Source: Amycolatopsis sp. DSM 110486 (GTDB lineage: Bacteria; Actinomycetota; Actinomycetes; Mycobacteriales; Pseudonocardiaceae). From it: a stretch of 64,000 nucleotides of DNA. The notes under the pieces were generated by a model. The model was given only the letters and a program-made list of their open reading frames with translations, had not been told where the DNA came from and searched no databases. Every line of letters begins with the position of its first letter. Position 1 is the stretch's first letter. The stretch is taken from the NCBI RefSeq assembly GCF_019468465.1, contig NZ_CP080519.1:9541001-9605000 (forward strand), given 5' to 3'. Both the position numbers and the translations under genes were made by a program. This document shows positions 1 to 64,000 of the stretch, in pieces.

Positions 1-321
1 GTGCACGGCCGCGGAGAGCCGGTCTTTCGCGACGATGCGCGTTGGGCGGAGCTGATGGGGCACTTCCCAGACATCGACCCGATCCTGCACGGCCTGCGCG
101 CGATCATTGTCGTGACCGCCGAGAAGATCCGCGACACCTGCGGGTACGCGGTCCCGTTCATGACCTATGACGAGGACCGGCCGCTGCACGCGTCGCGCTT
201 CGCGCGCGAGTCCGATGAGTCCCTCGACGTGTACTTCCAGAAGAAGGAGTACATCGCGACCAGCATCGACGGCCTGCCGGGGTTGCCGCTGCGGCTGCCA
301 CCGCTTCCGCGCGCTGAATAG
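1..321 (+). CDS. PPOX-class flavin-dependent protein, 3' end only
   Basis: The 106 visible residues match the C-terminal part of pyridoxamine 5'-phosphate oxidase-related proteins of actinobacteria, including the stretch IIVVTAEKIRDTCGYAVPF and an N-D/E-x-x-S-L-D-x-Y-F-x-K-K-E ending. Family members are about 200 residues long and bind FMN or F420 in a split beta-barrel, so about half the protein lies before the window. The frame is open from base 1, so the GTG there is probably an internal Val rather than the start. No partner gene is visible on this side. Function beyond flavin-dependent redox chemistry cannot be assigned. Confidence 0.7.
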   Translation: MHGRGEPVFRDDARWAELMGHFPDIDPILHGLRAIIVVTAEKIRDTCGYAVPFMTYDEDRPLHASRFARESDESLDVYFQKKEYIATSIDGLPGLPLRLPPLPRAE

Positions 322-458
322 GACCCCGGCCGCTGGGCGGACACCACAGCGAGTCTGTCCGGACGGAAGTCATGCCTCCAGAGTCTCCTCCCGTTCGACC
401 AGGTGGCCGCGCTCGAAGCGGGCGCCGGCGCGGAGGAGCGCCACGAGACGGGGTGCGT

Positions 459-776
459 TCACCGCACGCCAGCGGGGCCGTACGTTCGCCGACTCCAAGC
501 GTTCGCCGCTGCCGCAGGGTCGTCTGCTGCAGCTATCGTTTCGACGTACGAGGGAGTCGCCGCCGCTCGGAGCCTGTTCTCCTTGGTGTATCCCAGGACC
601 ACACACCACAGCTGCTGACCGGTCGCCGGCCACGGTTCGCCAGGCTTGTCCGTGATGTGTGAGCTGTCCACATAACCGCTTTCACCGTCGTGGGACTCGA
701 CCAGGAGACCGTAGTGTGCGTGACCGATAATCGAACAGTGGACGATGTCGTATCGACGGCGTGCCGGTGACTCCAT
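459..776 (-). CDS. small S1-like (OB-fold) protein
   Basis: A 105-residue protein starting at an ATG preceded by a strong AGGAGG ribosome binding site 4 bases upstream. Residues 8-65 resemble an S1-type RNA-binding fold: IVHCSIIGHAHYGLLVE, then GYVDSSHI, then a strand ending in LWCVVLGYTKENRLR. Short stand-alone proteins of this kind occur widely in actinomycetes, often annotated as hypothetical or as immunity-type proteins, and their role is not established. It stands alone, opposite in strand to the PPOX gene. RNA binding is an inference from the fold pattern only. Confidence 0.6.
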   Translation of the reverse strand: MESPARRRYDIVHCSIIGHAHYGLLVESHDGESGYVDSSHITDKPGEPWPATGQQLWCVVLGYTKENRLRAAATPSYVETIAAADDPAAAANAWSRRTYGPAGVR

Positions 777-1150
777 GGGACCTCCTACAACGTCTTCGTC
801 TGTGGCTTACTTGCTGTTCATCCGCTCGTGGTGGCCGCATACGCGGTGGCGGGTGTTCGGTCGGCGCACCGACCGTACGATGCACCACGGCAAGGCCCGT
901 ACCCCTCAGGTCACGCTCGGCGTCCCAGCGGCGCGAGCTCTAGTGTGCCACTCAGCTCGTGGACGCCACGCCTTTCTCCGAACGGGTCACGATCTATTTC
1001 CGGTCCACGCAACGGCCTCTGGGAGCAGCCTCTTCTCCACCGCGAACTCTCGCCCATCGCTGAAGCGTTACGGGCGTGGACCAGACGTGGACCACCACAC
1101 CCGCGACAGGTGCGAAACACGCAAGTCGAGGAGACTCACCTGAGCGCCTG
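777..1150. other. 374-base stretch with no recognised gene
   Basis: Frames on both strands are open over parts of this interval but encode Arg/Ser/Pro-rich low-quality sequence with no recognisable family and no convincing ribosome binding site. It separates the S1-like gene from the first tRNA-Pro fragment and may be the flank of a former integrative element. Confidence 0.5.
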
Positions 1151-1231
1151 CGTCGCTGTTTTCGCAGGTCACGCGTGATGCGAAATCCTGGGGGTCAAGG
1201 GGTCGCAGGTTCGAATCCTGTCAGCCCGACC
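1151..1231 (+). repeat. att scar 1: upstream arm plus 3' half of tRNA-Pro(GGG)
   Basis: Positions 1188-1231 carry the anticodon loop (CTGGGGG, anticodon GGG), the 3' anticodon stem, the T arm with GGTTCGAATCC, and the 3' acceptor strand CAGCCCGACC of a tRNA-Pro. The 5' half (D arm, 5' acceptor) is absent, so this is not a tRNA gene. Positions 1152-1170 form a second conserved arm that is repeated at 10434-10452. The pattern is that of an attachment site of a tyrosine-integrase element that recombines in the anticodon loop and regenerates the 3' end of the tRNA gene at each integration. Confidence 0.85.
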
Positions 1232-1236
1232 GGAAC

Positions 1237-1281
1237 AAAAGGGACGCTTGAGCGGCAACATCGCAGCTCAAGCGTCCCTTT
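1237..1281 (+). terminator. Rho-independent terminator after att scar 1
   Basis: A 15-base perfect stem (AAAGGGACGCTTGAG paired with CTCAAGCGTCCCTTT) with a 14-base loop sits directly after the tRNA-Pro 3' half. Its position matches the terminator of the original tRNA transcript that was carried along with the att core. The stem is nearly symmetrical and could work on both strands. Confidence 0.8.
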
Positions 1282-1353
1282 CGCGTTCAGGGGTCATCAC
1301 GGTCATGATCCCCGCTGGGGACCCTTTGGAGACATGCCTGACTAACTGCCTGA

Positions 1354-1470
1354 CTACGGTTCCCGGACCCTTCGGCCCACGATGCCGTCCATCGCCGTTT
1401 CGGCCTCGACCATCACCGGCCGAATCTGGTGCCGGTAGACGCGCTCGGTCACTAACTCGGGGGCAGCCCA
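1354..1470 (-). pseudogene. C-terminal remnant of a tyrosine integrase
   Basis: The last ~35 codons before the stop at 1354 read VTERVYRHQIRPVMVEAETA and MDGIV, which is the typical C-terminal tail (Tyr nucleophile in VYRHQ-x-RPV) of actinomycete phage and ICE integrases. Upstream in the same frame the sequence has no integrase character. Its place, reading toward the att scar at 1188-1231, is where the int gene of an integrative element normally ends. It therefore supports the att assignment. Non-functional. Confidence 0.65.
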
Positions 1471-1497
1471 CCCCCATTGGTCTCGTCGGTGCCCTGG

Positions 1498-2256
1498 ATG
1501 ATCTGCCCTGTGACCGCACATGCCTGGCTCAACAGCAGCGACCAGCTCACCCCCGGCAAGGAGCTCTACAGCTCCGACCGGACGTTCAAGTGGTGGGACT
1601 ACACCCCCAGCCATGGCCAGCTGCTGCTGCGCAGCGAGGGCGGCACTGACCGGACGCGCGTCGACGTGCTCTTCAAGCCCGTCGACGTGATCAAGGTCCG
1701 CAGCCACTACCAGAGGCTTCAGATCCGCTGCGCCACCCCCGCCGAGCAGACCCAGATCCAGGCTGAGACCCCCGAAGTCACCTACCGAGACCCTGCGGAC
1801 AACAAATTCGGCCAGGGACACCACTATTTCGTCCTGCAGCCAGCAGGCGGCGGAGTCGACTACATCGTCGCCCGGGCCGTCGGCTGGCACGAGGACCGCG
1901 ACCTCGGCGAGCCCAGCTACTTCGCCGACCCCTCCGGCGGCAGCGCCCCATGGTCGCCTCCAGCCAAACCCCGGTGGGCGCAAACCGCGCTCAACGGCGT
2001 AGCCGGCGGGCTCGGCAGTCCCATGGCCACGATCGACGAACTCGTCGACGCCATCCGCACCACCGGCGACCTCCCCACCGAGGACCGCTCCCGCTACCGC
2101 TACATCTACGTCCTCACTATGGGCACGCGGGACGGAGACACCAATGCCATTGGGGCGTTCCTCACTCACGACGAAGCTGAACGGCGACTGCAGCAACTGG
2201 CCGGTCGCCACGCCAACTTCACCTGCACCATCAACGCGATCCCCATCGGAATCTGA
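1498..2256 (+). CDS. hypothetical protein of the integrated region
   Basis: A 252-residue reading frame with ordinary globular composition (Trp, Tyr and His well represented), in contrast to the Arg/Pro-rich shadow frames around it. The N-terminal part has a WWDYTPSHGQLLLR-like segment; residues 85-150 contain DPADNKFGQGHHYFVLQPAG; the C-terminal third (YIYVLTMGTRDGDTNAIGAF) may be a separate small domain. I recognise no family. ATG 1498 is chosen, but TTG 1477 and GTG 1489 are also in frame and no clear ribosome binding site decides. It is convergent with the DUF5131 remnant. Possibly cargo of the element. Confidence 0.5.
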   Translation: MICPVTAHAWLNSSDQLTPGKELYSSDRTFKWWDYTPSHGQLLLRSEGGTDRTRVDVLFKPVDVIKVRSHYQRLQIRCATPAEQTQIQAETPEVTYRDPADNKFGQGHHYFVLQPAGGGVDYIVARAVGWHEDRDLGEPSYFADPSGGSAPWSPPAKPRWAQTALNGVAGGLGSPMATIDELVDAIRTTGDLPTEDRSRYRYIYVLTMGTRDGDTNAIGAFLTHDEAERRLQQLAGRHANFTCTINAIPIGI

Positions 2257-2284
2257 CATCCTTGCGGACGATCCCCAGTTAGCG

Positions 2285-2541
2285 CAGAGAAGCTTGAACA
2301 GGAACCGCACAGTCGCCCAGTCGCACTGGTTGCGCAGGGACCGTGCCCATTCCGGGTGCAGTGGCTGGGTTCCGGGGCCCGACTCGCCACCGGCCACGAC
2401 CCAGTAGTGCCCGAGGGTGCCGCGCCGGCGTTCGGCGAACGGCTTGGCGTAGCAGTGGTCGCAGCCCTCGGAGACCTCGGTGCACCCGGTGACGGGATCC
2501 CAGGTCGCGTCGGTCCACTCGATCGTGGTGGTGGCGCTCAT
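2285..2541 (-). pseudogene. DUF5131 (phage Gp37/Gp68) gene with the middle deleted
   Basis: The N-terminus (MSATTTIEWTDATWDPVTGC, then EVSEGCDHCYAKPFAERR) is a clear DUF5131/Gp37-Gp68 start, including the CDHCYA cysteine motif related to radical-SAM-like proteins. It is then joined directly to a C-terminal segment (VAGGESGPGTQPLHPEWARS, LRNQC), omitting roughly 150 residues that should lie between. The start codon follows the ribosome-binding stretch also found before the small gene at 3523. DUF5131 genes are common in actinomycete phages and integrative elements. The deletion makes function unlikely. Confidence 0.75.
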
Positions 2542-2559
2542 CAGGCGGCGCTCCTTCCG
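2539..2559. repeat. 21-base direct repeat, copy 1 (translation start block)
   Basis: The 21 bases from the start codon of the DUF5131 remnant through its ribosome binding site are identical to 3521-3541, which covers the end of the primase-polymerase remnant and the start of the small gene there. It reads GGAGCGCCGCCTGATG on the minus strand, a TGATG stop/start junction. Confidence 0.85.
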
Positions 2560-2579
2560 TCCGCGGTGTGGTTCTACAG

Positions 2580-2757
2580 CGGCAGTTGCTCTGCGCGGGT
2601 GCGGTGGTGGGGACCAGGCGAGCGAGTCGGCCGAGTCGATGTAGGCGTGATGCTTGAGCGGACCGAGTGTTTTGAATCCGAACCCGTGGATCCGTTGGAC
2701 GCCGTGGCGCCGCACGGCGCGCAGGATCTCTCCCGCGAGCGTGGTGTCCTCAGCTGG
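2580..2757 (-). pseudogene. fragment of a TGT/DpdA-like protein
   Basis: About 50 codons read TTLAGEILRAVRRHGVQRIH, then GFGFKTLGPLKHHAYIDSAD and SLAWS. The HGFG..K..L and SADSLAWS pieces match the queuine tRNA-ribosyltransferase-like (DUF7221/DpdA-related) proteins that occur in actinomycete phages and integrative elements, where relatives act in 7-deazaguanine DNA modification. Sequence on both sides degenerates and no start is present. It lies just upstream of the DUF5131 remnant in the same frame. Assignment is from memory of the motif, so moderately certain. Confidence 0.5.
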
Positions 2758-2771
2758 CTGAATGCGCCGTT

Positions 2772-2795
2772 CCCCAGAACCTGGTGTCTCATGAG
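2772..2795. repeat. 24-base direct repeat, copy A
   Basis: This block matches 3366-3389 at 21 of 24 positions. Together the copies flank the orphan gene at 2814-3356. Copy A overlaps a perfect 14-base palindrome, TGTCTCATGAGACA, at 2785-2798; copy B has a decayed version. The arrangement could mark the ends of an inserted unit or the scar of a recombination. Confidence 0.7.
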
Positions 2796-2813
2796 ACATC
2801 TGAATCGCGGTGG

Positions 2814-3356
2814 ATGACACAGCTGGGGGAAGTCGTTGCGGTTCCTGGTTGGTATGGGAGTGTTGACCGCGAGCCGCATGAGCAGGCACCCGTAGGCTGC
2901 ACGTCCGAGTCTTTGCGGCGGAATCAGCACTTGCGTGGGGTCGTCCTGCTGCCCGATGGGACGCCGATTGTGTGTGGTGTTGTTGCCATCCGCGAAGACA
3001 GCGGGATCGACTGGCTGGACTTCTATCTGCCGCTGGGCGCGTTGGGACGCGCTGATCCACGAGTGGGTGCATTCCCATACCCGTCCGAAGGCGAGGGTGC
3101 GCTGGCGCACTTGGCCTGGCGGCGGCCCATTGACGACTGGCTTGCCGAAATCGGCAGGCAGTTGTACTCCCGTGTTGGCTACTCGCTCGGGCTGATCGTC
3201 CATGCGGTGTCCGGCCAGGTTTATGCTGCCGATCTTGCCGAGGAACCACCCGAGCAACGCGGCATTGGCTACCTCATTCCAACCCACGGCAAACTCCGCT
3301 ACTGGCCGGCCACCAGTCAGTCGATCATGCCCGCTCGTGCCCGCCGGACCGGTTGA
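2814..3356 (+). CDS. orphan hypothetical protein flanked by direct repeats
   Basis: A 180-residue frame with globular composition: segments such as DSGIDWLDFYLPLGALGRAD, RRPIDDWLAEIGRQLYSR and VGYSLGLIVHAVSG suggest an alpha/beta fold. I recognise no family, and no transposase or nuclease motif is visible. ATG 2814 is chosen; a GTG at 2784 is in frame but lies inside repeat copy A. The gene runs against the surrounding minus-strand remnants and sits between the direct repeats at 2772 and 3366, as if inserted into an older operon. The 3' end overlaps the tail of the small gene on the other strand by 40 bases. Confidence 0.5.
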   Translation: MTQLGEVVAVPGWYGSVDREPHEQAPVGCTSESLRRNQHLRGVVLLPDGTPIVCGVVAIREDSGIDWLDFYLPLGALGRADPRVGAFPYPSEGEGALAHLAWRRPIDDWLAEIGRQLYSRVGYSLGLIVHAVSGQVYAADLAEEPPEQRGIGYLIPTHGKLRYWPATSQSIMPARARRTG

Positions 3357-3523
3357 CTTGCCGGGCCCCAGAACTCGGTGTCTCGTGAGTTGTCGCTGCG
3401 GGGGCGGCTCGGCCGTACTCGGCAGGCTGTCTGGGTGGAGTCCTCGGCGGTGAGCTCGTCGTTGCGGCCGTGGTGAAACAGGTCGATGTGTCCGCAGTGG
3501 CAGCGGTGCACGATGAGGGCCAT
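3317..3523 (-). pseudogene. small zinc-ribbon-like gene with replaced 3' end
   Basis: The 68-residue product begins MALIVHRCHCGHIDLFHHGR, a Cys/His-rich start typical of small element-borne proteins, and its ATG overlaps the stop of the primase-polymerase remnant (TGATG), so the two were translationally coupled. After about residue 25 the sequence loses character and crosses repeat copy B (3366-3389) into DNA that overlaps the neighbouring gene, so the original C-terminus has probably been lost. Function unknown; metal binding is only a guess from the Cys/His pattern. Confidence 0.45.
3366..3389. repeat. 24-base direct repeat, copy B
   Basis: Partner of 2772-2795 (21 of 24 identical), lying just beyond the stop codon of the orphan gene. 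See copy A. Confidence 0.7.
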
Positions 3524-3541
3524 CAGGCGGCGCTCCTTCCG
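3521..3541. repeat. 21-base direct repeat, copy 2 (translation start block)
   Basis: Identical to 2539-2559. Here it spans the last codons and stop of the primase-polymerase remnant and the ATG of the small gene. Confidence 0.85.
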
Positions 3542-3995
3542 AGATTGCGGCGAGGGTTGGCTTTTCCGGCTGCCAGCGCGGTCGTGATCACGCCGTGGGG
3601 GCCGAGGTCTTTGGCGGCCGACTTGTCGTCACCCCAGGCGGCCCAGGCGTTCTCGAGTGCGGCGAGCGCGTCGGGTTCGGGCGGGGCGTGGGCGCCGACG
3701 AGTTGGCCGAGGGCATAGGCCGAGCGGGACAGGGTGTCGCGCCGGGGGCGCCGGGGGCGCCGGTCTCGGCTGCGATGGCGGCTGCGACGTAGGCCGACGT
3801 CCGCCCGCCGACCCCGCCTACTGTGGAGGTGGGCGGGGTGGCGCGGGCCGGGGCGACGGTGGCGCGTTCGGTGCAGACCTGGACCAGCCAGGCGGGCAGC
3901 TCGACCGGGTCGGTGTCGTCGGTGACCCGGTAGACGCCGTGGTCGGTGGCCGAGCCGGGGGCGGCGACGTAGCCGCCACCCGCGCGGGTGTCTGG
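3523..3995 (-). pseudogene. bifunctional DNA primase/polymerase, frameshifted C-terminal part
   Basis: In one frame the sequence reads TRAGGGYVAAPGSATDHGVY, RVTDDTDPVELPAWLVQ and GGRTSAYVAAAIAAE, the second half of the prim-pol domain used for replication by actinomycete integrative elements. After about 3770 the match continues in another frame as RDTLSRSAYALGQLVGA, LEAAWAAW-like sequence and a stop at 3523. The N-terminal catalytic part is absent. The frameshift and truncation show that it is dead. It was followed by the coupled small gene at 3523. Confidence 0.65.
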
Positions 3996-4000
3996 GGGGT

Positions 4001-4330
4001 GATCCTGGCCGGGTTCCGGTCTACGAGCCTGTCGCGATACGCCTGCTCCGTCACGCGGACCAACATCGCCAGGCTGTTCTGGATCACTGACTTGGTGCAC
4101 CCGTCCGCGATCCAGCTCATCGCAGCACGATCAACCGCGCCGTACGTCACCATCCGAACGGGAATGTGGCCGAGCGTGGGTTTCACTCGCTCGCGCCAGC
4201 CCGCCGGATACGGGTCGGTCGTCTTCGCGGCTAATCCACGCAGCGCAGGCGAAAGGTTGAGGTCGCCGTATGAACCGAGCGGCAACGCGGCGGCGTCCGG
4301 GTCGACCCCGCCGGCGTCGAGCTTTCGCAT
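4001..4330 (-). pseudogene. tyrosine integrase, N-terminal fragment
   Basis: About 110 codons (LALRG-like SPALRGLAAKTTDPYPAGWR, VKPTLGHIPVRMVTYGAVDR, IADGCTKSVIQNSLAMLVRV, then DRLVDRNPA) correspond to the core-binding SAM-like domain that precedes the catalytic domain of actinomycete integrases. The catalytic part is missing; at about 4000 the sequence switches to the primase-polymerase remnant. The junction therefore fuses two genes that would normally lie at different places in an integrative element. Confidence 0.65.
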
Positions 4331-4399
4331 CTCGTCGCACCAGTCTTCCGCCTCCTCTCGGGAGGCTTCCGAGCGCGACAGCGATCGGCGCTTCTTCGT

Positions 4400-5020
4400 G
4401 GCCGGTCTGTCCAGCTAACGCGCGCCCGGAACGGGGTAGCTCGATCCTCGTTGCGGGCGTCCGGGTCGTCCGGCACCGGTCCGAACGCGTCCATGGCCCA
4501 CTGCTGCGGTTCCTCGGCCACGCACTCGCCGAGTTCCCGGCGGCGCTGGTCGGCGGTGTCGGCCAGCGGCGCAGGTAGGTCGTCCACTGCGCGTCGTCGA
4601 CCGTCAGCAGCCGGTCGGCGTAGGAATCGCCGACCGGTTCCAGGCTCGCGTTTCCGGTGATGCGGTGGTGGAGCACGTTCGACATCTGCCGCACCCCAGA
4701 CAGTGACTCCGTCGCGATCGCTGCGGCGAAGACCTGGCGCGGGTCGTGCCCCGCCAGCTCCGCCCGGCGCAGCAAACGCGCCAACGTGGGCGCCCCGTCC
4801 TCGGCGGCGATCCGGGCGCGCTGGTTCTCCGTCAGCGTCCCGGATCCCACCAGGTCGCCCAGCCACCGCGCAGCGCGGCCCGCGGTCGCCAGCTCGGTGG
4901 CGTCGGCGAGCAGTTCCCGGCGTGCGGATCGCCTCGTTGTCGGCGGCGGCCTCCGTCGCCTCCGCCAGCCCCGAACGCTGCAGCCCAGCGCCCTGGAACG
5001 CGCCCGCCAGCACCGCGGCC
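4400..5020 (-). pseudogene. MobF/TrwC-type relaxase, frameshifted C-terminal part
   Basis: Pieces in three frames line up with the C-terminal region of conjugative relaxases of actinomycete elements: LAGAFQGAGLQRSGLAEATE, then RARIAAEDGAPTLARLLRRA, ELAGHDPRQVFAAAIATESL, VLHHRITGN, DSYADRL, and finally ELGECVAEEPQQWAMDAFGP, VPDDPDAR. At least two frameshifts (near 4920 and 4565) separate them and the N-terminal relaxase and helicase domains are absent. It shows that one ancestor was a conjugative integrative element. Confidence 0.65.
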
Positions 5021-5242
5021 GGACCCTTGCTGTCAAGACGCGCTTGATTTCGGAAACCCTCGGAGTTTCACGCTGGGTGAGCTCGTTACCGAAATTTGGT
5101 TCCGTCCGGTATTCGGGATACGGCGGAATCGGGGAACTCCGAAAGAGCGACGAACGAGAAATCGATTCACCTTCGTGCGAGGGGTCGAAATCGGGCCGGA
5201 ACAGGTGTAGGCAGGAGTCGCGGTGGGTCGTGGAGGTGTCGG

Positions 5243-8200
5243 ATGGACACTGGTGGGCTGCCGGGGCGGGGTTCGTCCGCGCAGGTTGCCGTGCTGAGCG
5301 AGACCGGGCGCACGCGCGTCTGCCGGGTGTCCCTCGGGAATCAGACCGTGGTGTGCAAGCAGCCGCTGGGCCCGGACGCACCCGAGCGGCTGCGGCACGA
5401 GCGCGCGATGCTGGAACGGCTTCGCGGGGTTTCGAATGTCGCGCAGCTGCTGGACGCGCCACGCTATGCGGGGTCGATCGTGCTGGCGGACGCCGGCGGA
5501 AGAAGCCTGGCCGGACGGGCGGAGCCACTTCCCGTCGACGTCCTTCTCGGTGTCGGGCTCGGGGTGGCCCGAGCCGTGGCGGCGATGCACCGGCGCGGGG
5601 TGTTGCACCGCGACATCACCCCCGCGAACATCGTGCTCTCCCCCGACGGCACCCCGTGCCTGCTCGACTTCGAGCTGGCGACCTCCCTCACTGACCCCGC
5701 TCCCCCCTCCCCCGGCCGAAGCGACATCGCCGGGACACTGGCCTACCTCGCGCCCGAGCAAACCGGGCGGACCGGCCGTCCGGTGGATCAACGCAGCGAC
5801 CTCTACGCCGTGGGGGCCACGCTCTACGAGCTGGCGACGGGCGCGCCGCCGTTCGGCTCCGGGGACCCGCTGCGCCTGGTCCACGGCCACCTGGCCCGGG
5901 TGCCGGCACCCCCGGTCGAGGTGAACCCGGCCCTGCCGGCCCCACTGTCCGAGATCATCCTGCACCTGCTGGAAAAGGAGCCGGACAACCGCTACCAGAC
6001 CGCGGAGGGTGTCATCCACGACCTGGAACGGTTGCGCGACGCCCGGGCCGGGCGCGCCACGGAACCGATCCGGATCGGGCACCACGACTTCCCGCGCCGG
6101 CCCGTCGCCCCGGCACGGCTGGTGGGGCGCGATACCGAGGTAGCCGCGTTGCAGGCGGCGTTCGAGGACGCGCTGGCGGGCCGGTGCCGGGGAGTGCTGA
6201 TCGGCGGCGCGGCCGGAGTCGGCAAAACGGCGCTGGTCCACGAGCTACGGCCGGCGGTCACCAGCCGGGGCGGCTGGTTCCTGGCCGGCAAGTTCGACCA
6301 GTACCGGCGCGACCTTGAATTCGACGGGGTGTTCCAGGCGTCCCGCTCGCTGGGCCGGCTGCTGCTGGCCCAGCCGGAGAGCGAGCTGGCCCAGCTCCGG
6401 CAACGGATCACCGACGCGGTCGGCCCGAACGCGGGCCTGCTGACCGCGGTCGTGCCGGAGTTCGCCGCCCTGCTGGCCGTGCCGCCCGACCCCGGCGATC
6501 TGCTCACCGCGCAAGTGCGCGCGCAGCACAACGGCGTTCGCATCCTGCGCGCGGTCACCTCACCGGACCGGCCGGTGGTGCTGTTCCTCGACGACCTGCA
6601 ATGGGCCGGCCCCGGCCCACTCGGCTTCGTCGACCTCCTGCTCGATACCGACCCGATCCCCGGCCTGTTGCTGGTGGGCGTGCATCGGGACGACGGGAAC
6701 TCGGCACAGCCACCGACGCTGTCGCGATCACGCGACCGGGTCGGCGTGCGGTACCTGCAGCTGGAGAACCTGCCCACCCCAAGCCTGATCGCCCTGGTCG
6801 CCGACATGCTGCACGCCGACGCGGCCGCGGCGGCGGGCCTGGTCGAGGTGATCGCGCCACGCACCCACGGCAACCCCTACGAAACCGTGCAGCTGCTCAC
6901 CGCGCTGGCTCACCACGGCGTCCTCACCGCGACCTCCGCGGGATGGCAGTGGGACCCCGCAGCGGTGCGCGCCCACCTCGGCCCGGCGGAGGGCGGCGAC
7001 CTGCTGACGTCGCGGATCCAAGCCCTGCCGCCACCGTCGCGGCAGCTGGTGGAGGCGATGGCCTGCGTGGGTGGGCGAGTCGAGACAGATGTGCTGCAGA
7101 CCGCCACCGGCGAGCCGGCGGACGTGGTGGCACAGCGCCTGACCCCGCCGGCCGATGAGGGTCTCCTCGTGCTGGAGCACGGCGCCGTGCGGTTCCGCCA
7201 CGACCGCATCCGCGAGGCCATCCTGGGCGGGCTCAGTCCCGAGCGGCGAAGCGCCTTGCAACTGGCCATGGCACGACGGCTCGCCGGAGCACATGGCCTG
7301 TTCGCGGTCGCCGCCGAGCAGTACCTGCCGGTGCTCGACGCGGTCGAGGACCTCGCGGAGCGGCGAGAGATGACCGAGCTGCTCCAGCGCGCGGCCGGCC
7401 AGGCCGCGCTGATCGGCGATCACACGCTGGTGAACGCGCTCCTGGTGGCCGCGTTGCGGGTGGTCGATCCCGCGGAGACCGCCGTGGCGCTCGAGCTGCG
7501 CACGGCCCGGCAGGCGGCGCTGTTCAGCTTGGGCCGCCTGGTGGAGGCCGACGAGGAGTACCGGGAGATCGAGCGGCTCTGCCCGAGCACACCGGACCGC
7601 GCGGGCGCGACCGCGATTCACGTGCGCAGCCTTAGCTTCCAGGCCCGGTTCGGGGAGGCGATCAGCCTGAGCCTGCAGTCGCTGCGAGAGTGCGGGCTCG
7701 ACGTCCCGTCGGCGGAGCGGCTCCCCGCCGAACTCGACCGGAGGTTCGCCCTCCTGCACCACTGGCTGGAGCACAGCGATCCCGCCGACGACCTGGCCCG
7801 GCCGGACCTCACCGACTCCGTGCTCCTGGCTGCGACCCACGTGCTCGACGCGGCGTTCCTGGCGGCCTACTTCGCCGCCGATTTCGCCTGGGTCGCGTGG
7901 CTCGGGCTGGAAGGCTTGCGGATCTGGATCGAGCACGGCCCCGGCCCCACCGTGCTCGGGCCCGCCGGCGCCGCCGCCTACTGCGCCGTGTCGCAGCGCG
8001 GCGACTACGTCGGCGGATACCGGGCGTCATGGCGGCTCCTGGCGTGGGCCGAGGCCCGCGGCGCCGAGCCCGGCATGTCGCGGGCGCGCCACAGGTCCGC
8101 CCTCTTCAGTTGCTGGCTGGAGCCGATCGAGAACGGAGTCCACGAAGCTCAGCGGGCCCGGGAGGGGCTGATCGCCGAGGGCGACCTGGCGAACGCCGGC

Positions 8201-10231
8201 TACACCTACCTCTTGACAGTGCGGTCCCTGGCGGACTGCGCCCCCTCGCTGGAAAGCCTCCTCACCGAGGTCGACGGTGGACTCAACTTCGTGCACCGGA
8301 CCGGCAACGAGCAGACCGGACAGGTGCTCGAGACCTACCGGTGGCTGGCCGACGTGCTCCGCGGCGGCAGCCCTGCCGACCCGATCACCCTCGACCGGTT
8401 CACCGATAACCCTCTCGCGCTTCTCCACGCGTATCTCGCCCGCGCGATCGCCGCCGCCGTCTCGGGGGATCTGGCCGGTCTTGTCCGAGAGAGTGCGGCG
8501 GGAATGCGGCTGCTCCCGGTTGCCGCCGGCTTCTACCCCACCGCCGTGGTCCGCTCGCTCCACGGGCTGGCCCTCGCCGAGCAGGCCCGCGCGGCCGACG
8601 GCGACGAACGCGCCGCGCTGCTGTCCGAACTGGACGAGGTGACGGGCTGGCTGGCCGGCCGGGCCGCGGACGCCCCGGACAACTTCCTGCACCTGCTGCG
8701 GTGGGCGGAGGCCGAGCGGGCCTGGGCGGCGGGTGCTGTGCAGGCCGCCGAGCTGGCGTTCGACGCGGCCCGCAGCGAGGTCTCCCGCCGCGCCCGGCCC
8801 TGGCACCGTGCGTTGATCACCGAGCGCGCCGCGCGCTTCCACCTGGCCCGCGGCCTGGACCACGCCGGTCGCGAACTGCTCGCCCAGGCCCGTGGGCACT
8901 ACGCCGCCTGGGGCGCGAGCGCCAAGGTCACCCAACTCGACTGGGCCTACCCCACCCTGCGACGACACTTCGAGGCGAGCCTCGGGCTGGCCGTGAACCA
9001 GCCCGGCGAGCTGCTGAATCAACCCGGCGCAGTCACCACGGGCACCCTCGACCTGCTCGGCATTCTTTCCGCATCCCAGGCACTGAGTTCCGAGACCAGC
9101 ATCGAGCGCCTGCACACGCGCGTCGTCGAGGTGCTCAGCGCGATGACCGGGGCCACCGGCGTCCGCCTGCTGCTGTGGAGCGACGACCGGCAGGACTGGC
9201 TGCTGCCCGACCCCACGGGCGCCCCCGGTCACGACCGCGCGGTGCCGATGTCGGTGCTGCGCTACCTCCGCCGAACCGAGACACCACTGGTGGTCGACGA
9301 CGTCACCCACGATGAACGCTTCGCCGACGACCCGTGCTTCACCGACCTCGCCGGCTGTTCGCTTCTCGCCGTACCCATCCTCAGCCGCGCAACCCTACGA
9401 GCCGCGCTGCTGCTGGAAAATCGCCTGATCCGCGGCGGGTTCACCACCGACCGGCTCGACGCCGTCAAACTCATCGCCGGCCAACTCGCCGTCTCCCTCG
9501 ACAACGCCCAGCTCTACACCCAGCTCACCGCCTCCCGAGCCCGCATCGTCACCGCCGCCGACCAAGCACGCCAACGCATCGAACGCGACCTGCACGACGG
9601 CGCCCAGCAACGCTTGGTCGCTCTCACCCTGCGCCTGCGCGCGATCCAAGCCGACATGCCACCGGACACCGGCCACCTCACCACCGAACTCGACAACCTC
9701 GCCACCGAAACCACCGGCGTGCTCGACGAGCTACGCGAAATCGCCCACGGCCTCCACCCCGGCATCCGGGCCACCGGCGGACTCACACCGGCCGTCCGCG
9801 CACTGGCCCGCCGCTCACCGATCCCGGTCGAGCTCGACCTGCACCCGCTACCACCCCTACCCGAACCCATTGAAGTCAGCGCCTACTTCATCATCGCCGA
9901 AGCCCTGACCAACGCGGCCAAACACGCACGCGCGTCCTCGGTCACCGTCACCATCGATCCCGACCCCCCCACCGGCGTCCTGCGCATCACGGTCCGCGAC
10001 GACGGCGTCGGTGGCGCCGACCTCACCCGGGGCACCGGGCTGCTCGGCCTCAAAGACCGCGCCGAAGCCATCGGCGGCCGACTCCACCTCCAAAGTCCAC
10101 CCGACGCGGGCACGAGCCTGCACCTGGAGCTTCCCCTCGCGGGACCGGACCAGAGATCACCCCGACCGACCGGCCGGCCAGACCTGGATCCGCCAGGTAC
10201 CGCGACGCCGAGCGGTGCGGCGTTTCGCTAG
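5243..10231 (+). CDS. hybrid Ser/Thr kinase - AAA ATPase - GAF - histidine kinase
   Basis: A 1662-residue signalling protein. Residues 1-270 form an Hanks-type kinase (K39, HRD 122-124, N129, APE 170-172), but the DFG motif is DFE (142-144) and there is no glycine-rich loop. Residues 290-560 are an AAA/STAND ATPase with Walker A GGAAGVGKT (321-329) and Walker B VVLFLDD (445-451). A long helical TPR-like region follows, then a GAF domain (about 1270-1425), a HisKA_3 segment with His about 1451 in RDLHDGAQQR, and a HATPase_c domain with N-box near 1555. ATG 5243 has GGAGG six bases upstream. No response regulator is nearby. It is the only large intact gene between att scars 1 and 2. Confidence 0.9.
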   Translation: MDTGGLPGRGSSAQVAVLSETGRTRVCRVSLGNQTVVCKQPLGPDAPERLRHERAMLERLRGVSNVAQLLDAPRYAGSIVLADAGGRSLAGRAEPLPVDVLLGVGLGVARAVAAMHRRGVLHRDITPANIVLSPDGTPCLLDFELATSLTDPAPPSPGRSDIAGTLAYLAPEQTGRTGRPVDQRSDLYAVGATLYELATGAPPFGSGDPLRLVHGHLARVPAPPVEVNPALPAPLSEIILHLLEKEPDNRYQTAEGVIHDLERLRDARAGRATEPIRIGHHDFPRRPVAPARLVGRDTEVAALQAAFEDALAGRCRGVLIGGAAGVGKTALVHELRPAVTSRGGWFLAGKFDQYRRDLEFDGVFQASRSLGRLLLAQPESELAQLRQRITDAVGPNAGLLTAVVPEFAALLAVPPDPGDLLTAQVRAQHNGVRILRAVTSPDRPVVLFLDDLQWAGPGPLGFVDLLLDTDPIPGLLLVGVHRDDGNSAQPPTLSRSRDRVGVRYLQLENLPTPSLIALVADMLHADAAAAAGLVEVIAPRTHGNPYETVQLLTALAHHGVLTATSAGWQWDPAAVRAHLGPAEGGDLLTSRIQALPPPSRQLVEAMACVGGRVETDVLQTATGEPADVVAQRLTPPADEGLLVLEHGAVRFRHDRIREAILGGLSPERRSALQLAMARRLAGAHGLFAVAAEQYLPVLDAVEDLAERREMTELLQRAAGQAALIGDHTLVNALLVAALRVVDPAETAVALELRTARQAALFSLGRLVEADEEYREIERLCPSTPDRAGATAIHVRSLSFQARFGEAISLSLQSLRECGLDVPSAERLPAELDRRFALLHHWLEHSDPADDLARPDLTDSVLLAATHVLDAAFLAAYFAADFAWVAWLGLEGLRIWIEHGPGPTVLGPAGAAAYCAVSQRGDYVGGYRASWRLLAWAEARGAEPGMSRARHRSALFSCWLEPIENGVHEAQRAREGLIAEGDLANAGYTYLLTVRSLADCAPSLESLLTEVDGGLNFVHRTGNEQTGQVLETYRWLADVLRGGSPADPITLDRFTDNPLALLHAYLARAIAAAVSGDLAGLVRESAAGMRLLPVAAGFYPTAVVRSLHGLALAEQARAADGDERAALLSELDEVTGWLAGRAADAPDNFLHLLRWAEAERAWAAGAVQAAELAFDAARSEVSRRARPWHRALITERAARFHLARGLDHAGRELLAQARGHYAAWGASAKVTQLDWAYPTLRRHFEASLGLAVNQPGELLNQPGAVTTGTLDLLGILSASQALSSETSIERLHTRVVEVLSAMTGATGVRLLLWSDDRQDWLLPDPTGAPGHDRAVPMSVLRYLRRTETPLVVDDVTHDERFADDPCFTDLAGCSLLAVPILSRATLRAALLLENRLIRGGFTTDRLDAVKLIAGQLAVSLDNAQLYTQLTASRARIVTAADQARQRIERDLHDGAQQRLVALTLRLRAIQADMPPDTGHLTTELDNLATETTGVLDELREIAHGLHPGIRATGGLTPAVRALARRSPIPVELDLHPLPPLPEPIEVSAYFIIAEALTNAAKHARASSVTVTIDPDPPTGVLRITVRDDGVGGADLTRGTGLLGLKDRAEAIGGRLHLQSPPDAGTSLHLELPLAGPDQRSPRPTGRPDLDPPGTATPSGAAFR

Positions 10232-10281
10232 CCGGGTAGGACCGAACGCCAGGCGTCTCACTGCTCGGTCAGGGTCCCTCC

Positions 10282-10324
10282 GCGACCGGCCGCCGCACTC
10301 CCCCTCGGTGCGGTGGCCGGTCGC
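10282..10324 (+). terminator. terminator after the hybrid kinase
   Basis: A 17-base stem with one G-T pair (GCGACCGGCCGCCGCAC against GTGCGGTGGCCGGTCGC) and a 9-base loop, about 50 bases after the stop codon, followed by TCTTCT. Confidence 0.7.
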
Positions 10325-10433
10325 TCTTCTGCGACGTGAGCCGCGCGACCGCCTCGGTCATGTGCCTGCAGTACAAAGAAGGGTTCCCACCTTCGGCCGC
10401 GGCAGCCACTCAACGAACCCGAGGCCTACGGCG

Positions 10434-10513
10434 GTCGCTGTTTTCGCAGGTCGCGCACGCCGCGAAATGCTGGGGGTCAAGGGGCCGCAGGTTCGAATCC
10501 TGTCAGCCCGACC
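10434..10513 (+). repeat. att scar 2: upstream arm plus 3' half of tRNA-Pro(GGG)
   Basis: 10470-10513 repeats the tRNA-Pro 3' half of scar 1 with one substitution (GGGGCC for GGGGTC before the T arm), and 10434-10452 repeats the 19-base upstream arm exactly. The 17 bases between them differ in sequence yet still allow a TTTCGC/GCGAAA stem. The distance from scar 1 is about 9.3 kb, the size of the decayed element that includes the hybrid kinase. Confidence 0.85.
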
Positions 10514-10523
10514 GGACAAACGC

Positions 10524-10564
10524 AGGGCCCTTGAGCGGCGAAATTGCTACTCAAGGGCCCTTTT
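10524..10564 (+). terminator. Rho-independent terminator after att scar 2
   Basis: A 12-base stem (AGGGCCCTTGAG with CTCAAGGGCCCT), 14-base loop and T run. Same position and inner stem (CTTGAG/CTCAAG) as the terminator after scar 1 but a different outer stem, as expected for related but not identical elements. Confidence 0.8.
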
Positions 10565-10619
10565 CGTTGATAACACCTCAGAGCCTATTTGATCTTGAGC
10601 TCGCCACCCCGGGGACAAC

Positions 10620-10865
10620 TTGGGACAGGAGCAGCCTCCCACCGGCTACATCGCGAAGGTCGACATCGCGGGTTTCCCTCGCGCGGACCTGTTCTGGTCC
10701 AGCCCGTCGTGTCCGCAATGGACCGACGCGCGCGGCGTGAAGCGCGACTTCGACCGCCCCACCCAGGGCGTCACGTTCGACATCGCCCGGGGTCCGGCCG
10801 CGACCGACCGGGCAGCTGCGCGGGCGCGGGCGTTGATGGAGGAGGTCCGGCGGTATTGCGGGCGA
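10620..10865 (+). pseudogene. fragment of a C5-cytosine DNA methyltransferase
   Basis: About 75 codons (DIAGFPRADLFWSSPSCPQW, TDARGVKRDFDRPTQGVTFD, then ARARALMEEVRRY) match the region around motif IV of element-borne cytosine methyltransferases, with the catalytic Cys in SPSCPQW. No target-recognition domain or SAM-binding N-terminus is present and the frame loses similarity after about 10850. Such genes are frequent in actinomycete integrative elements. Non-functional. Confidence 0.5.
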
Positions 10866-10904
10866 TGCGGCGTAAGGGCCGGCCGGCACTGGCATTGCCG
10901 GTGC

Positions 10905-11120
10905 TCATCGGGTCACCTCCACCAGGTCGTATCGGGTGTGCAGCTCGGTCCAGTCGGCGTGGTGCCGGCCATCAGGGGTGTGCCAGCGGCCGTCCGGGCC
11001 GGGGCACCACTGGCGCATCAGGTCGTCGCGGACGGTGGGCCGGTCGCCCGGCGCCGGCCTCCCACCGAGCCCGGCCGCCAGCCACACCCGCGCCCGCCGC
11101 GCGGTCTCGGTGGTGGTCAC
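10905..11120 (-). CDS. small hypothetical protein of element 2
   Basis: A 71-residue protein (TARRARVWLAAGLGGRPAPG, DDLMRQWCPGPDGRWHTPDG, DWTELHTRYDLVEVTR). The GTG at 11120 overlaps the stop of the upstream gene as GTGA, so the two are translationally coupled; an in-frame GTG at 11165 lies inside the upstream gene and is less likely. Downstream, an ATG follows four bases after the stop, hinting at a third gene in the old operon that is now lost. No family recognised. Confidence 0.5.
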   Translation of the reverse strand: MTTTETARRARVWLAAGLGGRPAPGDRPTVRDDLMRQWCPGPDGRWHTPDGRHHADWTELHTRYDLVEVTR

Positions 11121-11491
11121 GACCGACCACCGGCCCGCTGCTGCCCGGCCCGGCGCACGCACCACGCCTTGACTTCGGCAGCTGGCGAGGTCCTGTCGAT
11201 GGCCAGGTCGCGGTCGAACTCGCGCGCCTGCACGGCCTGCTCATGGCGCCCGATCGACGGGGGCAGGACTCCGCCCCACCCGGGCAGTACGCACATGCCG
11301 GTCCAGCGGTCGAACCCGACGAGGACCCCGTTCGCGGTGGGTTCGAGCGCCGGCGCCACGCCCGGGGCGCCGCCGATCGGCAGATACGGCCGGGGCAAGG
11401 CCACTGTCACGTCGCCGATCTCCTGCTCGTTCGTCATCCCAACGACGCCCTGGCCAGAGAGGTGAAAGGACACGAGGTTGAGGTAGGTCAT
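11117..11491 (-). CDS. hypothetical protein of element 2
   Basis: A 124-residue protein (MTYLNLVSFHLSGQGVVGMT, NEQEIGDVTVALPRPYLPIG, FDRWTGMCVLPGWGGVLPPS) with a GGAAGGGAAA ribosome-binding region before ATG 11491. It resembles the small proteins of unknown function that accompany replication and transfer genes in actinomycete integrative elements, but I cannot name the family. Coupled by GTGA overlap to the 71-residue gene downstream. Probably a surviving piece of the element between att scars 2 and 3. Confidence 0.5.
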   Translation of the reverse strand: MTYLNLVSFHLSGQGVVGMTNEQEIGDVTVALPRPYLPIGGAPGVAPALEPTANGVLVGFDRWTGMCVLPGWGGVLPPSIGRHEQAVQAREFDRDLAIDRTSPAAEVKAWCVRRAGQQRAGGRS

Positions 11492-11905
11492 CGCTTGTTT
11501 CCCTTCCGGGAGGTCTAAGTGGTCTTCGGAGCCGCGAGGCGAATGGGGTGCTGGGCCTCGGCAGCGGAATTGGTTGAGCGCGGCATGAAGCGCCCACGCG
11601 GGCTCGCTCGGAACCGGGTCCGGCGCGGCCACAGGTAGGGGTGGGGTTGTCGCGGCGCAGCACCACCGCGCCGGTGCCGGACGGGGTGGACATGCCGAGC
11701 ACAACCAGGTGGGGCCAGGCTGCCTCCGCATGTCGGCCACCAGATGGAGGCACCATCGAGGAACGCAGACAACCGCCGGCTGACCAACAACAGACCCGAC
11801 GGTGGGGACCACACGTCACGCACGGCAGCGAACGACCAGGCGATTCGGACTCGGCAGATGATCACGCACACGGGCTCTGAGCTGGGAAGACCCAACTCCC
11901 ACGTC
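11492..11905. other. 414 bases without a supported gene
   Basis: All three minus-strand frames are open for much of this interval but none shows family character or a convincing start. It probably holds decayed element DNA upstream of the 11491 gene. It ends at att scar 3. Confidence 0.4.
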
Positions 11906-11949
11906 CTCGGGGTCAAAGGGTCGCAGGTTCGAATCCTGTCAGCCCGACC
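11906..11949 (+). repeat. att scar 3: diverged 3' half of tRNA-Pro
   Basis: The 32 bases from GGTCGCAGGTTCGAATCC to CGACC match scar 1 exactly, whereas the anticodon loop region reads CTCGGGGTCAAA instead of CTGGGGGTCAAG. The upstream arm found in scars 1 and 2 is missing. It lies 1.4 kb from scar 2, so the intervening element has shrunk by deletion. Confidence 0.8.
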
Positions 11950-11956
11950 GGATCGG

Positions 11957-11986
11957 CCACGTTCACGCAGGTAAACGTGGCTTTTT
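11957..11986 (+). terminator. Rho-independent terminator after att scar 3
   Basis: CCACGTT pairs with AACGTGG across a 10-base loop and is followed by C and five T residues. It has the same relation to the tRNA 3' end as in scars 1 and 2. Confidence 0.8.
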
Positions 11987-12003
11987 CATGCCCCGGGTAT
12001 GAC

Positions 12004-12200
12004 TCAGCCCGGGGGCTGACCACATTTTGCCCACATGCCCCGGGGCTGATCATCACGCCGCCATGCTCGTGGCGTCGCCTTCCGGTGGAGGTCCAGGACG
12101 TCGGCCAGCTCGTCGAGGGGGTCCGGGAACAGTTGCCCGTAGACGTTGAGCGTCATCGCCGCCTCGGCGTGCCCGAGCATCTGCTCCACGACCCGCGCGA
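12004..12200 (-). pseudogene. C-terminal remnant of a second tyrosine integrase
   Basis: The frame reads VEQMLGHAEAAMTLNVYGQL, FPDPLDELADVLDLHRKA, the box-II end of a tyrosine recombinase with the His-x-x-x...Tyr signature (LGH, then the nucleophile in NVYG). Its catalytic domain start and N-terminus are missing. It reads toward att scar 3, mirroring the integrase tail beside scar 1. It belongs to a different integrase type from the 1354 remnant, whose tail is VYRHQIRP. Confidence 0.75.
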
Positions 12201-12310
12201 CATCGTGGCCCAGCTGCCAGTCGCGGAGACGAGAGACGACAAATTCGTCGGCACGCGTGATGCCATGATCACCCTCGATGGCACTCCCGCTGGACCTGTT
12301 GTCGTACAGA

Positions 12311-12688
12311 TCAGCCAGGCGCTTCCGGACCGATCACCCGCACTCGGCTCGGATCGGGCCACTCGGCAGGTGTCTGGTCGAAGTACACGTACTCGAGACA
12401 GCTCAGCCTGCCGTCGTCGGCAAACAGGATCACTTGCCCTGGGAGCTCATCGCCGACCGGCAGAACCTCGAGCTCAGACGGCACAAGTCTCGAACTCACC
12501 CGTGCAATCGGCGCGGCGTCTCCCGCCCGCAGATCGACCGAGGGACAACCGCAATCACAGCGCCCGACGACGACGGCAGACGTCGATTGTTCTCGCAGCT
12601 GCGCCGCACCGACGAAGTCGGGCGAGAGCACGAGGTCGAGCATCACCCGTTCCTGCGCGGTGAGCGGCCTCGGCGGATCGATCTTCAC
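12311..12688 (-). CDS. conserved hypothetical protein
   Basis: A 125-residue acidic protein: RPLTAQERVMLDLVLSPDFV near the start, a central RCDCGCPSVDL motif, and a C-terminal PGQVILFADDGRLSCLEYVY segment. The architecture (short helix, CxCGCPS loop, beta strands) recurs in actinomycete hypotheticals of similar length. GTG 12688 is the best start; a further upstream extension has no support. It lies just outside the integration scars and is transcribed alone. Function unknown. Confidence 0.6.
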   Translation of the reverse strand: MKIDPPRPLTAQERVMLDLVLSPDFVGAAQLREQSTSAVVVGRCDCGCPSVDLRAGDAAPIARVSSRLVPSELEVLPVGDELPGQVILFADDGRLSCLEYVYFDQTPAEWPDPSRVRVIGPEAPG

Positions 12689-12914
12689 CCGGTCAAGCCT
12701 GCCCTGTCCGACCGTTCGCCTTCAACCAAACGCCTCGAACCGCACGTCAAGCGCAAGCCGGCCATTCCGGGGCCGCGCCACCATCGGCCGGATCGCGCGG
12801 GGCCGCCTCCGGTAACCATGCGACCGGCCGACGGCCGACCACAAGAAGCCTCGCCGGACGGGCGGGTCTCCGAGACAGCGAGCACATCGTGTTCACGAAT
12901 GTCTTGAAGCCGGC

Positions 12915-13724
12915 TCAGCCCGCGACGCTGATCCGATCGCCGCCACGCACTAAGCGGATCGGGCCGTCGAAAGCCGAGGCGGCGGAAGTGCGCAGCTGCT
13001 CAAGCCAAGAAGCCTCGCCGGAAGCGAAGTGGGTCAAGGCCAGCGAACGAGCCCCCGATCGAGTCGCGATCGCCCCGGCATCAAGAGCGCTCAGGTGACC
13101 ATGATCCGTGACATCCGGCGCGTTCAACGTGGCCTCCGCCAGCAACAAATCCGCATCCGCCGCCAGCTTCACCGCGGCGTCGGTCATGCCGGTGTCCCCC
13201 GTGTAAGCCAGAACAGCCCCGCCCGACTCGACGCGGATGCCGCAGTTGGGGAGGACGTGGCGGAGTTCGTGGAGGCCGATGGTGGCGTCGCCGGCCTCGA
13301 AGCGGTCGCCCGGCTGGTATTCGCGGACGTCGAAGGCCCGCTCGAAAGCCTTGTCCAGCAAGGGCATCGTGGTGACGGGGAAGAGGGCGGCCCAGCGGGT
13401 GAAGACCTCGGTGGCGTCGCCGGGGACGAACAGGGGCACGCGGCGCAGGGAGGCGCAGCGGGCGGCGGGGCCGCCGGGGAACGTCAGGGTGGCCGACAGC
13501 AGGGACTTGCCGATGGGCAACAGGTCGTAGCAGTGGTCGGCGTGCAGGTGGCTGATGACGACGCCGTCCAGGTCCGTCGGGTCGCAGACCGCGGAGAGGG
13601 CGGTCGCGACGCCGGGGCCGCAGTCCAGGAGAAGCCGCGCCGAGGCGGTTTCGACGAGGTAGCCCGAACTGGCTTGGCCGTCGGCCGGCATTCCGGACCG
13701 GCAACCGAGGACGGTGAGGTGCAT
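12915..13724 (-). CDS. MBL-fold metallo-hydrolase, RNase Z-like
   Basis: A 269-residue protein with the metallo-beta-lactamase signature SHLHADH at residues 58-64 (H59, H61, D63, H64), a LDCGPGVA loop, and a C-terminal YTGDTG metal-ligand motif followed by AEAT and HLSA. This is the layout of RNase Z/ElaC-like phosphodiesterases and related hydrolases, but the exosite arm of tRNA-processing RNase Z is not evident, so the substrate is unknown. Two zinc ions are expected. It is transcribed alone with an ATG start and modest ribosome binding site. Confidence 0.85.
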   Translation of the reverse strand: MHLTVLGCRSGMPADGQASSGYLVETASARLLLDCGPGVATALSAVCDPTDLDGVVISHLHADHCYDLLPIGKSLLSATLTFPGGPAARCASLRRVPLFVPGDATEVFTRWAALFPVTTMPLLDKAFERAFDVREYQPGDRFEAGDATIGLHELRHVLPNCGIRVESGGAVLAYTGDTGMTDAAVKLAADADLLLAEATLNAPDVTDHGHLSALDAGAIATRSGARSLALTHFASGEASWLEQLRTSAASAFDGPIRLVRGGDRISVAG

Positions 13725-13846
13725 GTTCGCTTTCCGATCTACTGGGGTTCGCAGGGCTTCCGCGCAGCATGACCGGTCCGGACCACCGGAACAGCCCGGC
13801 GAGGGAAAGAGCTACCGCACGATTGGCACTGCCTATCGAGCACCAC

Positions 13847-14104
13847 TCACACGTCGAGGACCAACTGCGCCGAACGGGACCGGGAGACGCAGATCATCAT
13901 CGACTTGCCCGACGCGCGGAACAGGCCCGGCCCGGGTCCTCGCGCAGCACCGCGATCCAGCGAGTACTGCCGCGCGTCGCCCGGCCGCACCTCGACGTCG
14001 ATGTGCGCGCCCGGCGTCCACGCCGGCAGTCCGTCGCCGCTCAGTGCGAACGACACCACGTCCTCGGCCTCCGTCGTCCTGGCCGTCACCCGTACCTGCC
14101 GCAC
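13847..14104 (-). pseudogene. phthalate-dioxygenase-reductase-like gene with internal deletion
   Basis: The 85-residue product starts VRQVRVTARTTEAEDVVSFA, continues LPAWTPGAHIDVEVRPG and ARQYSL, the FMN/FAD-binding start of plant-type reductases, and then jumps to GKSMMICVSRSRSAQLVLDV, the very C-terminus of the ferredoxin domain. More than 200 residues (NAD domain and the 2Fe-2S cysteines) are missing, yet the frame is kept and the ribosome binding site GGAGGAGG before GTG 14104 is intact. It cannot carry electrons. Confidence 0.75.
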
Positions 14105-14219
14105 GTGTCCTCCTCCGCGTCGTGATGCGTCCAGAGTGGGCACCGCGCGCGGGCGAGAGGGCCTCCTTCGCCGATTTCGACTCGCCTGATCGGAAATTGC
14201 AATAGACTCGCCTCAGCAC

Positions 14220-14237
14220 GAATCGGTGCACCGATTC
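14220..14237. promoter_or_regulatory. 18-base perfect palindrome, likely operator of the ugp-type operon
   Basis: GAATCGGTGCACCGATTC at 14220-14237 lies in the 327-base gap upstream of the ABC operon, about 195 bases before its first start codon. A perfect 18-base palindrome in a promoter region suggests a dimeric repressor site; which regulator binds is not visible. Confidence 0.5.
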
Positions 14238-14431
14238 CGTTTCGCAATGGCACGATAAAAAACCCCGATAACACCGTCGTCGAAAGCGATCGACAACCGC
14301 TCACAACAGACCATTTCCCCAGGTCAGAGCAAGTGCAAAAGCGCGACGCAGCCTGGCCTGCCGTTCATCCTCCGGACATTCCGGCGTGCTCCAATTCGCC
14401 GGCATCAGCGAGGAGATCGAAGGGACATTCG

Positions 14432-15562
14432 GTGGGCCACATCCGGGTTCGAGGAGCAACCAAGCGTTTCGGTGCCGTGACCGCGGTCGACGGGGTGACG
14501 CTGGACATCGCCGACGGCGAGTTCCTCGTGCTGCTCGGGCCGAGCGGGTGCGGCAAGTCCACGCTGCTGCGCGCCATCGCGGGGCTGGCCCCGCTCACGG
14601 CCGGGCAACTCGAGCTCGACGGCCGCGACATCACCCACACCCCGCCGCGCGAGCGCGACCTGGCGATGGTGTTCCAGAGTTACGCGCTCTACCCGCACCT
14701 GTCGGTGGAGCGCAACATCGGCTTCCCGCTGCGTGCCCGGCGCGAGTCCCGCAAGGACGTGCGGCGCAAGGTCGGCGAGGTCGCCGCGACGCTGGAGCTG
14801 TCCGAGCTGCTGCACCGCCGTCCGCGCGAGCTCTCGGGCGGGCAGCGCCAGCGCGTCGCCCTCGGGCGGGCGCTCGTGCGCGACCCCGGCGCGTTCCTGC
14901 TCGACGAGCCACTGTCCAACCTGGACGCGAAGCTGCGGGCCTCCACCCGCTACGAGCTCGTGGAGCTGCACCGCCGGCTGGGCACCACGTTCGTCTACGT
15001 CACCCACGACCAGGTGGAGGCGATGACGATGGCCACCCGCATCGCGATCCTCAACCAGGGCCGGCTCGAACAGATCGGCACCCCGGCCGAGGTCTACGAC
15101 GAGCCGGCGTCGGAGTTCGTCGCCGGCTTCCTCGGCTCCCCGCCGATGAACCTCTTCCCCGCCACCGTCGTCTCGCGCAGCGGCGAGCTCGTCGCTGTCG
15201 CGCCCGGCCTCGAAGTCCCGCTGGGCCGCCGCGGTGAAATCCCCGACACCGAGGTCGTCCTCGGCATCCGTCCCGAGCACCTGCGCCCGCACGGCCCGCG
15301 CCCGGCTCTGCACGGTGTCGTGCGGCTGCTGGAGAACCTCGGCGGCGAGGAGATCGCCCACCTCACCGTCGGTTCCGCGCGCGTGTGCGTGCGCGGCCCC
15401 CGCCCGCTCGGCCTGGAGCCCGGCGACGAGGTGGGGCTCGCCACCGAACCCGCCCACGTCCACGTGTTCCACCACACCACCGGCCGTCGCCTGCGCTGGC
15501 AGGACAACCACGCCGACGCCGCCCTCCCCTCCGAAGAAACAGAACAAGGAGTTCCCGCATGA
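14432..15562 (+). CDS. ugpC: ABC transporter ATP-binding protein, UgpC/MsmK type
   Basis: A 376-residue carbohydrate-importer ATPase: Walker A GPSGCGKST (36-44), Q-loop in VFQSYALYPH, signature LSGGQRQR, Walker B FLLDEPLSNLD, and a C-terminal TOBE-like domain (GIRPEHLR). It powers uptake through the two permeases encoded downstream. GTG 14432 is preferred because homologues begin at this point and a GAAGGGA lies seven bases before it. The end overlaps the binding-protein gene as ATGA. First gene of a five-gene operon C-B-phosphodiesterase-A-E. Confidence 0.9.
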   Translation: MGHIRVRGATKRFGAVTAVDGVTLDIADGEFLVLLGPSGCGKSTLLRAIAGLAPLTAGQLELDGRDITHTPPRERDLAMVFQSYALYPHLSVERNIGFPLRARRESRKDVRRKVGEVAATLELSELLHRRPRELSGGQRQRVALGRALVRDPGAFLLDEPLSNLDAKLRASTRYELVELHRRLGTTFVYVTHDQVEAMTMATRIAILNQGRLEQIGTPAEVYDEPASEFVAGFLGSPPMNLFPATVVSRSGELVAVAPGLEVPLGRRGEIPDTEVVLGIRPEHLRPHGPRPALHGVVRLLENLGGEEIAHLTVGSARVCVRGPRPLGLEPGDEVGLATEPAHVHVFHHTTGRRLRWQDNHADAALPSEETEQGVPA

Positions 15563-16941
15563 GAATCCCCCGTTCCCGCGCCGGCGGCCTGCTCGCGCTC
15601 GCCGCGCTGCTGGGCGTGTCGGCCTGCGGCGTCGGCACGCCGACCGCCTCCCAACCGTCCACTGTGGCCCAGGCCCCGCAGCTGGCCCCCGGCCAGCAGG
15701 TCTCGATCGTGTTCGAGAGCTACAACTTCGGCCTCGCCGGCACCTGGACCGACACGTTCAACGAGCTCATCGGCCAGTTCGAGAAGAAGTTCCCGAACAT
15801 CAAGGTCACGCCGCAGAAGCCCAACGGAAGCGACCCGAACCCCGCCCACAACTCCACCTCCAGCGTGCAGACCGAGATCGCCGCCGGCAACCCGCCGGAC
15901 GTCGCGCAGCTCGGCTTCGACACCCTCGCCTTCGCCGCGGGCCAGCTCGGCGCGCAGCCGCTCGACGACCTGTTCGGCAAGAGCGAAATCGACTCCGAGT
16001 TCGGCGGGCAGTTCCCCTACGCGAACGCCATCCGCACCATCGGCAACGTCGACGGCAAGACCTACGGCGTGCCGTTCGTGCTCTCCACGCCGGTGCTCTA
16101 CTACAACGCCACGCTCTTCAAGCAGGCCGGACTAAACCCCGACAACCCGCCGAAGACGTGGGCCGAGGTCCAGCAGGACGGCGCCAAGATCAAGCAGGCC
16201 ACCGGCAAGGACGGCGCGTACGCCGACTGCCTCGTGCGCTCCGCGAGCGACTGGTGCTTCCAGAGCCTCGTGCGCTCGGCCGGCGGCCGCGTGCTGTCGC
16301 AGGACCGCAAGCAGCTGACCTACGACCAGGCGCCGACCGTGCAGGCCGTGAAGCAGATGCAGGACATGGTCACCGCGGGTGCCATGCCGAAGCTCAGCCA
16401 GGTGCAGGCCACCGCCGCGTTCCCGCGTGGTGACCTCGGCATGATGCTGGAGAGCAGCGCCGCGCAGGGCGGGTACCTCAAGGGCGCCCAGGGCGCAGGC
16501 TGGGAGCTGCGCGCCGCGCCGATGCCGAGTTTCGGGGACAAGCCGACCGTGCCCACCAACTCCGGCGCCGCACTGTACGTCTTCTCCAAGGACCCCGCCA
16601 AGCAGCGCGCCGCGTGGGAGCTCATCAAGTTCCTGACCAGCGCGGGGGCCTACGACGTGATCACCAGCAAGATCGGCTACCTGCCGCTGCGCCTGGGCCT
16701 GCTCGACGACCCGGCCCACCTCAAGCCGTGGGCGGACAAGAACCCGATGATCAAGCCGAACGTGGCCCAGCTGCAGCACATCGAGCCGTGGGTCGCCTTC
16801 CCGGGCACCGGCTTCCAGCAGATCCGCGACACGATGATGGACGCCGTCGAGAAGTCCGTGTTCCAGGGCGCCGACCCGCAGACGTCGCTCACCGCCGCGG
16901 CGAAGCAGACCGCGTCGCTGCTGCCCGGCGGCGGCAAGTGA
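15559..16941 (+). CDS. extracellular solute-binding lipoprotein of the importer
   Basis: A 460-residue family-1 binding protein. The N-terminus has a lipoprotein signal with lipobox VSAC (Cys23), so it should be anchored on the outer face of the membrane. The body shows the usual two-lobe pattern: WTDTFNELIGQFEKKFPNIK, then YGVPFVLSTPVLYYNATLF and a helical C-terminal lobe. Overall form and gene partners fit UgpB-like proteins that bind glycerol-3-phosphate or its diesters. Substrate is inferred from the phosphodiesterase encoded next, not from binding residues. ATGA and GTGA overlaps on both sides. Confidence 0.85.
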   Translation: MRIPRSRAGGLLALAALLGVSACGVGTPTASQPSTVAQAPQLAPGQQVSIVFESYNFGLAGTWTDTFNELIGQFEKKFPNIKVTPQKPNGSDPNPAHNSTSSVQTEIAAGNPPDVAQLGFDTLAFAAGQLGAQPLDDLFGKSEIDSEFGGQFPYANAIRTIGNVDGKTYGVPFVLSTPVLYYNATLFKQAGLNPDNPPKTWAEVQQDGAKIKQATGKDGAYADCLVRSASDWCFQSLVRSAGGRVLSQDRKQLTYDQAPTVQAVKQMQDMVTAGAMPKLSQVQATAAFPRGDLGMMLESSAAQGGYLKGAQGAGWELRAAPMPSFGDKPTVPTNSGAALYVFSKDPAKQRAAWELIKFLTSAGAYDVITSKIGYLPLRLGLLDDPAHLKPWADKNPMIKPNVAQLQHIEPWVAFPGTGFQQIRDTMMDAVEKSVFQGADPQTSLTAAAKQTASLLPGGGK

Positions 16942-17798
16942 GGCTCACGGCTCCCGAGCTGACCCTGATCCAGCTGAGCGACCCGCACATCTGCGCCGAA
17001 GGCGAGCTCCTGCATGGGGCCGTCGACACCTTCGCCACGCTGGACACCGCGCTCGGGACGATCCTGTCGTCCCGAGCGCGGGTCCACGGCCTGCTGCTCA
17101 CCGGCGACCTCGCCAACGAGGGCAAGCCCGAGGCGTATCGGAGGCTCGCCTCGGCACTGGCGCCGGCGGCGGCCGAGCTCGGCGCGGAAGTCGTGTACGC
17201 CATGGGCAACCACGACGAGCGCGCCGCGTTCCGCCGGGAGCTGCTGCCCGAGTCGCCGGACCCGATCGCCGCGGTGGACTCGGTTCACCGCATCGAAGGC
17301 GTCCGGGTCGTCGTGCTCGACAGCAGCACGCCGGCCCGGCCCGACGGGCGGCTCGAGCCCGCCCAGCTGGAGTGGCTGCGCGACGAGCTGGCGAGCCCGG
17401 CCCCACGCGGCACGATCCTGGTGGTGCACCACCCGCCACTCCCCTCGCCTGTGCCGTCGGCGCACCTGCTCCGGCTGCACAACGCGGACGACCTGGCGGC
17501 GGCGCTGGCGGGCACGGACGTGCGGATGATCGTCACCGGCCACGCCCACCACACCGGCTGCGGGTCGCTGGCGGGGATCCCGGTGTGGGTCGGGCCGGCG
17601 CTCGCCTACCGGTCGGATCCGCTCCCGCCGCCGGGCCGGATGCGCGGGCGGGTGGGCGCGGGGATCAGCCGCATCGACCTGATCGACGGGACGTTCGTCG
17701 CCACCGCGGTCGAGATCGGCGACGCGCCGGTGGTGTACGACGAGGACAAGGAGGAACGCGTGCGCTACGCCCTGGACAAGTTCTTCAAGGACGGGTGA
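16938..17798 (+). CDS. calcineurin-type phosphodiesterase (GpdQ/CpdA-like)
   Basis: A 286-residue metallophosphoesterase with all five metal motifs: DPHIC near residue 14, LTGDLANEGKPEAY, GNHDER, VVHHPP and GHAHHTG. This class includes GpdQ glycerophosphodiesterase and CpdA cyclic-nucleotide phosphodiesterase. No signal peptide, so it acts in the cytoplasm. Its position inside the transporter operon, with GTGA overlap upstream and three bases before the next gene, suggests that it cleaves the imported compound, most simply a glycerophosphodiester to glycerol-3-phosphate and an alcohol. Confidence 0.85.
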   Translation: MRLTAPELTLIQLSDPHICAEGELLHGAVDTFATLDTALGTILSSRARVHGLLLTGDLANEGKPEAYRRLASALAPAAAELGAEVVYAMGNHDERAAFRRELLPESPDPIAAVDSVHRIEGVRVVVLDSSTPARPDGRLEPAQLEWLRDELASPAPRGTILVVHHPPLPSPVPSAHLLRLHNADDLAAALAGTDVRMIVTGHAHHTGCGSLAGIPVWVGPALAYRSDPLPPPGRMRGRVGAGISRIDLIDGTFVATAVEIGDAPVVYDEDKEERVRYALDKFFKDG

Positions 17799-17801
17799 AC
17801 G

Positions 17802-18740
17802 ATGTTCGTCGAAATCCCGGCACCCGTGGTGGTGGTCCCGGCGCGCGTGGCTCGGCCGGCGCTGGTGCGGCGGCTCCTGCGCGGGGCGCCGCCGTACCTT
17901 TACCTCCTGCCGGCGTTGGCCCTGCTGGTGATCTGGACCTACCGCCCGCTCGTGCAAACCGCGCAGCTGTCGTTCTTCTCCTGGAACCTGTTGCCCACCC
18001 AGCCGGCGACACCGGTGGGGCTGGGCAACTACGTGCGGTTGTTCCAAGTGCCCGCCGTGGGCCAAGCCGCGCTGCGAACCCTGGAGGTGATCGGGGGCCT
18101 GATCCCGTTCACACTCCTGGTCCCGGTGCTGGTCGGCCTGCTCGGCCAGCGCGTGCGGGGCCGGGCACGCGCGGTGTACCAGGCGCTCGTGTTCGCCCCG
18201 CTGCTGGTCGCGCCCGTAGCCAGCGCAACCGTGTGGGAGTGGCTGCTCGAACCGTCGGGCGGCGCGGTGAACCGCGTGCTGGGCACCCACGTGAACTGGC
18301 TGCACGACACCACGTGGGCGCAGCCCGCGATCATCCTGGTGACCGGGTGGCACCTGATCGGGTTCGCGGTGCTCGTGGTGTCCGCGGGGCTGTCCAACAT
18401 CAACAGCGACTACAGCGAGGCGGCCATGATCGACGGCGCCTCCCGCGGCCAGATCACCCGCTGGATCACGCTGCCGCTGCTGTCGCCGACGCTGGTGTTC
18501 CTGGCGCTGATGACGGTGCTGCTGTCGGCGCAGTGGACCTTCCCGCTGATCGACACGATCACGCAGGGCGGCCCGTCGGGCGCCACCACGAACGTCTACT
18601 ACCTGCTGTGGGACTACAGCTTCCACAGCTTCGACGCCGGGCTCGGCACGGCGGCGGGGATGGTGCTGTTCGTGGTGTTCGGCATCATCGCCGCGGGGCT
18701 CGTTTTGCTCAGCGAGAAACTGTCCGTCCACGACGACTGA
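17802..18740 (+). CDS. ABC transporter permease, UgpA-like
   Basis: A 312-residue inner-membrane protein with six predicted membrane helices, the first in YLYLLPALALLVIWTY, and the EAA loop EAAMIDGASRGQITRWITLP that docks with the ATPase. It is of the MalF/UgpA sugar-permease type. ATG 17802 follows the phosphodiesterase stop by three bases. It works as a heterodimer with the next gene product. Confidence 0.9.
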   Translation: MFVEIPAPVVVVPARVARPALVRRLLRGAPPYLYLLPALALLVIWTYRPLVQTAQLSFFSWNLLPTQPATPVGLGNYVRLFQVPAVGQAALRTLEVIGGLIPFTLLVPVLVGLLGQRVRGRARAVYQALVFAPLLVAPVASATVWEWLLEPSGGAVNRVLGTHVNWLHDTTWAQPAIILVTGWHLIGFAVLVVSAGLSNINSDYSEAAMIDGASRGQITRWITLPLLSPTLVFLALMTVLLSAQWTFPLIDTITQGGPSGATTNVYYLLWDYSFHSFDAGLGTAAGMVLFVVFGIIAAGLVLLSEKLSVHDD

Positions 18741-18750
18741 GGAGGCGTCC

Positions 18751-19590
18751 ATGGTGGATTTCGTTCCGGGAGCGAGCTCGCGCCTGCGGGCCCTGCCCGG
18801 GCACCTGGCGCTCGGTGCGCTGGGCGTGCTGTGCGTCTTCCCCATCTACTGGCTCTACGCGACTTCGCTGCGCCGGCCCGACCAGGTGCTGTCGCTCTCG
18901 CCCATCCCGTGGCCGCTCTCGCTCGGCAACTACGCCGAGGCGATCCAGCTGGTCGACATCCCGCAGCTGCTGATCAACACGACGCTGGTGGCGCTGCTGA
19001 CGGCGCTCGGACAGCTGCTCACCGGCCTGCTGGCGGCGTACGCGTTCGCCGGCTGGACCTTCCCGCTCAAGCGGCTGTGCTACCTGCTGTTCGTGGGCAC
19101 CTGGCTCGTGCCGTTCCAGGTGACGATGCTGCCCAACTACGTGCTGCTGCTGCAGCTGGGCCTGCTCAACACCCTCGGCGGCGTGGTCGTGCCGAACCTG
19201 TGCTCGGCACTCGGCGTGATCCTGCTGCGCCAGCACCTCGACGGCTTCCCCAAGGAGCTCCTGGAGGCGGCCAAGATGGACGGCCGCTCCTCCTGGCGGA
19301 CCTTGTGGACGGTCGTGGTGCCGAACCTGCGGGCCCCGCTCGCCGCGCTGGCGATCCTGCTGTTCGTCACGGCCTGGAACGAGTACTTCTGGCCCGCGAT
19401 GGTGCTGCAGCGCAGCAACGACGTGCTGCAGCTCGGGCTGCGCAGCTTCATGATCAGTGAGGGCGGCCAGGGCACCTACTGGGGACCGCTGATGGCGGTG
19501 GCCGGCCTGGCGTGCCTGCCGATCTTCGCGCTGTACCTGGTGCTGCGCCGCCACATCGTGAACGCGTTCGTGCGCTCCGGTCTGAAATGA
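18751..19590 (+). CDS. ABC transporter permease, UgpE-like
   Basis: A 279-residue MalG/UgpE-type permease with about six membrane helices and the EAA loop EAAKMDGRSSWRTLWTVVVP. It starts ten bases after the previous gene behind a GAGGAGG ribosome binding site. It is the last gene of the importer operon; the following 58 bases hold no clear terminator. Confidence 0.9.
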   Translation: MVDFVPGASSRLRALPGHLALGALGVLCVFPIYWLYATSLRRPDQVLSLSPIPWPLSLGNYAEAIQLVDIPQLLINTTLVALLTALGQLLTGLLAAYAFAGWTFPLKRLCYLLFVGTWLVPFQVTMLPNYVLLLQLGLLNTLGGVVVPNLCSALGVILLRQHLDGFPKELLEAAKMDGRSSWRTLWTVVVPNLRAPLAALAILLFVTAWNEYFWPAMVLQRSNDVLQLGLRSFMISEGGQGTYWGPLMAVAGLACLPIFALYLVLRRHIVNAFVRSGLK

Positions 19591-19648
19591 GACGCGGCGA
19601 ACCCACTGGATGGGCGCACCCGCGGCATCGGTGTCGTCGGCCTGGTCG

Positions 19649-20581
19649 TCATGATCTGATCGACTTGTGTGATGGCGGGCTGGAGAACGGGCCGACGGCG
19701 TCGAGACATTCCAGAAACGAATCCCGCAGCCGATCGTCCTGATCGTCACGCCACACCACGTAAAGGTCGACGGCGGGCACGGGATCGTAGAGCGGAACCG
19801 CGACCGTGCGCGCGCCACCCGCGACGGCCCCGGCGAGCATCGCCCGCGAGATCGACGCGAAACCCACGAGGGATCGTGCCGTCACCAGGATCTCGGTCGT
19901 AGCCGGGTGATCGATCTCGTGCACGACGTCGAGCCCGATGCCTGCCTCGTCGGCGGCCCGGACGATGGCGTCGTACATGGCCGGGCACAGATCCCGTTCG
20001 AACAGCACGCACGGTTGGCCGGCCAGCTCGGCGAAGGGCACCCCGGGGCGCCCGGCCCACTTGTGCCGCTGCCGCACGACGGCGACGAGCGAAAGCCGCA
20101 TCAAACGCCGGTAGCGGAACTTCGCCGTGGCCGGACGGCCGTAGACGAGCGCCACGTCGAGCGCGCCGCGCTCGAGCGCCTGAAGCTGCGGCCCGGTCCG
20201 CTTCTCCTCCAGCACCACGGCCACCTCCGGGTGGTCGGCCTGCATCTTCTCCATGACCGAGGGCAGGACGTGTTGCGCCGCGGGGAAGTTGTAGCCGACG
20301 CGGATCGTGCCGGAGCGACCGGCGGCAGCCTCGCGGACGGACCGCCCGGCCTGCTCGACCAGGCGCACGAGCTCACGCGCCTCGGCTTCGAACGCCTGCC
20401 CCGCCCGAGTCAGGTGCACCGCGTGGGTCGTCCGCGCCACCAGTTCCACGCCGAGGGTGCGCTCGAGACGTTGCAGCTGCTGGCTCAGCGATGGCTGGGT
20501 GAGGTGCAGCTTCAGGGCGGCGCGGCCGAAGTGCAGCTCGTCCGCAAGCGCCAGGAAGGCCAGCACGTGCCGGTACTCCAT
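19649..20581 (-). CDS. LysR-family transcriptional regulator (paralogue 1)
   Basis: A 310-residue LysR protein: winged helix at residues 1-60 (ADELHFGRAALKLHLTQPSL, SQQLQRLERTLG), then a two-lobe effector domain containing RVGYNFPAAQHVLPSVMEKM. ATG 20581 gives the normal family length, so upstream in-frame starts are ignored. It is closely related to the next LysR gene (I estimate about 60% identity by eye across the whole length), so a tandem duplication is likely. Neither has an adjacent divergent target gene; the target is unknown. Confidence 0.85.
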   Translation of the reverse strand: MEYRHVLAFLALADELHFGRAALKLHLTQPSLSQQLQRLERTLGVELVARTTHAVHLTRAGQAFEAEARELVRLVEQAGRSVREAAAGRSGTIRVGYNFPAAQHVLPSVMEKMQADHPEVAVVLEEKRTGPQLQALERGALDVALVYGRPATAKFRYRRLMRLSLVAVVRQRHKWAGRPGVPFAELAGQPCVLFERDLCPAMYDAIVRAADEAGIGLDVVHEIDHPATTEILVTARSLVGFASISRAMLAGAVAGGARTVAVPLYDPVPAVDLYVVWRDDQDDRLRDSFLECLDAVGPFSSPPSHKSIRS

Positions 20582-20712
20582 CACCACCTCCGCGACCCGT
20601 GGTCCGTCATCTTCACCCGCCAAGGCGAACACGCCGTGAACGGACCTCGAACCCGGGCGGGGCATAGCGGATCTCAAGGGTGCCGGAGCCGGCGGCAAGT
20701 GGTCCGCCAGGT

Positions 20713-20772
20713 CGCACGCATCGGGAGCAGCCCGCCGTGATCACCGGCCTGCTGGAGAAGTTCCTCGCCTGA
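20713..20772 (+). pseudogene. possible C-terminal remnant between the two LysR genes
   Basis: A short frame ending HREQPAVITGLLEKFLA and stop resembles the end of an alpha/beta-hydrolase. No start or body is present, because the LysR gene on the other strand occupies the DNA upstream. It may be a scar from the insertion or duplication of the regulators, or chance. Confidence 0.25.
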
Positions 20773-20775
20773 GGC

Positions 20776-21711
20776 TCACGCGATGCGCGCCTCCGCCCGC
20801 GCGGGCGCGTGGAACGGCCCGGCGGCCTCCAGGCAGTCGAGGAACGCCGTGCGTGGGCTGTGCGGCCCGTCGCCTTCGCGCCAGACGGCGTAGAGGTCGA
20901 TCATCGGGACCGGGTCGTAGAGCTGGACCCACGTCGGGCGCACGCCGCCGGCGGTCCCGATGCCGAAGATGCCGCGTGACACCGACGCGAAGCCCACCAG
21001 CGGCTTGACCGAGACAAGGATGCCCGTCGCCACGGGGTCGTCGACCACGTGCGCGACCCTGAGCCGCACGCTCGCACGCTCGGCCGCGGTCATGATCGCG
21101 TCGTACATCGCCGGGCACTTCTCGCGGGAGAACAGGATGCACCCCTGCCGGGCGAGCTCGGCGAACGGCACGCCCGGCCGGCCGGCCCAGCGGTGCCCCT
21201 GACCGACGATGGCGATCATCGGCAGACTCATCAGGCGCCGGTGGCGGAAATCGCTGGTGACGGGGTGCCCGTAGACGAGCGCGACGTCGAGCTCCCCCTC
21301 CGCCAGCGCGGCGAGCTGCGCCCCGGTGCGCTTCTCCTCGAGCTTGACCGACAGCTGCGGGTGCTGCACGTGCATCATCGCCATCGTCGCCGGCAGGATG
21401 TGCTGCCCGGCCGGGAAGTTGTAGCCGACGCGGACCGTTCCCGTCCGCCCCGCGGCGGCCTCGCGGGCCGAGTCCGCTGCCTTCTGCGCCTGCGCCATGA
21501 TCGCGCGGGCGTCCACCGCGAACGCCCGCCCGGCCGAGGTCAGCCGCACCTCGTGCGACGTCCGGTCCACGAGCTGGACCTCCAGCGTCCGCTCGAGCCG
21601 CTGCAGCTGCTGACTCAACGACGGTTGCGTCCGGTGCAACCGCGCCGCAGCTCGCCCGAAGTGCAACTCCTCGGCGACTGCGAGAAAGCCCTCCAAGTGC
21701 CTGAACTCCAT
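20776..21711 (-). CDS. LysR-family transcriptional regulator (paralogue 2)
   Basis: A 311-residue LysR regulator, HTH at residues 1-60 (AEELHFGRAAARLHRTQPSL) and effector domain with RVGYNFPAGQHILPATMAMM and WAGRPGVPFAELA, the latter nearly identical in paralogue 1. ATG 21711 is chosen by alignment to the paralogue. It lies 157 bases from the hydrolase gene on the same strand. The ligand pocket residues cannot be judged by eye. Confidence 0.85.
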   Translation of the reverse strand: MEFRHLEGFLAVAEELHFGRAAARLHRTQPSLSQQLQRLERTLEVQLVDRTSHEVRLTSAGRAFAVDARAIMAQAQKAADSAREAAAGRTGTVRVGYNFPAGQHILPATMAMMHVQHPQLSVKLEEKRTGAQLAALAEGELDVALVYGHPVTSDFRHRRLMSLPMIAIVGQGHRWAGRPGVPFAELARQGCILFSREKCPAMYDAIMTAAERASVRLRVAHVVDDPVATGILVSVKPLVGFASVSRGIFGIGTAGGVRPTWVQLYDPVPMIDLYAVWREGDGPHSPRTAFLDCLEAAGPFHAPARAEARIA

Positions 21712-21868
21712 TTCCTGCCTCCGCACAGTTGTGGTCGCCAGCGTCGTCCACTCGTGAGAACGGGCGGTGAACCTCCGTTGCTGGCCGCAAGGCACCCGGA
21801 TTAGATGCTGGTGCCACGAGCGGGCTCACCCCGCACGCAAACACTGAAGTCCACTGTGGACTCAGAGC

Positions 21869-22780
21869 TCAGAGGCTCTCGGTGAAGAAGCCCGCCAGTT
21901 TGTCCACCGCCGGGCCCACGTAGCGCTCCTTGTCGTAGAGGTCGACGTGGCTCGCGCCTTCGACATGGTGCAGTTCCTTGGGACCCGTGGCCTTCAGGAA
22001 CGCCTCGACACTCATCCACGCGGTGATCGCGCGCGTGCCGACGATCATCAGCAGCGGGCGAGGGCCGATCAGCGGCACGGCGGCGAAGGCGTCGAACGTG
22101 GCGAACTTGTCGACGCTCGTCCAGTCGAAGAACTCGGCCGAGCGCGGGTGGTGTCCGCGCGCGGTGCGGTAGTACTCGAAGCCCTCCGCGCCGTGCTCCC
22201 CGCCGAGGGCGCGGGCCTGTTCGACCGTCTCGGGGAACAGCGTGAGCGGCGCGGGCTTCTCGCCGGCGGCCGCCACGGTGCGGGCGTGGGCGGCGGCGCC
22301 CAGCATGCCTTCGAACACGGCCGGGTCCTGCGCACCGTCGGCGCCCAGGCGGAACTGGCGGGCGATGTCGGCGCCGCTGACGGTCGCGACGGCCTTCACC
22401 CGGCGGTCGCTGCCGGTGGCCGACAGCACGTAGCCGCCGGACGCGCAGATGCCGAGCTCACCGATGCGGCCGGCGTCCACTTCGGAACGGGTGGTCAGGA
22501 ACGACACGGCGGCCTTGAAGTCCTCCACGCGCTGCGCGGGGTCTTCGAGGCCGCGCGGCTCGCCGCCGCTCTCGCCCTGGAAAGCGGCGTCGAACGCCAG
22601 CGTGACGAACCCGCGTTCGGCCAGGCGGGCCGCGTAGAGACCGGCGGCCTGTTCCTTCACGCCGCTGCCTGGGTGGCCGACGATCACGGCCGGGCTCGGG
22701 CCGTCGGCCTCGGCCGGGACGTAGAGGTGGCCGGCGAGCCGGACGCTAGCGCTGTCGAAGGTGACGTCGATCTTCGGCAC
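21869..22780 (-). CDS. alpha/beta hydrolase, dienelactone-hydrolase-like
   Basis: A 303-residue protein with VIVGHPGSGVKEQAAGLYAA after the first strands and the nucleophile elbow GICASGGYV, in which Ser of CASGG is the probable nucleophile. This matches the YcjY/MK0773-type hydrolases related to acetylxylan esterase and dienelactone hydrolase. The late His in EGASHVDLYD completes the triad. GTG 22780 has AGGGAG upstream. It is divergent from the XRE regulator, with 151 bases between them, so that regulator may control it. Confidence 0.85.
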   Translation of the reverse strand: MPKIDVTFDSASVRLAGHLYVPAEADGPSPAVIVGHPGSGVKEQAAGLYAARLAERGFVTLAFDAAFQGESGGEPRGLEDPAQRVEDFKAAVSFLTTRSEVDAGRIGELGICASGGYVLSATGSDRRVKAVATVSGADIARQFRLGADGAQDPAVFEGMLGAAAHARTVAAAGEKPAPLTLFPETVEQARALGGEHGAEGFEYYRTARGHHPRSAEFFDWTSVDKFATFDAFAAVPLIGPRPLLMIVGTRAITAWMSVEAFLKATGPKELHHVEGASHVDLYDKERYVGPAVDKLAGFFTESL

Positions 22781-22931
22781 GGGGTGCTCCCTGGGGGGAA
22801 TCTGTGCCCGGCGGGGTGCCGGGGCCTGGCTCCACGATCCGGCCGTGTCCGCGGGTCCACCAGAGACGGGTTTCCGGGTGGTCAAGATCCTGGCCCTCTT
22901 GCGCGCGGCAGGCCGGGCGCAGAATGAACGC

Positions 22932-23792
22932 ATGACCACTCCGTCCGGCTCCGCGCGGCTCGGCGACTTCCTCAAGGCGCGCCGCGCCCAGCTGACCCCT
23001 CGCGACGTCGGGCTGCCCGAAACCGGCACCCGCCGCAAGGTCGCGGGGCTGCGCCGCACCGAGGTCGCACAGCTGGCGGCCATCAGCGTCGAGTACTACA
23101 CGCGGCTGGAACAGGGCCGCGCCCAGGCGTCGGCGACGGTCCTCGCCACGCTCGCACGCGCCCTGCTGCTCGACGACGACCAGCAGACCTACCTCTACGA
23201 CCTCGCCGGCAAGGCCGACGCCCGCCCGCGCCGCCGTCGCACGGTGCAACGGGTGCGGCCCGCCATCCGGCGCCTGCTCGACCAGCTCACCGAAACCCCC
23301 GCGATCGTCCTCGGCAAACGCCTCGACATCCTGGGGTGGAACACCGCGGCGACCGCCCTGTACGTCGACTTCGCCCAGGTGGCGCCCGCGCGGCGCAACT
23401 ATGTGCACCTCATGTTCACCGAGCCGGCGTTCCGCGCCCTGCACCCGCACTGGCAGCACGACGCTCGTGTGGCCGTGTCGGCCCTGCGGATGGAGGCGGC
23501 CACCGATCCCGAGGATCCGGAGCTGGCCCGCCTCGTCGGCGAGCTTTCCGTGCAGAACGGCGACTTCCGCACGTGGTGGGTCGAGCACCGGGTCACCAGC
23601 GCGGGCTTCGGCACCAAGAACTACCGGCACCCGCTCGTCGGCGACCTCACGCTCGACTGCGACACCTGGCTCAGCCCCGACGGCTCCGGCCAGCGACTGA
23701 TGGTCCTCACCGCCGAGCCCGGCACCCCGTCGCGCGACGCGCTGGACATCCTGCTGTCCTGGAACGCCGAACATTCGGCGGCCGAGCGATGA
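22932..23792 (+). CDS. XRE-family regulator with MmyB-like ligand domain
   Basis: A 286-residue protein: helix-turn-helix at residues 10-80 (RRKVAGLRRTEVAQLAAISV, EYYTRLEQGR) and a C-terminal PAS-like MmyB domain (LGKRLDILGWNTAATALYVD to the end, with the conserved FRTWWVEHRV). The MmyB fold binds fatty-acid-like ligands in characterised relatives. It overlaps DUF2255 by ATGA and is divergent from the hydrolase, a common arrangement in which such regulators repress a neighbouring oxidoreductase or hydrolase. Confidence 0.9.
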   Translation: MTTPSGSARLGDFLKARRAQLTPRDVGLPETGTRRKVAGLRRTEVAQLAAISVEYYTRLEQGRAQASATVLATLARALLLDDDQQTYLYDLAGKADARPRRRRTVQRVRPAIRRLLDQLTETPAIVLGKRLDILGWNTAATALYVDFAQVAPARRNYVHLMFTEPAFRALHPHWQHDARVAVSALRMEAATDPEDPELARLVGELSVQNGDFRTWWVEHRVTSAGFGTKNYRHPLVGDLTLDCDTWLSPDGSGQRLMVLTAEPGTPSRDALDILLSWNAEHSAAER

Positions 23793-24133
23793 CCTGGACC
23801 GCTTCGGAACTGGCTGCGCTTTCGGCTTCGGAGTCGCTGGAGCTCAGTGCGGGGTCCGATGGTGACGCCTGGGTGGAGGTCGGTTTCGTCCTCGTCGACG
23901 GCACGCTGTTCGTCCGCGCGTTCCGCGGTCCCGGCTCCCGGTGGTTCCAGGCCGCCTCGAACCACCGCCGCGGCCGACTCCGGGTCGCCTCGCTGAGCCG
24001 CGCCGTCGCGTTCGCTGCCGACGGCGAGGGTGCGGCCGAGATCGACGAGGCTTACCGCGCCAAGTATGGAGCCGCTTCGCTCGTTACCAATGCCCACGCT
24101 CGAGCCGCGACGCTCCGGATCACCCCGGCGTAG
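23789..24133 (+). CDS. DUF2255 family protein
   Basis: A 114-residue protein with the family pattern WVEVGFVLVDGTLFVRAFRG, then SRWFQAAS and a final AYRAKYG...ATLRITP. These resemble small flavin-pocket split-barrel proteins (nitroreductase-like), but catalytic function is not known. Translationally coupled to the XRE regulator by a 4-base overlap. Confidence 0.8.
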   Translation: MTWTASELAALSASESLELSAGSDGDAWVEVGFVLVDGTLFVRAFRGPGSRWFQAASNHRRGRLRVASLSRAVAFAADGEGAAEIDEAYRAKYGAASLVTNAHARAATLRITPA

Positions 24134-24158
24134 CGCGATCGGCCGGCAACGACAGGTC

Positions 24159-25744
24159 TCAGCAGTCCTGCTTGTCGACGCGGTCGACGAGCAGCGTCCG
24201 GATGAGACTCGCCGGTGCGGGAGGCGCGGGGTCGGGCCGGCCCCACGCCGTGATGGCCCCGGCGACGGCCTCGATCTGTTCCGTGGCCGGGGTTGTCGCG
24301 CCGGCGTCGAGGGTTTCGCGTAGCGCGGTGATGCCGTCGGTCGCGTCTTCGAGGGCGACGGCCGCGGGCAGTGCGGCCGCGGCCAGTCCGGCGAACGGCG
24401 GCGGATCCGCGAGGGCGGTCGTGACGGTGGCGCGGGTCTGGTGCACCGTGCGGTAAGTCTCGTCGCGGACGGCCTGGTACCCGGTCGGATTTCTGGTCGG
24501 CGCAACGGTTCGGCGGAGGTACACGACCACCTGGCGGGCGGTCGCGGCGAGATCGGCCTTGTCGGGCAAGGCGTACCGGCCGGGCCAAAGCAGGTAGCCG
24601 AACACGAGCGCGATCGCGCAGCCGAGCAGCGTGTCGGTGACGCGCACGAGCGGGAACTGCGCGTCCTCGGCTGCGATGCACGCGCTCAGCAGCGCCGAGG
24701 ACGTGACCCCGACGACGCTCAGCGCGTACAGCCTGGGCGCCACCAGCACCGCGAAGCCGATCGAGACCGCGGCGACCGCCGCGATCGGCCAGCCGGACCC
24801 AAATCCCAGCAAGGCCGCCATCGCCACGAGCGCGCCGCCCACCGTCCCCGCCACGCGGTTGACCGTGCGCACGAACACCGTGCCGTACTCGGTGCGAACG
24901 ACGACGGCGACCGTCAGCGGGAGCCAGTACCCGTGCCCTCGGTGGTGCACCAGCCCGGCGAGCAGTGTCGCGATGGCCATGCACCAGGACAGGCGCACGC
25001 CCGCGAACACCACCGATCGCCGGCCGAGGGTCCGCGCCGCGGCAGCCGCGCGCTGTCGCAACGGGAGCGCCACGACGACGTCGTGACTGCCGAACCCGGG
25101 GAGCCGACCGGACCGCACCTCGGCGGCGCCGCCCGTGCCGCGCTCGAGAGTTCGGGTGACGCCCGACCTTCGACGTAGTACGTAGCCGCGCGTGCCGCCG
25201 TCTCCTGCGCCGCGGCCAGCGCGATCAGCAGGTCCCGGTGCCGTCGCGGAGCTCTCAACCGGTGGTCGAGCACGGCGGCGTGGGCACCCGCGCTGCACGC
25301 CGCCAACTCGACCCGGAGCCGCGCCGCCGGCCCGGTCCCGACGGCGTCCAGGAGGTCCGCGCAAGCGCGGAACACCTCCGCGATCGCCTGCCGCTCGTGA
25401 CTCCGCCGCCGCACCGCCCACGGCAGCAGCGCCGGCACCGACACGATCGCGGTCGCCAGCAGGTACCACGCCGACTGCTCCCACCACGGCATCGTCACCC
25501 CGCTGAACTGCGCGAACGCCGTGCCGATCACGGCCATCACCGCACCGGCCGTGAACATCGGGCCCAGCGCCCCGACCATCCCGCAGACCAGCGCCACCCC
25601 GGCGGCGACGGCGACCTGACCCGCCAGGGCACCCGCCACGGCGCCGAGTCCCAGCCCGGCCACGGCACCCAGGCCCTGGCTCGTCAGGGCGAGGGCGCGG
25701 GTGCGGTACCGCGTCCCGGACGGAGGACGCGCCGATGGCCCCAC
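24159..25744 (-). pseudogene. FUSC-family transporter with a frameshift
   Basis: Two frames together make one FUSC (aromatic-acid/fusaric-acid efflux) protein of about 530 residues. The N-terminal frame (25744 to about 25170) has helices such as GLGLGAVAGALAGQVAVAAG and ends at ATYYVEGR; the match then continues one base out of phase from SGVTRTLERG, through HRGHGYWLPLTVAVVVRTEY and a second set of membrane helices to DRVDKQDC. The shift lies near 25165-25172 in a CGGGCG run. It may be a true mutation or a sequencing error. If intact, it would export organic acids. Confidence 0.8.
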
Positions 25745-25831
25745 TCACGTCCCCACCTCCCCGATCCGCAGCAGGGACATGCTACGCGGGACCCGGCGTT
25801 TACTCCACTGTGGACGGACGCGGCCGGCAGG

Positions 25832-27526
25832 TCAGAACGTGAGGCTGCGCGCGAGGACGTCCTTGCGCACCTTGCCCATCGCGTTGCGCGGCAGCTCCGG
25901 CACCAGCTCCAGGCGCGTGGGCCAGTACCACTCCGTCATGCCGAGTGTGGCGAGGTGGTCACGCAGGCCCGCGAGCGTCGGCGGCTCGGCAGCGGCCACG
26001 ACGACCGCCGCGGGCAGCTCGCCGCCGGAGGTGTCCGGGTAGCCGACGAGCGCGACGTCGCGGACGGCCGGGTGCTCCAGCAGCGCGGACTCCACGTCGG
26101 CCGCCGGGATCATGAGCACGCCGCCGATGCGGTCGGCGTCGCGGCCCAGGAGACGGATGCCGCCGCGGCCGTCGGGGATCGCGAGGTCACCCGTGTCGTA
26201 CCAGCCGTCGTCGTGGTCGGCCGCCACGGTGAGCTCACCGGTGTCCCGCCCGACGGTGGCCAGGCAGACGGTGGCACCCCGGACGTAGAGCCGGCCCGGC
26301 CGTTCCGCGGTGATTTCCCCCAGGTCGGACCGCAGATCGAGTTCGCTGCCCCGGGAGATCCGGCCGACGCTGTGCAGCGCCCAGTCCGGCGGGTCGTCGG
26401 CGCGCATGAGGGTGCCGCCGGACTCGGTCATGCCCCAGCACGTGCGCAGCGGCACGCCCAGGGCGCGGGCGACGTCGGCGACGAGCGCGGCGGGAGTCGC
26501 GGTGCCGAGCGTCGTCACGGTGCGCAGCCGGCCGGGCCGCGCGTACGGCAGCAGCTGGGTCAGGAACACCGGCGCGATCAGCAGCTGCGTCACGGCCGTC
26601 TGTTCGAGGTAGGCGCCGATGGCTTCGGGTTCCCAGCGGTCCGCGACGACCCCGCAGCCGCCGGTGAGCAACGGGCGCATGAGGCAGTGGAAGATGCCGC
26701 CGGTGTGGGTGAGGGAGTGCGGGGTGAAGAACCGCTCGGCCGGTCCCTGGTCGTCGGCCGTGATGTGTGCGGCGGCGGTGGCGTACTCGGTGTTGAGGGT
26801 GTGCAGCGCGCCCTTCGGCCGGCCGGCGGTGCCGGAGGTGAAGAGCACCAGGCAGACCTGGTCGGGGTCTGGCCGGGCGTCCTCCAGGGCGACGGCGTGC
26901 CGCGTTTCCCACGGTTGTTCGAAGTGCTTCGTAAAGTCGACCTCGTCCGCCGCGACCCGCGAGCCCAGCACGACCCGATGCCGCAGCTTCGGCAGCCGCG
27001 GGACCATCTCCGCCAGGGCCGCCGCGTGATCGTAGCCGTCAAAGACGCCGGCCGTCACGCACACCGCCGCGCCGACCCGGGCGAGCACGCGCTCCAGCTC
27101 GCGCGACCGGATCGTCGGCATCACGGGCGCCACCAGCGCGCCGACCCGGAAACAGGCCAGCAGCAACGGATTGACCTGCCACACGTTCGGCAGCTGCACG
27201 GCCACGACCTGCCCCGGCCCCACACCCAGCTCGGTCAGCGCCCCGGCGTACCGCTCCACGCACCGCGCGTACTCGCGATAGGTCAACCGCGTCGTTTCGC
27301 CCGTCGCCGTCTGCAGCGCGATGAGGGCGGGCGCGTCCGGAGACTCGTCTCGCCACCGCACGAGGTCCTGCAGCGGATTTCCGTCCCGCCACACGCCTTC
27401 CGCGCGAAACCGGTCCACAACGGACGGTGGCGGCCGGAGGCTGAACACCGTCCGCCCCGGTCCTGGCGTGAACACGTCGGTGATGGCCGGCCCCTTCGGC
27501 TCGCAGGCGGTGAACAGCACGACCAC
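25832..27526 (-). CDS. class I acyl-CoA ligase (AMP-binding), AliA-like
   Basis: A protein of up to 564 residues with the adenylation motif LVLFTSGTAGRPKG, the A5 motif WGMTESGGT, the hinge GWYDTGDLAI..GGIRLLGRD, and the C-terminal catalytic Lys in PRNAMGKVRKD. Overall it resembles cyclohexanecarboxylate- or medium-chain-acyl-CoA ligases (AliA/FadK type). Starts at GTG 27526 or GTG 27520 are both possible; no strong ribosome binding site decides. It is transcribed alone, divergent from a membrane protein. Substrate not deducible. Confidence 0.85.
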   Translation of the reverse strand: MVVLFTACEPKGPAITDVFTPGPGRTVFSLRPPPSVVDRFRAEGVWRDGNPLQDLVRWRDESPDAPALIALQTATGETTRLTYREYARCVERYAGALTELGVGPGQVVAVQLPNVWQVNPLLLACFRVGALVAPVMPTIRSRELERVLARVGAAVCVTAGVFDGYDHAAALAEMVPRLPKLRHRVVLGSRVAADEVDFTKHFEQPWETRHAVALEDARPDPDQVCLVLFTSGTAGRPKGALHTLNTEYATAAAHITADDQGPAERFFTPHSLTHTGGIFHCLMRPLLTGGCGVVADRWEPEAIGAYLEQTAVTQLLIAPVFLTQLLPYARPGRLRTVTTLGTATPAALVADVARALGVPLRTCWGMTESGGTLMRADDPPDWALHSVGRISRGSELDLRSDLGEITAERPGRLYVRGATVCLATVGRDTGELTVAADHDDGWYDTGDLAIPDGRGGIRLLGRDADRIGGVLMIPAADVESALLEHPAVRDVALVGYPDTSGGELPAAVVVAAAEPPTLAGLRDHLATLGMTEWYWPTRLELVPELPRNAMGKVRKDVLARSLTF

Positions 27527-27608
27527 GCTACGGTCCCCGCCCCACCCGGCCCGAGGCCCCGCCGGGCAAAGTTTTCCGGCCGACCGGGCAACGCGATCCG
27601 CCCTTCGC

Positions 27609-27618
27609 ACGTATACGT
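27609..27618. promoter_or_regulatory. 10-base palindrome between divergent genes
   Basis: ACGTATACGT lies 21 bases before the start of the 27639 gene, within the 112-base divergent spacer. Its TATAC centre could overlap a -10 element, and the symmetry suggests an operator. Weak evidence. Confidence 0.3.
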
Positions 27619-27638
27619 CTCGAATCGAGGGGGAACGG

Positions 27639-28412
27639 ATGCCCGATCCGACCGACGCCGAGATCAAGGCGGCCGGCCGATGGCTGGAGAAGCACGACGT
27701 CCCGGCGAGCCGGCTCACGCCGTTTCTCGCGCGGCGGCTCGGCGTGCGCGCAGGTGCGCGACCCGGGCCGACGTGGTCCGGAATGCTCGCCGGCCTGCTG
27801 GTGATCGCGTTCGGCTCGTTCGCGATGCAGTTCTTGTCACTGCTGCCCGGAATCGACCACGACGACCTGCCTGAGGGCCGCACCACCTTCTGCCTCTTCG
27901 CCGGGCTGCAGCTCACCCTCTGGCTGCCCGTGCGGTGGGCCAACCGGCGCACCGCGGCCTGGCTCGGCGCCCCGACGCCCGCGCAGCGACCTTCGTGGCA
28001 CGAGGTGCTGAACGGGTGGTACGTCGCGGCCGCCGTGGTCACATTCGGCGGCGGCGCCGGCCTGGCGGTGGCGATGGTCGTGTCGTCCGGCAGCGTCTGG
28101 GCGCTGTTGTGGCTCGGGCTGCTGACGCTCGGCGCGGCCGTGGTGGCGGCAGTGCTGACCGACGTGCTGACGCGGCCGGTGCTCGCCGACGACGAGCTCT
28201 CCCGCTCCGTCGACGGAATCCTCCGCCGTAACGAGCCCTACTTCGCGCTGCCGGCGTTCTACGCGCTACCGGTGGTCGCCGACCTGGCGACGACCAACCG
28301 GCAGCCGCCCGGGTTCGTGCCGTGGCTGATCGTGTACGTAGTGGTCGCCGTCGGCGCGCAGGCGGCAGGGCTGGACCGGCACCGGCGCCGGGCCCTGACC
28401 GTGGCCGCCTGA
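27639..28412 (+). CDS. multi-pass membrane protein of unknown function
   Basis: A 257-residue protein. A short cytoplasmic N-terminus (AEIKAAGRWLEKHDVPASRL) is followed by about six membrane helices, among them MLAGLLVIAFGSFAMQFLSL and VWALLWLGLLTLGAAVVAAV. ATG 27639 has GGGGGAA upstream. No transporter signature is recognised. Its 3' 147 bases overlap the reading frame of the flavin reductase on the opposite strand. Confidence 0.7.
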   Translation: MPDPTDAEIKAAGRWLEKHDVPASRLTPFLARRLGVRAGARPGPTWSGMLAGLLVIAFGSFAMQFLSLLPGIDHDDLPEGRTTFCLFAGLQLTLWLPVRWANRRTAAWLGAPTPAQRPSWHEVLNGWYVAAAVVTFGGGAGLAVAMVVSSGSVWALLWLGLLTLGAAVVAAVLTDVLTRPVLADDELSRSVDGILRRNEPYFALPAFYALPVVADLATTNRQPPGFVPWLIVYVVVAVGAQAAGLDRHRRRALTVAA

Positions 28413-29015
28413 AGCGATGGCGGGCGTCTCGGACCGGAAGCTGTGCCCGAGGTGCTCGCCGAGGCCGAAGTAGTGGCGGAAGTTGTAGATCAGCGGGCTC
28501 CACTTCGCGGGATCCACGTGCTGGGTACCGGGCACGACCAGCTCCGGCGCGCAGTGCACCCGCAGCACGTCGGCCTCGATGACGAGGAACCCGGCGCGCT
28601 CGCGGATGGCGGCCGCGCGGGCTTCCAGCTGCAGCGGGCATTCGGCGATGCGCGGCGGCCGGACCAGCTCGGCCGGTTGTGGCCGCAGACCGGCCGCGGC
28701 GAACTTGTCGGGCTCGTGCCGGAACCGGTCGCGTTTGTGCTTGGGCACCGGGTCCGCGCCCGTCAGCGGGGCGAGCCGCTCCACCGCGGCCCATTGGCCG
28801 GGACCGGGCAGGTTGATCACGAGGTCGGGACGCGAGGTGAGGTTGCGCGCGCCGTGGCCGCAGCGGGCCAGCCCGAGCACCACGACCTCACCGAGCGCCC
28901 AGGCCGACGACATCGGCGTGATGTTCGGGGAGCCGTCGGCGTTTTCTGTGGTCAGCAAGGCGACCGGTGTGCCGAAGTACAGGATGCTGGGGGCAATCGC
29001 GACATGATCGTTCAC
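28266..29015 (-). CDS. flavin reductase family protein with antisense C-terminal extension
   Basis: A 249-residue frame of the flavin-reductase split-barrel family (VALLTTENADGSPNITPMSS, LVINLPGP, FLVIEADVLRVHCAPELVVP, and the typical end YNFRHYFGLGEHLGHSFRSE). Relatives end close to this last motif at about 205 residues. Here the frame runs on for another 45 residues into the antisense of the neighbouring membrane-protein gene, as if the original stop had been lost. It probably binds FMN. The extension has low complexity and may be disordered. Confidence 0.75.
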   Translation of the reverse strand: MNDHVAIAPSILYFGTPVALLTTENADGSPNITPMSSAWALGEVVVLGLARCGHGARNLTSRPDLVINLPGPGQWAAVERLAPLTGADPVPKHKRDRFRHEPDKFAAAGLRPQPAELVRPPRIAECPLQLEARAAAIRERAGFLVIEADVLRVHCAPELVVPGTQHVDPAKWSPLIYNFRHYFGLGEHLGHSFRSETPAIASGGHGQGPAPVPVQPCRLRADGDHYVHDQPRHEPGRLPVGRRQVGDHR

Positions 29016-29070
29016 GAGCGCCCACGCTAGGGGCGCGGCGCTTCGGCCCCGGCCGAAGCGATCGGCGGCC

Positions 29071-29601
29071 TCAGAACTCCTCGGCGATCGACGACCAGAA
29101 GCGCAGTGCCGCTCGTTCCATCTCCAGCCCGAGCCGCAGCGGGATCATGCGGCGCGCGTACTGGGGCTCGGAACCGAAGCGGCGCTGCATGTCCTCGTAC
29201 ACGGAGATGCGTTCTTCGTGCTGTTTGATCTGCTCGCGCGCCAGGTTCACGATGTTGCCGGAGTCGCCGAGCTCGTTGAAAAAGAGCTTCATCTCGGCGA
29301 TGTCGCGCATCTCGAAATGCTCGTGCGTGGGCGCGGCGAGCCACGCCCGCACGGCTTCGCGGCCTTCGTCGGTGAGGCTGTAGACCTTGCGCCGGCGCCC
29401 GGTCTGCTCGGTCTCGACCTCCAACAGCCCCATGCGCTCCAGCCGCTCCGGCTCCGAGTACAGCTGCGCGTGGGGGAAGGACCAGAAGTACCCCACCGAG
29501 TGTCCGACGGCGCGCTTGAGGTCGTACGGCGTGGACGGGCCACGCAGCCCGATCGTCCCCAGCACGACGTACGAAGTCGTGCTCAACCGTCCGCTTGACA
29601 T
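29071..29601 (-). CDS. PadR-family transcriptional regulator
   Basis: A 176-residue PadR protein: winged helix at residues 5-80 (VLGTIGLRGPSTPYDLKRAV, SFPHAQLYSEPERLERMGLL) and a C-terminal Vir_act_alpha_C dimerisation helix region. ATG 29601 gives the usual length. It is divergent from the six-gene CoA-ligase/Mo-hydroxylase operon, with 94 bases between them that contain an inverted repeat, so it is the likely regulator of that operon. Several PadR proteins respond to phenolic acids. Confidence 0.9.
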   Translation of the reverse strand: MSSGRLSTTSYVVLGTIGLRGPSTPYDLKRAVGHSVGYFWSFPHAQLYSEPERLERMGLLEVETEQTGRRRKVYSLTDEGREAVRAWLAAPTHEHFEMRDIAEMKLFFNELGDSGNIVNLAREQIKQHEERISVYEDMQRRFGSEPQYARRMIPLRLGLEMERAALRFWSSIAEEF

Positions 29602-29631
29602 GCCCTCGACCCTACCGTAATTTCGCCCATA

Positions 29632-29658
29632 GTCCGAAACAGACGATTCGATTCGGAC
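29632..29658. promoter_or_regulatory. inverted repeat in the PadR/operon spacer
   Basis: GTCCGAA at 29632-29638 and TTCGGAC at 29652-29658 form a perfect 7-base dyad with 13 bases between. It lies in the divergent spacer and is a good candidate for the PadR operator. Confidence 0.5.
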
Positions 29659-29695
29659 CATCGATCTCCGGATCTCCGGGAGTGAGAGTGCGCCG

Positions 29696-31249
29696 ATGGA
29701 CTTGGTGAAATCCTTCCGCTGGACAGCCGAGCGGTACCCGCATCGCCGGGCCGTGGGTGGCCGGCATCCGATGACCTACGCCCAATGGGACGACCGCACT
29801 GACCGCCTGGCCGGTGCGCTGACCCGGCTGGGCGTGCGCCCGGGCGACCACGTCGCGCTCCTCCTCGCCGGCGGGGAGCCGCTCGCGAGCCTGCACCTCG
29901 CCGTGCAGAAGACCGGGGCGATCTCCGTTCCGCTGTCCACGCGGTTCAGCGCCGACGACGTGGCCTACTGCCTGCGCGACTGCTCCCCCGCCCTGCTGAT
30001 CACCGACAACACCACCGACACCACGGTCGCCGGCATCGCCGAGCTGCCGGCCCGCGCATACTCCGGAGCGGCGCTGGATGCACCCGACCGGGTGACGCCG
30101 CTGGCGCGGCTGCTCGACTCCCCCGCGCCGAAGCACCAGCCGGCCGATGGCGACACGAGCGTCATGCTCTACACGTCCGGCACCACGGGCCGGCCGAAAG
30201 GTGTGCCGCGCCGCCACTCCGCCGAGCACGCGGCCGCGGTGGCGCACCTGATCCAGACCCAGCACCGCCCTGGCGAGGTCGCGCTCGGCGTGATGCCGAT
30301 GTTCCACACCATGGGCATGCGCGCGCTGCTGGCCAGCATCCTCGCGGCGGGCACCTGGGTGCCGCAGGAGAAGTTCGACGCCGAGGAGTCGCTGGAGCTC
30401 ATCACCGGGGAAGACGTGAGCGCGCTCTACCTGGTGCCCACCGCGTACTGGTCGCTGGTCCACACAGGACGGCTGGCCGAAGCGAAGTCCGTGCGGCGGC
30501 TGGCCTACGCGGGCGCGTCGATGACGCCCGCGCTCGCCGAACGGCTCGACGCCGAGCTGCACCCGGAGGTGTTCGTCAACCACTTCGGCAGCACGGAGAT
30601 CTACACCTTCACGATCGGGCCCGACGTGCGCCGCAAACCGGGCTGCGCCGGCCGCGCCGGGGTCTTCTCCCGCGTCCGCCTGGTCAGCCCGGCCGAGGGC
30701 GCGTCACCGGACGACCTCGTGGCGCCGGGCGAACCGGGCCAGGTGGCGGTGTCGCTCGAGAGCCCGGAGGCGTTCAGCGGGTACTGGCACCGGCCCGACG
30801 CCGACGCGAAGTCGCTGCGCGCCGGCTGGTACTTCACCGGCGACCTCGCGACCGAGGACGAGGACGGCGACCTGTGGGTCGCGGGCCGTGTGGACGACAT
30901 GATCAACTCCGGCGGCGAGAACATCTACCCCGAGGACATCGAAGACGCCCTCGTGCGCTGCCCGGCCGTCGCCGAGATCGTGGTCGCCGGGCTCCCCGAC
31001 GACCGTTGGGGCAGCGCGGTCACGGCGTTCGTCGTGCCCTCGGCCGGGTACCGGCCCGAGGAAACGCTGGCACAGCTGGAGTCCTACGCGCGGGAACACT
31101 CGGGACTGCCGTCGCTGAAACGGCCCAAGCGCTACCTGGCCGTGGCCGGTATCCCCAAGTCGGCCGTCGGCAAGATCCTGCGCCGCGAGCTGACCGCGGG
31201 CCACTACCGCCGGCTGGCGCAGCTCGTGCCGGGCAAGGAGCGCGCATGA
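29696..31249 (+). CDS. acyl-CoA ligase, probable 2-furoyl-CoA synthetase
   Basis: A 517-residue class I adenylate-forming enzyme: VMLYTSGTTGRPKG, HFGSTEIYTF (A5), GWYFTGDLATEDEDGDLWVA with GRVDDMINSGGENIYP, and catalytic Lys in PKSAVGKILRRE. It would activate an organic acid to its CoA thioester in the cytoplasm. As the first gene of an operon with a molybdenum hydroxylase and a crotonase, it corresponds to HmfD of the furoate pathway. It overlaps the next gene by ATGA. Other aromatic acids cannot be excluded by sequence alone. Confidence 0.85.
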   Translation: MDLVKSFRWTAERYPHRRAVGGRHPMTYAQWDDRTDRLAGALTRLGVRPGDHVALLLAGGEPLASLHLAVQKTGAISVPLSTRFSADDVAYCLRDCSPALLITDNTTDTTVAGIAELPARAYSGAALDAPDRVTPLARLLDSPAPKHQPADGDTSVMLYTSGTTGRPKGVPRRHSAEHAAAVAHLIQTQHRPGEVALGVMPMFHTMGMRALLASILAAGTWVPQEKFDAEESLELITGEDVSALYLVPTAYWSLVHTGRLAEAKSVRRLAYAGASMTPALAERLDAELHPEVFVNHFGSTEIYTFTIGPDVRRKPGCAGRAGVFSRVRLVSPAEGASPDDLVAPGEPGQVAVSLESPEAFSGYWHRPDADAKSLRAGWYFTGDLATEDEDGDLWVAGRVDDMINSGGENIYPEDIEDALVRCPAVAEIVVAGLPDDRWGSAVTAFVVPSAGYRPEETLAQLESYAREHSGLPSLKRPKRYLAVAGIPKSAVGKILRRELTAGHYRRLAQLVPGKERA

Positions 31250-33630
31250 CGGCGGCCCGCATCGAAGACGTTCCCTTGCTGTGCGGCAAGGGGAAGTTCC
31301 TCGACGACCTCGATCCGATGCGCGGCTCGCTGGTCGCGGCGGTCGTGCGCAGCCCGCACCCGCACGCGCGCATCCGGTCCGTCGAGCTGTCGCGCGCCCG
31401 GGCGCACCCGGGCGTCGCGGTGGTCCTCGGCCCGGACGACGTACTCGCGGCGCTGAAGCCGTTCCCCCTCTCGCTCAACACACCGATCCGCTACTACCCC
31501 ACCGGGACCGACAAGGTGCGATTTGTCGGCGAGCCCGTGGCCGTCGTCGTCGCGACCGACCGCTACACGGCCGAGGACGCGGCGGAACTGGTCGAAGTGG
31601 ACTACGAGCCGCTACCGCCCGTGGTCGACTCCACGCGCGCGATCGCCGAGGACGCACCGTTGCTGCACGAGGAGCTGGGCAGCAACGTCGCCACCGACCG
31701 CACGTTCAGCTTCGGTCCCGTCGACGAGATCTTCGCCGCCGCCGCGCACGTGGTGACCGGCGAATACCGGTTCCCGCGCTACACGTCGGCACCCATGGAG
31801 TGTTACTCGGTCGTCGCGGAGTGGCTTGAGGACGCCGACGGACCGGGTGTCACCGCGTGGGCCAACTTCCACGGGCCGTTCTCCATGGTCCCGGTGCTGG
31901 CGGCGGGCCTCGGGCTGCCGACGTCGCGAGTGCGGCTGCGCGTGCCTGCGGACATCGGCGGCAGCTTCGGCATCAAGTCGGGCATCTACCCCTACGTCGC
32001 GCTGATGGCCTTGGCCAGCAAGCACTGCGGCCGGCCGGTGCGCTGGACCGAGGACCGCGTGGAGCACCTGCTGTCGAGCTCGGCGGGTTCGGACCGGTGG
32101 ATGCGGTTCGAGGCGGCCGTCGACGCCGACGGCAAAGTCGAGGCCCTGCGCGCCGACCTCGTCGACAACGTCGGCGCGTACCTGCGCCCGCCCGAGCCCA
32201 GCACGCTCTATCGCTGCTTCGGCAACATCACCGGCGCGTACGGCATCGGCGCGGTGGCGATCCGGGCCCGGGCGGTGGTCACAAACAAGACGCCCACCGG
32301 CCTCAACCGCGGCTTCGGCGGCCAGCAGCTCTACTTCGGGCTCGAGCGGATCATGGACCGCGTCGCCCGCGAGCTCGACCTCGACCCCGCGGAGATCCGG
32401 CGGCGCAACCTGATCCAGGCCGGCTCGTTCCCGTACCACACGCCCAGCGGCGGCGTGTACGACTCGGGCGACTACCCGCGGGCGTTCGAGCTGGCCCTGC
32501 GCAACGCCGACTACGAGAAGCTGTGCGAGCGCCGGCGGCAGGCTCGTGAAGCCGGCGAGTACTTCGGCATCGGCATGGCGACGATCGTCGACCCGTCGGC
32601 GACCAACATCGGCTACGTCGGTCTCGCCACCCCGGCCGAGCAGCGCGCGAGTGGGCGCGGGAAGTCGGGCAGCACGGAGCACGTCCGGATCAGCGTCGAC
32701 CCGCAGGGCGTGGTGTCGGTGCTGCTGGGCACGGTGCCGCAGGGCCAGGGACACGCCACGGTCGCGCGCCAGCTCGTGGCCCAGCGGCTGGGGCTGCCGC
32801 AGGAGTCCGTGCGGCCGGTGGTCGAGATGGACACGGCCACCACACCGTGGACGATCACCTCCGGCAGCTACTCCTCGCGCTTCGCTCCCCTGCTCACCAG
32901 CGCGCTCGTCGCCGCGGCCGACAAGATCGCCGAGACGATCCGGGCCGCGGCCGGCGTGCTGCTCGACACGGATCCCGCCGGGCTGGAGCTGGCCGACGGG
33001 TTCGTGCGCGAACGCGACGCACCCGATCGGTGCGTGGCCTTCCGGCACGCCGCCGGGTTGGTGCACTGGGACCCCGGGTCACTGCCGGAAGGGGTGCCGG
33101 CGCGGCTGTACGAGGAGGCGGCGTTCAACCCGCCCCAGGCCAAAGCACCGTCCACAGGGGACCAGATCAACTCCAGCCTGTGCTACGGATTCGTCGCCGA
33201 GCTGGTCGCGGTGCGGATCGACCCGGTGAGCCTCGCCGTGGAGGTCGAGCTGGTGTCCACAGTGCACGACGCCGGCACGATCCTGAACCCGAAGCTGCTG
33301 GAGGGCCAGGTGCACGGGGCGCTCGCGCACGCCCTCGGCGGCGCGCTCTACGAAGAGCTCCGCTACGCCGATTCGGGCCAGCCCACGTCGGCGACCTTCA
33401 TGGACTACCTCTGCCCCACCAGCGCGGAAGCCAGCTACCCGCTGATCAGCGACCACCTCGAGACGCCCTCTCCGTTCACCACGCTCGGCGCGAAGGGCTG
33501 CGGCGAGGGCTCGAGCATGAGCCTGCCGGTGGCGATCGCCAACGCGGTCACCGACGCGCTCGGCGTCGAGGTCACGACCCTGCCCCTGCACGGCAACGTC
33601 GTGCACGAACTACTGGAAAGGAAGGCCTAA
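31246..33630 (+). CDS. xanthine-dehydrogenase-family Mo-binding subunit (HmfA-like)
   Basis: A 794-residue large subunit that holds the molybdopterin-cytosine-dinucleotide cofactor. Visible family motifs: GKGKFLDDLD near the start, FVGEPVAVVVA, the Mo-site stretch IGGSFGIKSG, NRGFGGQQLYFGLERIMD, and the C-terminal catalytic Glu in GAKGCGEGSSM. It hydroxylates or dehydrogenates a heteroaromatic or aldehyde substrate with water as the oxygen source. Overlaps at both ends (ATGA, TAATG) show strict co-translation with the ligase and crotonase, so its substrate is likely the CoA ester. Confidence 0.9.
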   Translation: MTAARIEDVPLLCGKGKFLDDLDPMRGSLVAAVVRSPHPHARIRSVELSRARAHPGVAVVLGPDDVLAALKPFPLSLNTPIRYYPTGTDKVRFVGEPVAVVVATDRYTAEDAAELVEVDYEPLPPVVDSTRAIAEDAPLLHEELGSNVATDRTFSFGPVDEIFAAAAHVVTGEYRFPRYTSAPMECYSVVAEWLEDADGPGVTAWANFHGPFSMVPVLAAGLGLPTSRVRLRVPADIGGSFGIKSGIYPYVALMALASKHCGRPVRWTEDRVEHLLSSSAGSDRWMRFEAAVDADGKVEALRADLVDNVGAYLRPPEPSTLYRCFGNITGAYGIGAVAIRARAVVTNKTPTGLNRGFGGQQLYFGLERIMDRVARELDLDPAEIRRRNLIQAGSFPYHTPSGGVYDSGDYPRAFELALRNADYEKLCERRRQAREAGEYFGIGMATIVDPSATNIGYVGLATPAEQRASGRGKSGSTEHVRISVDPQGVVSVLLGTVPQGQGHATVARQLVAQRLGLPQESVRPVVEMDTATTPWTITSGSYSSRFAPLLTSALVAAADKIAETIRAAAGVLLDTDPAGLELADGFVRERDAPDRCVAFRHAAGLVHWDPGSLPEGVPARLYEEAAFNPPQAKAPSTGDQINSSLCYGFVAELVAVRIDPVSLAVEVELVSTVHDAGTILNPKLLEGQVHGALAHALGGALYEELRYADSGQPTSATFMDYLCPTSAEASYPLISDHLETPSPFTTLGAKGCGEGSSMSLPVAIANAVTDALGVEVTTLPLHGNVVHELLERKA

Positions 33631-34409
33631 TGGCGCTCACCGGAGGCGAGATCCGGCTCGGCCGCACCCACGACGGGCAGGTCGCCCAGCTGACGCTCTC
33701 CCACGGCCGCTTCACGATCATCACGTGGGAGATGCGGCAGCGGATGGCGGAGCTGTTCGCCGAGATCGACGCCGACGACGACGTGCGCGTGGTGGTGCTG
33801 AAGTCCGACGGCGAGCACTTCTCCTCGGGCGGCGACATCCCCGGCTTCATGGAGGTCGAGCCGGTCGGCTTCACCGACCTCGGCCACAACGTCACCGCGC
33901 CCGCGCGCAGCAGGAAGATCGTGGTCGCGGCCGTCGACGGCTACTGCTTCGGCGTGGGCCTGGAGCTCGTGCTGTCGACGGACATCCGGCTGGCCACGCC
34001 GCGCAGCCGGTTCGCGCTGCCCGAGATGAAGCTCGGCATGATCCCCGGCAGCGGCGGCACGCAGCGGCTCGCGCGGCTGATCGGCCTGTCGCGCGCCAAG
34101 TTCCACATCCTCACCGCCGAGCGGATCACCGGCGAACAGGCGCTGGACTGGGGCCTGGTGGCCAAGCTCGCGGCCGACCGCGACGAGCTCTACGCGGAGA
34201 CGGACAAGGTCGTCGAGACGCTGCTGGGCTACTCCCCCATGGCGGCGCGCACCGCCAAGGAGGTGCTCGACAAGGGCGTCGACGGGCCGCTCTACACGGG
34301 CATCGAGCTGGAGCGCAAGGCGTACGCGATGCTGCGCGCGAGCCACGACTTCGCCGAGGGCGTGGCGGCGTTCACCGAGAAGCGGCCCGCGAAGTTCCAG
34401 GGGCGCTGA
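33630..34409 (+). CDS. crotonase-family protein, probable 2-oxoglutaroyl-CoA hydrolase (HmfE-like)
   Basis: A 259-residue enoyl-CoA hydratase/isomerase-fold protein. Oxyanion-hole motifs are HFSSGGDIPGF and GYCFGVGLEL; one catalytic Glu is kept in ALPEMKLGMIPGSGGTQRL. The second Glu of true hydratases falls on Phe in GLSRAKFHILTAE, so simple hydration is doubtful and thioester hydrolysis fits better. It lies between the Mo subunit and the FAD subunit, an unusual order that implies it belongs to the same pathway. Confidence 0.8.
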   Translation: MALTGGEIRLGRTHDGQVAQLTLSHGRFTIITWEMRQRMAELFAEIDADDDVRVVVLKSDGEHFSSGGDIPGFMEVEPVGFTDLGHNVTAPARSRKIVVAAVDGYCFGVGLELVLSTDIRLATPRSRFALPEMKLGMIPGSGGTQRLARLIGLSRAKFHILTAERITGEQALDWGLVAKLAADRDELYAETDKVVETLLGYSPMAARTAKEVLDKGVDGPLYTGIELERKAYAMLRASHDFAEGVAAFTEKRPAKFQGR

Positions 34410-34412
34410 GCC

Positions 34413-35246
34413 GTGAAAGCCGCACCGTTCGCCTACGTCCGGCCCGCGACGCTCGACGACGCCGTCGCCGAGCTCGTGCGCAGCGCCGGTGAGGGCAAGG
34501 TGCTCGCGGGAGGCCAGTCGCTGGTGCCGATCCTGGCGATGCGGCTTGCGCGTCCGTCCACCGTGGTCGACATCGCGGCACTGTCCGAACTGGACTTCGT
34601 GCGCCGCGACGGCGACGAGCTCGTGATCGGGGCCCTGGTGCGCCAGCGGACGCTGGAAGGGCACCCGCTCGCCGCGGCCGTGCCGCTGCTGCGCCTGGCG
34701 CTGCCGTGGATCGGGCACCGCGAGCTGCGCAGCCGGGGCACGGTGTGCGGCAGCATCGCGCACGCCGACCCCGCCGCCGAGCTGCCCGCGGTGGCCTGCT
34801 GCCTGGGCGCGTCGCTCGAGATCGCCGGTCCGCACGGCCGGCGCACCGTGACGGCGGCCGAGTTCTTCCACGGCGCCATGGCCACCTCGGTCGGCGCCGA
34901 GGACGTGCTGGCCGCGGTGCGCTTCCCCGTGGCCCGCCCTGGTGAGGGCTTCGGGTTCGCCGAGATCGCGCGCCGCCACGGCGATTTCGCGCTGGCCGGG
35001 GTGGCCACGCGGTTCCGTGCCGACGACGGGGAAGCCGCGTTCACCGCGTTCGGGGTGTCCGATCGTCCGGTTACGCGCGACGTCACCGGTCTCGGCGACG
35101 ACGAAGTGGCCGACCTGGCCCGCGACCTCGTGGACACCGCGGGCGACACCCACGGCTCACGCGAGTACCGGCAGCGGCTCGTCGCGGCGCTGGCCGTGCG
35201 CGAGCTGGCCCGGGCGCGGCGAGCGGCGGAAGGAGGAACGGCATGA
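34413..35246 (+). CDS. FAD-binding medium subunit of the Mo-hydroxylase (HmfB-like)
   Basis: A 277-residue CoxM-type subunit: KVLAGGQSLVPILAMRLARP binds the FAD pyrophosphate, followed by LRSRGTVCGSIAHADPAAEL with the second FAD loop. It has no 4Fe-4S insertion, which distinguishes it from HcrB of 4-hydroxybenzoyl-CoA reductase. It passes electrons from the 2Fe-2S centres onward. GTG 34413 lies three bases after the crotonase stop; the end overlaps the next gene. Confidence 0.9.
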   Translation: MKAAPFAYVRPATLDDAVAELVRSAGEGKVLAGGQSLVPILAMRLARPSTVVDIAALSELDFVRRDGDELVIGALVRQRTLEGHPLAAAVPLLRLALPWIGHRELRSRGTVCGSIAHADPAAELPAVACCLGASLEIAGPHGRRTVTAAEFFHGAMATSVGAEDVLAAVRFPVARPGEGFGFAEIARRHGDFALAGVATRFRADDGEAAFTAFGVSDRPVTRDVTGLGDDEVADLARDLVDTAGDTHGSREYRQRLVAALAVRELARARRAAEGGTA

Positions 35247-36460
35247 CTCTGCCGCGGCCGGTCCGCGCGGAAGCCGGCGAGCCCGTCGACGTGACGATGA
35301 CCGTGAACGGCACGGAGGTGTCGCTGTCGCTGCCCGCGCGCGTGACGCTCGCCGACGCGCTGCGCGACCACCTCGGCCTCACCGGCACGCATCTGGGCTG
35401 CGAGCACGGCGTGTGCGGGATGTGCACCGTGCTGGTCGACGGCTCCGCCGCCCGCGCGTGCCTGTTGTTCGCCTGCCAGCTCGACGGCGCGGACATCGTG
35501 ACGGTCGAGGGCCTCGGGCGCCCGGACGACCTGCACCCGTTGCAGGAGGCGTTCGGCTCGCACCACGCGCTGCAGTGCGGGTTCTGCACGCCGGGGTTCC
35601 TGCTCAGCTCCTACGACCTGCTGGCGCACAAGCCGGACGTCGCCGAAGAGGACCTCCCCGTGGAGCTGTCCGGCGTGCTGTGCCGGTGCACCGGCTACCG
35701 CAACATCCTCTCCGCGGTGTCCGAAGTGGCCGGTGCGCACCGCGACGGGATCCCCGAGCCACGCAACTGCGGGCACCACGTGCTGATGGGCCACACCGCG
35801 GCCAAGCCCGGCGCCAAGTCCGCGCCCGAACCGGTGGGCGTCGAGGAGATCGAACTGCCGCAAGGGGATCCGACCTTCACCGTCGAGGTCACCCAGGAGC
35901 TCACCGCGTCGCCAGAGAAGACGTGGGCCGTGCTCGACGACATCGACCTCGTCGCCGCGTGCCTGCCCGGGGCGGAGATCACCGAGCACCTCGGCGACGA
36001 TCGTTACCGCGGCCAGGCGCGGGTCTCCGTCGGGCCGATCCGGCTTTCGTTCGCGGGGCTGGCGCAGGTCACCGAACGTGACGCGGAGGCGCACCGCCTG
36101 CGGGTGATCGGCCAGGGCGAGGACGTCGGGGGCGGGCGCACCCAGGCCGTCATCCTGCTCGTCGCGGAGGAAACCGGCGCGGGGACGCGGCTGCGGGCGA
36201 CCGCGCAGGTGTACCTGACCGGCCGGATCGCGCAGTTCGGCCGCGCGCTGGCCGGCGACGTCAGCCGGCGTATGTTCGAGCAGTTCGCCGCGGCCGTGGA
36301 GGAGACCGCGGTGTCCGGGGTGCGCACGACGGCAAGGAAGCCGCCGGGCGCACTGGCCCTCCTCGCAGCCACTCTCGCGGCGAAAGCCCGGGAATGGGGC
36401 CGGCGCCTGCGCCGGGCCGAGCACAACCCACCCACACATCCGAAAGGGACTCAACGATGA
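35243..36460 (+). CDS. 2Fe-2S subunit fused to a CoxG/SRPBCC domain (HmfC-like)
   Basis: A 405-residue fusion. Residues 15-170 are the CoxS-type subunit with a plant-type 2Fe-2S site (C53, C58, C61, C73) and the second 2Fe-2S site (C112, C115, C147, C149, in CGFC and CRC). A linker leads to residues 210-355, a CoxG domain (VEVTQELTASPEKTWAVLDD, LPGAEI, GQARVSVGPIRLSFAGLAQV). CoxG proteins normally stand apart and help place or mature Mo-hydroxylases at the membrane. The C-terminal tail is basic and Ala-rich, perhaps membrane-associated. Confidence 0.9.
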   Translation: MTLPRPVRAEAGEPVDVTMTVNGTEVSLSLPARVTLADALRDHLGLTGTHLGCEHGVCGMCTVLVDGSAARACLLFACQLDGADIVTVEGLGRPDDLHPLQEAFGSHHALQCGFCTPGFLLSSYDLLAHKPDVAEEDLPVELSGVLCRCTGYRNILSAVSEVAGAHRDGIPEPRNCGHHVLMGHTAAKPGAKSAPEPVGVEEIELPQGDPTFTVEVTQELTASPEKTWAVLDDIDLVAACLPGAEITEHLGDDRYRGQARVSVGPIRLSFAGLAQVTERDAEAHRLRVIGQGEDVGGGRTQAVILLVAEETGAGTRLRATAQVYLTGRIAQFGRALAGDVSRRMFEQFAAAVEETAVSGVRTTARKPPGALALLAATLAAKAREWGRRLRRAEHNPPTHPKGTQR

Positions 36461-37617
36461 GTTCGACCGCCCCGATCGACAAGATCCTGAGCGACGCCGT
36501 CGACGCCGGCGACGTGCCCAACGTCGTGGCCATCGCCGCCGACGACAACGGCATCATCTACGAAGGCGCCGCCGGCCCGCGCGCCGCCGGCAGCGCCGAC
36601 CCGGCGTCCGCGGACACACACTTCCGCATCATGTCGATGACCAAGATGGTCACGACCACCGCGGCGTTGAAGCTGGCCGACCAAGGGCAGCTCGACCTCG
36701 ACGCGCCGGTCGAGCGGTACCGGCCCGAGTTCGCCGAGATGAAGGTGCTCGAAGGCTTCGACGGTGACCAGCCGAGGCTGCGGGCGCCGGCCTCGCGGGC
36801 GACCGTGCGGCAGCTGATGACGCACACCTCGGGCCTGAGCTACTGGTTCTGGAACGACGACATCGTGAAGTGGGAGAAGGCCACCGGCATCCCCAACGTG
36901 CTGTCGGGCCAGAAGATCGTGCTGACCGCCCCGATGATCGCCGATCCCGGCACGAAGGTCGAGTACGGCACCAACACCGACTGGCTGGGCCAGGTGGTCG
37001 AGGCCGTCGCCGGGGTGACGCTCGACGTGTTCTTCAAGGAGCACATCACCGGGCCGCTGGGGATGACCGAGACGTCGTTCGCCCCGACCGGCCCGCAGCG
37101 CAGCAACCTGGCGCCGGTGCACGTCCTGGGCGAGGACGGCAAGTGGCTGGCCACCGACATCAACATCCCCGAGCAGCCCGAGTACTGGGCCGGCGGCCAC
37201 GGTCTGTACTCCACGCCGCGCGACTACCTCAAGTTCCAGCGGATGCTGCTGGGCGGCGGCACGCTCGACGGCACCAAGGTGCTCGAACGCTCCACTGTGG
37301 ACGCCGCGTTCACCAACCAGATCGGCGACCTGGACTTCCCGGCGCGTATCCCGACCGCGGACCCGACGTCGTCGTTCGACTTCGCCGCGGGTCCGGGCCA
37401 CAAGTGGGGCCTGGGGCTCGTGCTCAACAGCGAGCAGCGACCGGGGATGCGCGCCGCGGGCAGCGGGACGTGGGCCGGGCTGTGCAACTCGTTCTTCTGG
37501 GTCGACCCGGTGAACCGCGTGACGGGCGCGATCTACAGCCAGTCGCTACCGTTCGTGCCGCCGCCGTTCGTCAAGCTGTACGAGGACTTCGAGCGGGCAC
37601 TGTACGCGACGCGCTAG
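36457..37617 (+). CDS. serine hydrolase, beta-lactamase/EstB family
   Basis: A 386-residue class-C-beta-lactamase-like esterase. The SxxK motif is S60-M-T-K63 in RIMSMTKMVT; a Tyr motif is in KVEYGTNTDW; typical surrounding sequence includes RQLMTHTSGLSYWF and LGMTETSFAP. There is no signal peptide, so the enzyme is cytoplasmic and more likely an esterase than a drug-resistance enzyme. ATGA overlap with the Fe-S subunit makes it the last gene of the operon; it might release furoate or a related acid from esters. Confidence 0.85.
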   Translation: MSSTAPIDKILSDAVDAGDVPNVVAIAADDNGIIYEGAAGPRAAGSADPASADTHFRIMSMTKMVTTTAALKLADQGQLDLDAPVERYRPEFAEMKVLEGFDGDQPRLRAPASRATVRQLMTHTSGLSYWFWNDDIVKWEKATGIPNVLSGQKIVLTAPMIADPGTKVEYGTNTDWLGQVVEAVAGVTLDVFFKEHITGPLGMTETSFAPTGPQRSNLAPVHVLGEDGKWLATDINIPEQPEYWAGGHGLYSTPRDYLKFQRMLLGGGTLDGTKVLERSTVDAAFTNQIGDLDFPARIPTADPTSSFDFAAGPGHKWGLGLVLNSEQRPGMRAAGSGTWAGLCNSFFWVDPVNRVTGAIYSQSLPFVPPPFVKLYEDFERALYATR

Positions 37618-37685
37618 TTCCTGAGGCGGCGACGTCCCCGGCCGGGTGCCGCGACCATCCGGCCGGAGTCGTCGGACTCTACGCG

Positions 37686-38450
37686 TCAGGCGGCCAGCGC
37701 CAGCCCGCCGTCCACGGCGAGGACCTGGCCGGTGAGCCAGGCCGCGTGCGGGTCGGCCAGCCGCACGATCCAGGCGGCGACGTCGGCCGGCTGACCACGG
37801 CGGCCCAGCGGGATGCGCTCAACCTCGGCTGCCTTGACGCGGTCGACCTCCTCTGGTGACAGGCCTGCCGACACCAGCGCTTCGCTCTCCGTCGGCCCGG
37901 GGGCGACCGCGTTGACGCGCACTCCGTCGGGCGCCAGCTCGAGTGCCCAGCTGCGCGTGAGGGATTCGACGGCCGCCTTCGAGGCGCCGTAATGGGCCGC
38001 GCCGGCCAGCGGGCGGTGGCCGAAGGTGCTGGAGACGTTGACGATCGCGCCTCGGCTTTCGCGCAATGGCTTCAGCGCGGCGCGCGCGAGCAGGCTGGGC
38101 GCGACGACGTTGACGGCGAACAGGCGCTCGACACCCTCGGCGGTAGTGTCGGCGAGCGGCATCCCGGTGAAGATGCCGGCGTTGTTGACCAGCACGTCGA
38201 GCCGGCCCCAGCGGTGCAGTGCGGCGTCCACAACGGACTCCGCGGCCCCGGTTCGCGCCAGGTCGGCCGCGTGGACCTCGATCACCGGATGCCGGGCGGC
38301 GGTCTCGGCGAGGGCTTCGACCCGCCGGCCGACGACGAGGACTTTCGCCCCCGCGTGCGCGAACGCCTCCGCGCTCGCGCGGCCGATGCCCGATCCGGCA
38401 CCGGTGACGATCACGACGTGTCCGGACAGGTCGCTCAACGTCGGGTTCAC
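37686..38450 (-). CDS. short-chain dehydrogenase/reductase
   Basis: A 254-residue SDR with TGAGSGIGRA cofactor motif, NNAG, the Ser of VNVSSTFG and the YGASK catalytic pair, ending in GQVLAVDGG. The acidic/basic residue after strand 2 (VVGRRVEAL) suggests NADP preference. GTG 38450 has AGGAG upstream. It is divergent from an ArsR-type regulator that probably controls it. Substrate unknown. Confidence 0.9.
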   Translation of the reverse strand: MNPTLSDLSGHVVIVTGAGSGIGRASAEAFAHAGAKVLVVGRRVEALAETAARHPVIEVHAADLARTGAAESVVDAALHRWGRLDVLVNNAGIFTGMPLADTTAEGVERLFAVNVVAPSLLARAALKPLRESRGAIVNVSSTFGHRPLAGAAHYGASKAAVESLTRSWALELAPDGVRVNAVAPGPTESEALVSAGLSPEEVDRVKAAEVERIPLGRRGQPADVAAWIVRLADPHAAWLTGQVLAVDGGLALAA

Positions 38451-38463
38451 GGGTTCACTCCTT

Positions 38464-38483
38464 CGTTCGATGTTCTGCGAACG
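38464..38483. promoter_or_regulatory. probable ArsR operator
   Basis: CGTTCG (38464-38469) and CGAACG (38478-38483) form a dyad with 8 bases between, just before the SDR start, in the 100-base divergent spacer; two further CGAAC/GTTCG half-sites follow. Good candidate for the site of the neighbouring ArsR regulator. Confidence 0.5.
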
Positions 38484-38550
38484 TCGAACGTAGCACGTTG
38501 TTCGGCCGTCGTAGAATGACGGGCGACTCTCCCCCGACGAACGGATCCGC

Positions 38551-38907
38551 ATGAGGCACCCGACGCCCCCGCCGGCGCCCGAGGACATGAAGCTGGCCGA
38601 GGTGCTCTCCGCGTTGAGCGACTCCGTGCGCCTCGGCCTGGTGCGCCAGCTCGCCGACGGCGCCGAACGCAAGTGGGGCGACCTGCGTGCGCCCGTCGCG
38701 AAATCCACGCTCAGCCACCACCTGAAGACGCTCCGCGGCGCCGGCGTCACCGAAACCCGCGAAGACGGCACCCGTTGCTTCGTCACCCTCCGCCGTCGCG
38801 CGCTCGACCAGCGGTTTCCCGGCCTCCTGGACGCGGTGCTGAAGGCCGCCGACGAAGAGCAGATCGGCCAAGCGCCCGCGCTCGACAGGACCGCCCCGCG
38901 CCCCTAA
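38551..38907 (+). CDS. ArsR-family winged-helix regulator
   Basis: A 118-residue regulator with the ArsR pattern LSDSVRLGLVRQLADG, KSTLSHHLKTLRGAGVTETR and TRCFVTLRRRALDQRFPGLL. No Cys metal-binding motif (ELCVCDL type) is present, so it probably senses something other than metal ions. Divergent from the SDR gene. Confidence 0.85.
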   Translation: MRHPTPPPAPEDMKLAEVLSALSDSVRLGLVRQLADGAERKWGDLRAPVAKSTLSHHLKTLRGAGVTETREDGTRCFVTLRRRALDQRFPGLLDAVLKAADEEQIGQAPALDRTAPRP

Positions 38908-38941
38908 CCTGACTAGAGCGATCGCTCCAGCGGGAGGCGCC

Positions 38942-39775
38942 ATGCCGACGATCGAACTGTCCGCCGGGCCGATCGACTACGTCGACACCGGCGGCCCCGG
39001 ACCCGTGGTCGTGTTCACGCACGGCTTTCCGATGAACGAGACGCAGTGGCGCAAGGTCGTCCCGCTGCTGGCCGGCTACCGCTGCGTGCTGCCGACGCTC
39101 CCCCTCGGCGCCCACCGCAAGCCGATGCGCCGCGACGCGGACCTCTCCCAGCGCGGCCAGGCACTGCTGCTCGGCGAGTTCCTGGAACGCCTCGGCCTCG
39201 CCGACGTCACCCTCGTCCTCAACGACTGGGGCGGCCCGCAGTTCCTCGTCTCCGAAGGCCGCGCCGACCGCGTCGGCCGCCTGGTGCTCGTCGCGTGCGA
39301 GGCATTCGACAACTTCCCGCCGCCACCCGCCCGGCCGCTGGCGCGGCTGGCCGAAGTTCCCGGCGGCGTCTGGCTCCTCATGCGACTGTTGCGCACGAAG
39401 TTCTTCCGCCACAACGAAAAGACTTACGGCGGCCTCGCCAAGCACGGCATCCCCGACACCGTGCTCGACGACTGGTTCGCCCCGGCCACCCGCGACCGCG
39501 CCATCCGCCGCGACCTCGCCAAGTTCGCCGTCTCGACGCCGGGCCACGACGTCCTGCTGCGGTGGACGGCGCGGCTGTCCGACTTCGACCGCCCCGTGCT
39601 GGTCGTGTGGGCGCCGGAGGACCGCATGATGCCGGTGCCCCACGGCCGCCGCCTGGCGGAGCTCTTCCCGGGCGGCCGGCTCGTCGAGATCGCCGACTCG
39701 TGGACGCTCGTCCCCGAGGATCAGCCGGACCGCCTGGCCGAAGTGCTGCGAAAGTTCCTGCCCGCGGCTGTCTGA
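38942..39775 (+). CDS. alpha/beta hydrolase with Asp nucleophile and no obvious catalytic His
   Basis: A 277-residue alpha/beta-fold protein. The nucleophile elbow is LNDWGG with D95 in place of the usual Ser, as in haloalkane dehalogenases and epoxide hydrolases; an oxyanion HGFPM follows strand 3 and an acid lies in APEDRMMP. Where the catalytic His should be (usually DSGH), the sequence is IADSWTLVPEDQP, so the His is replaced. Homologues with DSYTLIP are known to me, so the loss may be a family trait. Activity is uncertain. It has its own GGAGG and follows the ArsR gene on the same strand. Confidence 0.8.
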   Translation: MPTIELSAGPIDYVDTGGPGPVVVFTHGFPMNETQWRKVVPLLAGYRCVLPTLPLGAHRKPMRRDADLSQRGQALLLGEFLERLGLADVTLVLNDWGGPQFLVSEGRADRVGRLVLVACEAFDNFPPPPARPLARLAEVPGGVWLLMRLLRTKFFRHNEKTYGGLAKHGIPDTVLDDWFAPATRDRAIRRDLAKFAVSTPGHDVLLRWTARLSDFDRPVLVVWAPEDRMMPVPHGRRLAELFPGGRLVEIADSWTLVPEDQPDRLAEVLRKFLPAAV

Positions 39776-39779
39776 CTCG

Positions 39780-40337
39780 CTACTGCTGATACGGCCGTTG
39801 CTGCGGCTGGTATCCCGGCGGCGGCGGTTGCTGAAACCCTCCCGGCGGCGGGAATCCCGGCTGTTGCTGGTATCCCGGCTGCTGCTGATACCCCGGCGGC
39901 TCCTGGTATCCCGGCTGCGGCGCGAATCCCGGCTGCTGCTCGTACCCCGGCGCCGGCGCGAATCCCGGCGGCGGAGCGAAGGCGGGCTGCTGCCCGGGCA
40001 CGGGCTGGGAAACCAGGCCGGTCCCCTGGTCGGCCCTGCGCCGGATCGCGACCACCAGCCGCCAACCGCACGCGGCCGCGATCCCCGCGCCGATCCCGAA
40101 CGTGACCCACCGGCCGCCGCCCTTGAAGGTCTCCGCGTCGTCGATCGACTCCTGCAGTTTCTCTTCGTAGGTCTCGCTCGACGTCACGCCGTACTGGGTC
40201 CTGTCGCAGGTCTGCCCCGGCCGCATCTCGTCGCTGCCGCACAACACCTTGCCGGACGACCCGGTGCCGAACAGGCCGAGCGCCATCAACCCCAGCCCGA
40301 ACAGCAGGCCGACAGACCACCAAACCACGCTTTTCAT
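39780..40337 (-). CDS. membrane protein with Gln/Pro/Tyr-rich repeat tail
   Basis: A 185-residue protein: an N-terminal helix (WSVGLLFGLGLMALGLFG), an exported loop with two Cys (LCGSDEMRPGQTC), a second helix (VTFGIGAGIAAACGW), then a cytoplasmic tail from residue 112 of repeats of PGYQQQ/PPGF type. Such tails occur in actinomycete envelope proteins (DUF4190-like, Mmp-like) and may form flexible interaction regions. Function unknown. It ends four bases from the hydrolase stop on the opposite strand. Confidence 0.7.
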   Translation of the reverse strand: MKSVVWWSVGLLFGLGLMALGLFGTGSSGKVLCGSDEMRPGQTCDRTQYGVTSSETYEEKLQESIDDAETFKGGGRWVTFGIGAGIAAACGWRLVVAIRRRADQGTGLVSQPVPGQQPAFAPPPGFAPAPGYEQQPGFAPQPGYQEPPGYQQQPGYQQQPGFPPPGGFQQPPPPGYQPQQRPYQQ

Positions 40338-40531
40338 TCATCCCCCGCTGCGTCATATCGGATAGCGAGGCATATCAGACCACAAATCGAACTGTGACGC
40401 ACAGGCTTCCGACGTAACTTCCGAAAGAGTCAACCCACCCGAGTGGCGGTGCGTCTTCCGCGGGATTGCCTCGCAACACCCCGACCAGCGCGCGGTGCGG
40501 TGACGTCGCTCCCCCGCCGCAGCGCTGACCC

Positions 40532-40559
40532 GGTTTCACCGCCCGTGCGCGGTGGTAAC
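40532..40559 (+). promoter_or_regulatory. weak SigF/SigB-type promoter
   Basis: GGTTT (40532-40536) and GGTAAC (40554-40559) with a 17-base spacer, 24 bases before the start of the small acidic gene. The -35 is perfect, the -10 lacks one G of GGGTA. Weaker than the one at 40885. Confidence 0.35.
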
Positions 40560-40583
40560 CGAGAGGCAGGAAGGGAGCCACCC

Positions 40584-40748
40584 ATGACTGCCGACGAGAA
40601 GCAGCTGGACGAGCAGCTCGAGGAAGTGCGCCACGCGATCGGCGAGGCCAAGGACGCCGCTCAGGAAGCCCGCGACTCGCGCCCGGACCCCATGGGCGCC
40701 GGGTCCGGGTCGGCGGATCCCGGCGAGCGGGAGGAGGACGCACCATGA
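40584..40748 (+). CDS. small acidic protein, 54 residues
   Basis: A hydrophilic protein (DEKQLDEQLEEVRHAIGEAK, DAAQEARDSRPDP) that should form one charged amphipathic helix followed by a disordered Gly/Ser/Asp tail. ATG 40584 has GGAGCC upstream. It overlaps the next small gene by ATGA. Such tiny proteins are typical of actinomycete stress islands; no biochemical function is known. Confidence 0.65.
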   Translation: MTADEKQLDEQLEEVRHAIGEAKDAAQEARDSRPDPMGAGSGSADPGEREEDAP

Positions 40749-40882
40749 GCGACCCGGAAAAGCACGAAGAACGCGACGATCCCTACGGCGAATCCGCCGA
40801 GGCGCAGCGCGAGACCGTCCGCGGCGAACAGGGCACCTCGCAGGACCCGCACGACGACACCGACCCGCAGTCGGGCTCCTGA
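40745..40882 (+). CDS. small acidic disordered protein, 45 residues
   Basis: A 45-residue protein (SDPEKHEERDDPYGESAEAQ, ETVRGEQGTSQDPHDDTDPQ) made almost entirely of charged and polar residues, likely disordered. Its ATG overlaps the stop of the previous gene (ATGA), which supports real translation despite the short length. Possibly hydrophilin-like, protecting against dehydration; that is a guess from composition. Confidence 0.55.
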   Translation: MSDPEKHEERDDPYGESAEAQRETVRGEQGTSQDPHDDTDPQSGS

Positions 40883-40884
40883 CC

Positions 40885-40910
40885 GGTTTCACCTGCGCCG
40901 CACCGGGTAT
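40885..40910 (+). promoter_or_regulatory. SigF/SigB-type promoter
   Basis: GGTTT (40885-40889), 15-base spacer, GGGTAT (40905-40910): an exact match to the actinobacterial SigF/SigB consensus. It lies 27 bases upstream of GTG 40938. Confidence 0.7.
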
Positions 40911-40937
40911 CCGCCGCTCACGAGCGAAGGAGGAGCC

Positions 40938-41270
40938 GTGCCTCAGGAAACCTGGAGCGACAAGCGCGAGCGCCAGTACGAGCACATCAAGTCGGCGCAG
41001 AAAGACCGCGGCGCCGGCACTTCGCGGGCCGAGGAGATCGCCGCCCGCACGGTGAACAAGAACCGCGCCCGTTCCGGCAAGTCCCGCACCGCGAGCACGA
41101 CCTCGATCCGCGACAAGAGCCCGCAGCAGCGCGGCGGGGAACGCAGCGGCAAGGGCCTCGGGCCGGGCGGGCCGACCAGGGATCAGCTGTACAACGAGGC
41201 CAGGCAGCGCAACATCAAGGGCCGCTCGAGCATGACCAAGAAGGAACTGCAAAAAGCCCTGGGCCGCTGA
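40938..41270 (+). CDS. basic Rho-N/SAP-like small protein
   Basis: A 110-residue, strongly basic protein: ERQYEHIKSAQKDRGAGTSR, then AARTVNKNRARSG, a Gly/Ser linker, and a C-terminal RDQLYNEARQRNIKGRSSMT-KKELQKAL motif of the Rho-termination-factor N/SAP type that binds nucleic acid. Homologues are often annotated as plasmid stabilisation proteins without experimental basis. GTG 40938 has AAGGAGG seven bases upstream. Driven by the promoter at 40885. Confidence 0.75.
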   Translation: MPQETWSDKRERQYEHIKSAQKDRGAGTSRAEEIAARTVNKNRARSGKSRTASTTSIRDKSPQQRGGERSGKGLGPGGPTRDQLYNEARQRNIKGRSSMTKKELQKALGR

Positions 41271-41285
41271 CTCCGGCCCTGGGCC

Positions 41286-41319
41286 CGATCCCGTCGGCAG
41301 CCCCCTGCCGACGGGATCG
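41286..41319 (+). terminator. strong terminator hairpin
   Basis: A perfect 15-base stem (CGATCCCGTCGGCAG / CTGCCGACGGGATCG) with a CCCC loop, 15 bases after the stop of the preceding gene. Confidence 0.8.
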
Positions 41320-41363
41320 GCGCGTCCACTCTGGACTTTTTCGCCTGACGAGGGAGGCCGACC

Positions 41364-41723
41364 GTGAACAGCCGGCTGATCGCCGTCGCCATCGACTGCC
41401 GCAACGCCGAGGCACTGGCCGAGTTCTGGCGAGAGGCCCTGGACTACCCGGCCACCGAACGCTGGACCGACCACCACGGGCTGACCTACGTCGAGCTCAA
41501 AGCGCCCGGCCGGGCGTCGCTGCTGTTCCAGCCCGTGCCCGAGGGCAAGACCGTCAAGAACCGGCTGCACCTCGACGTCGCGCCCACCACCGCCGAGCAG
41601 CGCGACGAGGTCGAACGCCTCGTCACCCTCGGCGCGAAGATCCTCGACGACCCGGACGACGAGCACTGGATCGTCCTGGCCGACCCCGAGGGCAACGAGT
41701 TCTGTGTCCTGCCGCGGCGCTGA
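41364..41723 (+). CDS. VOC-family (glyoxalase-like) protein
   Basis: A 119-residue protein with the vicinal-oxygen-chelate pattern AVAIDCRNAEALAEFWREAL, then NRLHLDVAPTTAEQRDEVER and WIVLADPEGNEFCVL at the end. The DPEGNEFCV motif supplies the last metal ligand in catalytic members. Of the bleomycin-resistance/dioxygenase superfamily; substrate unknown. GTG 41364 behind GAGGGAGG. Confidence 0.85.
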   Translation: MNSRLIAVAIDCRNAEALAEFWREALDYPATERWTDHHGLTYVELKAPGRASLLFQPVPEGKTVKNRLHLDVAPTTAEQRDEVERLVTLGAKILDDPDDEHWIVLADPEGNEFCVLPRR

Positions 41724-41760
41724 CCTCGGCCGGTTCCGACGCGAGTACCGAGGAGGGTCC

Positions 41761-42216
41761 ATGCAGCGTGAACGACAGCCGGTCCTGGAAGCGACCGAGC
41801 GGAGGCAATCCGCCGAACCCCCGCAGCTCACCGAGGTGCACTACCGGTTGTGGGCCCGCTTCGCCGGCCCCGCGTGGCTGCGCCGCCTCCTCGGCGACCG
41901 CAACGGCCTTCGCCTCGACGCAGAAGGCCTGTACGTGCGCCTCGGCCCCTGGCTCGTCACGACGCCACTGGACAACCTCGCCGGCGCCCGGGTCACCGGG
42001 CCCTACCGCTCGTGGCGCGCGCTCGGCCCGCACCTGTCCCTCGCCGACCGCGGCCTCACCCTCGGCACGACGACCGAACGCGGCGTCTGCCTCGGCTTCC
42101 GCGGGCCGGTCCGCGGGCTCGACCCGTGGGGCCTGGTCCGCCACCCCGGCCTGACCGTGACGGTCGACGAGCCGGAGCTCGTCGCCGAGGTCGTCAACCG
42201 CGTCGCCGACCGCTGA
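41761..42216 (+). CDS. conserved hypothetical protein, possible PH-like barrel
   Basis: A 151-residue protein with several short beta strands (GLYVRLGPWLVTTPLDNLAG, LTLGTTTERGVCLGFRGPV, LTVTVDEPELVAEVVNRV). Homologous actinomycete proteins are uncharacterised; the strand pattern looks like a PH/SHOCT-type small barrel. ATG 41761 follows GAGGAGGGTCC. It lies 37 bases after the VOC gene and may be co-transcribed. Confidence 0.6.
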   Translation: MQRERQPVLEATERRQSAEPPQLTEVHYRLWARFAGPAWLRRLLGDRNGLRLDAEGLYVRLGPWLVTTPLDNLAGARVTGPYRSWRALGPHLSLADRGLTLGTTTERGVCLGFRGPVRGLDPWGLVRHPGLTVTVDEPELVAEVVNRVADR

Positions 42217-42327
42217 ACGGAGCGTCACCCGTGACCAAGGCCCAGGAAGTCTTCGACAGCACAGGCGCGCACCCCGAGGTCACGATCGCGCGGGTCAACA
42301 ACCACGGGAGTGACACTTCACCCGGAC

Positions 42328-42352
42328 GGTTGACCCCATTCGGAGTGGGTAC
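42328..42352 (+). promoter_or_regulatory. SigF/SigB-type promoter of the hemerythrin gene
   Basis: GGTT (42328-42331), 15-base spacer, GGGTAC (42347-42352), 31 bases before ATG 42384. Good match to GTTT-N14-16-GGGTA. Confidence 0.6.
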
Positions 42353-42383
42353 CCGGCGGGGCGATGACGCTGGGAGCACAGCC

Positions 42384-42884
42384 ATGAGCACCGATGACCT
42401 CGTCTCCGTCCTCGCCGAGGACCACCTGGGGTTGAGCAGGATCTGCACCGAGCTGGAAATCGACCACGGCAGCCCGGAGAACCGCCGGGAAGTGGCCGAT
42501 CACCTCATCGCCCAGCTCGTGCGGCACGAGGTGGCCGAGGAGCCGTACCTGCCGCCCGGCCCCGCCCTGCACGGCGCCGACGACCTGATGCGCCCGGTGG
42601 AAGGCCTGGGCCCGCAGGACGCACGCTTCGAGCGCCTGCCGGCGACCTTGCTTCACGCCGTGCGGCAACATCTGCGCGAAGCCGGGCCCGCGGTCACCAG
42701 GCCGCGCAACCGCTACCCGGCCGACCGGTTGCGGGAGCTCGGCCAGGACGTCCGCGAAGGCCGCCGGGCCGCGGACTCACTGCCCCACCCGGCGATCGCC
42801 GGCCGCACACCCCCGAACGCGCTGCTGCGAACGGGGCCGGGGTTCGTCGACCGCGTCCGGGCGACGCTGACCTCCGTCCACTGA
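42384..42884 (+). CDS. hemerythrin HHE-domain protein
   Basis: A 166-residue helical protein beginning MSTDDLVSVLAEDHLGLSRI with the metal-ligand pattern AEDH, RHEVAEEPYLPP (H..E pair), and a later LHAVRQHLRE. This fits an HHE cation-binding (hemerythrin-like) domain able to hold a di-iron site that senses or buffers oxygen or nitric oxide. The frame is open from GTG 42231 (MTKAQEVFDSTG...), but the SigF-type promoter at 42328 and GGGAG before ATG 42384 favour the later start. Confidence 0.8.
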   Translation: MSTDDLVSVLAEDHLGLSRICTELEIDHGSPENRREVADHLIAQLVRHEVAEEPYLPPGPALHGADDLMRPVEGLGPQDARFERLPATLLHAVRQHLREAGPAVTRPRNRYPADRLRELGQDVREGRRAADSLPHPAIAGRTPPNALLRTGPGFVDRVRATLTSVH

Positions 42885-42924
42885 GGACCGTTCGCCACCA
42901 GCTTCGAACCGGAGGAACCCGCGA

Positions 42925-43536
42925 ATGACCGCAGTGGAGGACGTGCTGGCCGAGTACGGCACCACCCACGCCGAGCGGGCCGGCATCAAGCTCGCCGACA
43001 AGCCGCAGCCGCTGTACCAGCTGCTCGTTCTCACCACGCTGATGTCGGCGCGCATCGGCTCCGACATCGCCGTGGCCGCGGCGAAGGAGCTGTGGCAGGC
43101 GGGCTGGCGGACCCCGAAGGCCATGCGGGACTCCGAATGGACCGACCGCGTCCACGCGCTGGGGCGCGGCCGTTACGTGCGCTACGACGAGAGCACCGCC
43201 CGCTACCTCGTGGACAGCGCGGAGTTCCTGCACGAGCGCTACCAGGACGACCTGCGCAAGCTCGCCGACGCCGCCGGCCGCTCGCCGGAACGGCTGGAGA
43301 AGCTGCTCACGGAGTTCCCCCGCATCGGTCCGACCGGCGCGCAGATCTTCTGCCAGGAGGTCCAGGCCGTGTGGCCGTGGGTGCGCCCGTACTTCGACAA
43401 ACGGGCGCTGGCCGGCGCGAAGAAGGCCGGGCTGCCGGCCGATCCCGAGAAGCTCGCGGGCCTCGTGGCCGGCGACGACGTGGCCCGGCTCGCCGCCGCC
43501 CTCGTGCAGGTGAACATCCACGCGAAGAAGGACTGA
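42925..43536 (+). CDS. endonuclease-III-like HhH-GPD protein lacking catalytic Lys and Fe-S cluster
   Basis: A 203-residue protein of the Nth superfamily: YQLLVLTTLMSARIGSDIAV matches the first helices and LLTEFPRIGPTGAQIF the helix-hairpin-helix. Compared with classic Nth (LPGVGRKTA), the catalytic Lys is Thr/Gly, and the C-terminal four-Cys 4Fe-4S loop is absent; one Asp in PYFDKRAL may replace the catalytic Asp. It is therefore a degenerate or specialised member. It sits in the stress island and ends at a strong terminator. Confidence 0.75.
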   Translation: MTAVEDVLAEYGTTHAERAGIKLADKPQPLYQLLVLTTLMSARIGSDIAVAAAKELWQAGWRTPKAMRDSEWTDRVHALGRGRYVRYDESTARYLVDSAEFLHERYQDDLRKLADAAGRSPERLEKLLTEFPRIGPTGAQIFCQEVQAVWPWVRPYFDKRALAGAKKAGLPADPEKLAGLVAGDDVARLAAALVQVNIHAKKD

Positions 43537-43577
43537 GAACCGACGCTGCCGGGTCTCGCGCCCGGCAGCGTCGGTTC
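43537..43577. terminator. bidirectional terminator
   Basis: A perfect 17-base stem (GAACCGACGCTGCCGGG / CCCGGCAGCGTCGGTTC) with a 7-base loop between convergent genes. Confidence 0.85.
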
Positions 43578-43593
43578 GATCACGGGTCCACCG

Positions 43594-44001
43594 TCACGGG
43601 TCCACAGTGGAGTCGGCGACCGCGGTGTGGGCCAGTGCCGCGACCGTCTCCTCGAGGCCGCGCTGGATCTCGTCGCCAGAGCCCTCGCGGACGCTGCTCA
43701 GGGTCACCTCCACGCGGCTGGCCGCGGGTCCGGCCTCGTCGATCGAGAGGGTGCCGTGGTAGTCGTCCGGGCCTTCGGCGCCCCAGGACAGGGTGCGGGT
43801 GCCTTCGTCCACTTCGAGCCAGGCGTCACCCTCGACGTGCCGGCCGTGGACCTCGGCCTCGACGTGGACGGTGTCGCCGCCTTCAGGACGCGCCGCTTGC
43901 ATCTGCGAGAAGTAGTGCGGCAGGTTGCGCGGCTCGCGCAGGTAGGCGAACAGCTCATCGGCGGGCAGTTCCACGGTGGCGCTGTGCCGGTAGTCGGTCA
44001 T
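43594..44001 (-). CDS. SRPBCC-family protein
   Basis: A 135-residue START/SRPBCC-fold protein: YRHSATVELPADELFAYLRE, NLPHYFSQMQAARPEG, and GDEIQRGLEETVAALAHTAV. These bind small hydrophobic ligands; paralogues are common in actinomycete stress regulons. ATG 44001 has CCAGGAGG upstream and a SigF-type promoter 24 bases before the start. Confidence 0.85.
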   Translation of the reverse strand: MTDYRHSATVELPADELFAYLREPRNLPHYFSQMQAARPEGGDTVHVEAEVHGRHVEGDAWLEVDEGTRTLSWGAEGPDDYHGTLSIDEAGPAASRVEVTLSSVREGSGDEIQRGLEETVAALAHTAVADSTVDP

Positions 44002-44024
44002 GGGAACACCTCCTGGCCCGCCGG

Positions 44025-44049
44025 GTACCCGCGGGCCGCCGCGCCAACC
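44025..44049 (-). promoter_or_regulatory. SigF/SigB-type promoter of the SRPBCC gene
   Basis: On the minus strand GGTT (44049-44046), 15-base spacer, GGGTAC (44030-44025). Same layout as the hemerythrin promoter. Confidence 0.6.
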
Positions 44050-44148
44050 ACCGCCTGGCGGCTCCGCCGGCCGCTCGCGTTGCGGGACCACCACGTACTT
44101 CGGGTCCTGGTACGGCTGCGGCGCTCGAAGCGAAGCGCGCCCGCTGAA

Positions 44149-44174
44149 GGTTGAGCCGACGCGAGAGCGGGAAC
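44149..44174 (+). promoter_or_regulatory. possible SigF/SigB-type promoter before the holin-like gene
   Basis: GGTT (44149-44152), 16-base spacer, GGGAAC (44169-44174), 56 bases before GTG 44231. The -10 differs from GGGTAC at one base. Confidence 0.35.
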
Positions 44175-44230
44175 CCGGGGACCACCCGGCGGCCCGTGCC
44201 GGAGGGCGACGCGACGATGGAGGTGCTGTG

Positions 44231-44644
44231 GTGACCGAAGAGGTGCAGCCGATTCCGCCGAAGGAACGCTCGTTCGGCGAGCTCGTCTCCGACCTCACCG
44301 ACCAGGTGAAGCGGCTGGTGCGCGACGAGGTCCGGCTCGGGGTCCTGGAGCTGAAGCAGAAGAGCACGCGGATGGGCGTGGGCGCCGGGTTGTTCGGCGC
44401 CGCCGGGCTCGTCGCGCTGTTCGGCGCGGGGGCGCTGGTGGCCGCCGCGATCATGGCGCTCGCGCTCGTGCTGCCCGGATGGGCGGCGGCGCTGGTCGTC
44501 GCGGGCGCGTTGTTCGTCGTCGCCGGGATCTCGGCGCTCGTCGGGCGCACGCAGATCAAGAACGCGACGCCGCCCGTGCCGCAGGAAGCCATCGAGGGCG
44601 TCCGCAAGGACGTCGAGGTCGTCAAGCAGGAGGTGCGCTCGTGA
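44231..44644 (+). CDS. phage-holin-family (DUF1469) membrane protein
   Basis: A 137-residue protein: an N-terminal amphipathic segment (SFGELVSDLTDQVKRLVRDE), then two membrane helices (GLFGAAGLVALFGAGALVAA and AAALVVAGALFVVAGISALV) and a charged tail. This is the usual Phage_holin_3_6/DUF1469 form that accompanies DUF3618 in actinomycetes; no lytic role is known. GTGA overlap with the next gene. Confidence 0.85.
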   Translation: MTEEVQPIPPKERSFGELVSDLTDQVKRLVRDEVRLGVLELKQKSTRMGVGAGLFGAAGLVALFGAGALVAAAIMALALVLPGWAAALVVAGALFVVAGISALVGRTQIKNATPPVPQEAIEGVRKDVEVVKQEVRS

Positions 44645-44952
44645 ACCGCGAGTTCCCGGAGACCCCGGACGACGTCCGCATCGACCGCGACGCCACGCGC
44701 GCCGAGCTCGCGCAGACGCTGGAAACCCTCGAGCAGAAGCTCGATGTGCGCCCGAAGATCAAGCAGGGCATCGACGACCGGCTCGACCAGGCCGAGGCCA
44801 AGGTCGGCACGGTCGTCGGCGAACCGACGGCCGCGAAGTTCCGCCAGGGCGCCGAAACCGTGCGCGCCAACCCGGTCCCGGTCTTCGCGAGCCTACTCGG
44901 CCTGATCGTCGTGCTGCGGCTCATCCTGCGCCGGCGCTCGCACGAAGATTGA
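44641..44952 (+). CDS. DUF3618 membrane protein
   Basis: A 103-residue protein with the DUF3618 signature RDATRAELAQTLETLEQKLD followed by a helical region and one C-terminal membrane helix (VPVFASLLGLIVVLRLILRR). Translationally coupled to the holin-like gene; the pair probably forms a membrane-bound stress complex, of unknown mechanism. Confidence 0.85.
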   Translation: MNREFPETPDDVRIDRDATRAELAQTLETLEQKLDVRPKIKQGIDDRLDQAEAKVGTVVGEPTAAKFRQGAETVRANPVPVFASLLGLIVVLRLILRRRSHED

Positions 44953-45001
44953 GTGGCGCCAAGGATGTTTGCCCGCCGCGGCCCCGCGGTACCCGGGCGG
45001 C

Positions 45002-46792
45002 ATGACCACAACCGTTGCGGACTACGTGTTGCAGAGGCTGCGCGAATGGGACGTCGAGCAGGTGTTCGGCTATCCCGGGGACGGGATCAACGGCCTCGTC
45101 ACCGCGTTCGGCGCCGCGGGGAACGACCCGCGGTTCGTGCAGGCGCGGCACGAGGAAATGGCGGCGTTCGAGGCCGTCGGGTACGCGAAGTTCAGCGGAC
45201 GCGTCGGCGTGTGCGCGGCGACGTCCGGGCCCGGCGCGATCCACCTGCTCAACGGCCTCTACGACGCCAAACTCGACCACGTGCCCGTGGTGGCGATCGT
45301 CGGCCAGACCGCGCGCAGCGCGATGGGCGGCAGCTACCAGCAGGAAGTCGACCTGCAGGCGCTGTTCAAGGACGTCGCGAGCGAGTACCTCGTCGAGGTC
45401 AACGTGCCCGAGCAGCTGCCCAACGCGCTCGACCGCGCCATCCGCACCGCGCTCGCGCAGCGCGCCCCCACGGCCCTGATCATCCCGGCGGACGTGCAGG
45501 AGCTGCCGTACTCGCCGCCCGGGCACGAGATCAAGCACGTGCCCTCCAGCCCGCCCGGCCACCCGCGCGCGAAGGTCGTGCCGCCGGACGAGGAGCTGAC
45601 GCGGGCGGCCGAGGTCCTCAACTCCGGTGAGATGGTCGCGATCCTGCTCGGCCAGGGCGCGCGCAACGCCGTGACCGAGGTCCGCGAGGTCGCCGAGCTG
45701 ACGGGCGCGGGTGTGGCCAAAGCGTTGCTGGGCAAGGACGTGCTGCCCGACGATCTGCCGTACGTGACCGGCGCGATCGGCCTGCTGGGCACGCGCCCGA
45801 GCTACGAGCTCATGCACGACTGCGACACTCTGCTGATCATCGGCTCCGGCTTCCCGTACAGCCAGTTCCTGCCACCGTTCGGGCAGGCGCGCGCGGTGCA
45901 GATCGACCTCGACGCGCGGTACCTGGGCCTGCGCTACCCCACCGAGGTCACCCTCCTCGGCGACGCCAAGTCCACTTTGGAAGGGCTCCTCCCGTTGCTG
46001 GAGCGCAAGACCGACCGCGTGTGGCGTGAGCGGATCGAGAAGAACGTGACCGAGTGGACGGACACCGTCACGCGGCAGGCCATGCTGGCGGCGGACCCGA
46101 TCAACCCGATGCGGATCGTCCAGGAGCTGTCCGAGCGGATCCCCGAGGACGCCATCGTCACCGCCGACTCCGGCTCGACGGCCAACTGGTACGCCCGCAA
46201 CCTGCGCATCCGCGGGCGGATCCGCGCTTCGCTGTCGGGGACGCTCGCGACGATGGGCCCGGGGGTGCCGTACGCGATCGGCGCCAAGTTCGCGCATCCC
46301 GACCGCCCGGTGGTCGCACTCGTGGGCGACGGGGCCATGCAGATGAACGGCATGGCCGAGCTGCTCACCCTCGCGCGCTACCGCGAGCTGTGGCCCGACC
46401 AGCGGTGCGTGATCTGCGTCTTCCACAACGGCGACCTCAACCAGGTCACGTGGGAGCTGCGCGCGATGGGTGGCGCGCCGAAGTTCGAGCCGTCGCAGTC
46501 GCTGCCCGAAGTGTCCTATGCGGACTTCGCCCGCGGCATCGGGCTGGGCGGCATCGCGGTCGACGACCCCGAGCGGCTCGGCGACGCCTGGACCACGGCG
46601 CTCAACGCCGACGTCCCGACCGTCCTCGACGTGCGGTGCGACCCCGAGGTGCCGCCGATCCCGCCGCACGCGACTTTCGAGCAGATCAAATCCATGACCG
46701 AATCGGTGCTCAAGGGCGATCCCCACGCGTGGCACCTGGTCGCCCAGGGCCTCAAGACCAAGGTCCAGGAGCTCCTGCCGACGCGCACCTGA
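45002..46792 (+). CDS. thiamine-pyrophosphate enzyme, PoxB-like pyruvate oxidase/decarboxylase
   Basis: A 596-residue ThDP enzyme with the three usual domains: Pyr domain (VFGYPGDGINGLVTAF, catalytic Glu in ARHEEMAAFEAV), central domain, and PP domain with GDGAMQMNGMAELLTLARYR and the VFHN end of the metal motif. It is closest in form to pyruvate:quinone oxidase and related stress-induced enzymes that make acetate from pyruvate. The C-terminus lacks an evident membrane-binding helix. GTTT at 44967 and GGTAC at 44988 could be a SigF-type promoter for a nearly leaderless transcript. Confidence 0.85.
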   Translation: MTTTVADYVLQRLREWDVEQVFGYPGDGINGLVTAFGAAGNDPRFVQARHEEMAAFEAVGYAKFSGRVGVCAATSGPGAIHLLNGLYDAKLDHVPVVAIVGQTARSAMGGSYQQEVDLQALFKDVASEYLVEVNVPEQLPNALDRAIRTALAQRAPTALIIPADVQELPYSPPGHEIKHVPSSPPGHPRAKVVPPDEELTRAAEVLNSGEMVAILLGQGARNAVTEVREVAELTGAGVAKALLGKDVLPDDLPYVTGAIGLLGTRPSYELMHDCDTLLIIGSGFPYSQFLPPFGQARAVQIDLDARYLGLRYPTEVTLLGDAKSTLEGLLPLLERKTDRVWRERIEKNVTEWTDTVTRQAMLAADPINPMRIVQELSERIPEDAIVTADSGSTANWYARNLRIRGRIRASLSGTLATMGPGVPYAIGAKFAHPDRPVVALVGDGAMQMNGMAELLTLARYRELWPDQRCVICVFHNGDLNQVTWELRAMGGAPKFEPSQSLPEVSYADFARGIGLGGIAVDDPERLGDAWTTALNADVPTVLDVRCDPEVPPIPPHATFEQIKSMTESVLKGDPHAWHLVAQGLKTKVQELLPTRT

Positions 46793-46818
46793 TCCCGCGC
46801 ACCAGAAAGGAGTCCCTT

Positions 46819-47913
46819 GTGGACACGCACGACCTGCGTCCCCTGACGACAGCGACCGGACCGTTCGCCTCGGTCCACTTCGACCAGTCACATGACACGG
46901 AAGACGCGGCCAAGCAGCTTCGCTTGCGACTCAGGGAGATCAACGCGGCCCTGTCCGAGCAGGACGCCGACCCGGCGACGGTCGCCGCGATCGTCGAGGC
47001 GATCGAAGCCGCTCCCCCGCCTGTCGGGCCGGCCGGGCGGAGCCTGATCGCCGCGCACGGCGAGATCGTGGCCGACCGGCGGCTCGCCGCGCCACCTGCC
47101 GCGCAGGAGGCGCGGTACTCGGACCTGCCGTACTTCCTGCCGGTGGTGACGCACGCCGAGGACGCGCCCGAGCACGTGGTGGTGCTCGTCGATCGCCACG
47201 GCGCGGACGTCGAGGTGCACCACCCCGACGGCACCGTGCGCGCGGAAACCGTGCAGGGCCCCGAGGACGACGTGCACAAGGTCCGCGGCGGCGGCCCGGC
47301 GCACCGGAACCTGCAGCACCGCACCGAGGAAGCCGTGCGGCACAACCTCGAGGGCGTCGCCGCGGCCGTGGCCAAGACGGTCGAACGGACCGGCGCCCGC
47401 CTGGTCGTGCTGGCCGGCGAGGTGCAGGCCCGCGCCGAGCTGCTCGGCCTGCTGCCGGAGCCCGTTCGCGCGATCGCCGAGGAGACCGACGTCGGGGGCC
47501 GCGCCGCCGGCGCCGACCGCGCCGAGCTGGACGAACACGTCCACGAGCTGCTGGCCGGCCGCCACCTCGGCGAGCTCGACGACCTCGCCGAACGCTTCCG
47601 CGCCGAGGTCGGGCGCGGTTCGGGCCTCGCCGTCAGCGGCCTCGAGGCCGTCACGGCGGCGCTGTCCGAGGCCAACGTCGCCACCCTGCTCGTCGGCGAC
47701 CCCGGCGACGCCGAGGTGCTGACCGGCCGCGAACCCACCCAGGTCGGCGTCGCCGCGCCCCGGCTGGCGGCGCTCGGCGCTCCCGAACCCGCACCCCACC
47801 GCGCCGACGAGGCCCTCCCCTACGCCGCCGTGGCCGTCGGCGCGGACGTGGTGGTGATGGACGAGCGCCTCGACCTGCCCGGCGGGTTCGCCGCCCTGCT
47901 GCGCCACCCGTGA
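46819..47913 (+). CDS. baeRF2/VLRF1-type eRF1-like protein (Rv2629-like)
   Basis: A 364-residue protein of the bacterial archaeo-eukaryotic release-factor family. Signature pieces: FASVHFDQSHDTEDAAKQLR, LPYFLPVVTHAEDAPEHVVV, VHKVRGGGPAHRNLQHRTEE and, at the end, YAAVAVGADVVVMDERL. The mycobacterial relative Rv2629 belongs to the dormancy regulon. It may act on ribosomes under stress; the catalytic GGQ of true release factors is replaced by a GGG stretch in KVRGGGPAH. Follows the PoxB-like gene by 26 bases, with AAAGGAG before GTG 46819. Confidence 0.85.
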   Translation: MDTHDLRPLTTATGPFASVHFDQSHDTEDAAKQLRLRLREINAALSEQDADPATVAAIVEAIEAAPPPVGPAGRSLIAAHGEIVADRRLAAPPAAQEARYSDLPYFLPVVTHAEDAPEHVVVLVDRHGADVEVHHPDGTVRAETVQGPEDDVHKVRGGGPAHRNLQHRTEEAVRHNLEGVAAAVAKTVERTGARLVVLAGEVQARAELLGLLPEPVRAIAEETDVGGRAAGADRAELDEHVHELLAGRHLGELDDLAERFRAEVGRGSGLAVSGLEAVTAALSEANVATLLVGDPGDAEVLTGREPTQVGVAAPRLAALGAPEPAPHRADEALPYAAVAVGADVVVMDERLDLPGGFAALLRHP

Positions 47914-47932
47914 CCCCGTGACCCTCTGACCC

Positions 47933-47976
47933 CCGGGCGGTGCGGGCAGGCGGCGGGGTGTGCCCGCACCGCCCGG
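47933..47976 (+). terminator. terminator hairpin after the VLRF1 gene
   Basis: A perfect 16-base stem (CCGGGCGGTGCGGGCA / TGCCCGCACCGCCCGG) with a 12-base loop, 20 bases after the stop. Confidence 0.8.
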
Positions 47977-48023
47977 ACACCACGGCGGTGCCAGACATTC
48001 CCCGCCAGACATCGCACTGCAGA

Positions 48024-48057
48024 AGGGCCGGCCGGACACGCCGTTCCGGCCGGCCCT
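48024..48057 (-). terminator. terminator hairpin after the malic enzyme gene
   Basis: A perfect 13-base stem (AGGGCCGGCCGGA / TCCGGCCGGCCCT) with an 8-base loop, 10 bases beyond the minus-strand stop codon. Confidence 0.75.
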
Positions 48058-48067
48058 CTGCGCTGCC

Positions 48068-49189
48068 TCAATCCTCCTTCGCAGCCCCCATCACCGCGCC
48101 CGCGACGGCTTCCACCACGCCGTCGTCGAAGACGGTCGGCACGATGCGCTGCGGGGTGAGGTCGTCGGCGACGACGTCGGCGAGGGCGCGGGCCGCGGCG
48201 AGGAGCATGCGGCTCGTGACGCGGGGCGCGCCGGAGTCCAGCAGGCCGCGGAAGACGCCCGGGAAAGCGAGCACGTTGTTGATCTGGTTCGGGTAGTCGC
48301 TGCGGCCCGTGGCGACGATCTCCGCGTGCTTGCCCGCGATGTCCGGGTCGATCTCGGGGTCCGGGTTGGCCAGTGCGAACACGATCGCGCGGTCGGCCAT
48401 CGCGGCGACGTCGTCTTCGCCGAGCAGGCCGCCGGCGCTGACGCCGATGAAGACGTCGGCGCCGGAGAGCGCGTCGTGCAGGCTGCCCTCGACGGCACCG
48501 TCGCGGTTGGTGTTCTCCGCGAGCCAGCGCTTCTCGCCGACGAGGTCGCGGTCGGGGTGCAGCACGCCTTGGCTGTCGCAGACGGCGATCCGCTCGTACC
48601 CGGCCTCGCGCAGCAGCCGCGCCGTGGCGCTGCCCGCCGCGCCCGCGCCGGAGATCACCACGGAAGTGCCGGCGGGCTCGCGCTCGGTCAGCTTCATCGC
48701 GTTGTGCAGCGCGGCGAGCACGACGACCGCGGTGCCGTGCTGGTCGTCGTGGAAGACGGGGATGTCGAGCTCGTCGTGCAGGCGGCGCTCGACGGTGAAG
48801 CACCTCGGCGCGGCGATGTCCTCGAGGTTGATCGCGCCGAACGAGGTCGCGAGGTCCTTCACCGTCCGCACCAGGTCGTCCGGATCCCGGCTGACCGGGC
48901 AGATCGGCCACGCGTCGACGTCGGCGAACCGCTTCAGCAACGCCGCCTTGCCCTCCATCACGGGCAGCGCGGCGGCCGGGCCGCGGTCGCCAAGGCCGAG
49001 CAGCGCCGAACCGTCGGACACGATCGCGACCGAGTTGGCCTTCACCGTCTCGCGCATCAGCGCGGACGGGTCGTCGGCCACCCGCTCGGCCACCTCGGCG
49101 ACCCCGGGCGTGTACTCCTTGGCCAAGTCCTCGGGTCCCTCGAGTCGGACCCGGACCGAGATCTCCACTTTTCCACGGCTACGGCTCAT
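48068..49189 (-). CDS. NAD(P)-dependent malic enzyme
   Basis: A 373-residue prokaryotic short malic enzyme (malate to pyruvate plus CO2). Motifs: YTPGVAEV with the catalytic Tyr, NSVAIVSDGSALLGLGDRGP, metal ligands in PVFHDDQHGTAVV, and the NAD(P) site VVISGAGAAGSATARLL. The length matches the small malic enzymes without the phosphotransacetylase-like domain. An exact SigF-type promoter lies 10 bases before ATG 49189. Near the PoxB-like gene, it points to redirected pyruvate metabolism under stress. Confidence 0.9.
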   Translation of the reverse strand: MSRSRGKVEISVRVRLEGPEDLAKEYTPGVAEVAERVADDPSALMRETVKANSVAIVSDGSALLGLGDRGPAAALPVMEGKAALLKRFADVDAWPICPVSRDPDDLVRTVKDLATSFGAINLEDIAAPRCFTVERRLHDELDIPVFHDDQHGTAVVVLAALHNAMKLTEREPAGTSVVISGAGAAGSATARLLREAGYERIAVCDSQGVLHPDRDLVGEKRWLAENTNRDGAVEGSLHDALSGADVFIGVSAGGLLGEDDVAAMADRAIVFALANPDPEIDPDIAGKHAEIVATGRSDYPNQINNVLAFPGVFRGLLDSGAPRVTSRMLLAAARALADVVADDLTPQRIVPTVFDDGVVEAVAGAVMGAAKED

Positions 49190-49199
49190 GTCCCGCCGG

Positions 49200-49225
49200 A
49201 TACCCCGGGCGGACACCGGGAAATC
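49200..49225 (-). promoter_or_regulatory. SigF/SigB-type promoter of the malic enzyme gene
   Basis: On the minus strand GATTT (49225-49221), 15-base spacer, GGGTAT (49205-49200). The short distance to the start codon implies a very short leader. Confidence 0.6.
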
Positions 49226-49244
49226 AGCCGGTTTTTCACCGGCG

Positions 49245-49690
49245 TTACGCCCGCAGAGCCGGCAACAGCTCCTTCTCGCGAAAGCCAGGAACTCCTCCCG
49301 CCGGTCGCCTCCGACCTGGATCAGCGCCGGGTCCGTGACGCCCGAATCCGCGAACTGCTGCACCGCTTCCCGGATCGGCCCCACCTCCGGACCACCCGGG
49401 ATACCCGCGGCCACGTCGTCCTGGCGCACGAACTGCGTCGCGCCCGCGAACCCGGCCGGCCCCGGCAGCTCCGAGTTGACCTTCCACCCCCCACTGAACC
49501 AGCGGAACTGGTCGTGCGCTCGCCGGATGGCCGCGTCCCGGTCGGGATCCCAGCACGGCAGCTGCGCGACCTTGCGCATCGGCGGGCCGAGGCGCGTGGC
49601 GTCCCACTCGCCGCACAGCGCCGGGTCGGGCTCGACCGCGATCATCACGTCGGCCCGCGCGGCGAACCGGTACACCGCCTGGTCACCGGT
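49245..49690 (-). pseudogene. F420-dependent (LLM class) oxidoreductase, C-terminal remnant
   Basis: About 140 codons (YRFAARADVMIAVEPDPALC, MRKVAQLPCWDPDRDAAIRR, FRWFSGGWKVNSELPGPAGF, VQQFADSGVTDPALIQVGGD) are the C-terminal half of a TIGR03557-type F420-dependent oxidoreductase related to Fgd1. The last residues (EKELLPALRA, stop at 49245) are in a different frame from the rest. The N-terminal F420-binding half is missing. The in-frame read-through into the malic enzyme ORF is accidental. Confidence 0.75.
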
Positions 49691-49755
49691 TCGCCGTCAC
49701 CCGGCGCGGCGCGCTCCGGGGGCGTTTCCCGGGGTGATCTGCGAAGCTGCCTTCC

Positions 49756-50856
49756 ATGGCTTCCCGGACGAGTTCTCCCTGGTTGCGCTGGACGACGATC
49801 GCCCCGGTGGTCGCGGTGGTCGTGCTGGCGGTGACGTGGGGGCGGGTGCTCGGGACGGTGCCGGTGATCATCGTCGCGGTGGTGCTGGCGGCCGCGGTGC
49901 TCGCGGCGGTGCATCACGCGGAGGTGGTGGCGCACCGGGTCGGCGAGCCGTTCGGGTCGCTCGTGCTGGCGGTGACCGTCACGGTGATCGAGGTGGCGCT
50001 CATCGTCACGCTCATGATCTCCGGCGGCCCGAAGACGGCGTCGCTCGCGCGGGACACGGTGTTCGCCGCCGTGATGATCACGTGCAACGGCATCCTCGGC
50101 CTGTCGCTGCTGGTGGGTGCGTGGCGGCGCAAGACGGCGGTGTTCAACGCGGAGGGCACCGGCTCCGCGCTGGCCACCGTCGCGACGCTCGCCACCCTCA
50201 GCCTCGTCCTGCCCACGTTCACCACTTCCCGCAGCGGCCCGGAGTTCTCCCCCGGGCAGCTGGCGTTCGCCGCCATCGCGTCGTTGATCCTCTACGGGCT
50301 TTTCGTCGTCACGCAGACCGTGCGCCACCGCGACTTCTTCCTGCCGATCGACGACGAAGGCGCCGTGGTCGAAGAGGATTCGCACGCGAAGCCGACGACC
50401 ACCCGCACCGCCCTGTTCAGCCTCGGACTGCTGCTGGTGGCGCTCGTGGCGGTGGTCGGGCTGGCCAAAGTGGAGTCGCCGGCGATCGAGGCCGGCGTGG
50501 CGGCGCTGGGGTACCCGCAGTCGTTCGTCGGCGTGGTGATCGCGCTGCTCGTGCTCCTGCCCGAGACGCTCGCCGCCACCAACGCCGCGCGGCGCGACCG
50601 CGTGCAGGTGAGCCTGAATCTCGCGCTGGGTTCGGCGATGGCCAGCATCGGCCTCACGATCCCGGCGATCGCGCTCGCGTCGATCTGGCTCAGCGGGCCG
50701 CTGCTGCTGGGCCTGGACGCCACGCAGATCGTGCTGCTGGTGATCACCGTCGTGGTCGGCGGCCTCACTGTGGTGCCGGGCCGCGCGACGCGCCTGCAGG
50801 GCGGCGTCCACCTCGCGCTGCTGGCGGCTTTCGTGTTCCTCGCCGCCAGTCCCTGA
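49756..50856 (+). CDS. chaA: calcium/proton (sodium/proton) antiporter ChaA
   Basis: A 366-residue CaCA-superfamily antiporter with about eleven membrane helices and the two alpha-repeat motifs: GEPFGSLVLAVTVTVIEVAL and the second, LLPETLAATNAARRDRVQVS with LNLALGSAMASIGLTIP. The acidic residues in both repeats (E in VTVIEVAL, E in LPETLAA) carry the ion. It exports Ca2+ or Na+/K+ in exchange for protons at alkaline pH or salt stress. ATG 49756; transcribed alone. Confidence 0.9.
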   Translation: MASRTSSPWLRWTTIAPVVAVVVLAVTWGRVLGTVPVIIVAVVLAAAVLAAVHHAEVVAHRVGEPFGSLVLAVTVTVIEVALIVTLMISGGPKTASLARDTVFAAVMITCNGILGLSLLVGAWRRKTAVFNAEGTGSALATVATLATLSLVLPTFTTSRSGPEFSPGQLAFAAIASLILYGLFVVTQTVRHRDFFLPIDDEGAVVEEDSHAKPTTTRTALFSLGLLLVALVAVVGLAKVESPAIEAGVAALGYPQSFVGVVIALLVLLPETLAATNAARRDRVQVSLNLALGSAMASIGLTIPAIALASIWLSGPLLLGLDATQIVLLVITVVVGGLTVVPGRATRLQGGVHLALLAAFVFLAASP

Positions 50857-50935
50857 GCCAGTTCCCAGGCCACTGTCGAGCCGGGCCGCGCCCGTTCGTC
50901 CTCGGGGTGCAAGGACCTCGTGGAAAGGACGGACG

Positions 50936-51523
50936 ATGGAGACTTTGGCGTTGTACCGGCAGGCGCAGGACGGGTTCGACGCGGTGCTCGCCGTGGTGCC
51001 GGCCGAGCGCTGGGACGCGCGCTCGACGTGCCCCGAGTGGTCGGTGCGCGACCTCGCGGGCCACGCGGTCTGGGGCCAGCACCAGCTGCGCGCCTGGGCC
51101 ACCGGCGAGGACTACGCCGACCGCTCGGGCGCACCGGGTTCGCCCCACCCCGCGCCGATCGCCGGTGACGATCCGCTCACGAGCTGGCGGACGGCCCGCA
51201 CGGCCTGCCTCGCCGCGCTGACCCCCGCGGCGCTCGCGCGGACCACCACGATCCCGGGCCTCGGCGAGGTACCGGTCGCCGCCGTGGTGAGCCTGCTGAC
51301 CACCGACCTGGTGGCCCACGCGTGGGACATCGGCCACGCCCTGGGCGCCGACGTGCGCCTCGACCCCGCCACGGTCGCGGCCGCCTTCGACTGGGCCCGC
51401 GCGCACGCCGTGCGCGCCCCCGGCTTCTTCGGCCCGGAACTCACGCCGCCACCCGGCTCGGACGACCAGACGCGGATGCTCGCGTTCCTCGGCCGGGCCG
51501 CGTGGGAGCCGGTCGCCGCGTGA
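50936..51523 (+). CDS. DinB-like / maleylpyruvate-isomerase N-terminal family protein (TIGR03086)
   Basis: A 195-residue four-helix-bundle protein: CPEWSVRDLAGHAVWGQHQL holds the first metal-ligand His, and LTTDLVAHAWDIGHAL the second His pair. The family binds a divalent metal and often acts in mycothiol-dependent chemistry; the specific reaction is unknown. ATG 50936 has GAAAGGA upstream. Confidence 0.85.
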   Translation: METLALYRQAQDGFDAVLAVVPAERWDARSTCPEWSVRDLAGHAVWGQHQLRAWATGEDYADRSGAPGSPHPAPIAGDDPLTSWRTARTACLAALTPAALARTTTIPGLGEVPVAAVVSLLTTDLVAHAWDIGHALGADVRLDPATVAAAFDWARAHAVRAPGFFGPELTPPPGSDDQTRMLAFLGRAAWEPVAA

Positions 51524-51529
51524 CGCCGG

Positions 51530-51564
51530 CCGGTGGGTGTGTCCGATGTGGACACACCCACCGG
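51530..51564 (+). terminator. terminator hairpin after the DinB-like gene
   Basis: A perfect 15-base stem (CCGGTGGGTGTGTCC / GGACACACCCACCGG) with a GATGT loop, seven bases after the stop. Confidence 0.8.
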
Positions 51565-51748
51565 CACGGCAGTCGGTGCCGCGCCAGGTCGAGTCGAGCT
51601 GTTCGGCAACCAGCCCGGTCAGCAAATCGAGTATTCGGCGTACCTGCCCGATTTCGGCGGGTGGCAGCAATCCGGCAAGAACCGTCAGGAAGCGGGCACG
51701 ACCTGGCCGAGCGAGCCGATCACCGCACTCTGGGTCTCCCTCCCCTGA
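51533..51748 (+). pseudogene. ChW-repeat fragment
   Basis: A 71-codon frame whose second half reads IEYSAYLPDFGGWQQ, GKNRQEAGTTWPSEPITALW, VSLP: a single ChW (clostridial hydrophobic, conserved Trp) repeat with the GWQ and AGTT landmarks. ChW repeats normally occur in arrays on secreted surface proteins. The only upstream start (GTG 51533) lies inside the terminator hairpin of the previous gene, and there is no signal peptide. I read it as the 3' remnant of a larger gene, though an independent small gene from a later GTG is possible. Confidence 0.5.
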
Positions 51749-51806
51749 CGCGGCACCGGCGAACGGCGGGCGTGACCCCGGTCTTCGAGGTCGCGCCCGC
51801 GCCGGG

Positions 51807-52676
51807 TCACTCCCCGAGCGCCTTCCGGCCCCGGTCGAACGCGGCCAGTGCGGCGCCGACCGCGGCCGCGACCGTGACCTCGAAGACCTCGTCCTCGGTG
51901 TGGCCCGCGGCCAGCAGCGCGGCGACGTCGGAGTCGGTCACGCGGTAGGACGCCGTGCGGACGGCGCCGGCGTAGGTCTGCCACGGTTCGGCCACCGGGT
52001 CGCCCGCGACGAGCGCCGCGCGCAGGGCCCGGTCGGTGACGCCGCTGGCCTCGGTCACCGCGTGGCGGAGGTTCGAGACGACGTCGCCGTGGTCGGCGCG
52101 CGGGCCGCCCGACAGCAGGAAGCCGGGGAAGCGGTAGCCGAAGCGGTGCAGCGACCGGGTGCCGCTCTCCAGCTGGCCGTCGCGCAGCTCGAAGCCGAAC
52201 GCGTTGGCCAGGCGGTTGACGACGTCCCACACCAGGTTCACCCGCAGCGCCTCCAGCACGGCCGGCGCGGGCACGTCGGCGACCAGCGACGCGTCGGGCT
52301 CGCCGCCCGGCCGCGAAACGGTGTCGAGGAAGGCGCGCACCGCCCGCAGTTCCGGGCGGGCGGACGCCGGCTCGTCCGGGTCGAGGGCGCCCTCGCCGGC
52401 GATGCGCGTGAGCTCCGCGTGGGTGACGATGCAGAACGGGCACTCGTGCAGCTTCGCCGTGCCCATCGCCAGGTACTCGCGCTCGCCGGCCGTCCAGGAC
52501 GACGGGCCGCGCATGGCCGGCGCCGTGAGGTCCAGCAGCGCGCGGGTCATGAACTCCGGCCGGTACAACAGCGTCAGCACGATGTCGGGACTGTCCACAC
52601 GGGACACCGCGGACGTGGCCGACAGGAACAGCTTCGCGCGACGGCGGTGACCGCGCTCCAGAATGGACAGTCTCAC
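51807..52676 (-). CDS. AhpD/carboxymuconolactone-decarboxylase-like protein
   Basis: A 289-residue helical protein with an AhpD-type redox centre, ECPFCIVTHAEL (CxxC followed by His), inside the usual helix pair, and a longer C-terminal helical domain. Likely an alkylhydroperoxidase-type peroxidase or disulfide reductant. GTG 52676 overlaps the stop of the sigma-factor gene as GTGA, so it is the third gene of the ECF42 cassette. Confidence 0.8.
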   Translation of the reverse strand: MRLSILERGHRRRAKLFLSATSAVSRVDSPDIVLTLLYRPEFMTRALLDLTAPAMRGPSSWTAGEREYLAMGTAKLHECPFCIVTHAELTRIAGEGALDPDEPASARPELRAVRAFLDTVSRPGGEPDASLVADVPAPAVLEALRVNLVWDVVNRLANAFGFELRDGQLESGTRSLHRFGYRFPGFLLSGGPRADHGDVVSNLRHAVTEASGVTDRALRAALVAGDPVAEPWQTYAGAVRTASYRVTDSDVAALLAAGHTEDEVFEVTVAAAVGAALAAFDRGRKALGE

Positions 52677-53899
52677 GGTGTCTCCCCAGGGCCGAGTGCG
52701 TCGAGGTCGAGCAGGCGGCGGGCGAGGAACCGCCGGTCCGCCGGCGTGTGGGCCAGTTCGTGGGCACGCCGGTAGGCGGTGGCCGCTTCGGCTCGCCGGT
52801 CGAGGCGGCGCAGCAGGTCGGCGCGCGCGGCGTGCATCAGGTGGTAGTGCTCAAGGCCGTCGATGCGGTCGATCAGCGCGAGCCCGTCGACCGGGCCCTG
52901 CGCCATCGCGACCGCCACGGCGTGGTTCAGCGCGACGACGGGCGAAGGCGTGAGCTCCAGGAGCCGCGTGTACAGGCCCGCGATGCCCGCCCAGTCCGTG
53001 CGTTCGGCCGACGGCGCCTGCGCGTGCAGCGCCGCGATCGCGGCCTGCACCTGGTACGGCCCGGGCTCGCCGTGGCGCAACGCGCGGTCCAGCAGCCCGA
53101 GGGCTTCCGCGATCTCGGCCCGATCCCACAGCGTGCGGTCCTGGTCTTCCAGCAGCACCACGTCACCGTCGCCGTCGTGCCGCGCGGCCGCGCGCGAATC
53201 GTGCAGCAGCAGCACGGCGACGAGGCCGAGCGCCTCCGGTTCGTCCGGCATCAGCGTGGCCACGAGCTTGCCGAGCCGGATCGCTTCCTGCCGCAACGCG
53301 GTGTGCTCGGGTGAGCCGGCCGCGGCGGTGTAGCCCTGGGTGAAGATCAGGTACACCACGGCAAGTACGCCGGCAAGCCGTTCGGGCAGCAGGTGGTCCG
53401 GCGGAACTTCGAGCGTGATGCCGGCGTCGCGGATCTTGCGCTTGGCCCGGACCAGCCGCTGCGCGAGCGTGGCTTCACCGATCAGGAACGTCCGCGCGAT
53501 CTGCCCGGCCGTCAGCCCGACGACGGCCTGGAGGGTCAGCGCAACGCGCGCCGGCTCGGCGAGCGCCGGGTGGCAGCAGGTGAAGATCAGGCTCAGCCGT
53601 TCGTCGCCGACCTCGAGCAGGCGCCGGTCGGAGAAGTCGGACATCGGCACCTCCTCCGGCTCGACCCCGATCGCCGCGAGCTTCTCCCGGCCCAGGCGGG
53701 CGCGGCGCAGCCGGTCGATCGCGTTGTTGCGCGCCGCCGTGAGCAGCCACGCGACCGGGTCGTCGGGTACGGCGCTCCACTTGCGCAGGGCGAGTGCGCA
53801 CGCCTCCTGCAACGCGTCCTCCGCGAGCTCGAAGTCGCCGAGCACGCGGATCAGCGCGGCGAGCATCCGCGCACGGTCCGCGCGGTAGACCCGCTCCAC
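52673..53899 (-). CDS. ECF42-type RNA polymerase sigma factor with TPR domain
   Basis: A sigma factor of 408 or more residues: region 2 at the N-terminus (VLGDFELAEDALQEACALAL), region 4 (LTAGQIARTFLIGEATLAQR), and a long C-terminal helical DUF6596/TPR-like extension (PDEPEALGLVAVLLLHDSRA and onward) characteristic of ECF42. No anti-sigma gene is nearby; in this group the C-terminal domain itself is needed for function. GTG 53899 is the first conventional start, but the upstream codons SEPAAAAVER match family N-termini and could begin at a CTG at 53923 that overlaps the DGPF gene stop. Confidence 0.9.
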   Translation of the reverse strand: MERVYRADRARMLAALIRVLGDFELAEDALQEACALALRKWSAVPDDPVAWLLTAARNNAIDRLRRARLGREKLAAIGVEPEEVPMSDFSDRRLLEVGDERLSLIFTCCHPALAEPARVALTLQAVVGLTAGQIARTFLIGEATLAQRLVRAKRKIRDAGITLEVPPDHLLPERLAGVLAVVYLIFTQGYTAAAGSPEHTALRQEAIRLGKLVATLMPDEPEALGLVAVLLLHDSRAAARHDGDGDVVLLEDQDRTLWDRAEIAEALGLLDRALRHGEPGPYQVQAAIAALHAQAPSAERTDWAGIAGLYTRLLELTPSPVVALNHAVAVAMAQGPVDGLALIDRIDGLEHYHLMHAARADLLRRLDRRAEAATAYRRAHELAHTPADRRFLARRLLDLDALGPGETP

Positions 53900-53915
53900 C
53901 GCGGCGGCCGCCGGC

Positions 53916-54302
53916 TCACTCAGCAGGGGCCGCCACGTCGACCGGCGCGTGGCTCACACCCGGGATCCCGACGACCGGCCGTACCTCGATCGACCCTTCC
54001 TCCGCCATCGGGCACAACGCGGCGAGCTCGAGGGCTTCGTCGAGGTTGCGGCAGTCGAACAGGTAGAACCCGCCGAGGTGCTCGTGGGTCTCCGCGAACG
54101 GGCCGTCGGTGATCAACGTGCGCCCCTCCCTCACGCTCACGGTGGTCGCCGTCGACTCCGGGTGCAGCGGCTTGCCCTCCACCCACACGCCGCGGCGCCG
54201 GCACTCGTCGGCGAACGCGTTCACCCGCGCCACCGCCTCTTCGAACCCGGGGTCGCCCGGTTCGGGGCGTACGCAGTTGTAGATCAGCAGCATGTACTGC
54301 AC
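53916..54302 (-). CDS. YCII-related DGPF-family protein
   Basis: A 128-residue ferredoxin-like-fold protein with MQYMLLIYN, the DGPF motif in LITDGPFAETHEHLGGFYLF, and DLDEALELAA-type helix (NLDEALELAA). DGPF genes are the standard partners and targets of ECF42 sigma factors. GTG 54302 has GCGGAGG upstream. Function unknown; fold similar to muconolactone isomerase. Confidence 0.9.
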   Translation of the reverse strand: MQYMLLIYNCVRPEPGDPGFEEAVARVNAFADECRRRGVWVEGKPLHPESTATTVSVREGRTLITDGPFAETHEHLGGFYLFDCRNLDEALELAALCPMAEEGSIEVRPVVGIPGVSHAPVDVAAPAE

Positions 54303-54409
54303 GTGTCCTCCGCCTCATCTGGTCCAGGTCGTCCGAAGAGGATGACGAACAGCCCGACCGTAACTCGACACGGCGCGGCGAGCGTGGCGAAAAGTTTCTT
54401 CGGGCCCGT

Positions 54410-55258
54410 TCAGCCGAGCAGCGACGGGTGCGGCACGGGCGGCGCGCCGAGCTCGTCGCGGCGGCTGAGCGGGGCGGTGCCGTCCACGTCGGTGACCCCG
54501 AGCCGCCCGCCGAGCTCCGCGCCGATGAGCGCACGGCCCGAGTAGGCCATCAGGTCGGGCGACGCGTAGAGCGCGGCGATCACGCGGCCGGTGAACTGCG
54601 GCGATTCACGCGGGACGGCGGTGCGGGCGGCCGGCGGGAGCGTCGCGAGGTGCGCCTCGGCGCGTTCGGTGCGCAGGCCGCCCATCCAGATCGAGACGGC
54701 GGCGACGCGGTGCGGGCGCAGGTCTTTCGCCATGTCCGCGGCCATCTTGTCCGCGCCCGCCTTCTGCGCGCCGTAGGCCGGGCCCTGGTGGTAGGAGACC
54801 GCGCCGTAGTGGCCCGTGTGGACGATCAGGCCGCGGCCGTTGGCCAGCAGCAGCGGCGCGGCGTGGTGGGCGGCGACGAAATGCGAGCGCAGGCCGACGG
54901 TGATCAGGTCGGCCGCCTCGAGCGGATTGGCCCAGAACCCGCCGGGTCGCATCGGCTCGGCGACCTTCGCCGCGTTGTTCACGAGGATGTCGAGCCGGCC
55001 GTGCTCCTGCGCGACCCGGGCGAACAGCGCGGCGACGGCTTCGTCGTCGGCGTGGTCCACGACCACGGGCACGCCGGTGCCGCCGGCCTCGTCGATCAGG
55101 GCCGCGGTGTCGGCGACCGTGCCGCCGTGGGGCGAGTCGCCGGGTTTCGCGCTGCGGCCGGTGACGTAGACCGTGGCGCCGGTCGCGCCCAACGCCAGGG
55201 CGATGCCCTTGCCGGCGCCGCGGCTCGCGCCGGTGACCACGGCGATCACGGGAGCCAT
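54410..55258 (-). CDS. SDR-family oxidoreductase
   Basis: A 282-residue short-chain dehydrogenase: TGASRGAGKG cofactor motif, VYVTGRSAKP (NADP-type), NNAAK, and the Tyr/Lys pair in GPAYGAQKAGADK. The catalytic Ser region reads LIVHTGHYGAV, with Thr in place of the usual Ser. Homologues resemble the DHRS1-like group. Divergent from a TetR repressor that likely controls it through the operators at 55273-55360. Confidence 0.9.
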   Translation of the reverse strand: MAPVIAVVTGASRGAGKGIALALGATGATVYVTGRSAKPGDSPHGGTVADTAALIDEAGGTGVPVVVDHADDEAVAALFARVAQEHGRLDILVNNAAKVAEPMRPGGFWANPLEAADLITVGLRSHFVAAHHAAPLLLANGRGLIVHTGHYGAVSYHQGPAYGAQKAGADKMAADMAKDLRPHRVAAVSIWMGGLRTERAEAHLATLPPAARTAVPRESPQFTGRVIAALYASPDLMAYSGRALIGAELGGRLGVTDVDGTAPLSRRDELGAPPVPHPSLLG

Positions 55259-55272
55259 GGGATCTCCTCTCC

Positions 55273-55360
55273 ATCCGGACGTCGTGTCCGTTTCCTGCCA
55301 CCGACGATATGGACACGGCGTCCGGATGTCACGGTGATAGCGGACACGGCGTCCGGATAC
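55273..55360. promoter_or_regulatory. triple operator between SDR and TetR genes
   Basis: Three copies of an 18-base unit GGACACGRCGTCCGGATR: one inverted (55273-55290) and two direct (55311-55328, 55342-55360). Each holds a dyad (CGGAC...GTCCG). Two copies lie near each gene start, consistent with TetR autoregulation and SDR repression. Confidence 0.7.
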
Positions 55361-55369
55361 ACTGGCGGC

Positions 55370-55930
55370 GTGACCGGTCCGGCCAAACGCCAGCGCGCCG
55401 ATGCGCGCCGCAACTACGACGTGCTCTTCGAAGCGGCGAAGGACGTCTTCGCGCGCCTGGGCACCGACGCGCCGCTGGAGGTCGTCGCGCAGGAGGCGGG
55501 GGTCGGGCGCGGCACGCTGTACCGGCACTTCCCGTCGCGCGAGCACGTGTTCGCCGCGATCATGCGCGACAGCGCGGACCTGCTCGACGCGCAGGCCCGC
55601 GACCTGCTCGACGCACCCGACGGCGCCGGCCGGCTTCCGGAGTGGCTACGGCTTTACGACCGCGCCGCCACCGAGTACCCCGGGATGAGCGGGCACGTCG
55701 GCGACGGGCTGGCCGACGACGGCTCTCCCGTGGCCACCACGTGCGCCCCGATGAAGGCGAGCTTCGCCGCGTTGCTCGACCGCGCCCGCGCCGAGGGCCA
55801 CGTGCGGCCCGACGTGACGGCGACGCAGGTGCTCACCCTCGTCGGCGCCCTGCCGAAGGACCCGGCGACGGGCCGCACCGCCGAGCCCTACCTCGACGTC
55901 GTGCTGGAAGGGCTTCGCATCACCACGTGA
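55370..55930 (+). CDS. TetR-family regulator
   Basis: A 186-residue TetR protein with HTH in APLEVVAQEAGVGRGTLYRH and FPSREHVFAAI, and a C-terminal SBD-type ligand domain (YPGMSGHVGDGLADDGSPVA). GTG 55370 is chosen because the operators end just upstream and family length is normal. The last 11 bases overlap the P450 gene on the other strand. Confidence 0.9.
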   Translation: MTGPAKRQRADARRNYDVLFEAAKDVFARLGTDAPLEVVAQEAGVGRGTLYRHFPSREHVFAAIMRDSADLLDAQARDLLDAPDGAGRLPEWLRLYDRAATEYPGMSGHVGDGLADDGSPVATTCAPMKASFAALLDRARAEGHVRPDVTATQVLTLVGALPKDPATGRTAEPYLDVVLEGLRITT

Positions 55931-57152
55931 CGGGCAGCTCGTACACGCCGTACACGGAACCGTTGTGTTTGAAGGGAATCTCGTCGAAGCCGGCCGCGAG
56001 GGCGAGCGTCGGGACGCGCCTGTAGAGCGTGTTGTAGACGACCTGCAGCTCCACCCGCGCGAGCGGCTGCCCGAGGCACTGGTGCACGCCGAACCCGAAC
56101 GCCACGTGCCGGCGCGAGTCCGGGCGGCGCACGTCGAGCCCGTCGGGATCGGGGAACACGCTCTCGTCGCGGTTGGCGATGTCGTTGGCCATGATCAGGC
56201 CCTCGCCCGCGCGGATCGTCTCGCCGGCGATCTCGATGTCTTCGATCGCCACGCGGCGGCGGCCGTTGTGCGTGATCGTGAGGTAGCGCAACAGTTCCTC
56301 GACCGCGCCGGCGATCACGGCCGGGTCGTCGGCCTCGCGGACCAGGGCGAGCTGCTCGGGGTGGCGCAGCAGGGTCAGCGTGCCGAGCGCGATCATGTTG
56401 GCCGTGGTCTCGTGGCCCGCGATCAGCAGCAGCACGCCCATCTGCGCGGCCTCGGCGCGCGTGAGCTCCCCGGCCTCGACGCGGTCGGCGAGGCCGGACA
56501 GCAGGTCGTCCTGCCGGTGGGCGAGCTTCTCCCCCATCAGCTCGTCGAGGTACCCCAGCAGCGCGCGGTGCCCGGCGGCCCGTTCGGCCGGGTCGGCGTC
56601 GCGCTTGATGATGACCTTGCTGTTGGCCTGGAAGAAGTCGTGGTCGCGGTAGGGCACGCCGAGCAGCTCGCAGATCACCAGCGAGGGCACCGGCAACGCG
56701 AACGCCTCCACCAGGTCCACCGGGTTCGGCCCGGCGAGCATCGCGTCGAGCGAGTCGTCCACGATCTTCTGCACCGCCGGCCGCAGCGCCTCGATCCGCC
56801 GCACCGTGAACGGCGCCGTCACCATGCGGCGCAACCGCGCGTGCTCCGGGTTGTCCATCAGGATGAAGCTGATCGCCGACCCACCCGGCGGCAACGGCGC
56901 GGGGCTCGGGTAGCCCGGCCGCGTGATGTCCGCGCTCACCCGTGCGTCCGCCAGCAGCGCCCGCTGGTCCGCGTACCGCGTGACCAGCCACGGCGTGCTG
57001 CCGTCCCACAGCCGCACCCGCGCCAGCGGCCCGGCCTCCTGCAGCTCGCGCGCCCGCGGCGGCGGGTCGAACGGGCACCCGGCCGCCCGGGCCATCGGGA
57101 ACTCGGGCACCTCGTCGGCGCCCGGGGTGGCCTGGTCCAGCGTGCTCGTCAT
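55920..57152 (-). CDS. cytochrome P450, CYP105-like
   Basis: A 410-residue bacterial P450. The I-helix oxygen motif is LLIAGHETTAN, the ExxR motif is EELLR, and the heme-Cys loop is FGFGVHQCLGQPLARVEL. The N-terminal FPMARAAGCPFDPPPRAREL and the VPSLVICELLGVPY stretch match the CYP105 family of broad-specificity monooxygenases. Electron partners (ferredoxin) are not next door. ATG 57152 behind CGGAGGAACG. A TetR gene follows upstream on the same strand. Confidence 0.9.
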   Translation of the reverse strand: MTSTLDQATPGADEVPEFPMARAAGCPFDPPPRARELQEAGPLARVRLWDGSTPWLVTRYADQRALLADARVSADITRPGYPSPAPLPPGGSAISFILMDNPEHARLRRMVTAPFTVRRIEALRPAVQKIVDDSLDAMLAGPNPVDLVEAFALPVPSLVICELLGVPYRDHDFFQANSKVIIKRDADPAERAAGHRALLGYLDELMGEKLAHRQDDLLSGLADRVEAGELTRAEAAQMGVLLLIAGHETTANMIALGTLTLLRHPEQLALVREADDPAVIAGAVEELLRYLTITHNGRRRVAIEDIEIAGETIRAGEGLIMANDIANRDESVFPDPDGLDVRRPDSRRHVAFGFGVHQCLGQPLARVELQVVYNTLYRRVPTLALAAGFDEIPFKHNGSVYGVYELPVTW

Positions 57153-57283
57153 GCGTTCCTCCGCGGCGGGTGGGTTCGTCGGTCTGAAGTGGACAGTGGT
57201 GGGGTGGTCAGCCGTGTGTTCTTGCCGCGCCTGAGGGGCGCTTGCCCGGGCAACCCAGCACACGTGCGCGACCGGCTCGAGCG

Positions 57284-57946
57284 TCAGCGGGCATCGGGTG
57301 TCGTCACCGTGGCCGGGGCGAGCCAGAGGCCGACGATGGCGTCGACGAGGCCCGTGCCGGCGGTGGGCCAGTCGGGGCGCGGGGTGGGGATGGCTTCGGC
57401 GAGGGCGCGTTCGCGTTCGGCGCAGGTGTGGACCATCAGCAGGCGCGCCATGGCGTCGCGTTCGGTGCGGGCGGCGGGGGTGAGGTGGGGCAGGCAGGTG
57501 TCGAGGCCGTGGAGGATGCGGTGCAGCGCCGGGGCGCTGAGGGCCTCCTCGATCATGATCCCGCGCAGCGCGGGGTCGGTCATCACCTGCGCGGCGAAGC
57601 GCGCGAACCACGTCGGGGCGCGCAGGGCGGCCAGGTGGTCGGTGACGGGCCGCACCAGGCACTCGACCCAGTCGCGCACGCCGGCGTCCTCGGCGACCCG
57701 CGCGACCATGCGCGTCCGGATCGTCTCGATGCCCGCGGCGTGCTTGCGGGCGATCGCGCGGACGAGGTCGGCTTTCGTGCCGAAGTGGTAGCCCACGGCG
57801 GCGTTGTTGCCCTGGCCCGCGGCCTCGCTGATCTGCCGGTTGGACACCGCGTACACGCCGTGCTCGGCGAACAGCCGCTCGGCCGTGGCGAGGATCCGTT
57901 CCCGCGTCGACTCCGCGCGGATCGCCTTCCCGGTCATTCCGGCCAA
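57284..57946 (-). CDS. TetR-family regulator with probable TTG start
   Basis: A 220-residue TetR regulator: HTH in RQISEAAGQGNNAAVGYHFG, TKADLVRAI, and a long C-terminal ligand domain (TetR_C_33-like). A TTG at 57946 is six to eight bases after GGGGAGGAG, a better distance than the ATG at 57937. It lies upstream of the P450 gene on the same strand with 131 bases between, so it may control the P450. Confidence 0.85.
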   Translation of the reverse strand: MAGMTGKAIRAESTRERILATAERLFAEHGVYAVSNRQISEAAGQGNNAAVGYHFGTKADLVRAIARKHAAGIETIRTRMVARVAEDAGVRDWVECLVRPVTDHLAALRAPTWFARFAAQVMTDPALRGIMIEEALSAPALHRILHGLDTCLPHLTPAARTERDAMARLLMVHTCAERERALAEAIPTPRPDWPTAGTGLVDAIVGLWLAPATVTTPDAR

Positions 57947-58118
57947 CGTTGCTCCTCCCCGCGTCGCACCTGCGGTTCGTGATCAGTCAACCGGATCTTC
58001 GTGAGTTAAGTCAAGCGCTTGAATTCAACCCAGGATGTGCGGCACCCAGGAAGCCGCGTCCTTCCGCGCGCACGACCCCCACCGAATGCTGGGCGGCGAA
58101 CCCCTCAGGAAGCCGACC

Positions 58119-58421
58119 ATGACCGAAGCACTCGAGATCACCACGTTCCACCTCACCGGTGACTTCGGCGGTACCGACTTCATCGCCGTGAACTCCGACG
58201 TGGACGCCTACCTCAAAACCCGCCCCGGCTTCCGCTGGCGGCGCATCACGCAGGACGACGACGGCACGGTGGTCGACGTCGTCGCGTGGGACAGCGAAGC
58301 CGACGCACGCGCCGGCGCCGCCGGCATCATGACCGAGCTCGCCGGCTCCCCCGTGCACGCGATGATCGACCAGGCGACCGTCGACTTCCGGATCCGGCCG
58401 GTGATCCACCGGCTCGACTGA
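58119..58421 (+). CDS. small dimeric alpha/beta-barrel (ABM-like) protein
   Basis: A 100-residue protein (LEITTFHLTGDFGGTDFIAV, DAYLKTRPGFRWRRITQDDD, VDVVAWDSEADARAGAAGIM) with the strand-helix pattern of antibiotic-biosynthesis-monooxygenase-like or stress-response dimeric barrels. ATG 58119 follows AGGAAG. No cofactor motif, so function is open. Confidence 0.7.
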   Translation: MTEALEITTFHLTGDFGGTDFIAVNSDVDAYLKTRPGFRWRRITQDDDGTVVDVVAWDSEADARAGAAGIMTELAGSPVHAMIDQATVDFRIRPVIHRLD

Positions 58422-58429
58422 CGGGGCGG

Positions 58430-58912
58430 CTACGCCGCGACGGGGTACTGGTTCTGGAAGTCCAGCCGGTGATCGGCCCCTGCCGCCAGGCGGTCGAGTT
58501 CCTCGTCGAGCTTCAGGAACGTCTGCCACGGCTGCTCACCGGTGGCATCGGCGAGACGGGCGACGACGAGCTGCTCCAAGTCCGGGACCCGTTTCGCTTT
58601 CCAGACCTTGTCGGCCAGGCTGACCAGCAGGTCGTCGAGCTTGGTGTCGGGCTGATCCCAGCAGCCGTGAGTCCGCGCGAACCGCGCCAGCCGCTCGTCG
58701 ATGCCCTGTGCGAGCAGCAGCTCGTAGCCCGCTGCCTCGTAGTCCGAGCCGGGCCCGGACAGTTCCCCGGGGTGGGCGATCTTGCCGATGTCGTGGGTCG
58801 CCGCGCCGAACAGCACCGCGGGCCGGTCGAACGCGACCGTCGGGTAGGACCGCAGGAGCCCGCGTCGGTGGCCACGAAACCAGGGTAATCCGGGGCGCCA
58901 ACGCACGTTCAC
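58430..58912 (-). CDS. HD-domain phosphohydrolase, possibly N-terminally truncated
   Basis: A 160-residue protein with FGAATHDIGKIAHPGELSGP (the HD metal pair), FARTHGCWDQPDTKLDDLLV and SLADKVWKAKRVPDLEQLVV. These are the second and later metal motifs of a small HD hydrolase. Relatives carry about 40 further residues with a first His (HRLTHA-like) that are missing here; the present N-terminus (VRWRPGLPWFRGHRRG) looks random. Either a remnant or a shortened form. Convergent with the ABM-like gene. Confidence 0.6.
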   Translation of the reverse strand: MNVRWRPGLPWFRGHRRGLLRSYPTVAFDRPAVLFGAATHDIGKIAHPGELSGPGSDYEAAGYELLLAQGIDERLARFARTHGCWDQPDTKLDDLLVSLADKVWKAKRVPDLEQLVVARLADATGEQPWQTFLKLDEELDRLAAGADHRLDFQNQYPVAA

Positions 58913-58964
58913 GACGGAGTAGCGTCACACTGCGCGACAGCCAGCACGACAGGGAGGACCCGGC

Positions 58965-59462
58965 GTGACGCCGATCGACGCCACCTTCAGCCTCGTCGAC
59001 CACCATGGCGCGGCGGTGACCGAGCAGGACTACCGAGGCAAGTGGGTCACGGTTTTCTTCGGCTTCACCCACTGCCGCATGGTGTGCCCGCGTGCGCTCG
59101 GCCGCCTGACGACCGCGCTGGACGAGCTGGGGCCGCCGGCGGACAAGGTGCAGCCGCTGTACATCACCGTCGACCCGGAGCGGGACAGTCCCGAGGTGAT
59201 GCGCGCCTACCTCGAAGGCGACCACCCGCGTTTCACCGGCCTCACCGGCACGCCGGAGCAGATCGAGCGGGCCAAGCGCGCCTTCCGCGTTTTCGCGCGC
59301 CGCAAGGACGATCCCGAGGACCCCGACGGTTACGCGGTGCCGCACACCGCCATCACCTACGTGCTGGACCCCGACGGCGCCTACGCCACGCACCTCACCG
59401 ACGGCCTCGACGACAAGACGTTCACCGAACGGCTGCGCGAAACCGTCACGCAAGAAGCCTGA
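58965..59462 (+). CDS. SCO1/SenC-family thioredoxin-fold protein, no signal peptide
   Basis: A 165-residue protein: FFGFTHCRMVCPRALGRLTT carries the CxxxC copper/thiol site, followed by YITVDPERDSPEVMRAYLEG and the later His in GYAVPHTAITYVLD. SCO proteins usually deliver copper to cytochrome oxidase from the outer face of the membrane. Here the protein starts directly at the domain with no membrane anchor or signal, so it should be cytoplasmic and may act as a thiol-disulfide enzyme. GTG 58965 behind AGGGAGG. Confidence 0.85.
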   Translation: MTPIDATFSLVDHHGAAVTEQDYRGKWVTVFFGFTHCRMVCPRALGRLTTALDELGPPADKVQPLYITVDPERDSPEVMRAYLEGDHPRFTGLTGTPEQIERAKRAFRVFARRKDDPEDPDGYAVPHTAITYVLDPDGAYATHLTDGLDDKTFTERLRETVTQEA

Positions 59463-59472
59463 AAGCTGGGGA

Positions 59473-59513
59473 CCGGTTGCCGGAGCCGCCCTACGGCCGG
59501 CTCCGGCAACCGG
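59473..59513. terminator. bidirectional terminator
   Basis: A perfect 16-base stem (CCGGTTGCCGGAGCCG / CGGCTCCGGCAACCGG) with a 9-base loop between convergent genes. Confidence 0.85.
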
Positions 59514-59516
59514 AAG

Positions 59517-62500
59517 TCAGCTCAGCTTCGCCGGCACGTTGTACGCCTCCACCGACAGCCGCGGGGACTTCACGGACCGCCGCGGCGCGACCGTGACCGT
59601 GCGGGACTCCCCTGGCAGCAGCCAGAAGTAGTTGTCGCCGTAGATCGTCGGCAGCACGCGGTCCTTGCCGTTGTTCTCGCGCAGCGACAGCCGCACCATC
59701 GCGGCCACGGTCTTGCCCGTGTTGCGGATCGTTGCGGTGTAACCGTCCTTGCCCGCCGAACGAAGGCTGGTCGACAGCTGCGTGCGCCCCAGCTGGTTGA
59801 GCGCGCGCATCGACGTGTCCGCCTGGTAGCGCCAGTACGTGTTCTCCGAGACGACGGCGCCGTGCGAGTCCGTCATCGTCAGGCGCAGCAGGTGCAGCGC
59901 AGGAAGGTCCGCACCGAACGGCACCGTAAACGCGGCCGTGCCCGAGATCGGGGCCACGTCGACCTTCTCCGTCTGCGCCGCGCCCAGCGGCTTGCCGTCG
60001 AGCCCGTGCAGCTGCGCCGTCACGGTCATGCCGCTCATCGCGTCGGGCGTGTGGTTGATCGCCCGCACCTGCCAGGTCGTGAGATCCGCCTGCACGTGCC
60101 GCGACTCGCAGCCCTTGCGCGAGCCGTAGTAACTGCCGTTCACGTCGAGGTCGTAGTCGTAGGTCTGCCACACCGTGCTGTGCCAGGCCGGGTGCGACAT
60201 CCACAGCAGCACGCCGGTGGCGTCGTTCCACAGCTTGGAGTTCCACGCCTCGAAGATCGCGCGCATGCTCTCGAAGTTCACGAACTGCGCCTTGCGGCAG
60301 AACTCCTCCAGGCTCGACGAAGGCGCGAGCCGCGCGTCGATCGCCGCGAGGTAGGTCTGCGGCGACTGGTTGCCCTGCGTGGACCAGTCGTGCAGGAACC
60401 ACGGCGCGCCGATCGGCCAGCCCGCGTCGCCCTCGCCGACGAGGTTGCGCATGCTCTCCACCACGGACACGGTGGGGATGCCGATTTCGCTCCAGAAGCC
60501 GGCCTTGCCGCCCGTCGCCTCACCGGTGAAGTACTGCTTCGGGTCGAGCCAGCGGTACGGGCCGTCGCCGGTGATCACGCCGCCGGCGGAGTTGCTCTGG
60601 TAGAGCAGGTCCGTGTTCTCCGTGACGATCGAGCGCAGCGCCTGGTCGATCACCGCCGGCGGGGTGCCCTCGTTGCAGCCGAACCACACCGCGACCGACG
60701 GGTGGGCGCGGTAGCGCAGCACGGTGTCCTTGGCCTGGGCCAGGAAGATGTCGTGGTTGGCCGGATCGGTCGAGAAACCGTCCCAGAACTCCGTCCACAC
60801 GAGAATGCCGTAGCGGTCGCACGCTTCGAACAGCTCTTCGCGGTAGGAGGAGCCGATCCAGTTGCGCAGCATGGTGAAGTTCATGTCGCGGTGCATCGCG
60901 ACGACGTTGTCCACGCGCTCCGGCGGCATCCGGCGCAGCAGCTCGTCCCAGCCCCAGCTGCCGCCGCGGCAGAACACCTTGACCCCGTTGACGATGAACG
61001 TCAGCGGCTTCGCGGAGTTGTCCACCGACGCCACGTCGGTCCAGGCGTCGCCGTCGGCCGAGACCTGGATCCGGAACGTCTGCGCATACGCGGTCTCCCA
61101 CGCCAGCACGACGCGGTCGAACGACGTCGTGGCACCGAGATCGACCTGCAGCCACTGGTTGTCGGCGTACTCCGAGGTCCAGCGCGTCTTCGGGTCGCCG
61201 TCGAACGCGTTCGGCGGCGGGTTGCCGTCGGCGACCGTGGAGCTGGTGCCCGTCTTGCCCTGGGCCAGGTCGGTGCCGGCGTTCGCACTGTCCACCACGG
61301 ACATCGTCCAGAGCGAGAAACCCCATCCGGTGGCGCGTTTGTCGCACTGCACGCGGACGTAGCGCGCCTGCTGCGGCGCGAGGTCCACGGTCTGGGAGGC
61401 GACGCCGTCGACCGGCGTCACCGGCTGGTCGTAGGTGTAGGTGATCTGGCGGATGCCGAACTTGAGGTTCTTGCGGTCGCTCACCGCGGAGCCGATGGCG
61501 GCGGTCACGGTGAGGTCGTGCAGGGTCGCGTCGCCGTACCCGTTGGGCCACCACAGCTTCGGGTTCTTGATCCGCAGCTGGCCGAACGCCGACGGCGCGA
61601 AGACGGCCGCGCCCTCCTCACCCGGCGCGACGGTGACGGTGCTGGACAACGAGATCCCGTCGAACGCCGTGGTGACCTTCACCCGCTGGGCCACCGATCC
61701 GGCGTTGCGGACGGGGACCGTGATGGTCACCTCGGCGACGTCGGTCGCGGGCAGGTTGGGCAGTTTGGTGTCCACGCGGGTGTCACCCACCACGATCGCG
61801 CCGGTCGAGCGCAGCCGGACGTGGTTCCAGATGCCGGACGCGCGGTCGCGCACCGCGGGCATCCAGTCCCAGCCGGACACCGCGACGAGCGTGGGCGAGT
61901 TGGCGAACATCGTGCCGCCCGCGTCCACGAAGGACTGCCCGGCCGGCCCCTTGTCGCCCGGGCTGCCGGGGAACGGCATCGGCGCGATCTTCACGGCGAC
62001 GTTCTGGTCGCCGGTGCGGCGCAGCGCGGCCGTGACGTCGAGGGCGGCGCGGCCGAACGGGTGCGCCAGGTTGCCGACGTGGGCGCCGTTGAGCCAGATA
62101 TCGGCCTCGTGGTTGACGCCGTCGAACTCGAGCCACACGTGCCGGCCCGCGGAGGTGTCGAGACCGCGCGGCACGGAGAACGTGCGGCGGTACCACCAGG
62201 AGTGCCGCGACAGGGCCTCCGGGATGTGCATGTTGCCCATGCCCTTGGCCGGGTCGGGCAGCTGGCCCTGCTCCACGAGCGAGCCGAGCACGGTGCCCGG
62301 CACGGACGCCGGCAGCCAGCCGCGCGTGTCGACCGCGGTGCCCGACAGGACGGCGCCGTCGGTGCTCGGCGCCCAGTCCTGCATGGTGAGGACCCAGCCC
62401 GACTCCAGCGGCACGGAGCCGTCGGCGGCCACCGCCAGCGCGGGCGGGTTGTCGTGCCCGCGCACGGGGAACGACGTCCAGCCGCGAACAGCCGGGCGGT

Positions 62501-63149
62501 TGTCGCCGGTCGTGCCGTAGACCTGGAACCCGTTGAGCCCCAACGGGTTGGTGGTCGAGCCCGCAGAGCTCGTGAGGCGGACCCAGCGCGCGGTGACGGC
62601 CGGCTTCAGCGGGATGGTCACCACGCCGCCGGTGCCCTGCGCGGTGCTGTGGACGGTGCGCCAGGACTTGCCGTCCTGGGAGATGTCGAGGTCGAACACG
62701 GTCGCGTAGCTCGACTGGACCTCGGTGCCCTTCGTGTTGCTGCGCGAGGCGGTCGTGTCGAACGCCGGGTCGCCCGGGCGGGCCTCGAACGTGAGCACCA
62801 CGGAGTCGACCTGGCAGCGCCCCTGCAGGTCCACGATGATCCACTGCGAGTCGCCCTTGGCCGCGCGCCAGCCGGAGCCCTGCACGCCGACCTGAGCGAG
62901 GCCGTCCACCGCGAACTCGGCGGGCGTGGCCGCGTAGTCGGTGGAGGACACCTGCACGGGGCGGAACAGCGCCAGGTCGGTCGAGGTGTGTCCGTCCGTC
63001 ACCGCGGGGGACGCGGGCGCCGCCGAGGCCACGCCGGGCAGCACCGCCGTCAGGCCGAACCCGGCCAGCAACCCGGTGCCGGCGGCCAGCACGCCCCGTC
63101 GCGACAGTGCCGAATCCGCGCCGGGCGCGCCGCTCTGGTCCAACGTCAT
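59517..63149 (-). CDS. Tat-secreted GH2 glycoside hydrolase with two discoidin domains
   Basis: A 1210-residue secreted enzyme. Residues 1-45 are a Tat signal (SRRGVLAAGTGLLAGFGLTA, cleavage near ASAAPA). A first F5/8 discoidin domain (about 55-215) is followed by the GH2 sugar-binding and Ig-like domains (SWWYRRTFSVPRGLDT, FDGVNHEADIWLNG), a second discoidin domain inserted near residues 640-720 (FDGDPKTRWTSEYADNQWLQ), and the TIM barrel with acid/base Glu in WFGCNEGTPP and nucleophile Glu in FWSEIGIP. The layout resembles exo-beta-glucosaminidase/beta-mannosidase-type GH2 enzymes. Substrate is not deducible. A LacI-type operator lies upstream. Confidence 0.9.
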   Translation of the reverse strand: MTLDQSGAPGADSALSRRGVLAAGTGLLAGFGLTAVLPGVASAAPASPAVTDGHTSTDLALFRPVQVSSTDYAATPAEFAVDGLAQVGVQGSGWRAAKGDSQWIIVDLQGRCQVDSVVLTFEARPGDPAFDTTASRSNTKGTEVQSSYATVFDLDISQDGKSWRTVHSTAQGTGGVVTIPLKPAVTARWVRLTSSAGSTTNPLGLNGFQVYGTTGDNRPAVRGWTSFPVRGHDNPPALAVAADGSVPLESGWVLTMQDWAPSTDGAVLSGTAVDTRGWLPASVPGTVLGSLVEQGQLPDPAKGMGNMHIPEALSRHSWWYRRTFSVPRGLDTSAGRHVWLEFDGVNHEADIWLNGAHVGNLAHPFGRAALDVTAALRRTGDQNVAVKIAPMPFPGSPGDKGPAGQSFVDAGGTMFANSPTLVAVSGWDWMPAVRDRASGIWNHVRLRSTGAIVVGDTRVDTKLPNLPATDVAEVTITVPVRNAGSVAQRVKVTTAFDGISLSSTVTVAPGEEGAAVFAPSAFGQLRIKNPKLWWPNGYGDATLHDLTVTAAIGSAVSDRKNLKFGIRQITYTYDQPVTPVDGVASQTVDLAPQQARYVRVQCDKRATGWGFSLWTMSVVDSANAGTDLAQGKTGTSSTVADGNPPPNAFDGDPKTRWTSEYADNQWLQVDLGATTSFDRVVLAWETAYAQTFRIQVSADGDAWTDVASVDNSAKPLTFIVNGVKVFCRGGSWGWDELLRRMPPERVDNVVAMHRDMNFTMLRNWIGSSYREELFEACDRYGILVWTEFWDGFSTDPANHDIFLAQAKDTVLRYRAHPSVAVWFGCNEGTPPAVIDQALRSIVTENTDLLYQSNSAGGVITGDGPYRWLDPKQYFTGEATGGKAGFWSEIGIPTVSVVESMRNLVGEGDAGWPIGAPWFLHDWSTQGNQSPQTYLAAIDARLAPSSSLEEFCRKAQFVNFESMRAIFEAWNSKLWNDATGVLLWMSHPAWHSTVWQTYDYDLDVNGSYYGSRKGCESRHVQADLTTWQVRAINHTPDAMSGMTVTAQLHGLDGKPLGAAQTEKVDVAPISGTAAFTVPFGADLPALHLLRLTMTDSHGAVVSENTYWRYQADTSMRALNQLGRTQLSTSLRSAGKDGYTATIRNTGKTVAAMVRLSLRENNGKDRVLPTIYGDNYFWLLPGESRTVTVAPRRSVKSPRLSVEAYNVPAKLS

Positions 63150-63228
63150 GGGATCTCCCGATCTCGAGACAAAACCCGTCCACATGACGCGGGGACCGCA
63201 GGCGTCGACGTCGACGGGTGACAACGTT

Positions 63229-63242
63229 GCCAGGAAGCTTCC
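63229..63242. promoter_or_regulatory. LacI-family operator upstream of the GH2 gene
   Basis: TGACAACGTTGCCA, a near-perfect 14-base palindrome with the CG centre typical of LacI/GalR operators in actinomycetes, 80 bases before the GH2 start codon. The repressor gene is not in the window. Confidence 0.6.
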
Positions 63243-63365
63243 CGGCCGGTCACCCGCCCGTCAAGAAGACAAGAGAGACAAGAATCGGCCGAGATGACAT
63301 CGATGTCGGAACTCGGGAGGGCGCCGGTCGTCAAGAGCCGGAGTGAACGCCGAGGTGCCCGGTTT

Positions 63366-63410
63366 GTCCGGCCGGGCGCGTCCGGGTTGAGCGGACGAGC
63401 CCGGCCGGAC
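63366..63410 (-). terminator. terminator after the phosphodiester glycosidase gene
   Basis: Outer stem GTCCGGCCGGGC / GCCCGGCCGGAC (12 bases) with an inner GTCC/GGAC, starting three bases beyond the minus-strand stop codon. Confidence 0.7.
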
Positions 63411-63413
63411 GGG

Positions 63414-64000
63414 TCAGCGCACGAGCACCGCGTCGCCGATCGGACGCTCGCCCGTGGCGTCCGACGGGTGGTTCACGAGCTGTCCCGCGACGGCCATGGC
63501 GGTGGAGCCGCCACCGTCGAGGTTGAGCGCGTCGACCGCGCCGAGGCTGCGCATCAGCTGCGCGCCCTCCTCGATCGTCACGCCTTCGCTGACGCCGGGC
63601 TGACGGCCGTCGACGGTCACGAGGAGCAGGCGGCCCTGCGCGTCGAGCCCGGCCATCGTGCGCGGCTGACGCTGCTCGGCCCAGGCGTAGCCGAACGACA
63701 GGTCCTTCGGGTCGAGCACGCCCTCGGTCGCGGCGTCGATGGCCTCGCGGCCGTGGCGCAGCAGCACCGGCGCCGCGCTGACGATGCCGTCGCCGGCGCG
63801 GAGGTCGACCGGCCGGCCCGACGCGGTGCGCACGCGCTCGTCGACGGTCAGCTTGCGGCCGATCGCGGCGTGGGCGGCGAGCCAGCCGGCGGCCGGGCCG
63901 ATGCCCTGCACGGCGGAACCGCCTGCGGGCACCGCGCCACCGCGCGCGCCCACGGTGAGCACGCGGCCGTTGCGGTCGAGCGTGACCTGCGTGCCCGTGC
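63414..64000 (-). CDS. phosphodiester glycosidase (NAGPA-like) domain, C-terminal part
   Basis: The visible ~195 residues, open to the window end, match the C-terminal part of the NAGPA/DUF2233 phosphodiester glycosidase family: RTMAGLDAQGRLLLVTVDGR, EEGAQLMRSLGAVDALNLDG, GGSTAMAVAGQLVNHPSD. The LNLDGGGST motif is the hallmark catalytic loop. Such proteins are usually secreted and act on cell-wall or exopolysaccharide phosphodiesters. The start and any signal peptide lie beyond base 64000. Ends at its own terminator. Confidence 0.85.
   Translation of the reverse strand, partial: TGTQVTLDRNGRVLTVGARGGAVPAGGSAVQGIGPAAGWLAAHAAIGRKLTVDERVRTASGRPVDLRAGDGIVSAAPVLLRHGREAIDAATEGVLDPKDLSFGYAWAEQRQPRTMAGLDAQGRLLLVTVDGRQPGVSEGVTIEEGAQLMRSLGAVDALNLDGGGSTAMAVAGQLVNHPSDATGERPIGDAVLVR

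Follow-up and report, generated by a model that had tools for sequence, protein, structure and literature searches.

Cupriavidus basilensis HMF14, the reference strain for the hmf genes, converts 2-furoate, a product of heated plant sugars, to 2-oxoglutarate by means of hmfABCDE. In Cupriavidus and Paraburkholderia, these five enzyme families are encoded in a tight operon in the order A-B-C-D-E, with a CoxG domain at the HmfA C-terminus and UbiD/UbiX genes adjoining in some loci. LysR or AraC genes adjoin the four proteobacterial loci that we opened. Geobacillus kaustophilus pHTA426 and other Bacilli likewise contain A, B, C, D, and E, arranged as A-G-B-C-D-E with CoxG as its own gene, XdhC, nucleotidyltransferase, and moaA genes nearby, and no padR match in the cluster stretch.

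The window, the entire 64,000-nucleotide stretch of Amycolatopsis sp. DSM 110486 DNA analyzed here, carries at 29071-37617 a reverse-strand PadR gene followed by genes for a CoA ligase, a molybdenum subunit, a crotonase, an FAD subunit, an Fe-S subunit fused to CoxG, and an esterase (Table 1). A sequence-only reading had equated this set with hmfD, hmfABC, and hmfE, and the genes and domains are as it described. They belong to the same families as the Cupriavidus/Paraburkholderia proteins (36-57% identity) but follow the order D-A-E-B-C, place CoxG on HmfC rather than HmfA, and adjoin PadR rather than LysR or AraC. The locus is very probably the actinobacterial form of the hmf operon. The claim that the genes overlap base for base holds at four of the five junctions: ATGA between ligase and large subunit (31246-31249), a single base within TAATG between large subunit and crotonase (33630), and ATGA at both the FAD/Fe-S (35243-35246) and Fe-S/esterase (36457-36460) boundaries. 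It fails at the crotonase/FAD junction, a 3-base gap. The flanking genes of the window match DNA of one congener (G028) and are mostly unmatched in the other congeners compared; they were set aside.

Table 1. Features of the putative furoate locus, in window coordinates
Feature	Positions	Strand	Basis
PadR-type regulator, 176 aa from likely start Met21	29071..29601	-	Pfam PF03551 and PF10400 above cut-off; mechanical ORF starts at 29661
Promoter-like TTGACA-17 nt-TAATTT before hmfD, overlapping the padR start	29595..29623	+	Read directly from sequence
Probable PadR operator	29629..29661	no strand	Core GTCCGAAACAGACGAT at 29632-29647, inside inverted repeat
hmfD-like acyl-CoA ligase, 517 aa	29696..31249	+	Pfam AMP-binding; 43-46% to HmfD of five hmf-type loci
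hmfA-like molybdenum large subunit, 794 aa	31246..33630	+	MoCoBD_1/MoCoBD_2; 46-50% to HmfA
hmfE-like crotonase-family enzyme, 259 aa	33630..34409	+	ECH_1; 46-50% to HmfE
hmfB-like FAD subunit, GTG start, 277 aa	34413..35246	+	FAD_binding_5; 36-44% to HmfB
hmfC-like [2Fe-2S] subunit-CoxG fusion, one chain	35243..36460	+	Fer2/Fer2_2, then COXG
Serine esterase, beta-lactamase fold, AcmB-like, 386 aa; accessory	36457..37617	+	Beta-lactamase-fold domain; NF052559 (AcmB) 356 bits, below the 550 cut-off

Following the reaction steps given for hmf in the accessible text of PMC6678421, HmfD would activate furoate to 2-furoyl-CoA. At its molybdenum centre, HmfABC would then add a hydroxyl group from water to C5 of this thioester, with electrons leaving by way of the [2Fe-2S] clusters and FAD. 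The hydroxylated product would tautomerise to a lactone and open to 2-oxoglutaroyl-CoA, from which HmfE, with its crotonase fold, would release 2-oxoglutarate in the last step.

All five catalytic proteins have matching Hmf counterparts in a reference set of five hmf-type loci, four of them proteobacterial and three carrying UbiD and UbiX, one also with a GMC oxidoreductase. Sequence comparison puts HmfA, HmfD, and HmfE nearest to the large subunit, ligase, and crotonase, respectively, at 43-50% identity; the closest relatives of these three window proteins are not enzymes for other substrates, the outcome named beforehand as refuting the assignment. Plasmid matches were taken as the best 20 per protein, with neighbourhood defined by a listed large-subunit match within a few kb. 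Among those listed, 19 of 20 for the ligase and 19 of 20 for the crotonase sit in hmf-type clusters, while a listed large-subunit match adjoins 13 of 20 for the FAD subunit and 6 of 20 for the Fe-S subunit. The first-ranked FAD match, from Thermomicrobium, lies outside any recognised hmf cluster, and the top listed Fe-S matches are mostly other hydroxylases, including nicotine-plasmid ones; both observations count against the hmf reading. These two subunits appear compatible with Hmf and less discriminating, the Fe-S part alone not being diagnostic. The closest large subunit among the plasmid matches listed is that of G. kaustophilus pHTA426 (50%), and no relative was found in the viral contigs scanned with the crotonase.

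A phylogeny of the large subunit, a check proposed by the earlier reading, places it within a single clade of HmfA-type proteins (SH-aLRT 100, the only support computed, in a quick-method tree of 45 rows hand-chosen from the collected loci). This clade is separate from the host's own molybdenum paralogs, nicotine dehydrogenase, an annotated CoxL, and an XDH. Sixteen residues are common to 28 HmfA-type rows, including the window's, and absent from 10 outgroup rows. The window's large subunit has no counterpart of the CoxG domain that ends proteobacterial HmfA. Identity to own-genome paralogs reaches at most 40% for the molybdenum subunit and 41% for other crotonases. The crotonase has the FGVG turn common to all HmfE rows, where four own-genome paralogs read LGGG/FGGG, and keeps both catalytic Glu positions. 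Relatives of similar identity that adjoin no HmfE-like crotonase (among them Halorussus L141 at 47%, L058, and L060) count against the assignment.

Several features recall an aerobic CO dehydrogenase, or a generic xanthine-oxidase-family enzyme lying beside fatty-acid genes by chance: CODH_aero_grp5 is the best NCBIfam model of the large subunit, CoxL (8uem) is its best PDB match, CoxG is typical of CO dehydrogenases, and the Fe-S subunit does not discriminate. The large subunit nevertheless scores 462 bits against a cut-off of 950 (NF040766) and 439 against 991 (TIGR02416), and reads PTGLNRGFGG with no AYxCSFR, the copper-loop motif of form I CoxL, which an own-genome paralog carries as AYACSFR. 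The ligase and crotonase, moreover, accompany the large subunit in all 11 named actinobacterial loci. With curated cut-offs, motif, and tree all excluding CO dehydrogenase identity, we consider this explanation extremely improbable. 4-Hydroxybenzoyl-CoA reductase (HcrABC) was also ruled out, with alpha, beta, and gamma subunits reaching 366 of 995, 73 of 405, and 134 of 258 bits, respectively (NCBIfam).

The padR-D-A-E-B-C~G order and the fusion, both noted in the sequence-only reading, recur in 11/11 named actinobacterial loci, which argues that the arrangement is not due to chance. Sister loci are found in Saccharopolyspora, Amycolatopsis, Streptomyces, Nocardioides, Pseudonocardia, Sinomonas, Blastococcus, Actinomycetospora, and Halosaccharopolyspora, with large subunits 70-77% identical to that of the window. 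A padR homologue adjoins the operon in every named locus, on the opposite strand in 10 and co-oriented in one (L017). On this conservation of order, fusion, and padR, the window appears to hold a standard, rare actinobacterial hmf operon that is not confined to the host. The earlier reading knew of no well-described actinobacterial version; our literature search turned up no study of one, but some homologues are already labelled '2-furoyl-CoA dehydrogenase large subunit' in their sources.

The ring atom of the substrate is not fixable by sequence alone, and the actinobacterial HmfA clade sits on a long separate stem (0.76 changes per column), so that the substrate could have shifted. The same chemistry could then serve another five-membered heteroaromatic acid, such as thiophene-2-carboxylate or pyrrole-2-carboxylate, through a CoA ester, C5 molybdenum hydroxylation, and hydrolysis. 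UbiD and UbiX bear on this alternative, the HmfF-like pair being generally regarded as furan-specific: the pair is absent from the 27 kb of the window labelled around the operon and from eight of the 11 named loci, and the host has no HmfF, its six UbiD proteins being only 27-34% identical to HmfF-type UbiD, which also counts against furoate. The remaining three loci, however, carry HmfF-like UbiD and UbiX beside the operon. Compared with the P. aromaticivorans UbiD, theirs show 56-60% identity, and the L014 protein has 6h6v, which we take to be HmfF, as its nearest match (453 bits, versus 217 for the next distinct enzyme). The ligase and crotonase, besides the dehydrogenase, are also closest to Hmf proteins, and this alternative is unlikely.

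Upstream of hmfD, a conserved 16-bp site is probably the PadR operator; it lies within an inverted repeat with 10-nt arms (29629-29638 and 29652-29661). Translation of PadR probably begins at Met21, since the TTGACA box of the operon would otherwise fall within padR. A generic promoter scan of the sequence listed nothing; the promoter-like boxes rest on conserved upstream regions, TTGACA-17-TAnnnT occurring in 14 of the 20 examined. The strict operator, a pattern derived from those same upstream sequences, is present in 13 of the 20, and each of its 13 matches across 1.83 Mb of loci falls in the padR-hmfD gap. In whole genomes, the site precedes hmfD in eight of nine operon-bearing genus members and occurs nowhere else in those eight. 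Against this, the strict form is missing from seven of the 20 upstream regions, including that of the operon-bearing congener G055, whose whole genome has zero matches, and four of 51 congeners without the operon carry one stray match each. These four matches lie inside long open frames, have no DNA in common with one another, and adjoin no padR or hmf gene apart from one case with a distant ligase (23-29%); they therefore look like chance. PadR would act as a repressor at this operator, situated across the region where hmfD transcription begins, with furoate, furoyl-CoA, or a later product as the signal for its release.

The esterase reported as an added gene is indeed present, yet it stands outside the conserved padR-D-A-E-B-C~G set and appears to be a local addition. 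Orthologues (98% and 85%) occupy the same place in two congeners, whereas five other congeners have an MFS transporter gene there. None of the sister loci has an esterase immediately downstream (in L018, a 58% relative lies beyond padR), and five have an hmf-like MFS transporter. The host lacks the congeners' transporter, its best own match reaching 33%, an adverse point. Membership in AcmB (methyl acetate hydrolase) was rejected on score, the esterase being related. A paralogous esterase (L152) neighbours genes for a luciferase-like monooxygenase and ABC/FecCD transport, with no furan link. For the lactone step, the accessible text of PMC6678421 states that a gene was still lacking, and that of PMC12064950 names 'hyd', a putative hydrolase, in Pseudomonas. 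The esterase here probably supplies the pathway, whether through release of furoate from its esters or through lactone opening.

The HmfC-like fusion comprises a [2Fe-2S] part (~residues 1-170), a CoxG domain (~207-360; PF06240 above cut-off), and a basic C-terminal helix (370-394). CoxG is on HmfC in 11/11 actinobacterial loci, a free gene in 5/5 Bacilli, and on HmfA in 54/64 other loci; this placement by phylum suggests a membrane- and quinone-linked 2-furoyl-CoA dehydrogenase. The best PDB match of the domain is CoxG of Mycobacterium smegmatis (8uds; sequence E 1.6e-19, structure-model TMt 0.88), which shares the fold and a membrane-type C-terminal tail but is a separate protein rather than covalently joined to the Fe-S subunit. 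The model, with pLDDT 83-95 in 12 of 16 ten-residue blocks of the CoxG domain and block values of 68, 83, and 65 for the helix, agrees with these matches in predicting a CoxG-type fold followed by a putatively membrane-directed C-terminus; the Fe-S part, poorly modelled from a shallow alignment, was left unused. A helical-moment scan of the C-termini was weak, its maximum often falling on a helix inside the CoxG domain, and was not taken as proof. The CoxG domain and basic helix would tether the enzyme to the inner membrane for (mena)quinone reduction. CoxG is described as a menaquinone-binding carrier in the accessible text of PMC13240472, citing Kropp 2025, and as a membrane anchor in that of PMC11962113, where a CoxG-like partner of Sulfolobus G3P dehydrogenase is needed for membrane binding and not for quinone reduction. 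It is possible, if doubtful, that the hmf dehydrogenase is real and CoxG only an anchor or assembly factor with no quinone shuttle; the M. smegmatis structural match and the menaquinone binding described for CoxG speak against this. As a tentative but realistic generalisation, 2-furoyl-CoA dehydrogenases may be membrane-tethered and quinone-reducing throughout, with CoxG joined to HmfA in proteobacteria, to HmfC in actinobacteria, and free in Bacilli, and the window's lineage may have swapped an importer for an esterase that frees furoate from esters or opens the lactone.

The hmf pathway itself is known; new here are the placement of CoxG by phylum, the 16-bp putative operator, and the esterase apparently replacing an MFS transporter. 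Furoate degradation, examined in proteobacteria in the accessible text of the papers cited, would thereby extend to soil actinobacteria, whose operon is conserved and has its own regulation. For the lactone step, the esterase is a candidate enzyme; the PadR operator marks a candidate furan-acid sensor, and the CoxG fusions suggest a concrete, testable destination for the electrons released in 2-furoyl-CoA oxidation.

The operon comprises padR on the minus strand followed, on the plus strand, by genes for the ligase (HmfD), molybdenum large subunit (HmfA), crotonase (HmfE), FAD subunit (HmfB), an Fe-S protein fused to CoxG (C~G) and an esterase. Both the gene set and the D-A-E-B-C order agree with the sequence-only reading, which had also claimed base-for-base gene overlap; overlap is present at four of five junctions, and the remaining one has a 3-base gap. 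The large-subunit phylogeny suggested by that reading (45 rows, quick IQ-TREE) separates 35 HmfA-type rows from 10 outgroup rows (seven host paralogs, nicotine dehydrogenase, annotated CoxL and XDH) with an SH-aLRT support of 100, and places 14 actinobacterial rows in one group (support 100, stem 0.76). A set of 16 residues is shared without exception by 28 HmfA-type rows, including the window's, and is missing in all 10 outgroup rows, a count that omits seven divergent rows (L028, L036, L058, L060, L063, L080 and L141). A sharp gap sets the window large subunit, in which the AYxCSFR motif was not found, apart from the host's next molybdenum paralogs (at most 40% identical; 41% across 100 relatives searched). 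The host's other crotonases reach at most 41% identity to the window crotonase, which shares an FGVG turn with the HmfE rows; four host paralogs carry LGGG or FGGG. The host has 15 MoCoBD_1 matches, and one of its large subunits (locus L005) carries AYACSFR, groups with the annotated CoxL and, by sequence, is probably a true CO dehydrogenase.

A tblastn search of plasmids with the large subunit matched 921 records (40 listed), all below 60% identity. In each of the five loci first opened among those listed, the genes for the three subunits form a single run with those for a ligase and an enoyl-CoA hydratase. UbiD and UbiX accompany them in C. oxalaticus, P. aromaticivorans and D. shibae, with a GMC oxidoreductase in the P. 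aromaticivorans locus; we take these three proteins to be HmfF, HmfG and HmfH, respectively. This naming derives partly from excerpts of PMC12064950. No UbiD/UbiX was seen in the opened stretches of Geobacillus and C. pinatubonensis. BLASTP identities of the window proteins to the hmf-type proteins of the five loci are 46-50% (HmfA), 36-44% (HmfB), 50-57% (HmfC), 43-46% (HmfD; 39% to the second Geobacillus ligase) and 46-50% (HmfE), the references being homologous loci assigned by gene content and not the C. basilensis HMF14 proteins themselves, whose accessions appear in excerpts of PMC6678421.

Each remaining subunit was likewise searched against plasmids, and its best 20 records were scored by adjacency to a listed large-subunit match, which was found for 19 ligase, 19 crotonase, 13 FAD-subunit and six Fe-S records. 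The twentieth ligase and crotonase record is C. campinensis, where ligase, crotonase and FAD matches lie at most 4 kb apart. Thermomicrobium roseum is the top-ranked FAD match, and the top Fe-S matches include Aminobacter, Variovorax and others, the nicotine-plasmid Arthrobacter among them. Judged by these neighbor counts, the hmf assignment rests on the large subunit, ligase and crotonase; the FAD subunit agrees and the Fe-S subunit is non-discriminating. Among the matches listed, the T. roseum FAD and Fe-S subunits rank with the closest to window HmfB and HmfC (46% and 57% identity).

Of 585 confirmed relatives in a scan of genome contigs, the 80 best were kept and their genes labeled by BLAST. 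Within these 80, padR-D-A-E-B-C~G is present in all 11 actinobacterial loci, with padR divergent in 10 and co-oriented in L017. CoxG is a separate gene in 5/5 Bacilli loci and sits at the HmfA C-terminus in 54 of 64 other loci, mostly proteobacteria; none was seen in the other 10, which include the short stretches L028, L055, L085 and L086. UbiD plus UbiX occur in 3/11 actinobacterial, 0/5 Bacilli and 15/64 other loci. The UbiDs of loci L014, L015 and L020 share 56-60% identity with the P. aromaticivorans UbiD; the L014 protein is nearest to 6h6v (453 bits), presumably Pelotomaculum HmfF, followed by 6h6x (same name and length; 449) and the next enzyme (217).

The operon distribution is patchy: apart from the host, eight congeners out of 59 and one genome out of 40 from elsewhere in the order encode an HmfA-type protein of at least 67% identity. 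An even draw across the phylum yielded HmfA-type proteins in 4 of 245 other genomes (54-56% identity, all one family). The two opened (loci L157 and L158; genomes G193 and G183) represent a second actinobacterial hmf type, with the order A-D-E-B-C. The L157 locus has CoxG as its own gene 9 bases after C, plausibly the state preceding the C~G fusion; in L158, UbiD, UbiX and aldehyde dehydrogenase follow the operon. The C-terminus of the L157 CoxG reads like a transmembrane helix. A congener locus, L110 (genome G055), has the order A-E-B-C~G-D.

Many homologues are named "2-furoyl-CoA dehydrogenase large subunit" by JGI, and some actinobacterial ones by NCBI, so the enzyme is already known to automatic annotation. 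The sequence-only reading knew of no well-described actinobacterial version; among the open-licence papers listed, no published study of such an operon was found, and none joined CoxG and furoate. A 2021 study by Donoso reportedly covers hmf genes in Proteobacteria. The sixth plasmid locus opened, from Halorussus vallis (L141), contains ligases and the three subunits, with no crotonase match found in the cluster. Two ligases, a thioesterase and a BenE transporter are encoded in this haloarchaeal cluster, whose large subunit shares 47% identity with that of the window; the cluster is a possible archaeal relative of the pathway.

The esterase noted as an addition is indeed present after the operon, as an AcmB-like serine hydrolase (356 bits, below the 550 cut-off), and lies directly downstream in none of the 11 named actinobacterial loci; in L018, a 58% relative lies beyond padR. 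The two nearest congeners carry the esterase in the same position (98% and 85% identity), and five others have there an MFS transporter gene 46-51% identical to the C. pinatubonensis hmf MFS, for which no close host copy was found (best match 33%). Feeding furoate into the pathway and opening the lactone are guesses at the esterase's role. Excerpts of PMC6678421 state that lactone hydrolysis has no assigned gene, and those of PMC12064950 list for it a putative hydrolase, "hyd".

Coordinates of the window and of neighboring and related features
Feature	Location	Strand	Remark
Window	G000:C1:9541001-9605000		inside the 11-Mb host genome
Dienelactone-hydrolase-like protein	window 21869-23083	-	about 6 kb from padR
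Second AMP-binding ligase and flavin-reductase-like gene	window 25832-28042 and 28266-29015	-	just beyond padR; ligase labeled at matching place in congener G028, not in other congeners opened
Esterase paralog, 68% identical	G000:C1:9490179-9491327		inside L152, about 50 kb upstream of window; adjoins luciferase-like monooxygenase and iron-transport genes
Host large subunit with AYACSFR	G000:C1:9742938		L005
H. vallis plasmid cluster	L141 3791-11195		
A-D-E-B-C type	L157 3580-4830		
A-D-E-B-C type	L158 1-10141		
T. roseum FAD and Fe-S subunits	NC_011961.1 758568-759916		plasmid

The padR-hmfD gap contains TTGACA-17-TAATTT, then GTCCGAAACAGACGAT; TTGACA-17-TAnnnT recurs in 14 of 20 upstream regions. 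The operator pattern RTCYGAAACAGAYNRT, drawn from these same regions, occurs in 13 of them (window plus 12/19), and its 13 matches in 1.83 Mb of loci all fall within this gap. Across whole genomes, it is found in eight of nine operon-bearing genus members, host included, with nine matches in total (two adjacent in G048), all before the operon. No match came from the reversed control, and the pattern was not found in the whole genomes of G055, the ninth operon bearer, and G078, of another genus. Single matches in 4 of 51 operon-less congeners (0/24 and 4/27) lie within long open frames, have nothing in common with one another and look like chance. When two mismatches are allowed, the window by itself gives one match, no more than expected by chance; the weight therefore rests on position, a site before hmfD in eight genomes. 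We infer that PadR would bind this candidate operator and repress there.

In the Fe-S/CoxG fusion noted from sequence, residues 218-361 match CoxG 8uds_D (E 1.6e-19). The AlphaFold model of the fusion has a mean pLDDT of 64.7, with 12 of 16 ten-residue blocks of the CoxG part at 83-95 (lowest 59), a further helix at residues 370-394, and 8uds ("CoxG from M. smegmatis, minus lipid anchoring C-terminus") as the best Foldseek match. In the excerpted text of PMC13240472, citing Kropp 2025, CoxG is menaquinone-binding, whereas that of PMC11962113 describes an anchor with no part in electron transfer. Weighing these contrasting accounts, the CoxG part likely tethers the dehydrogenase to the membrane, and the balance tips somewhat toward its also shuttling electrons to quinone.
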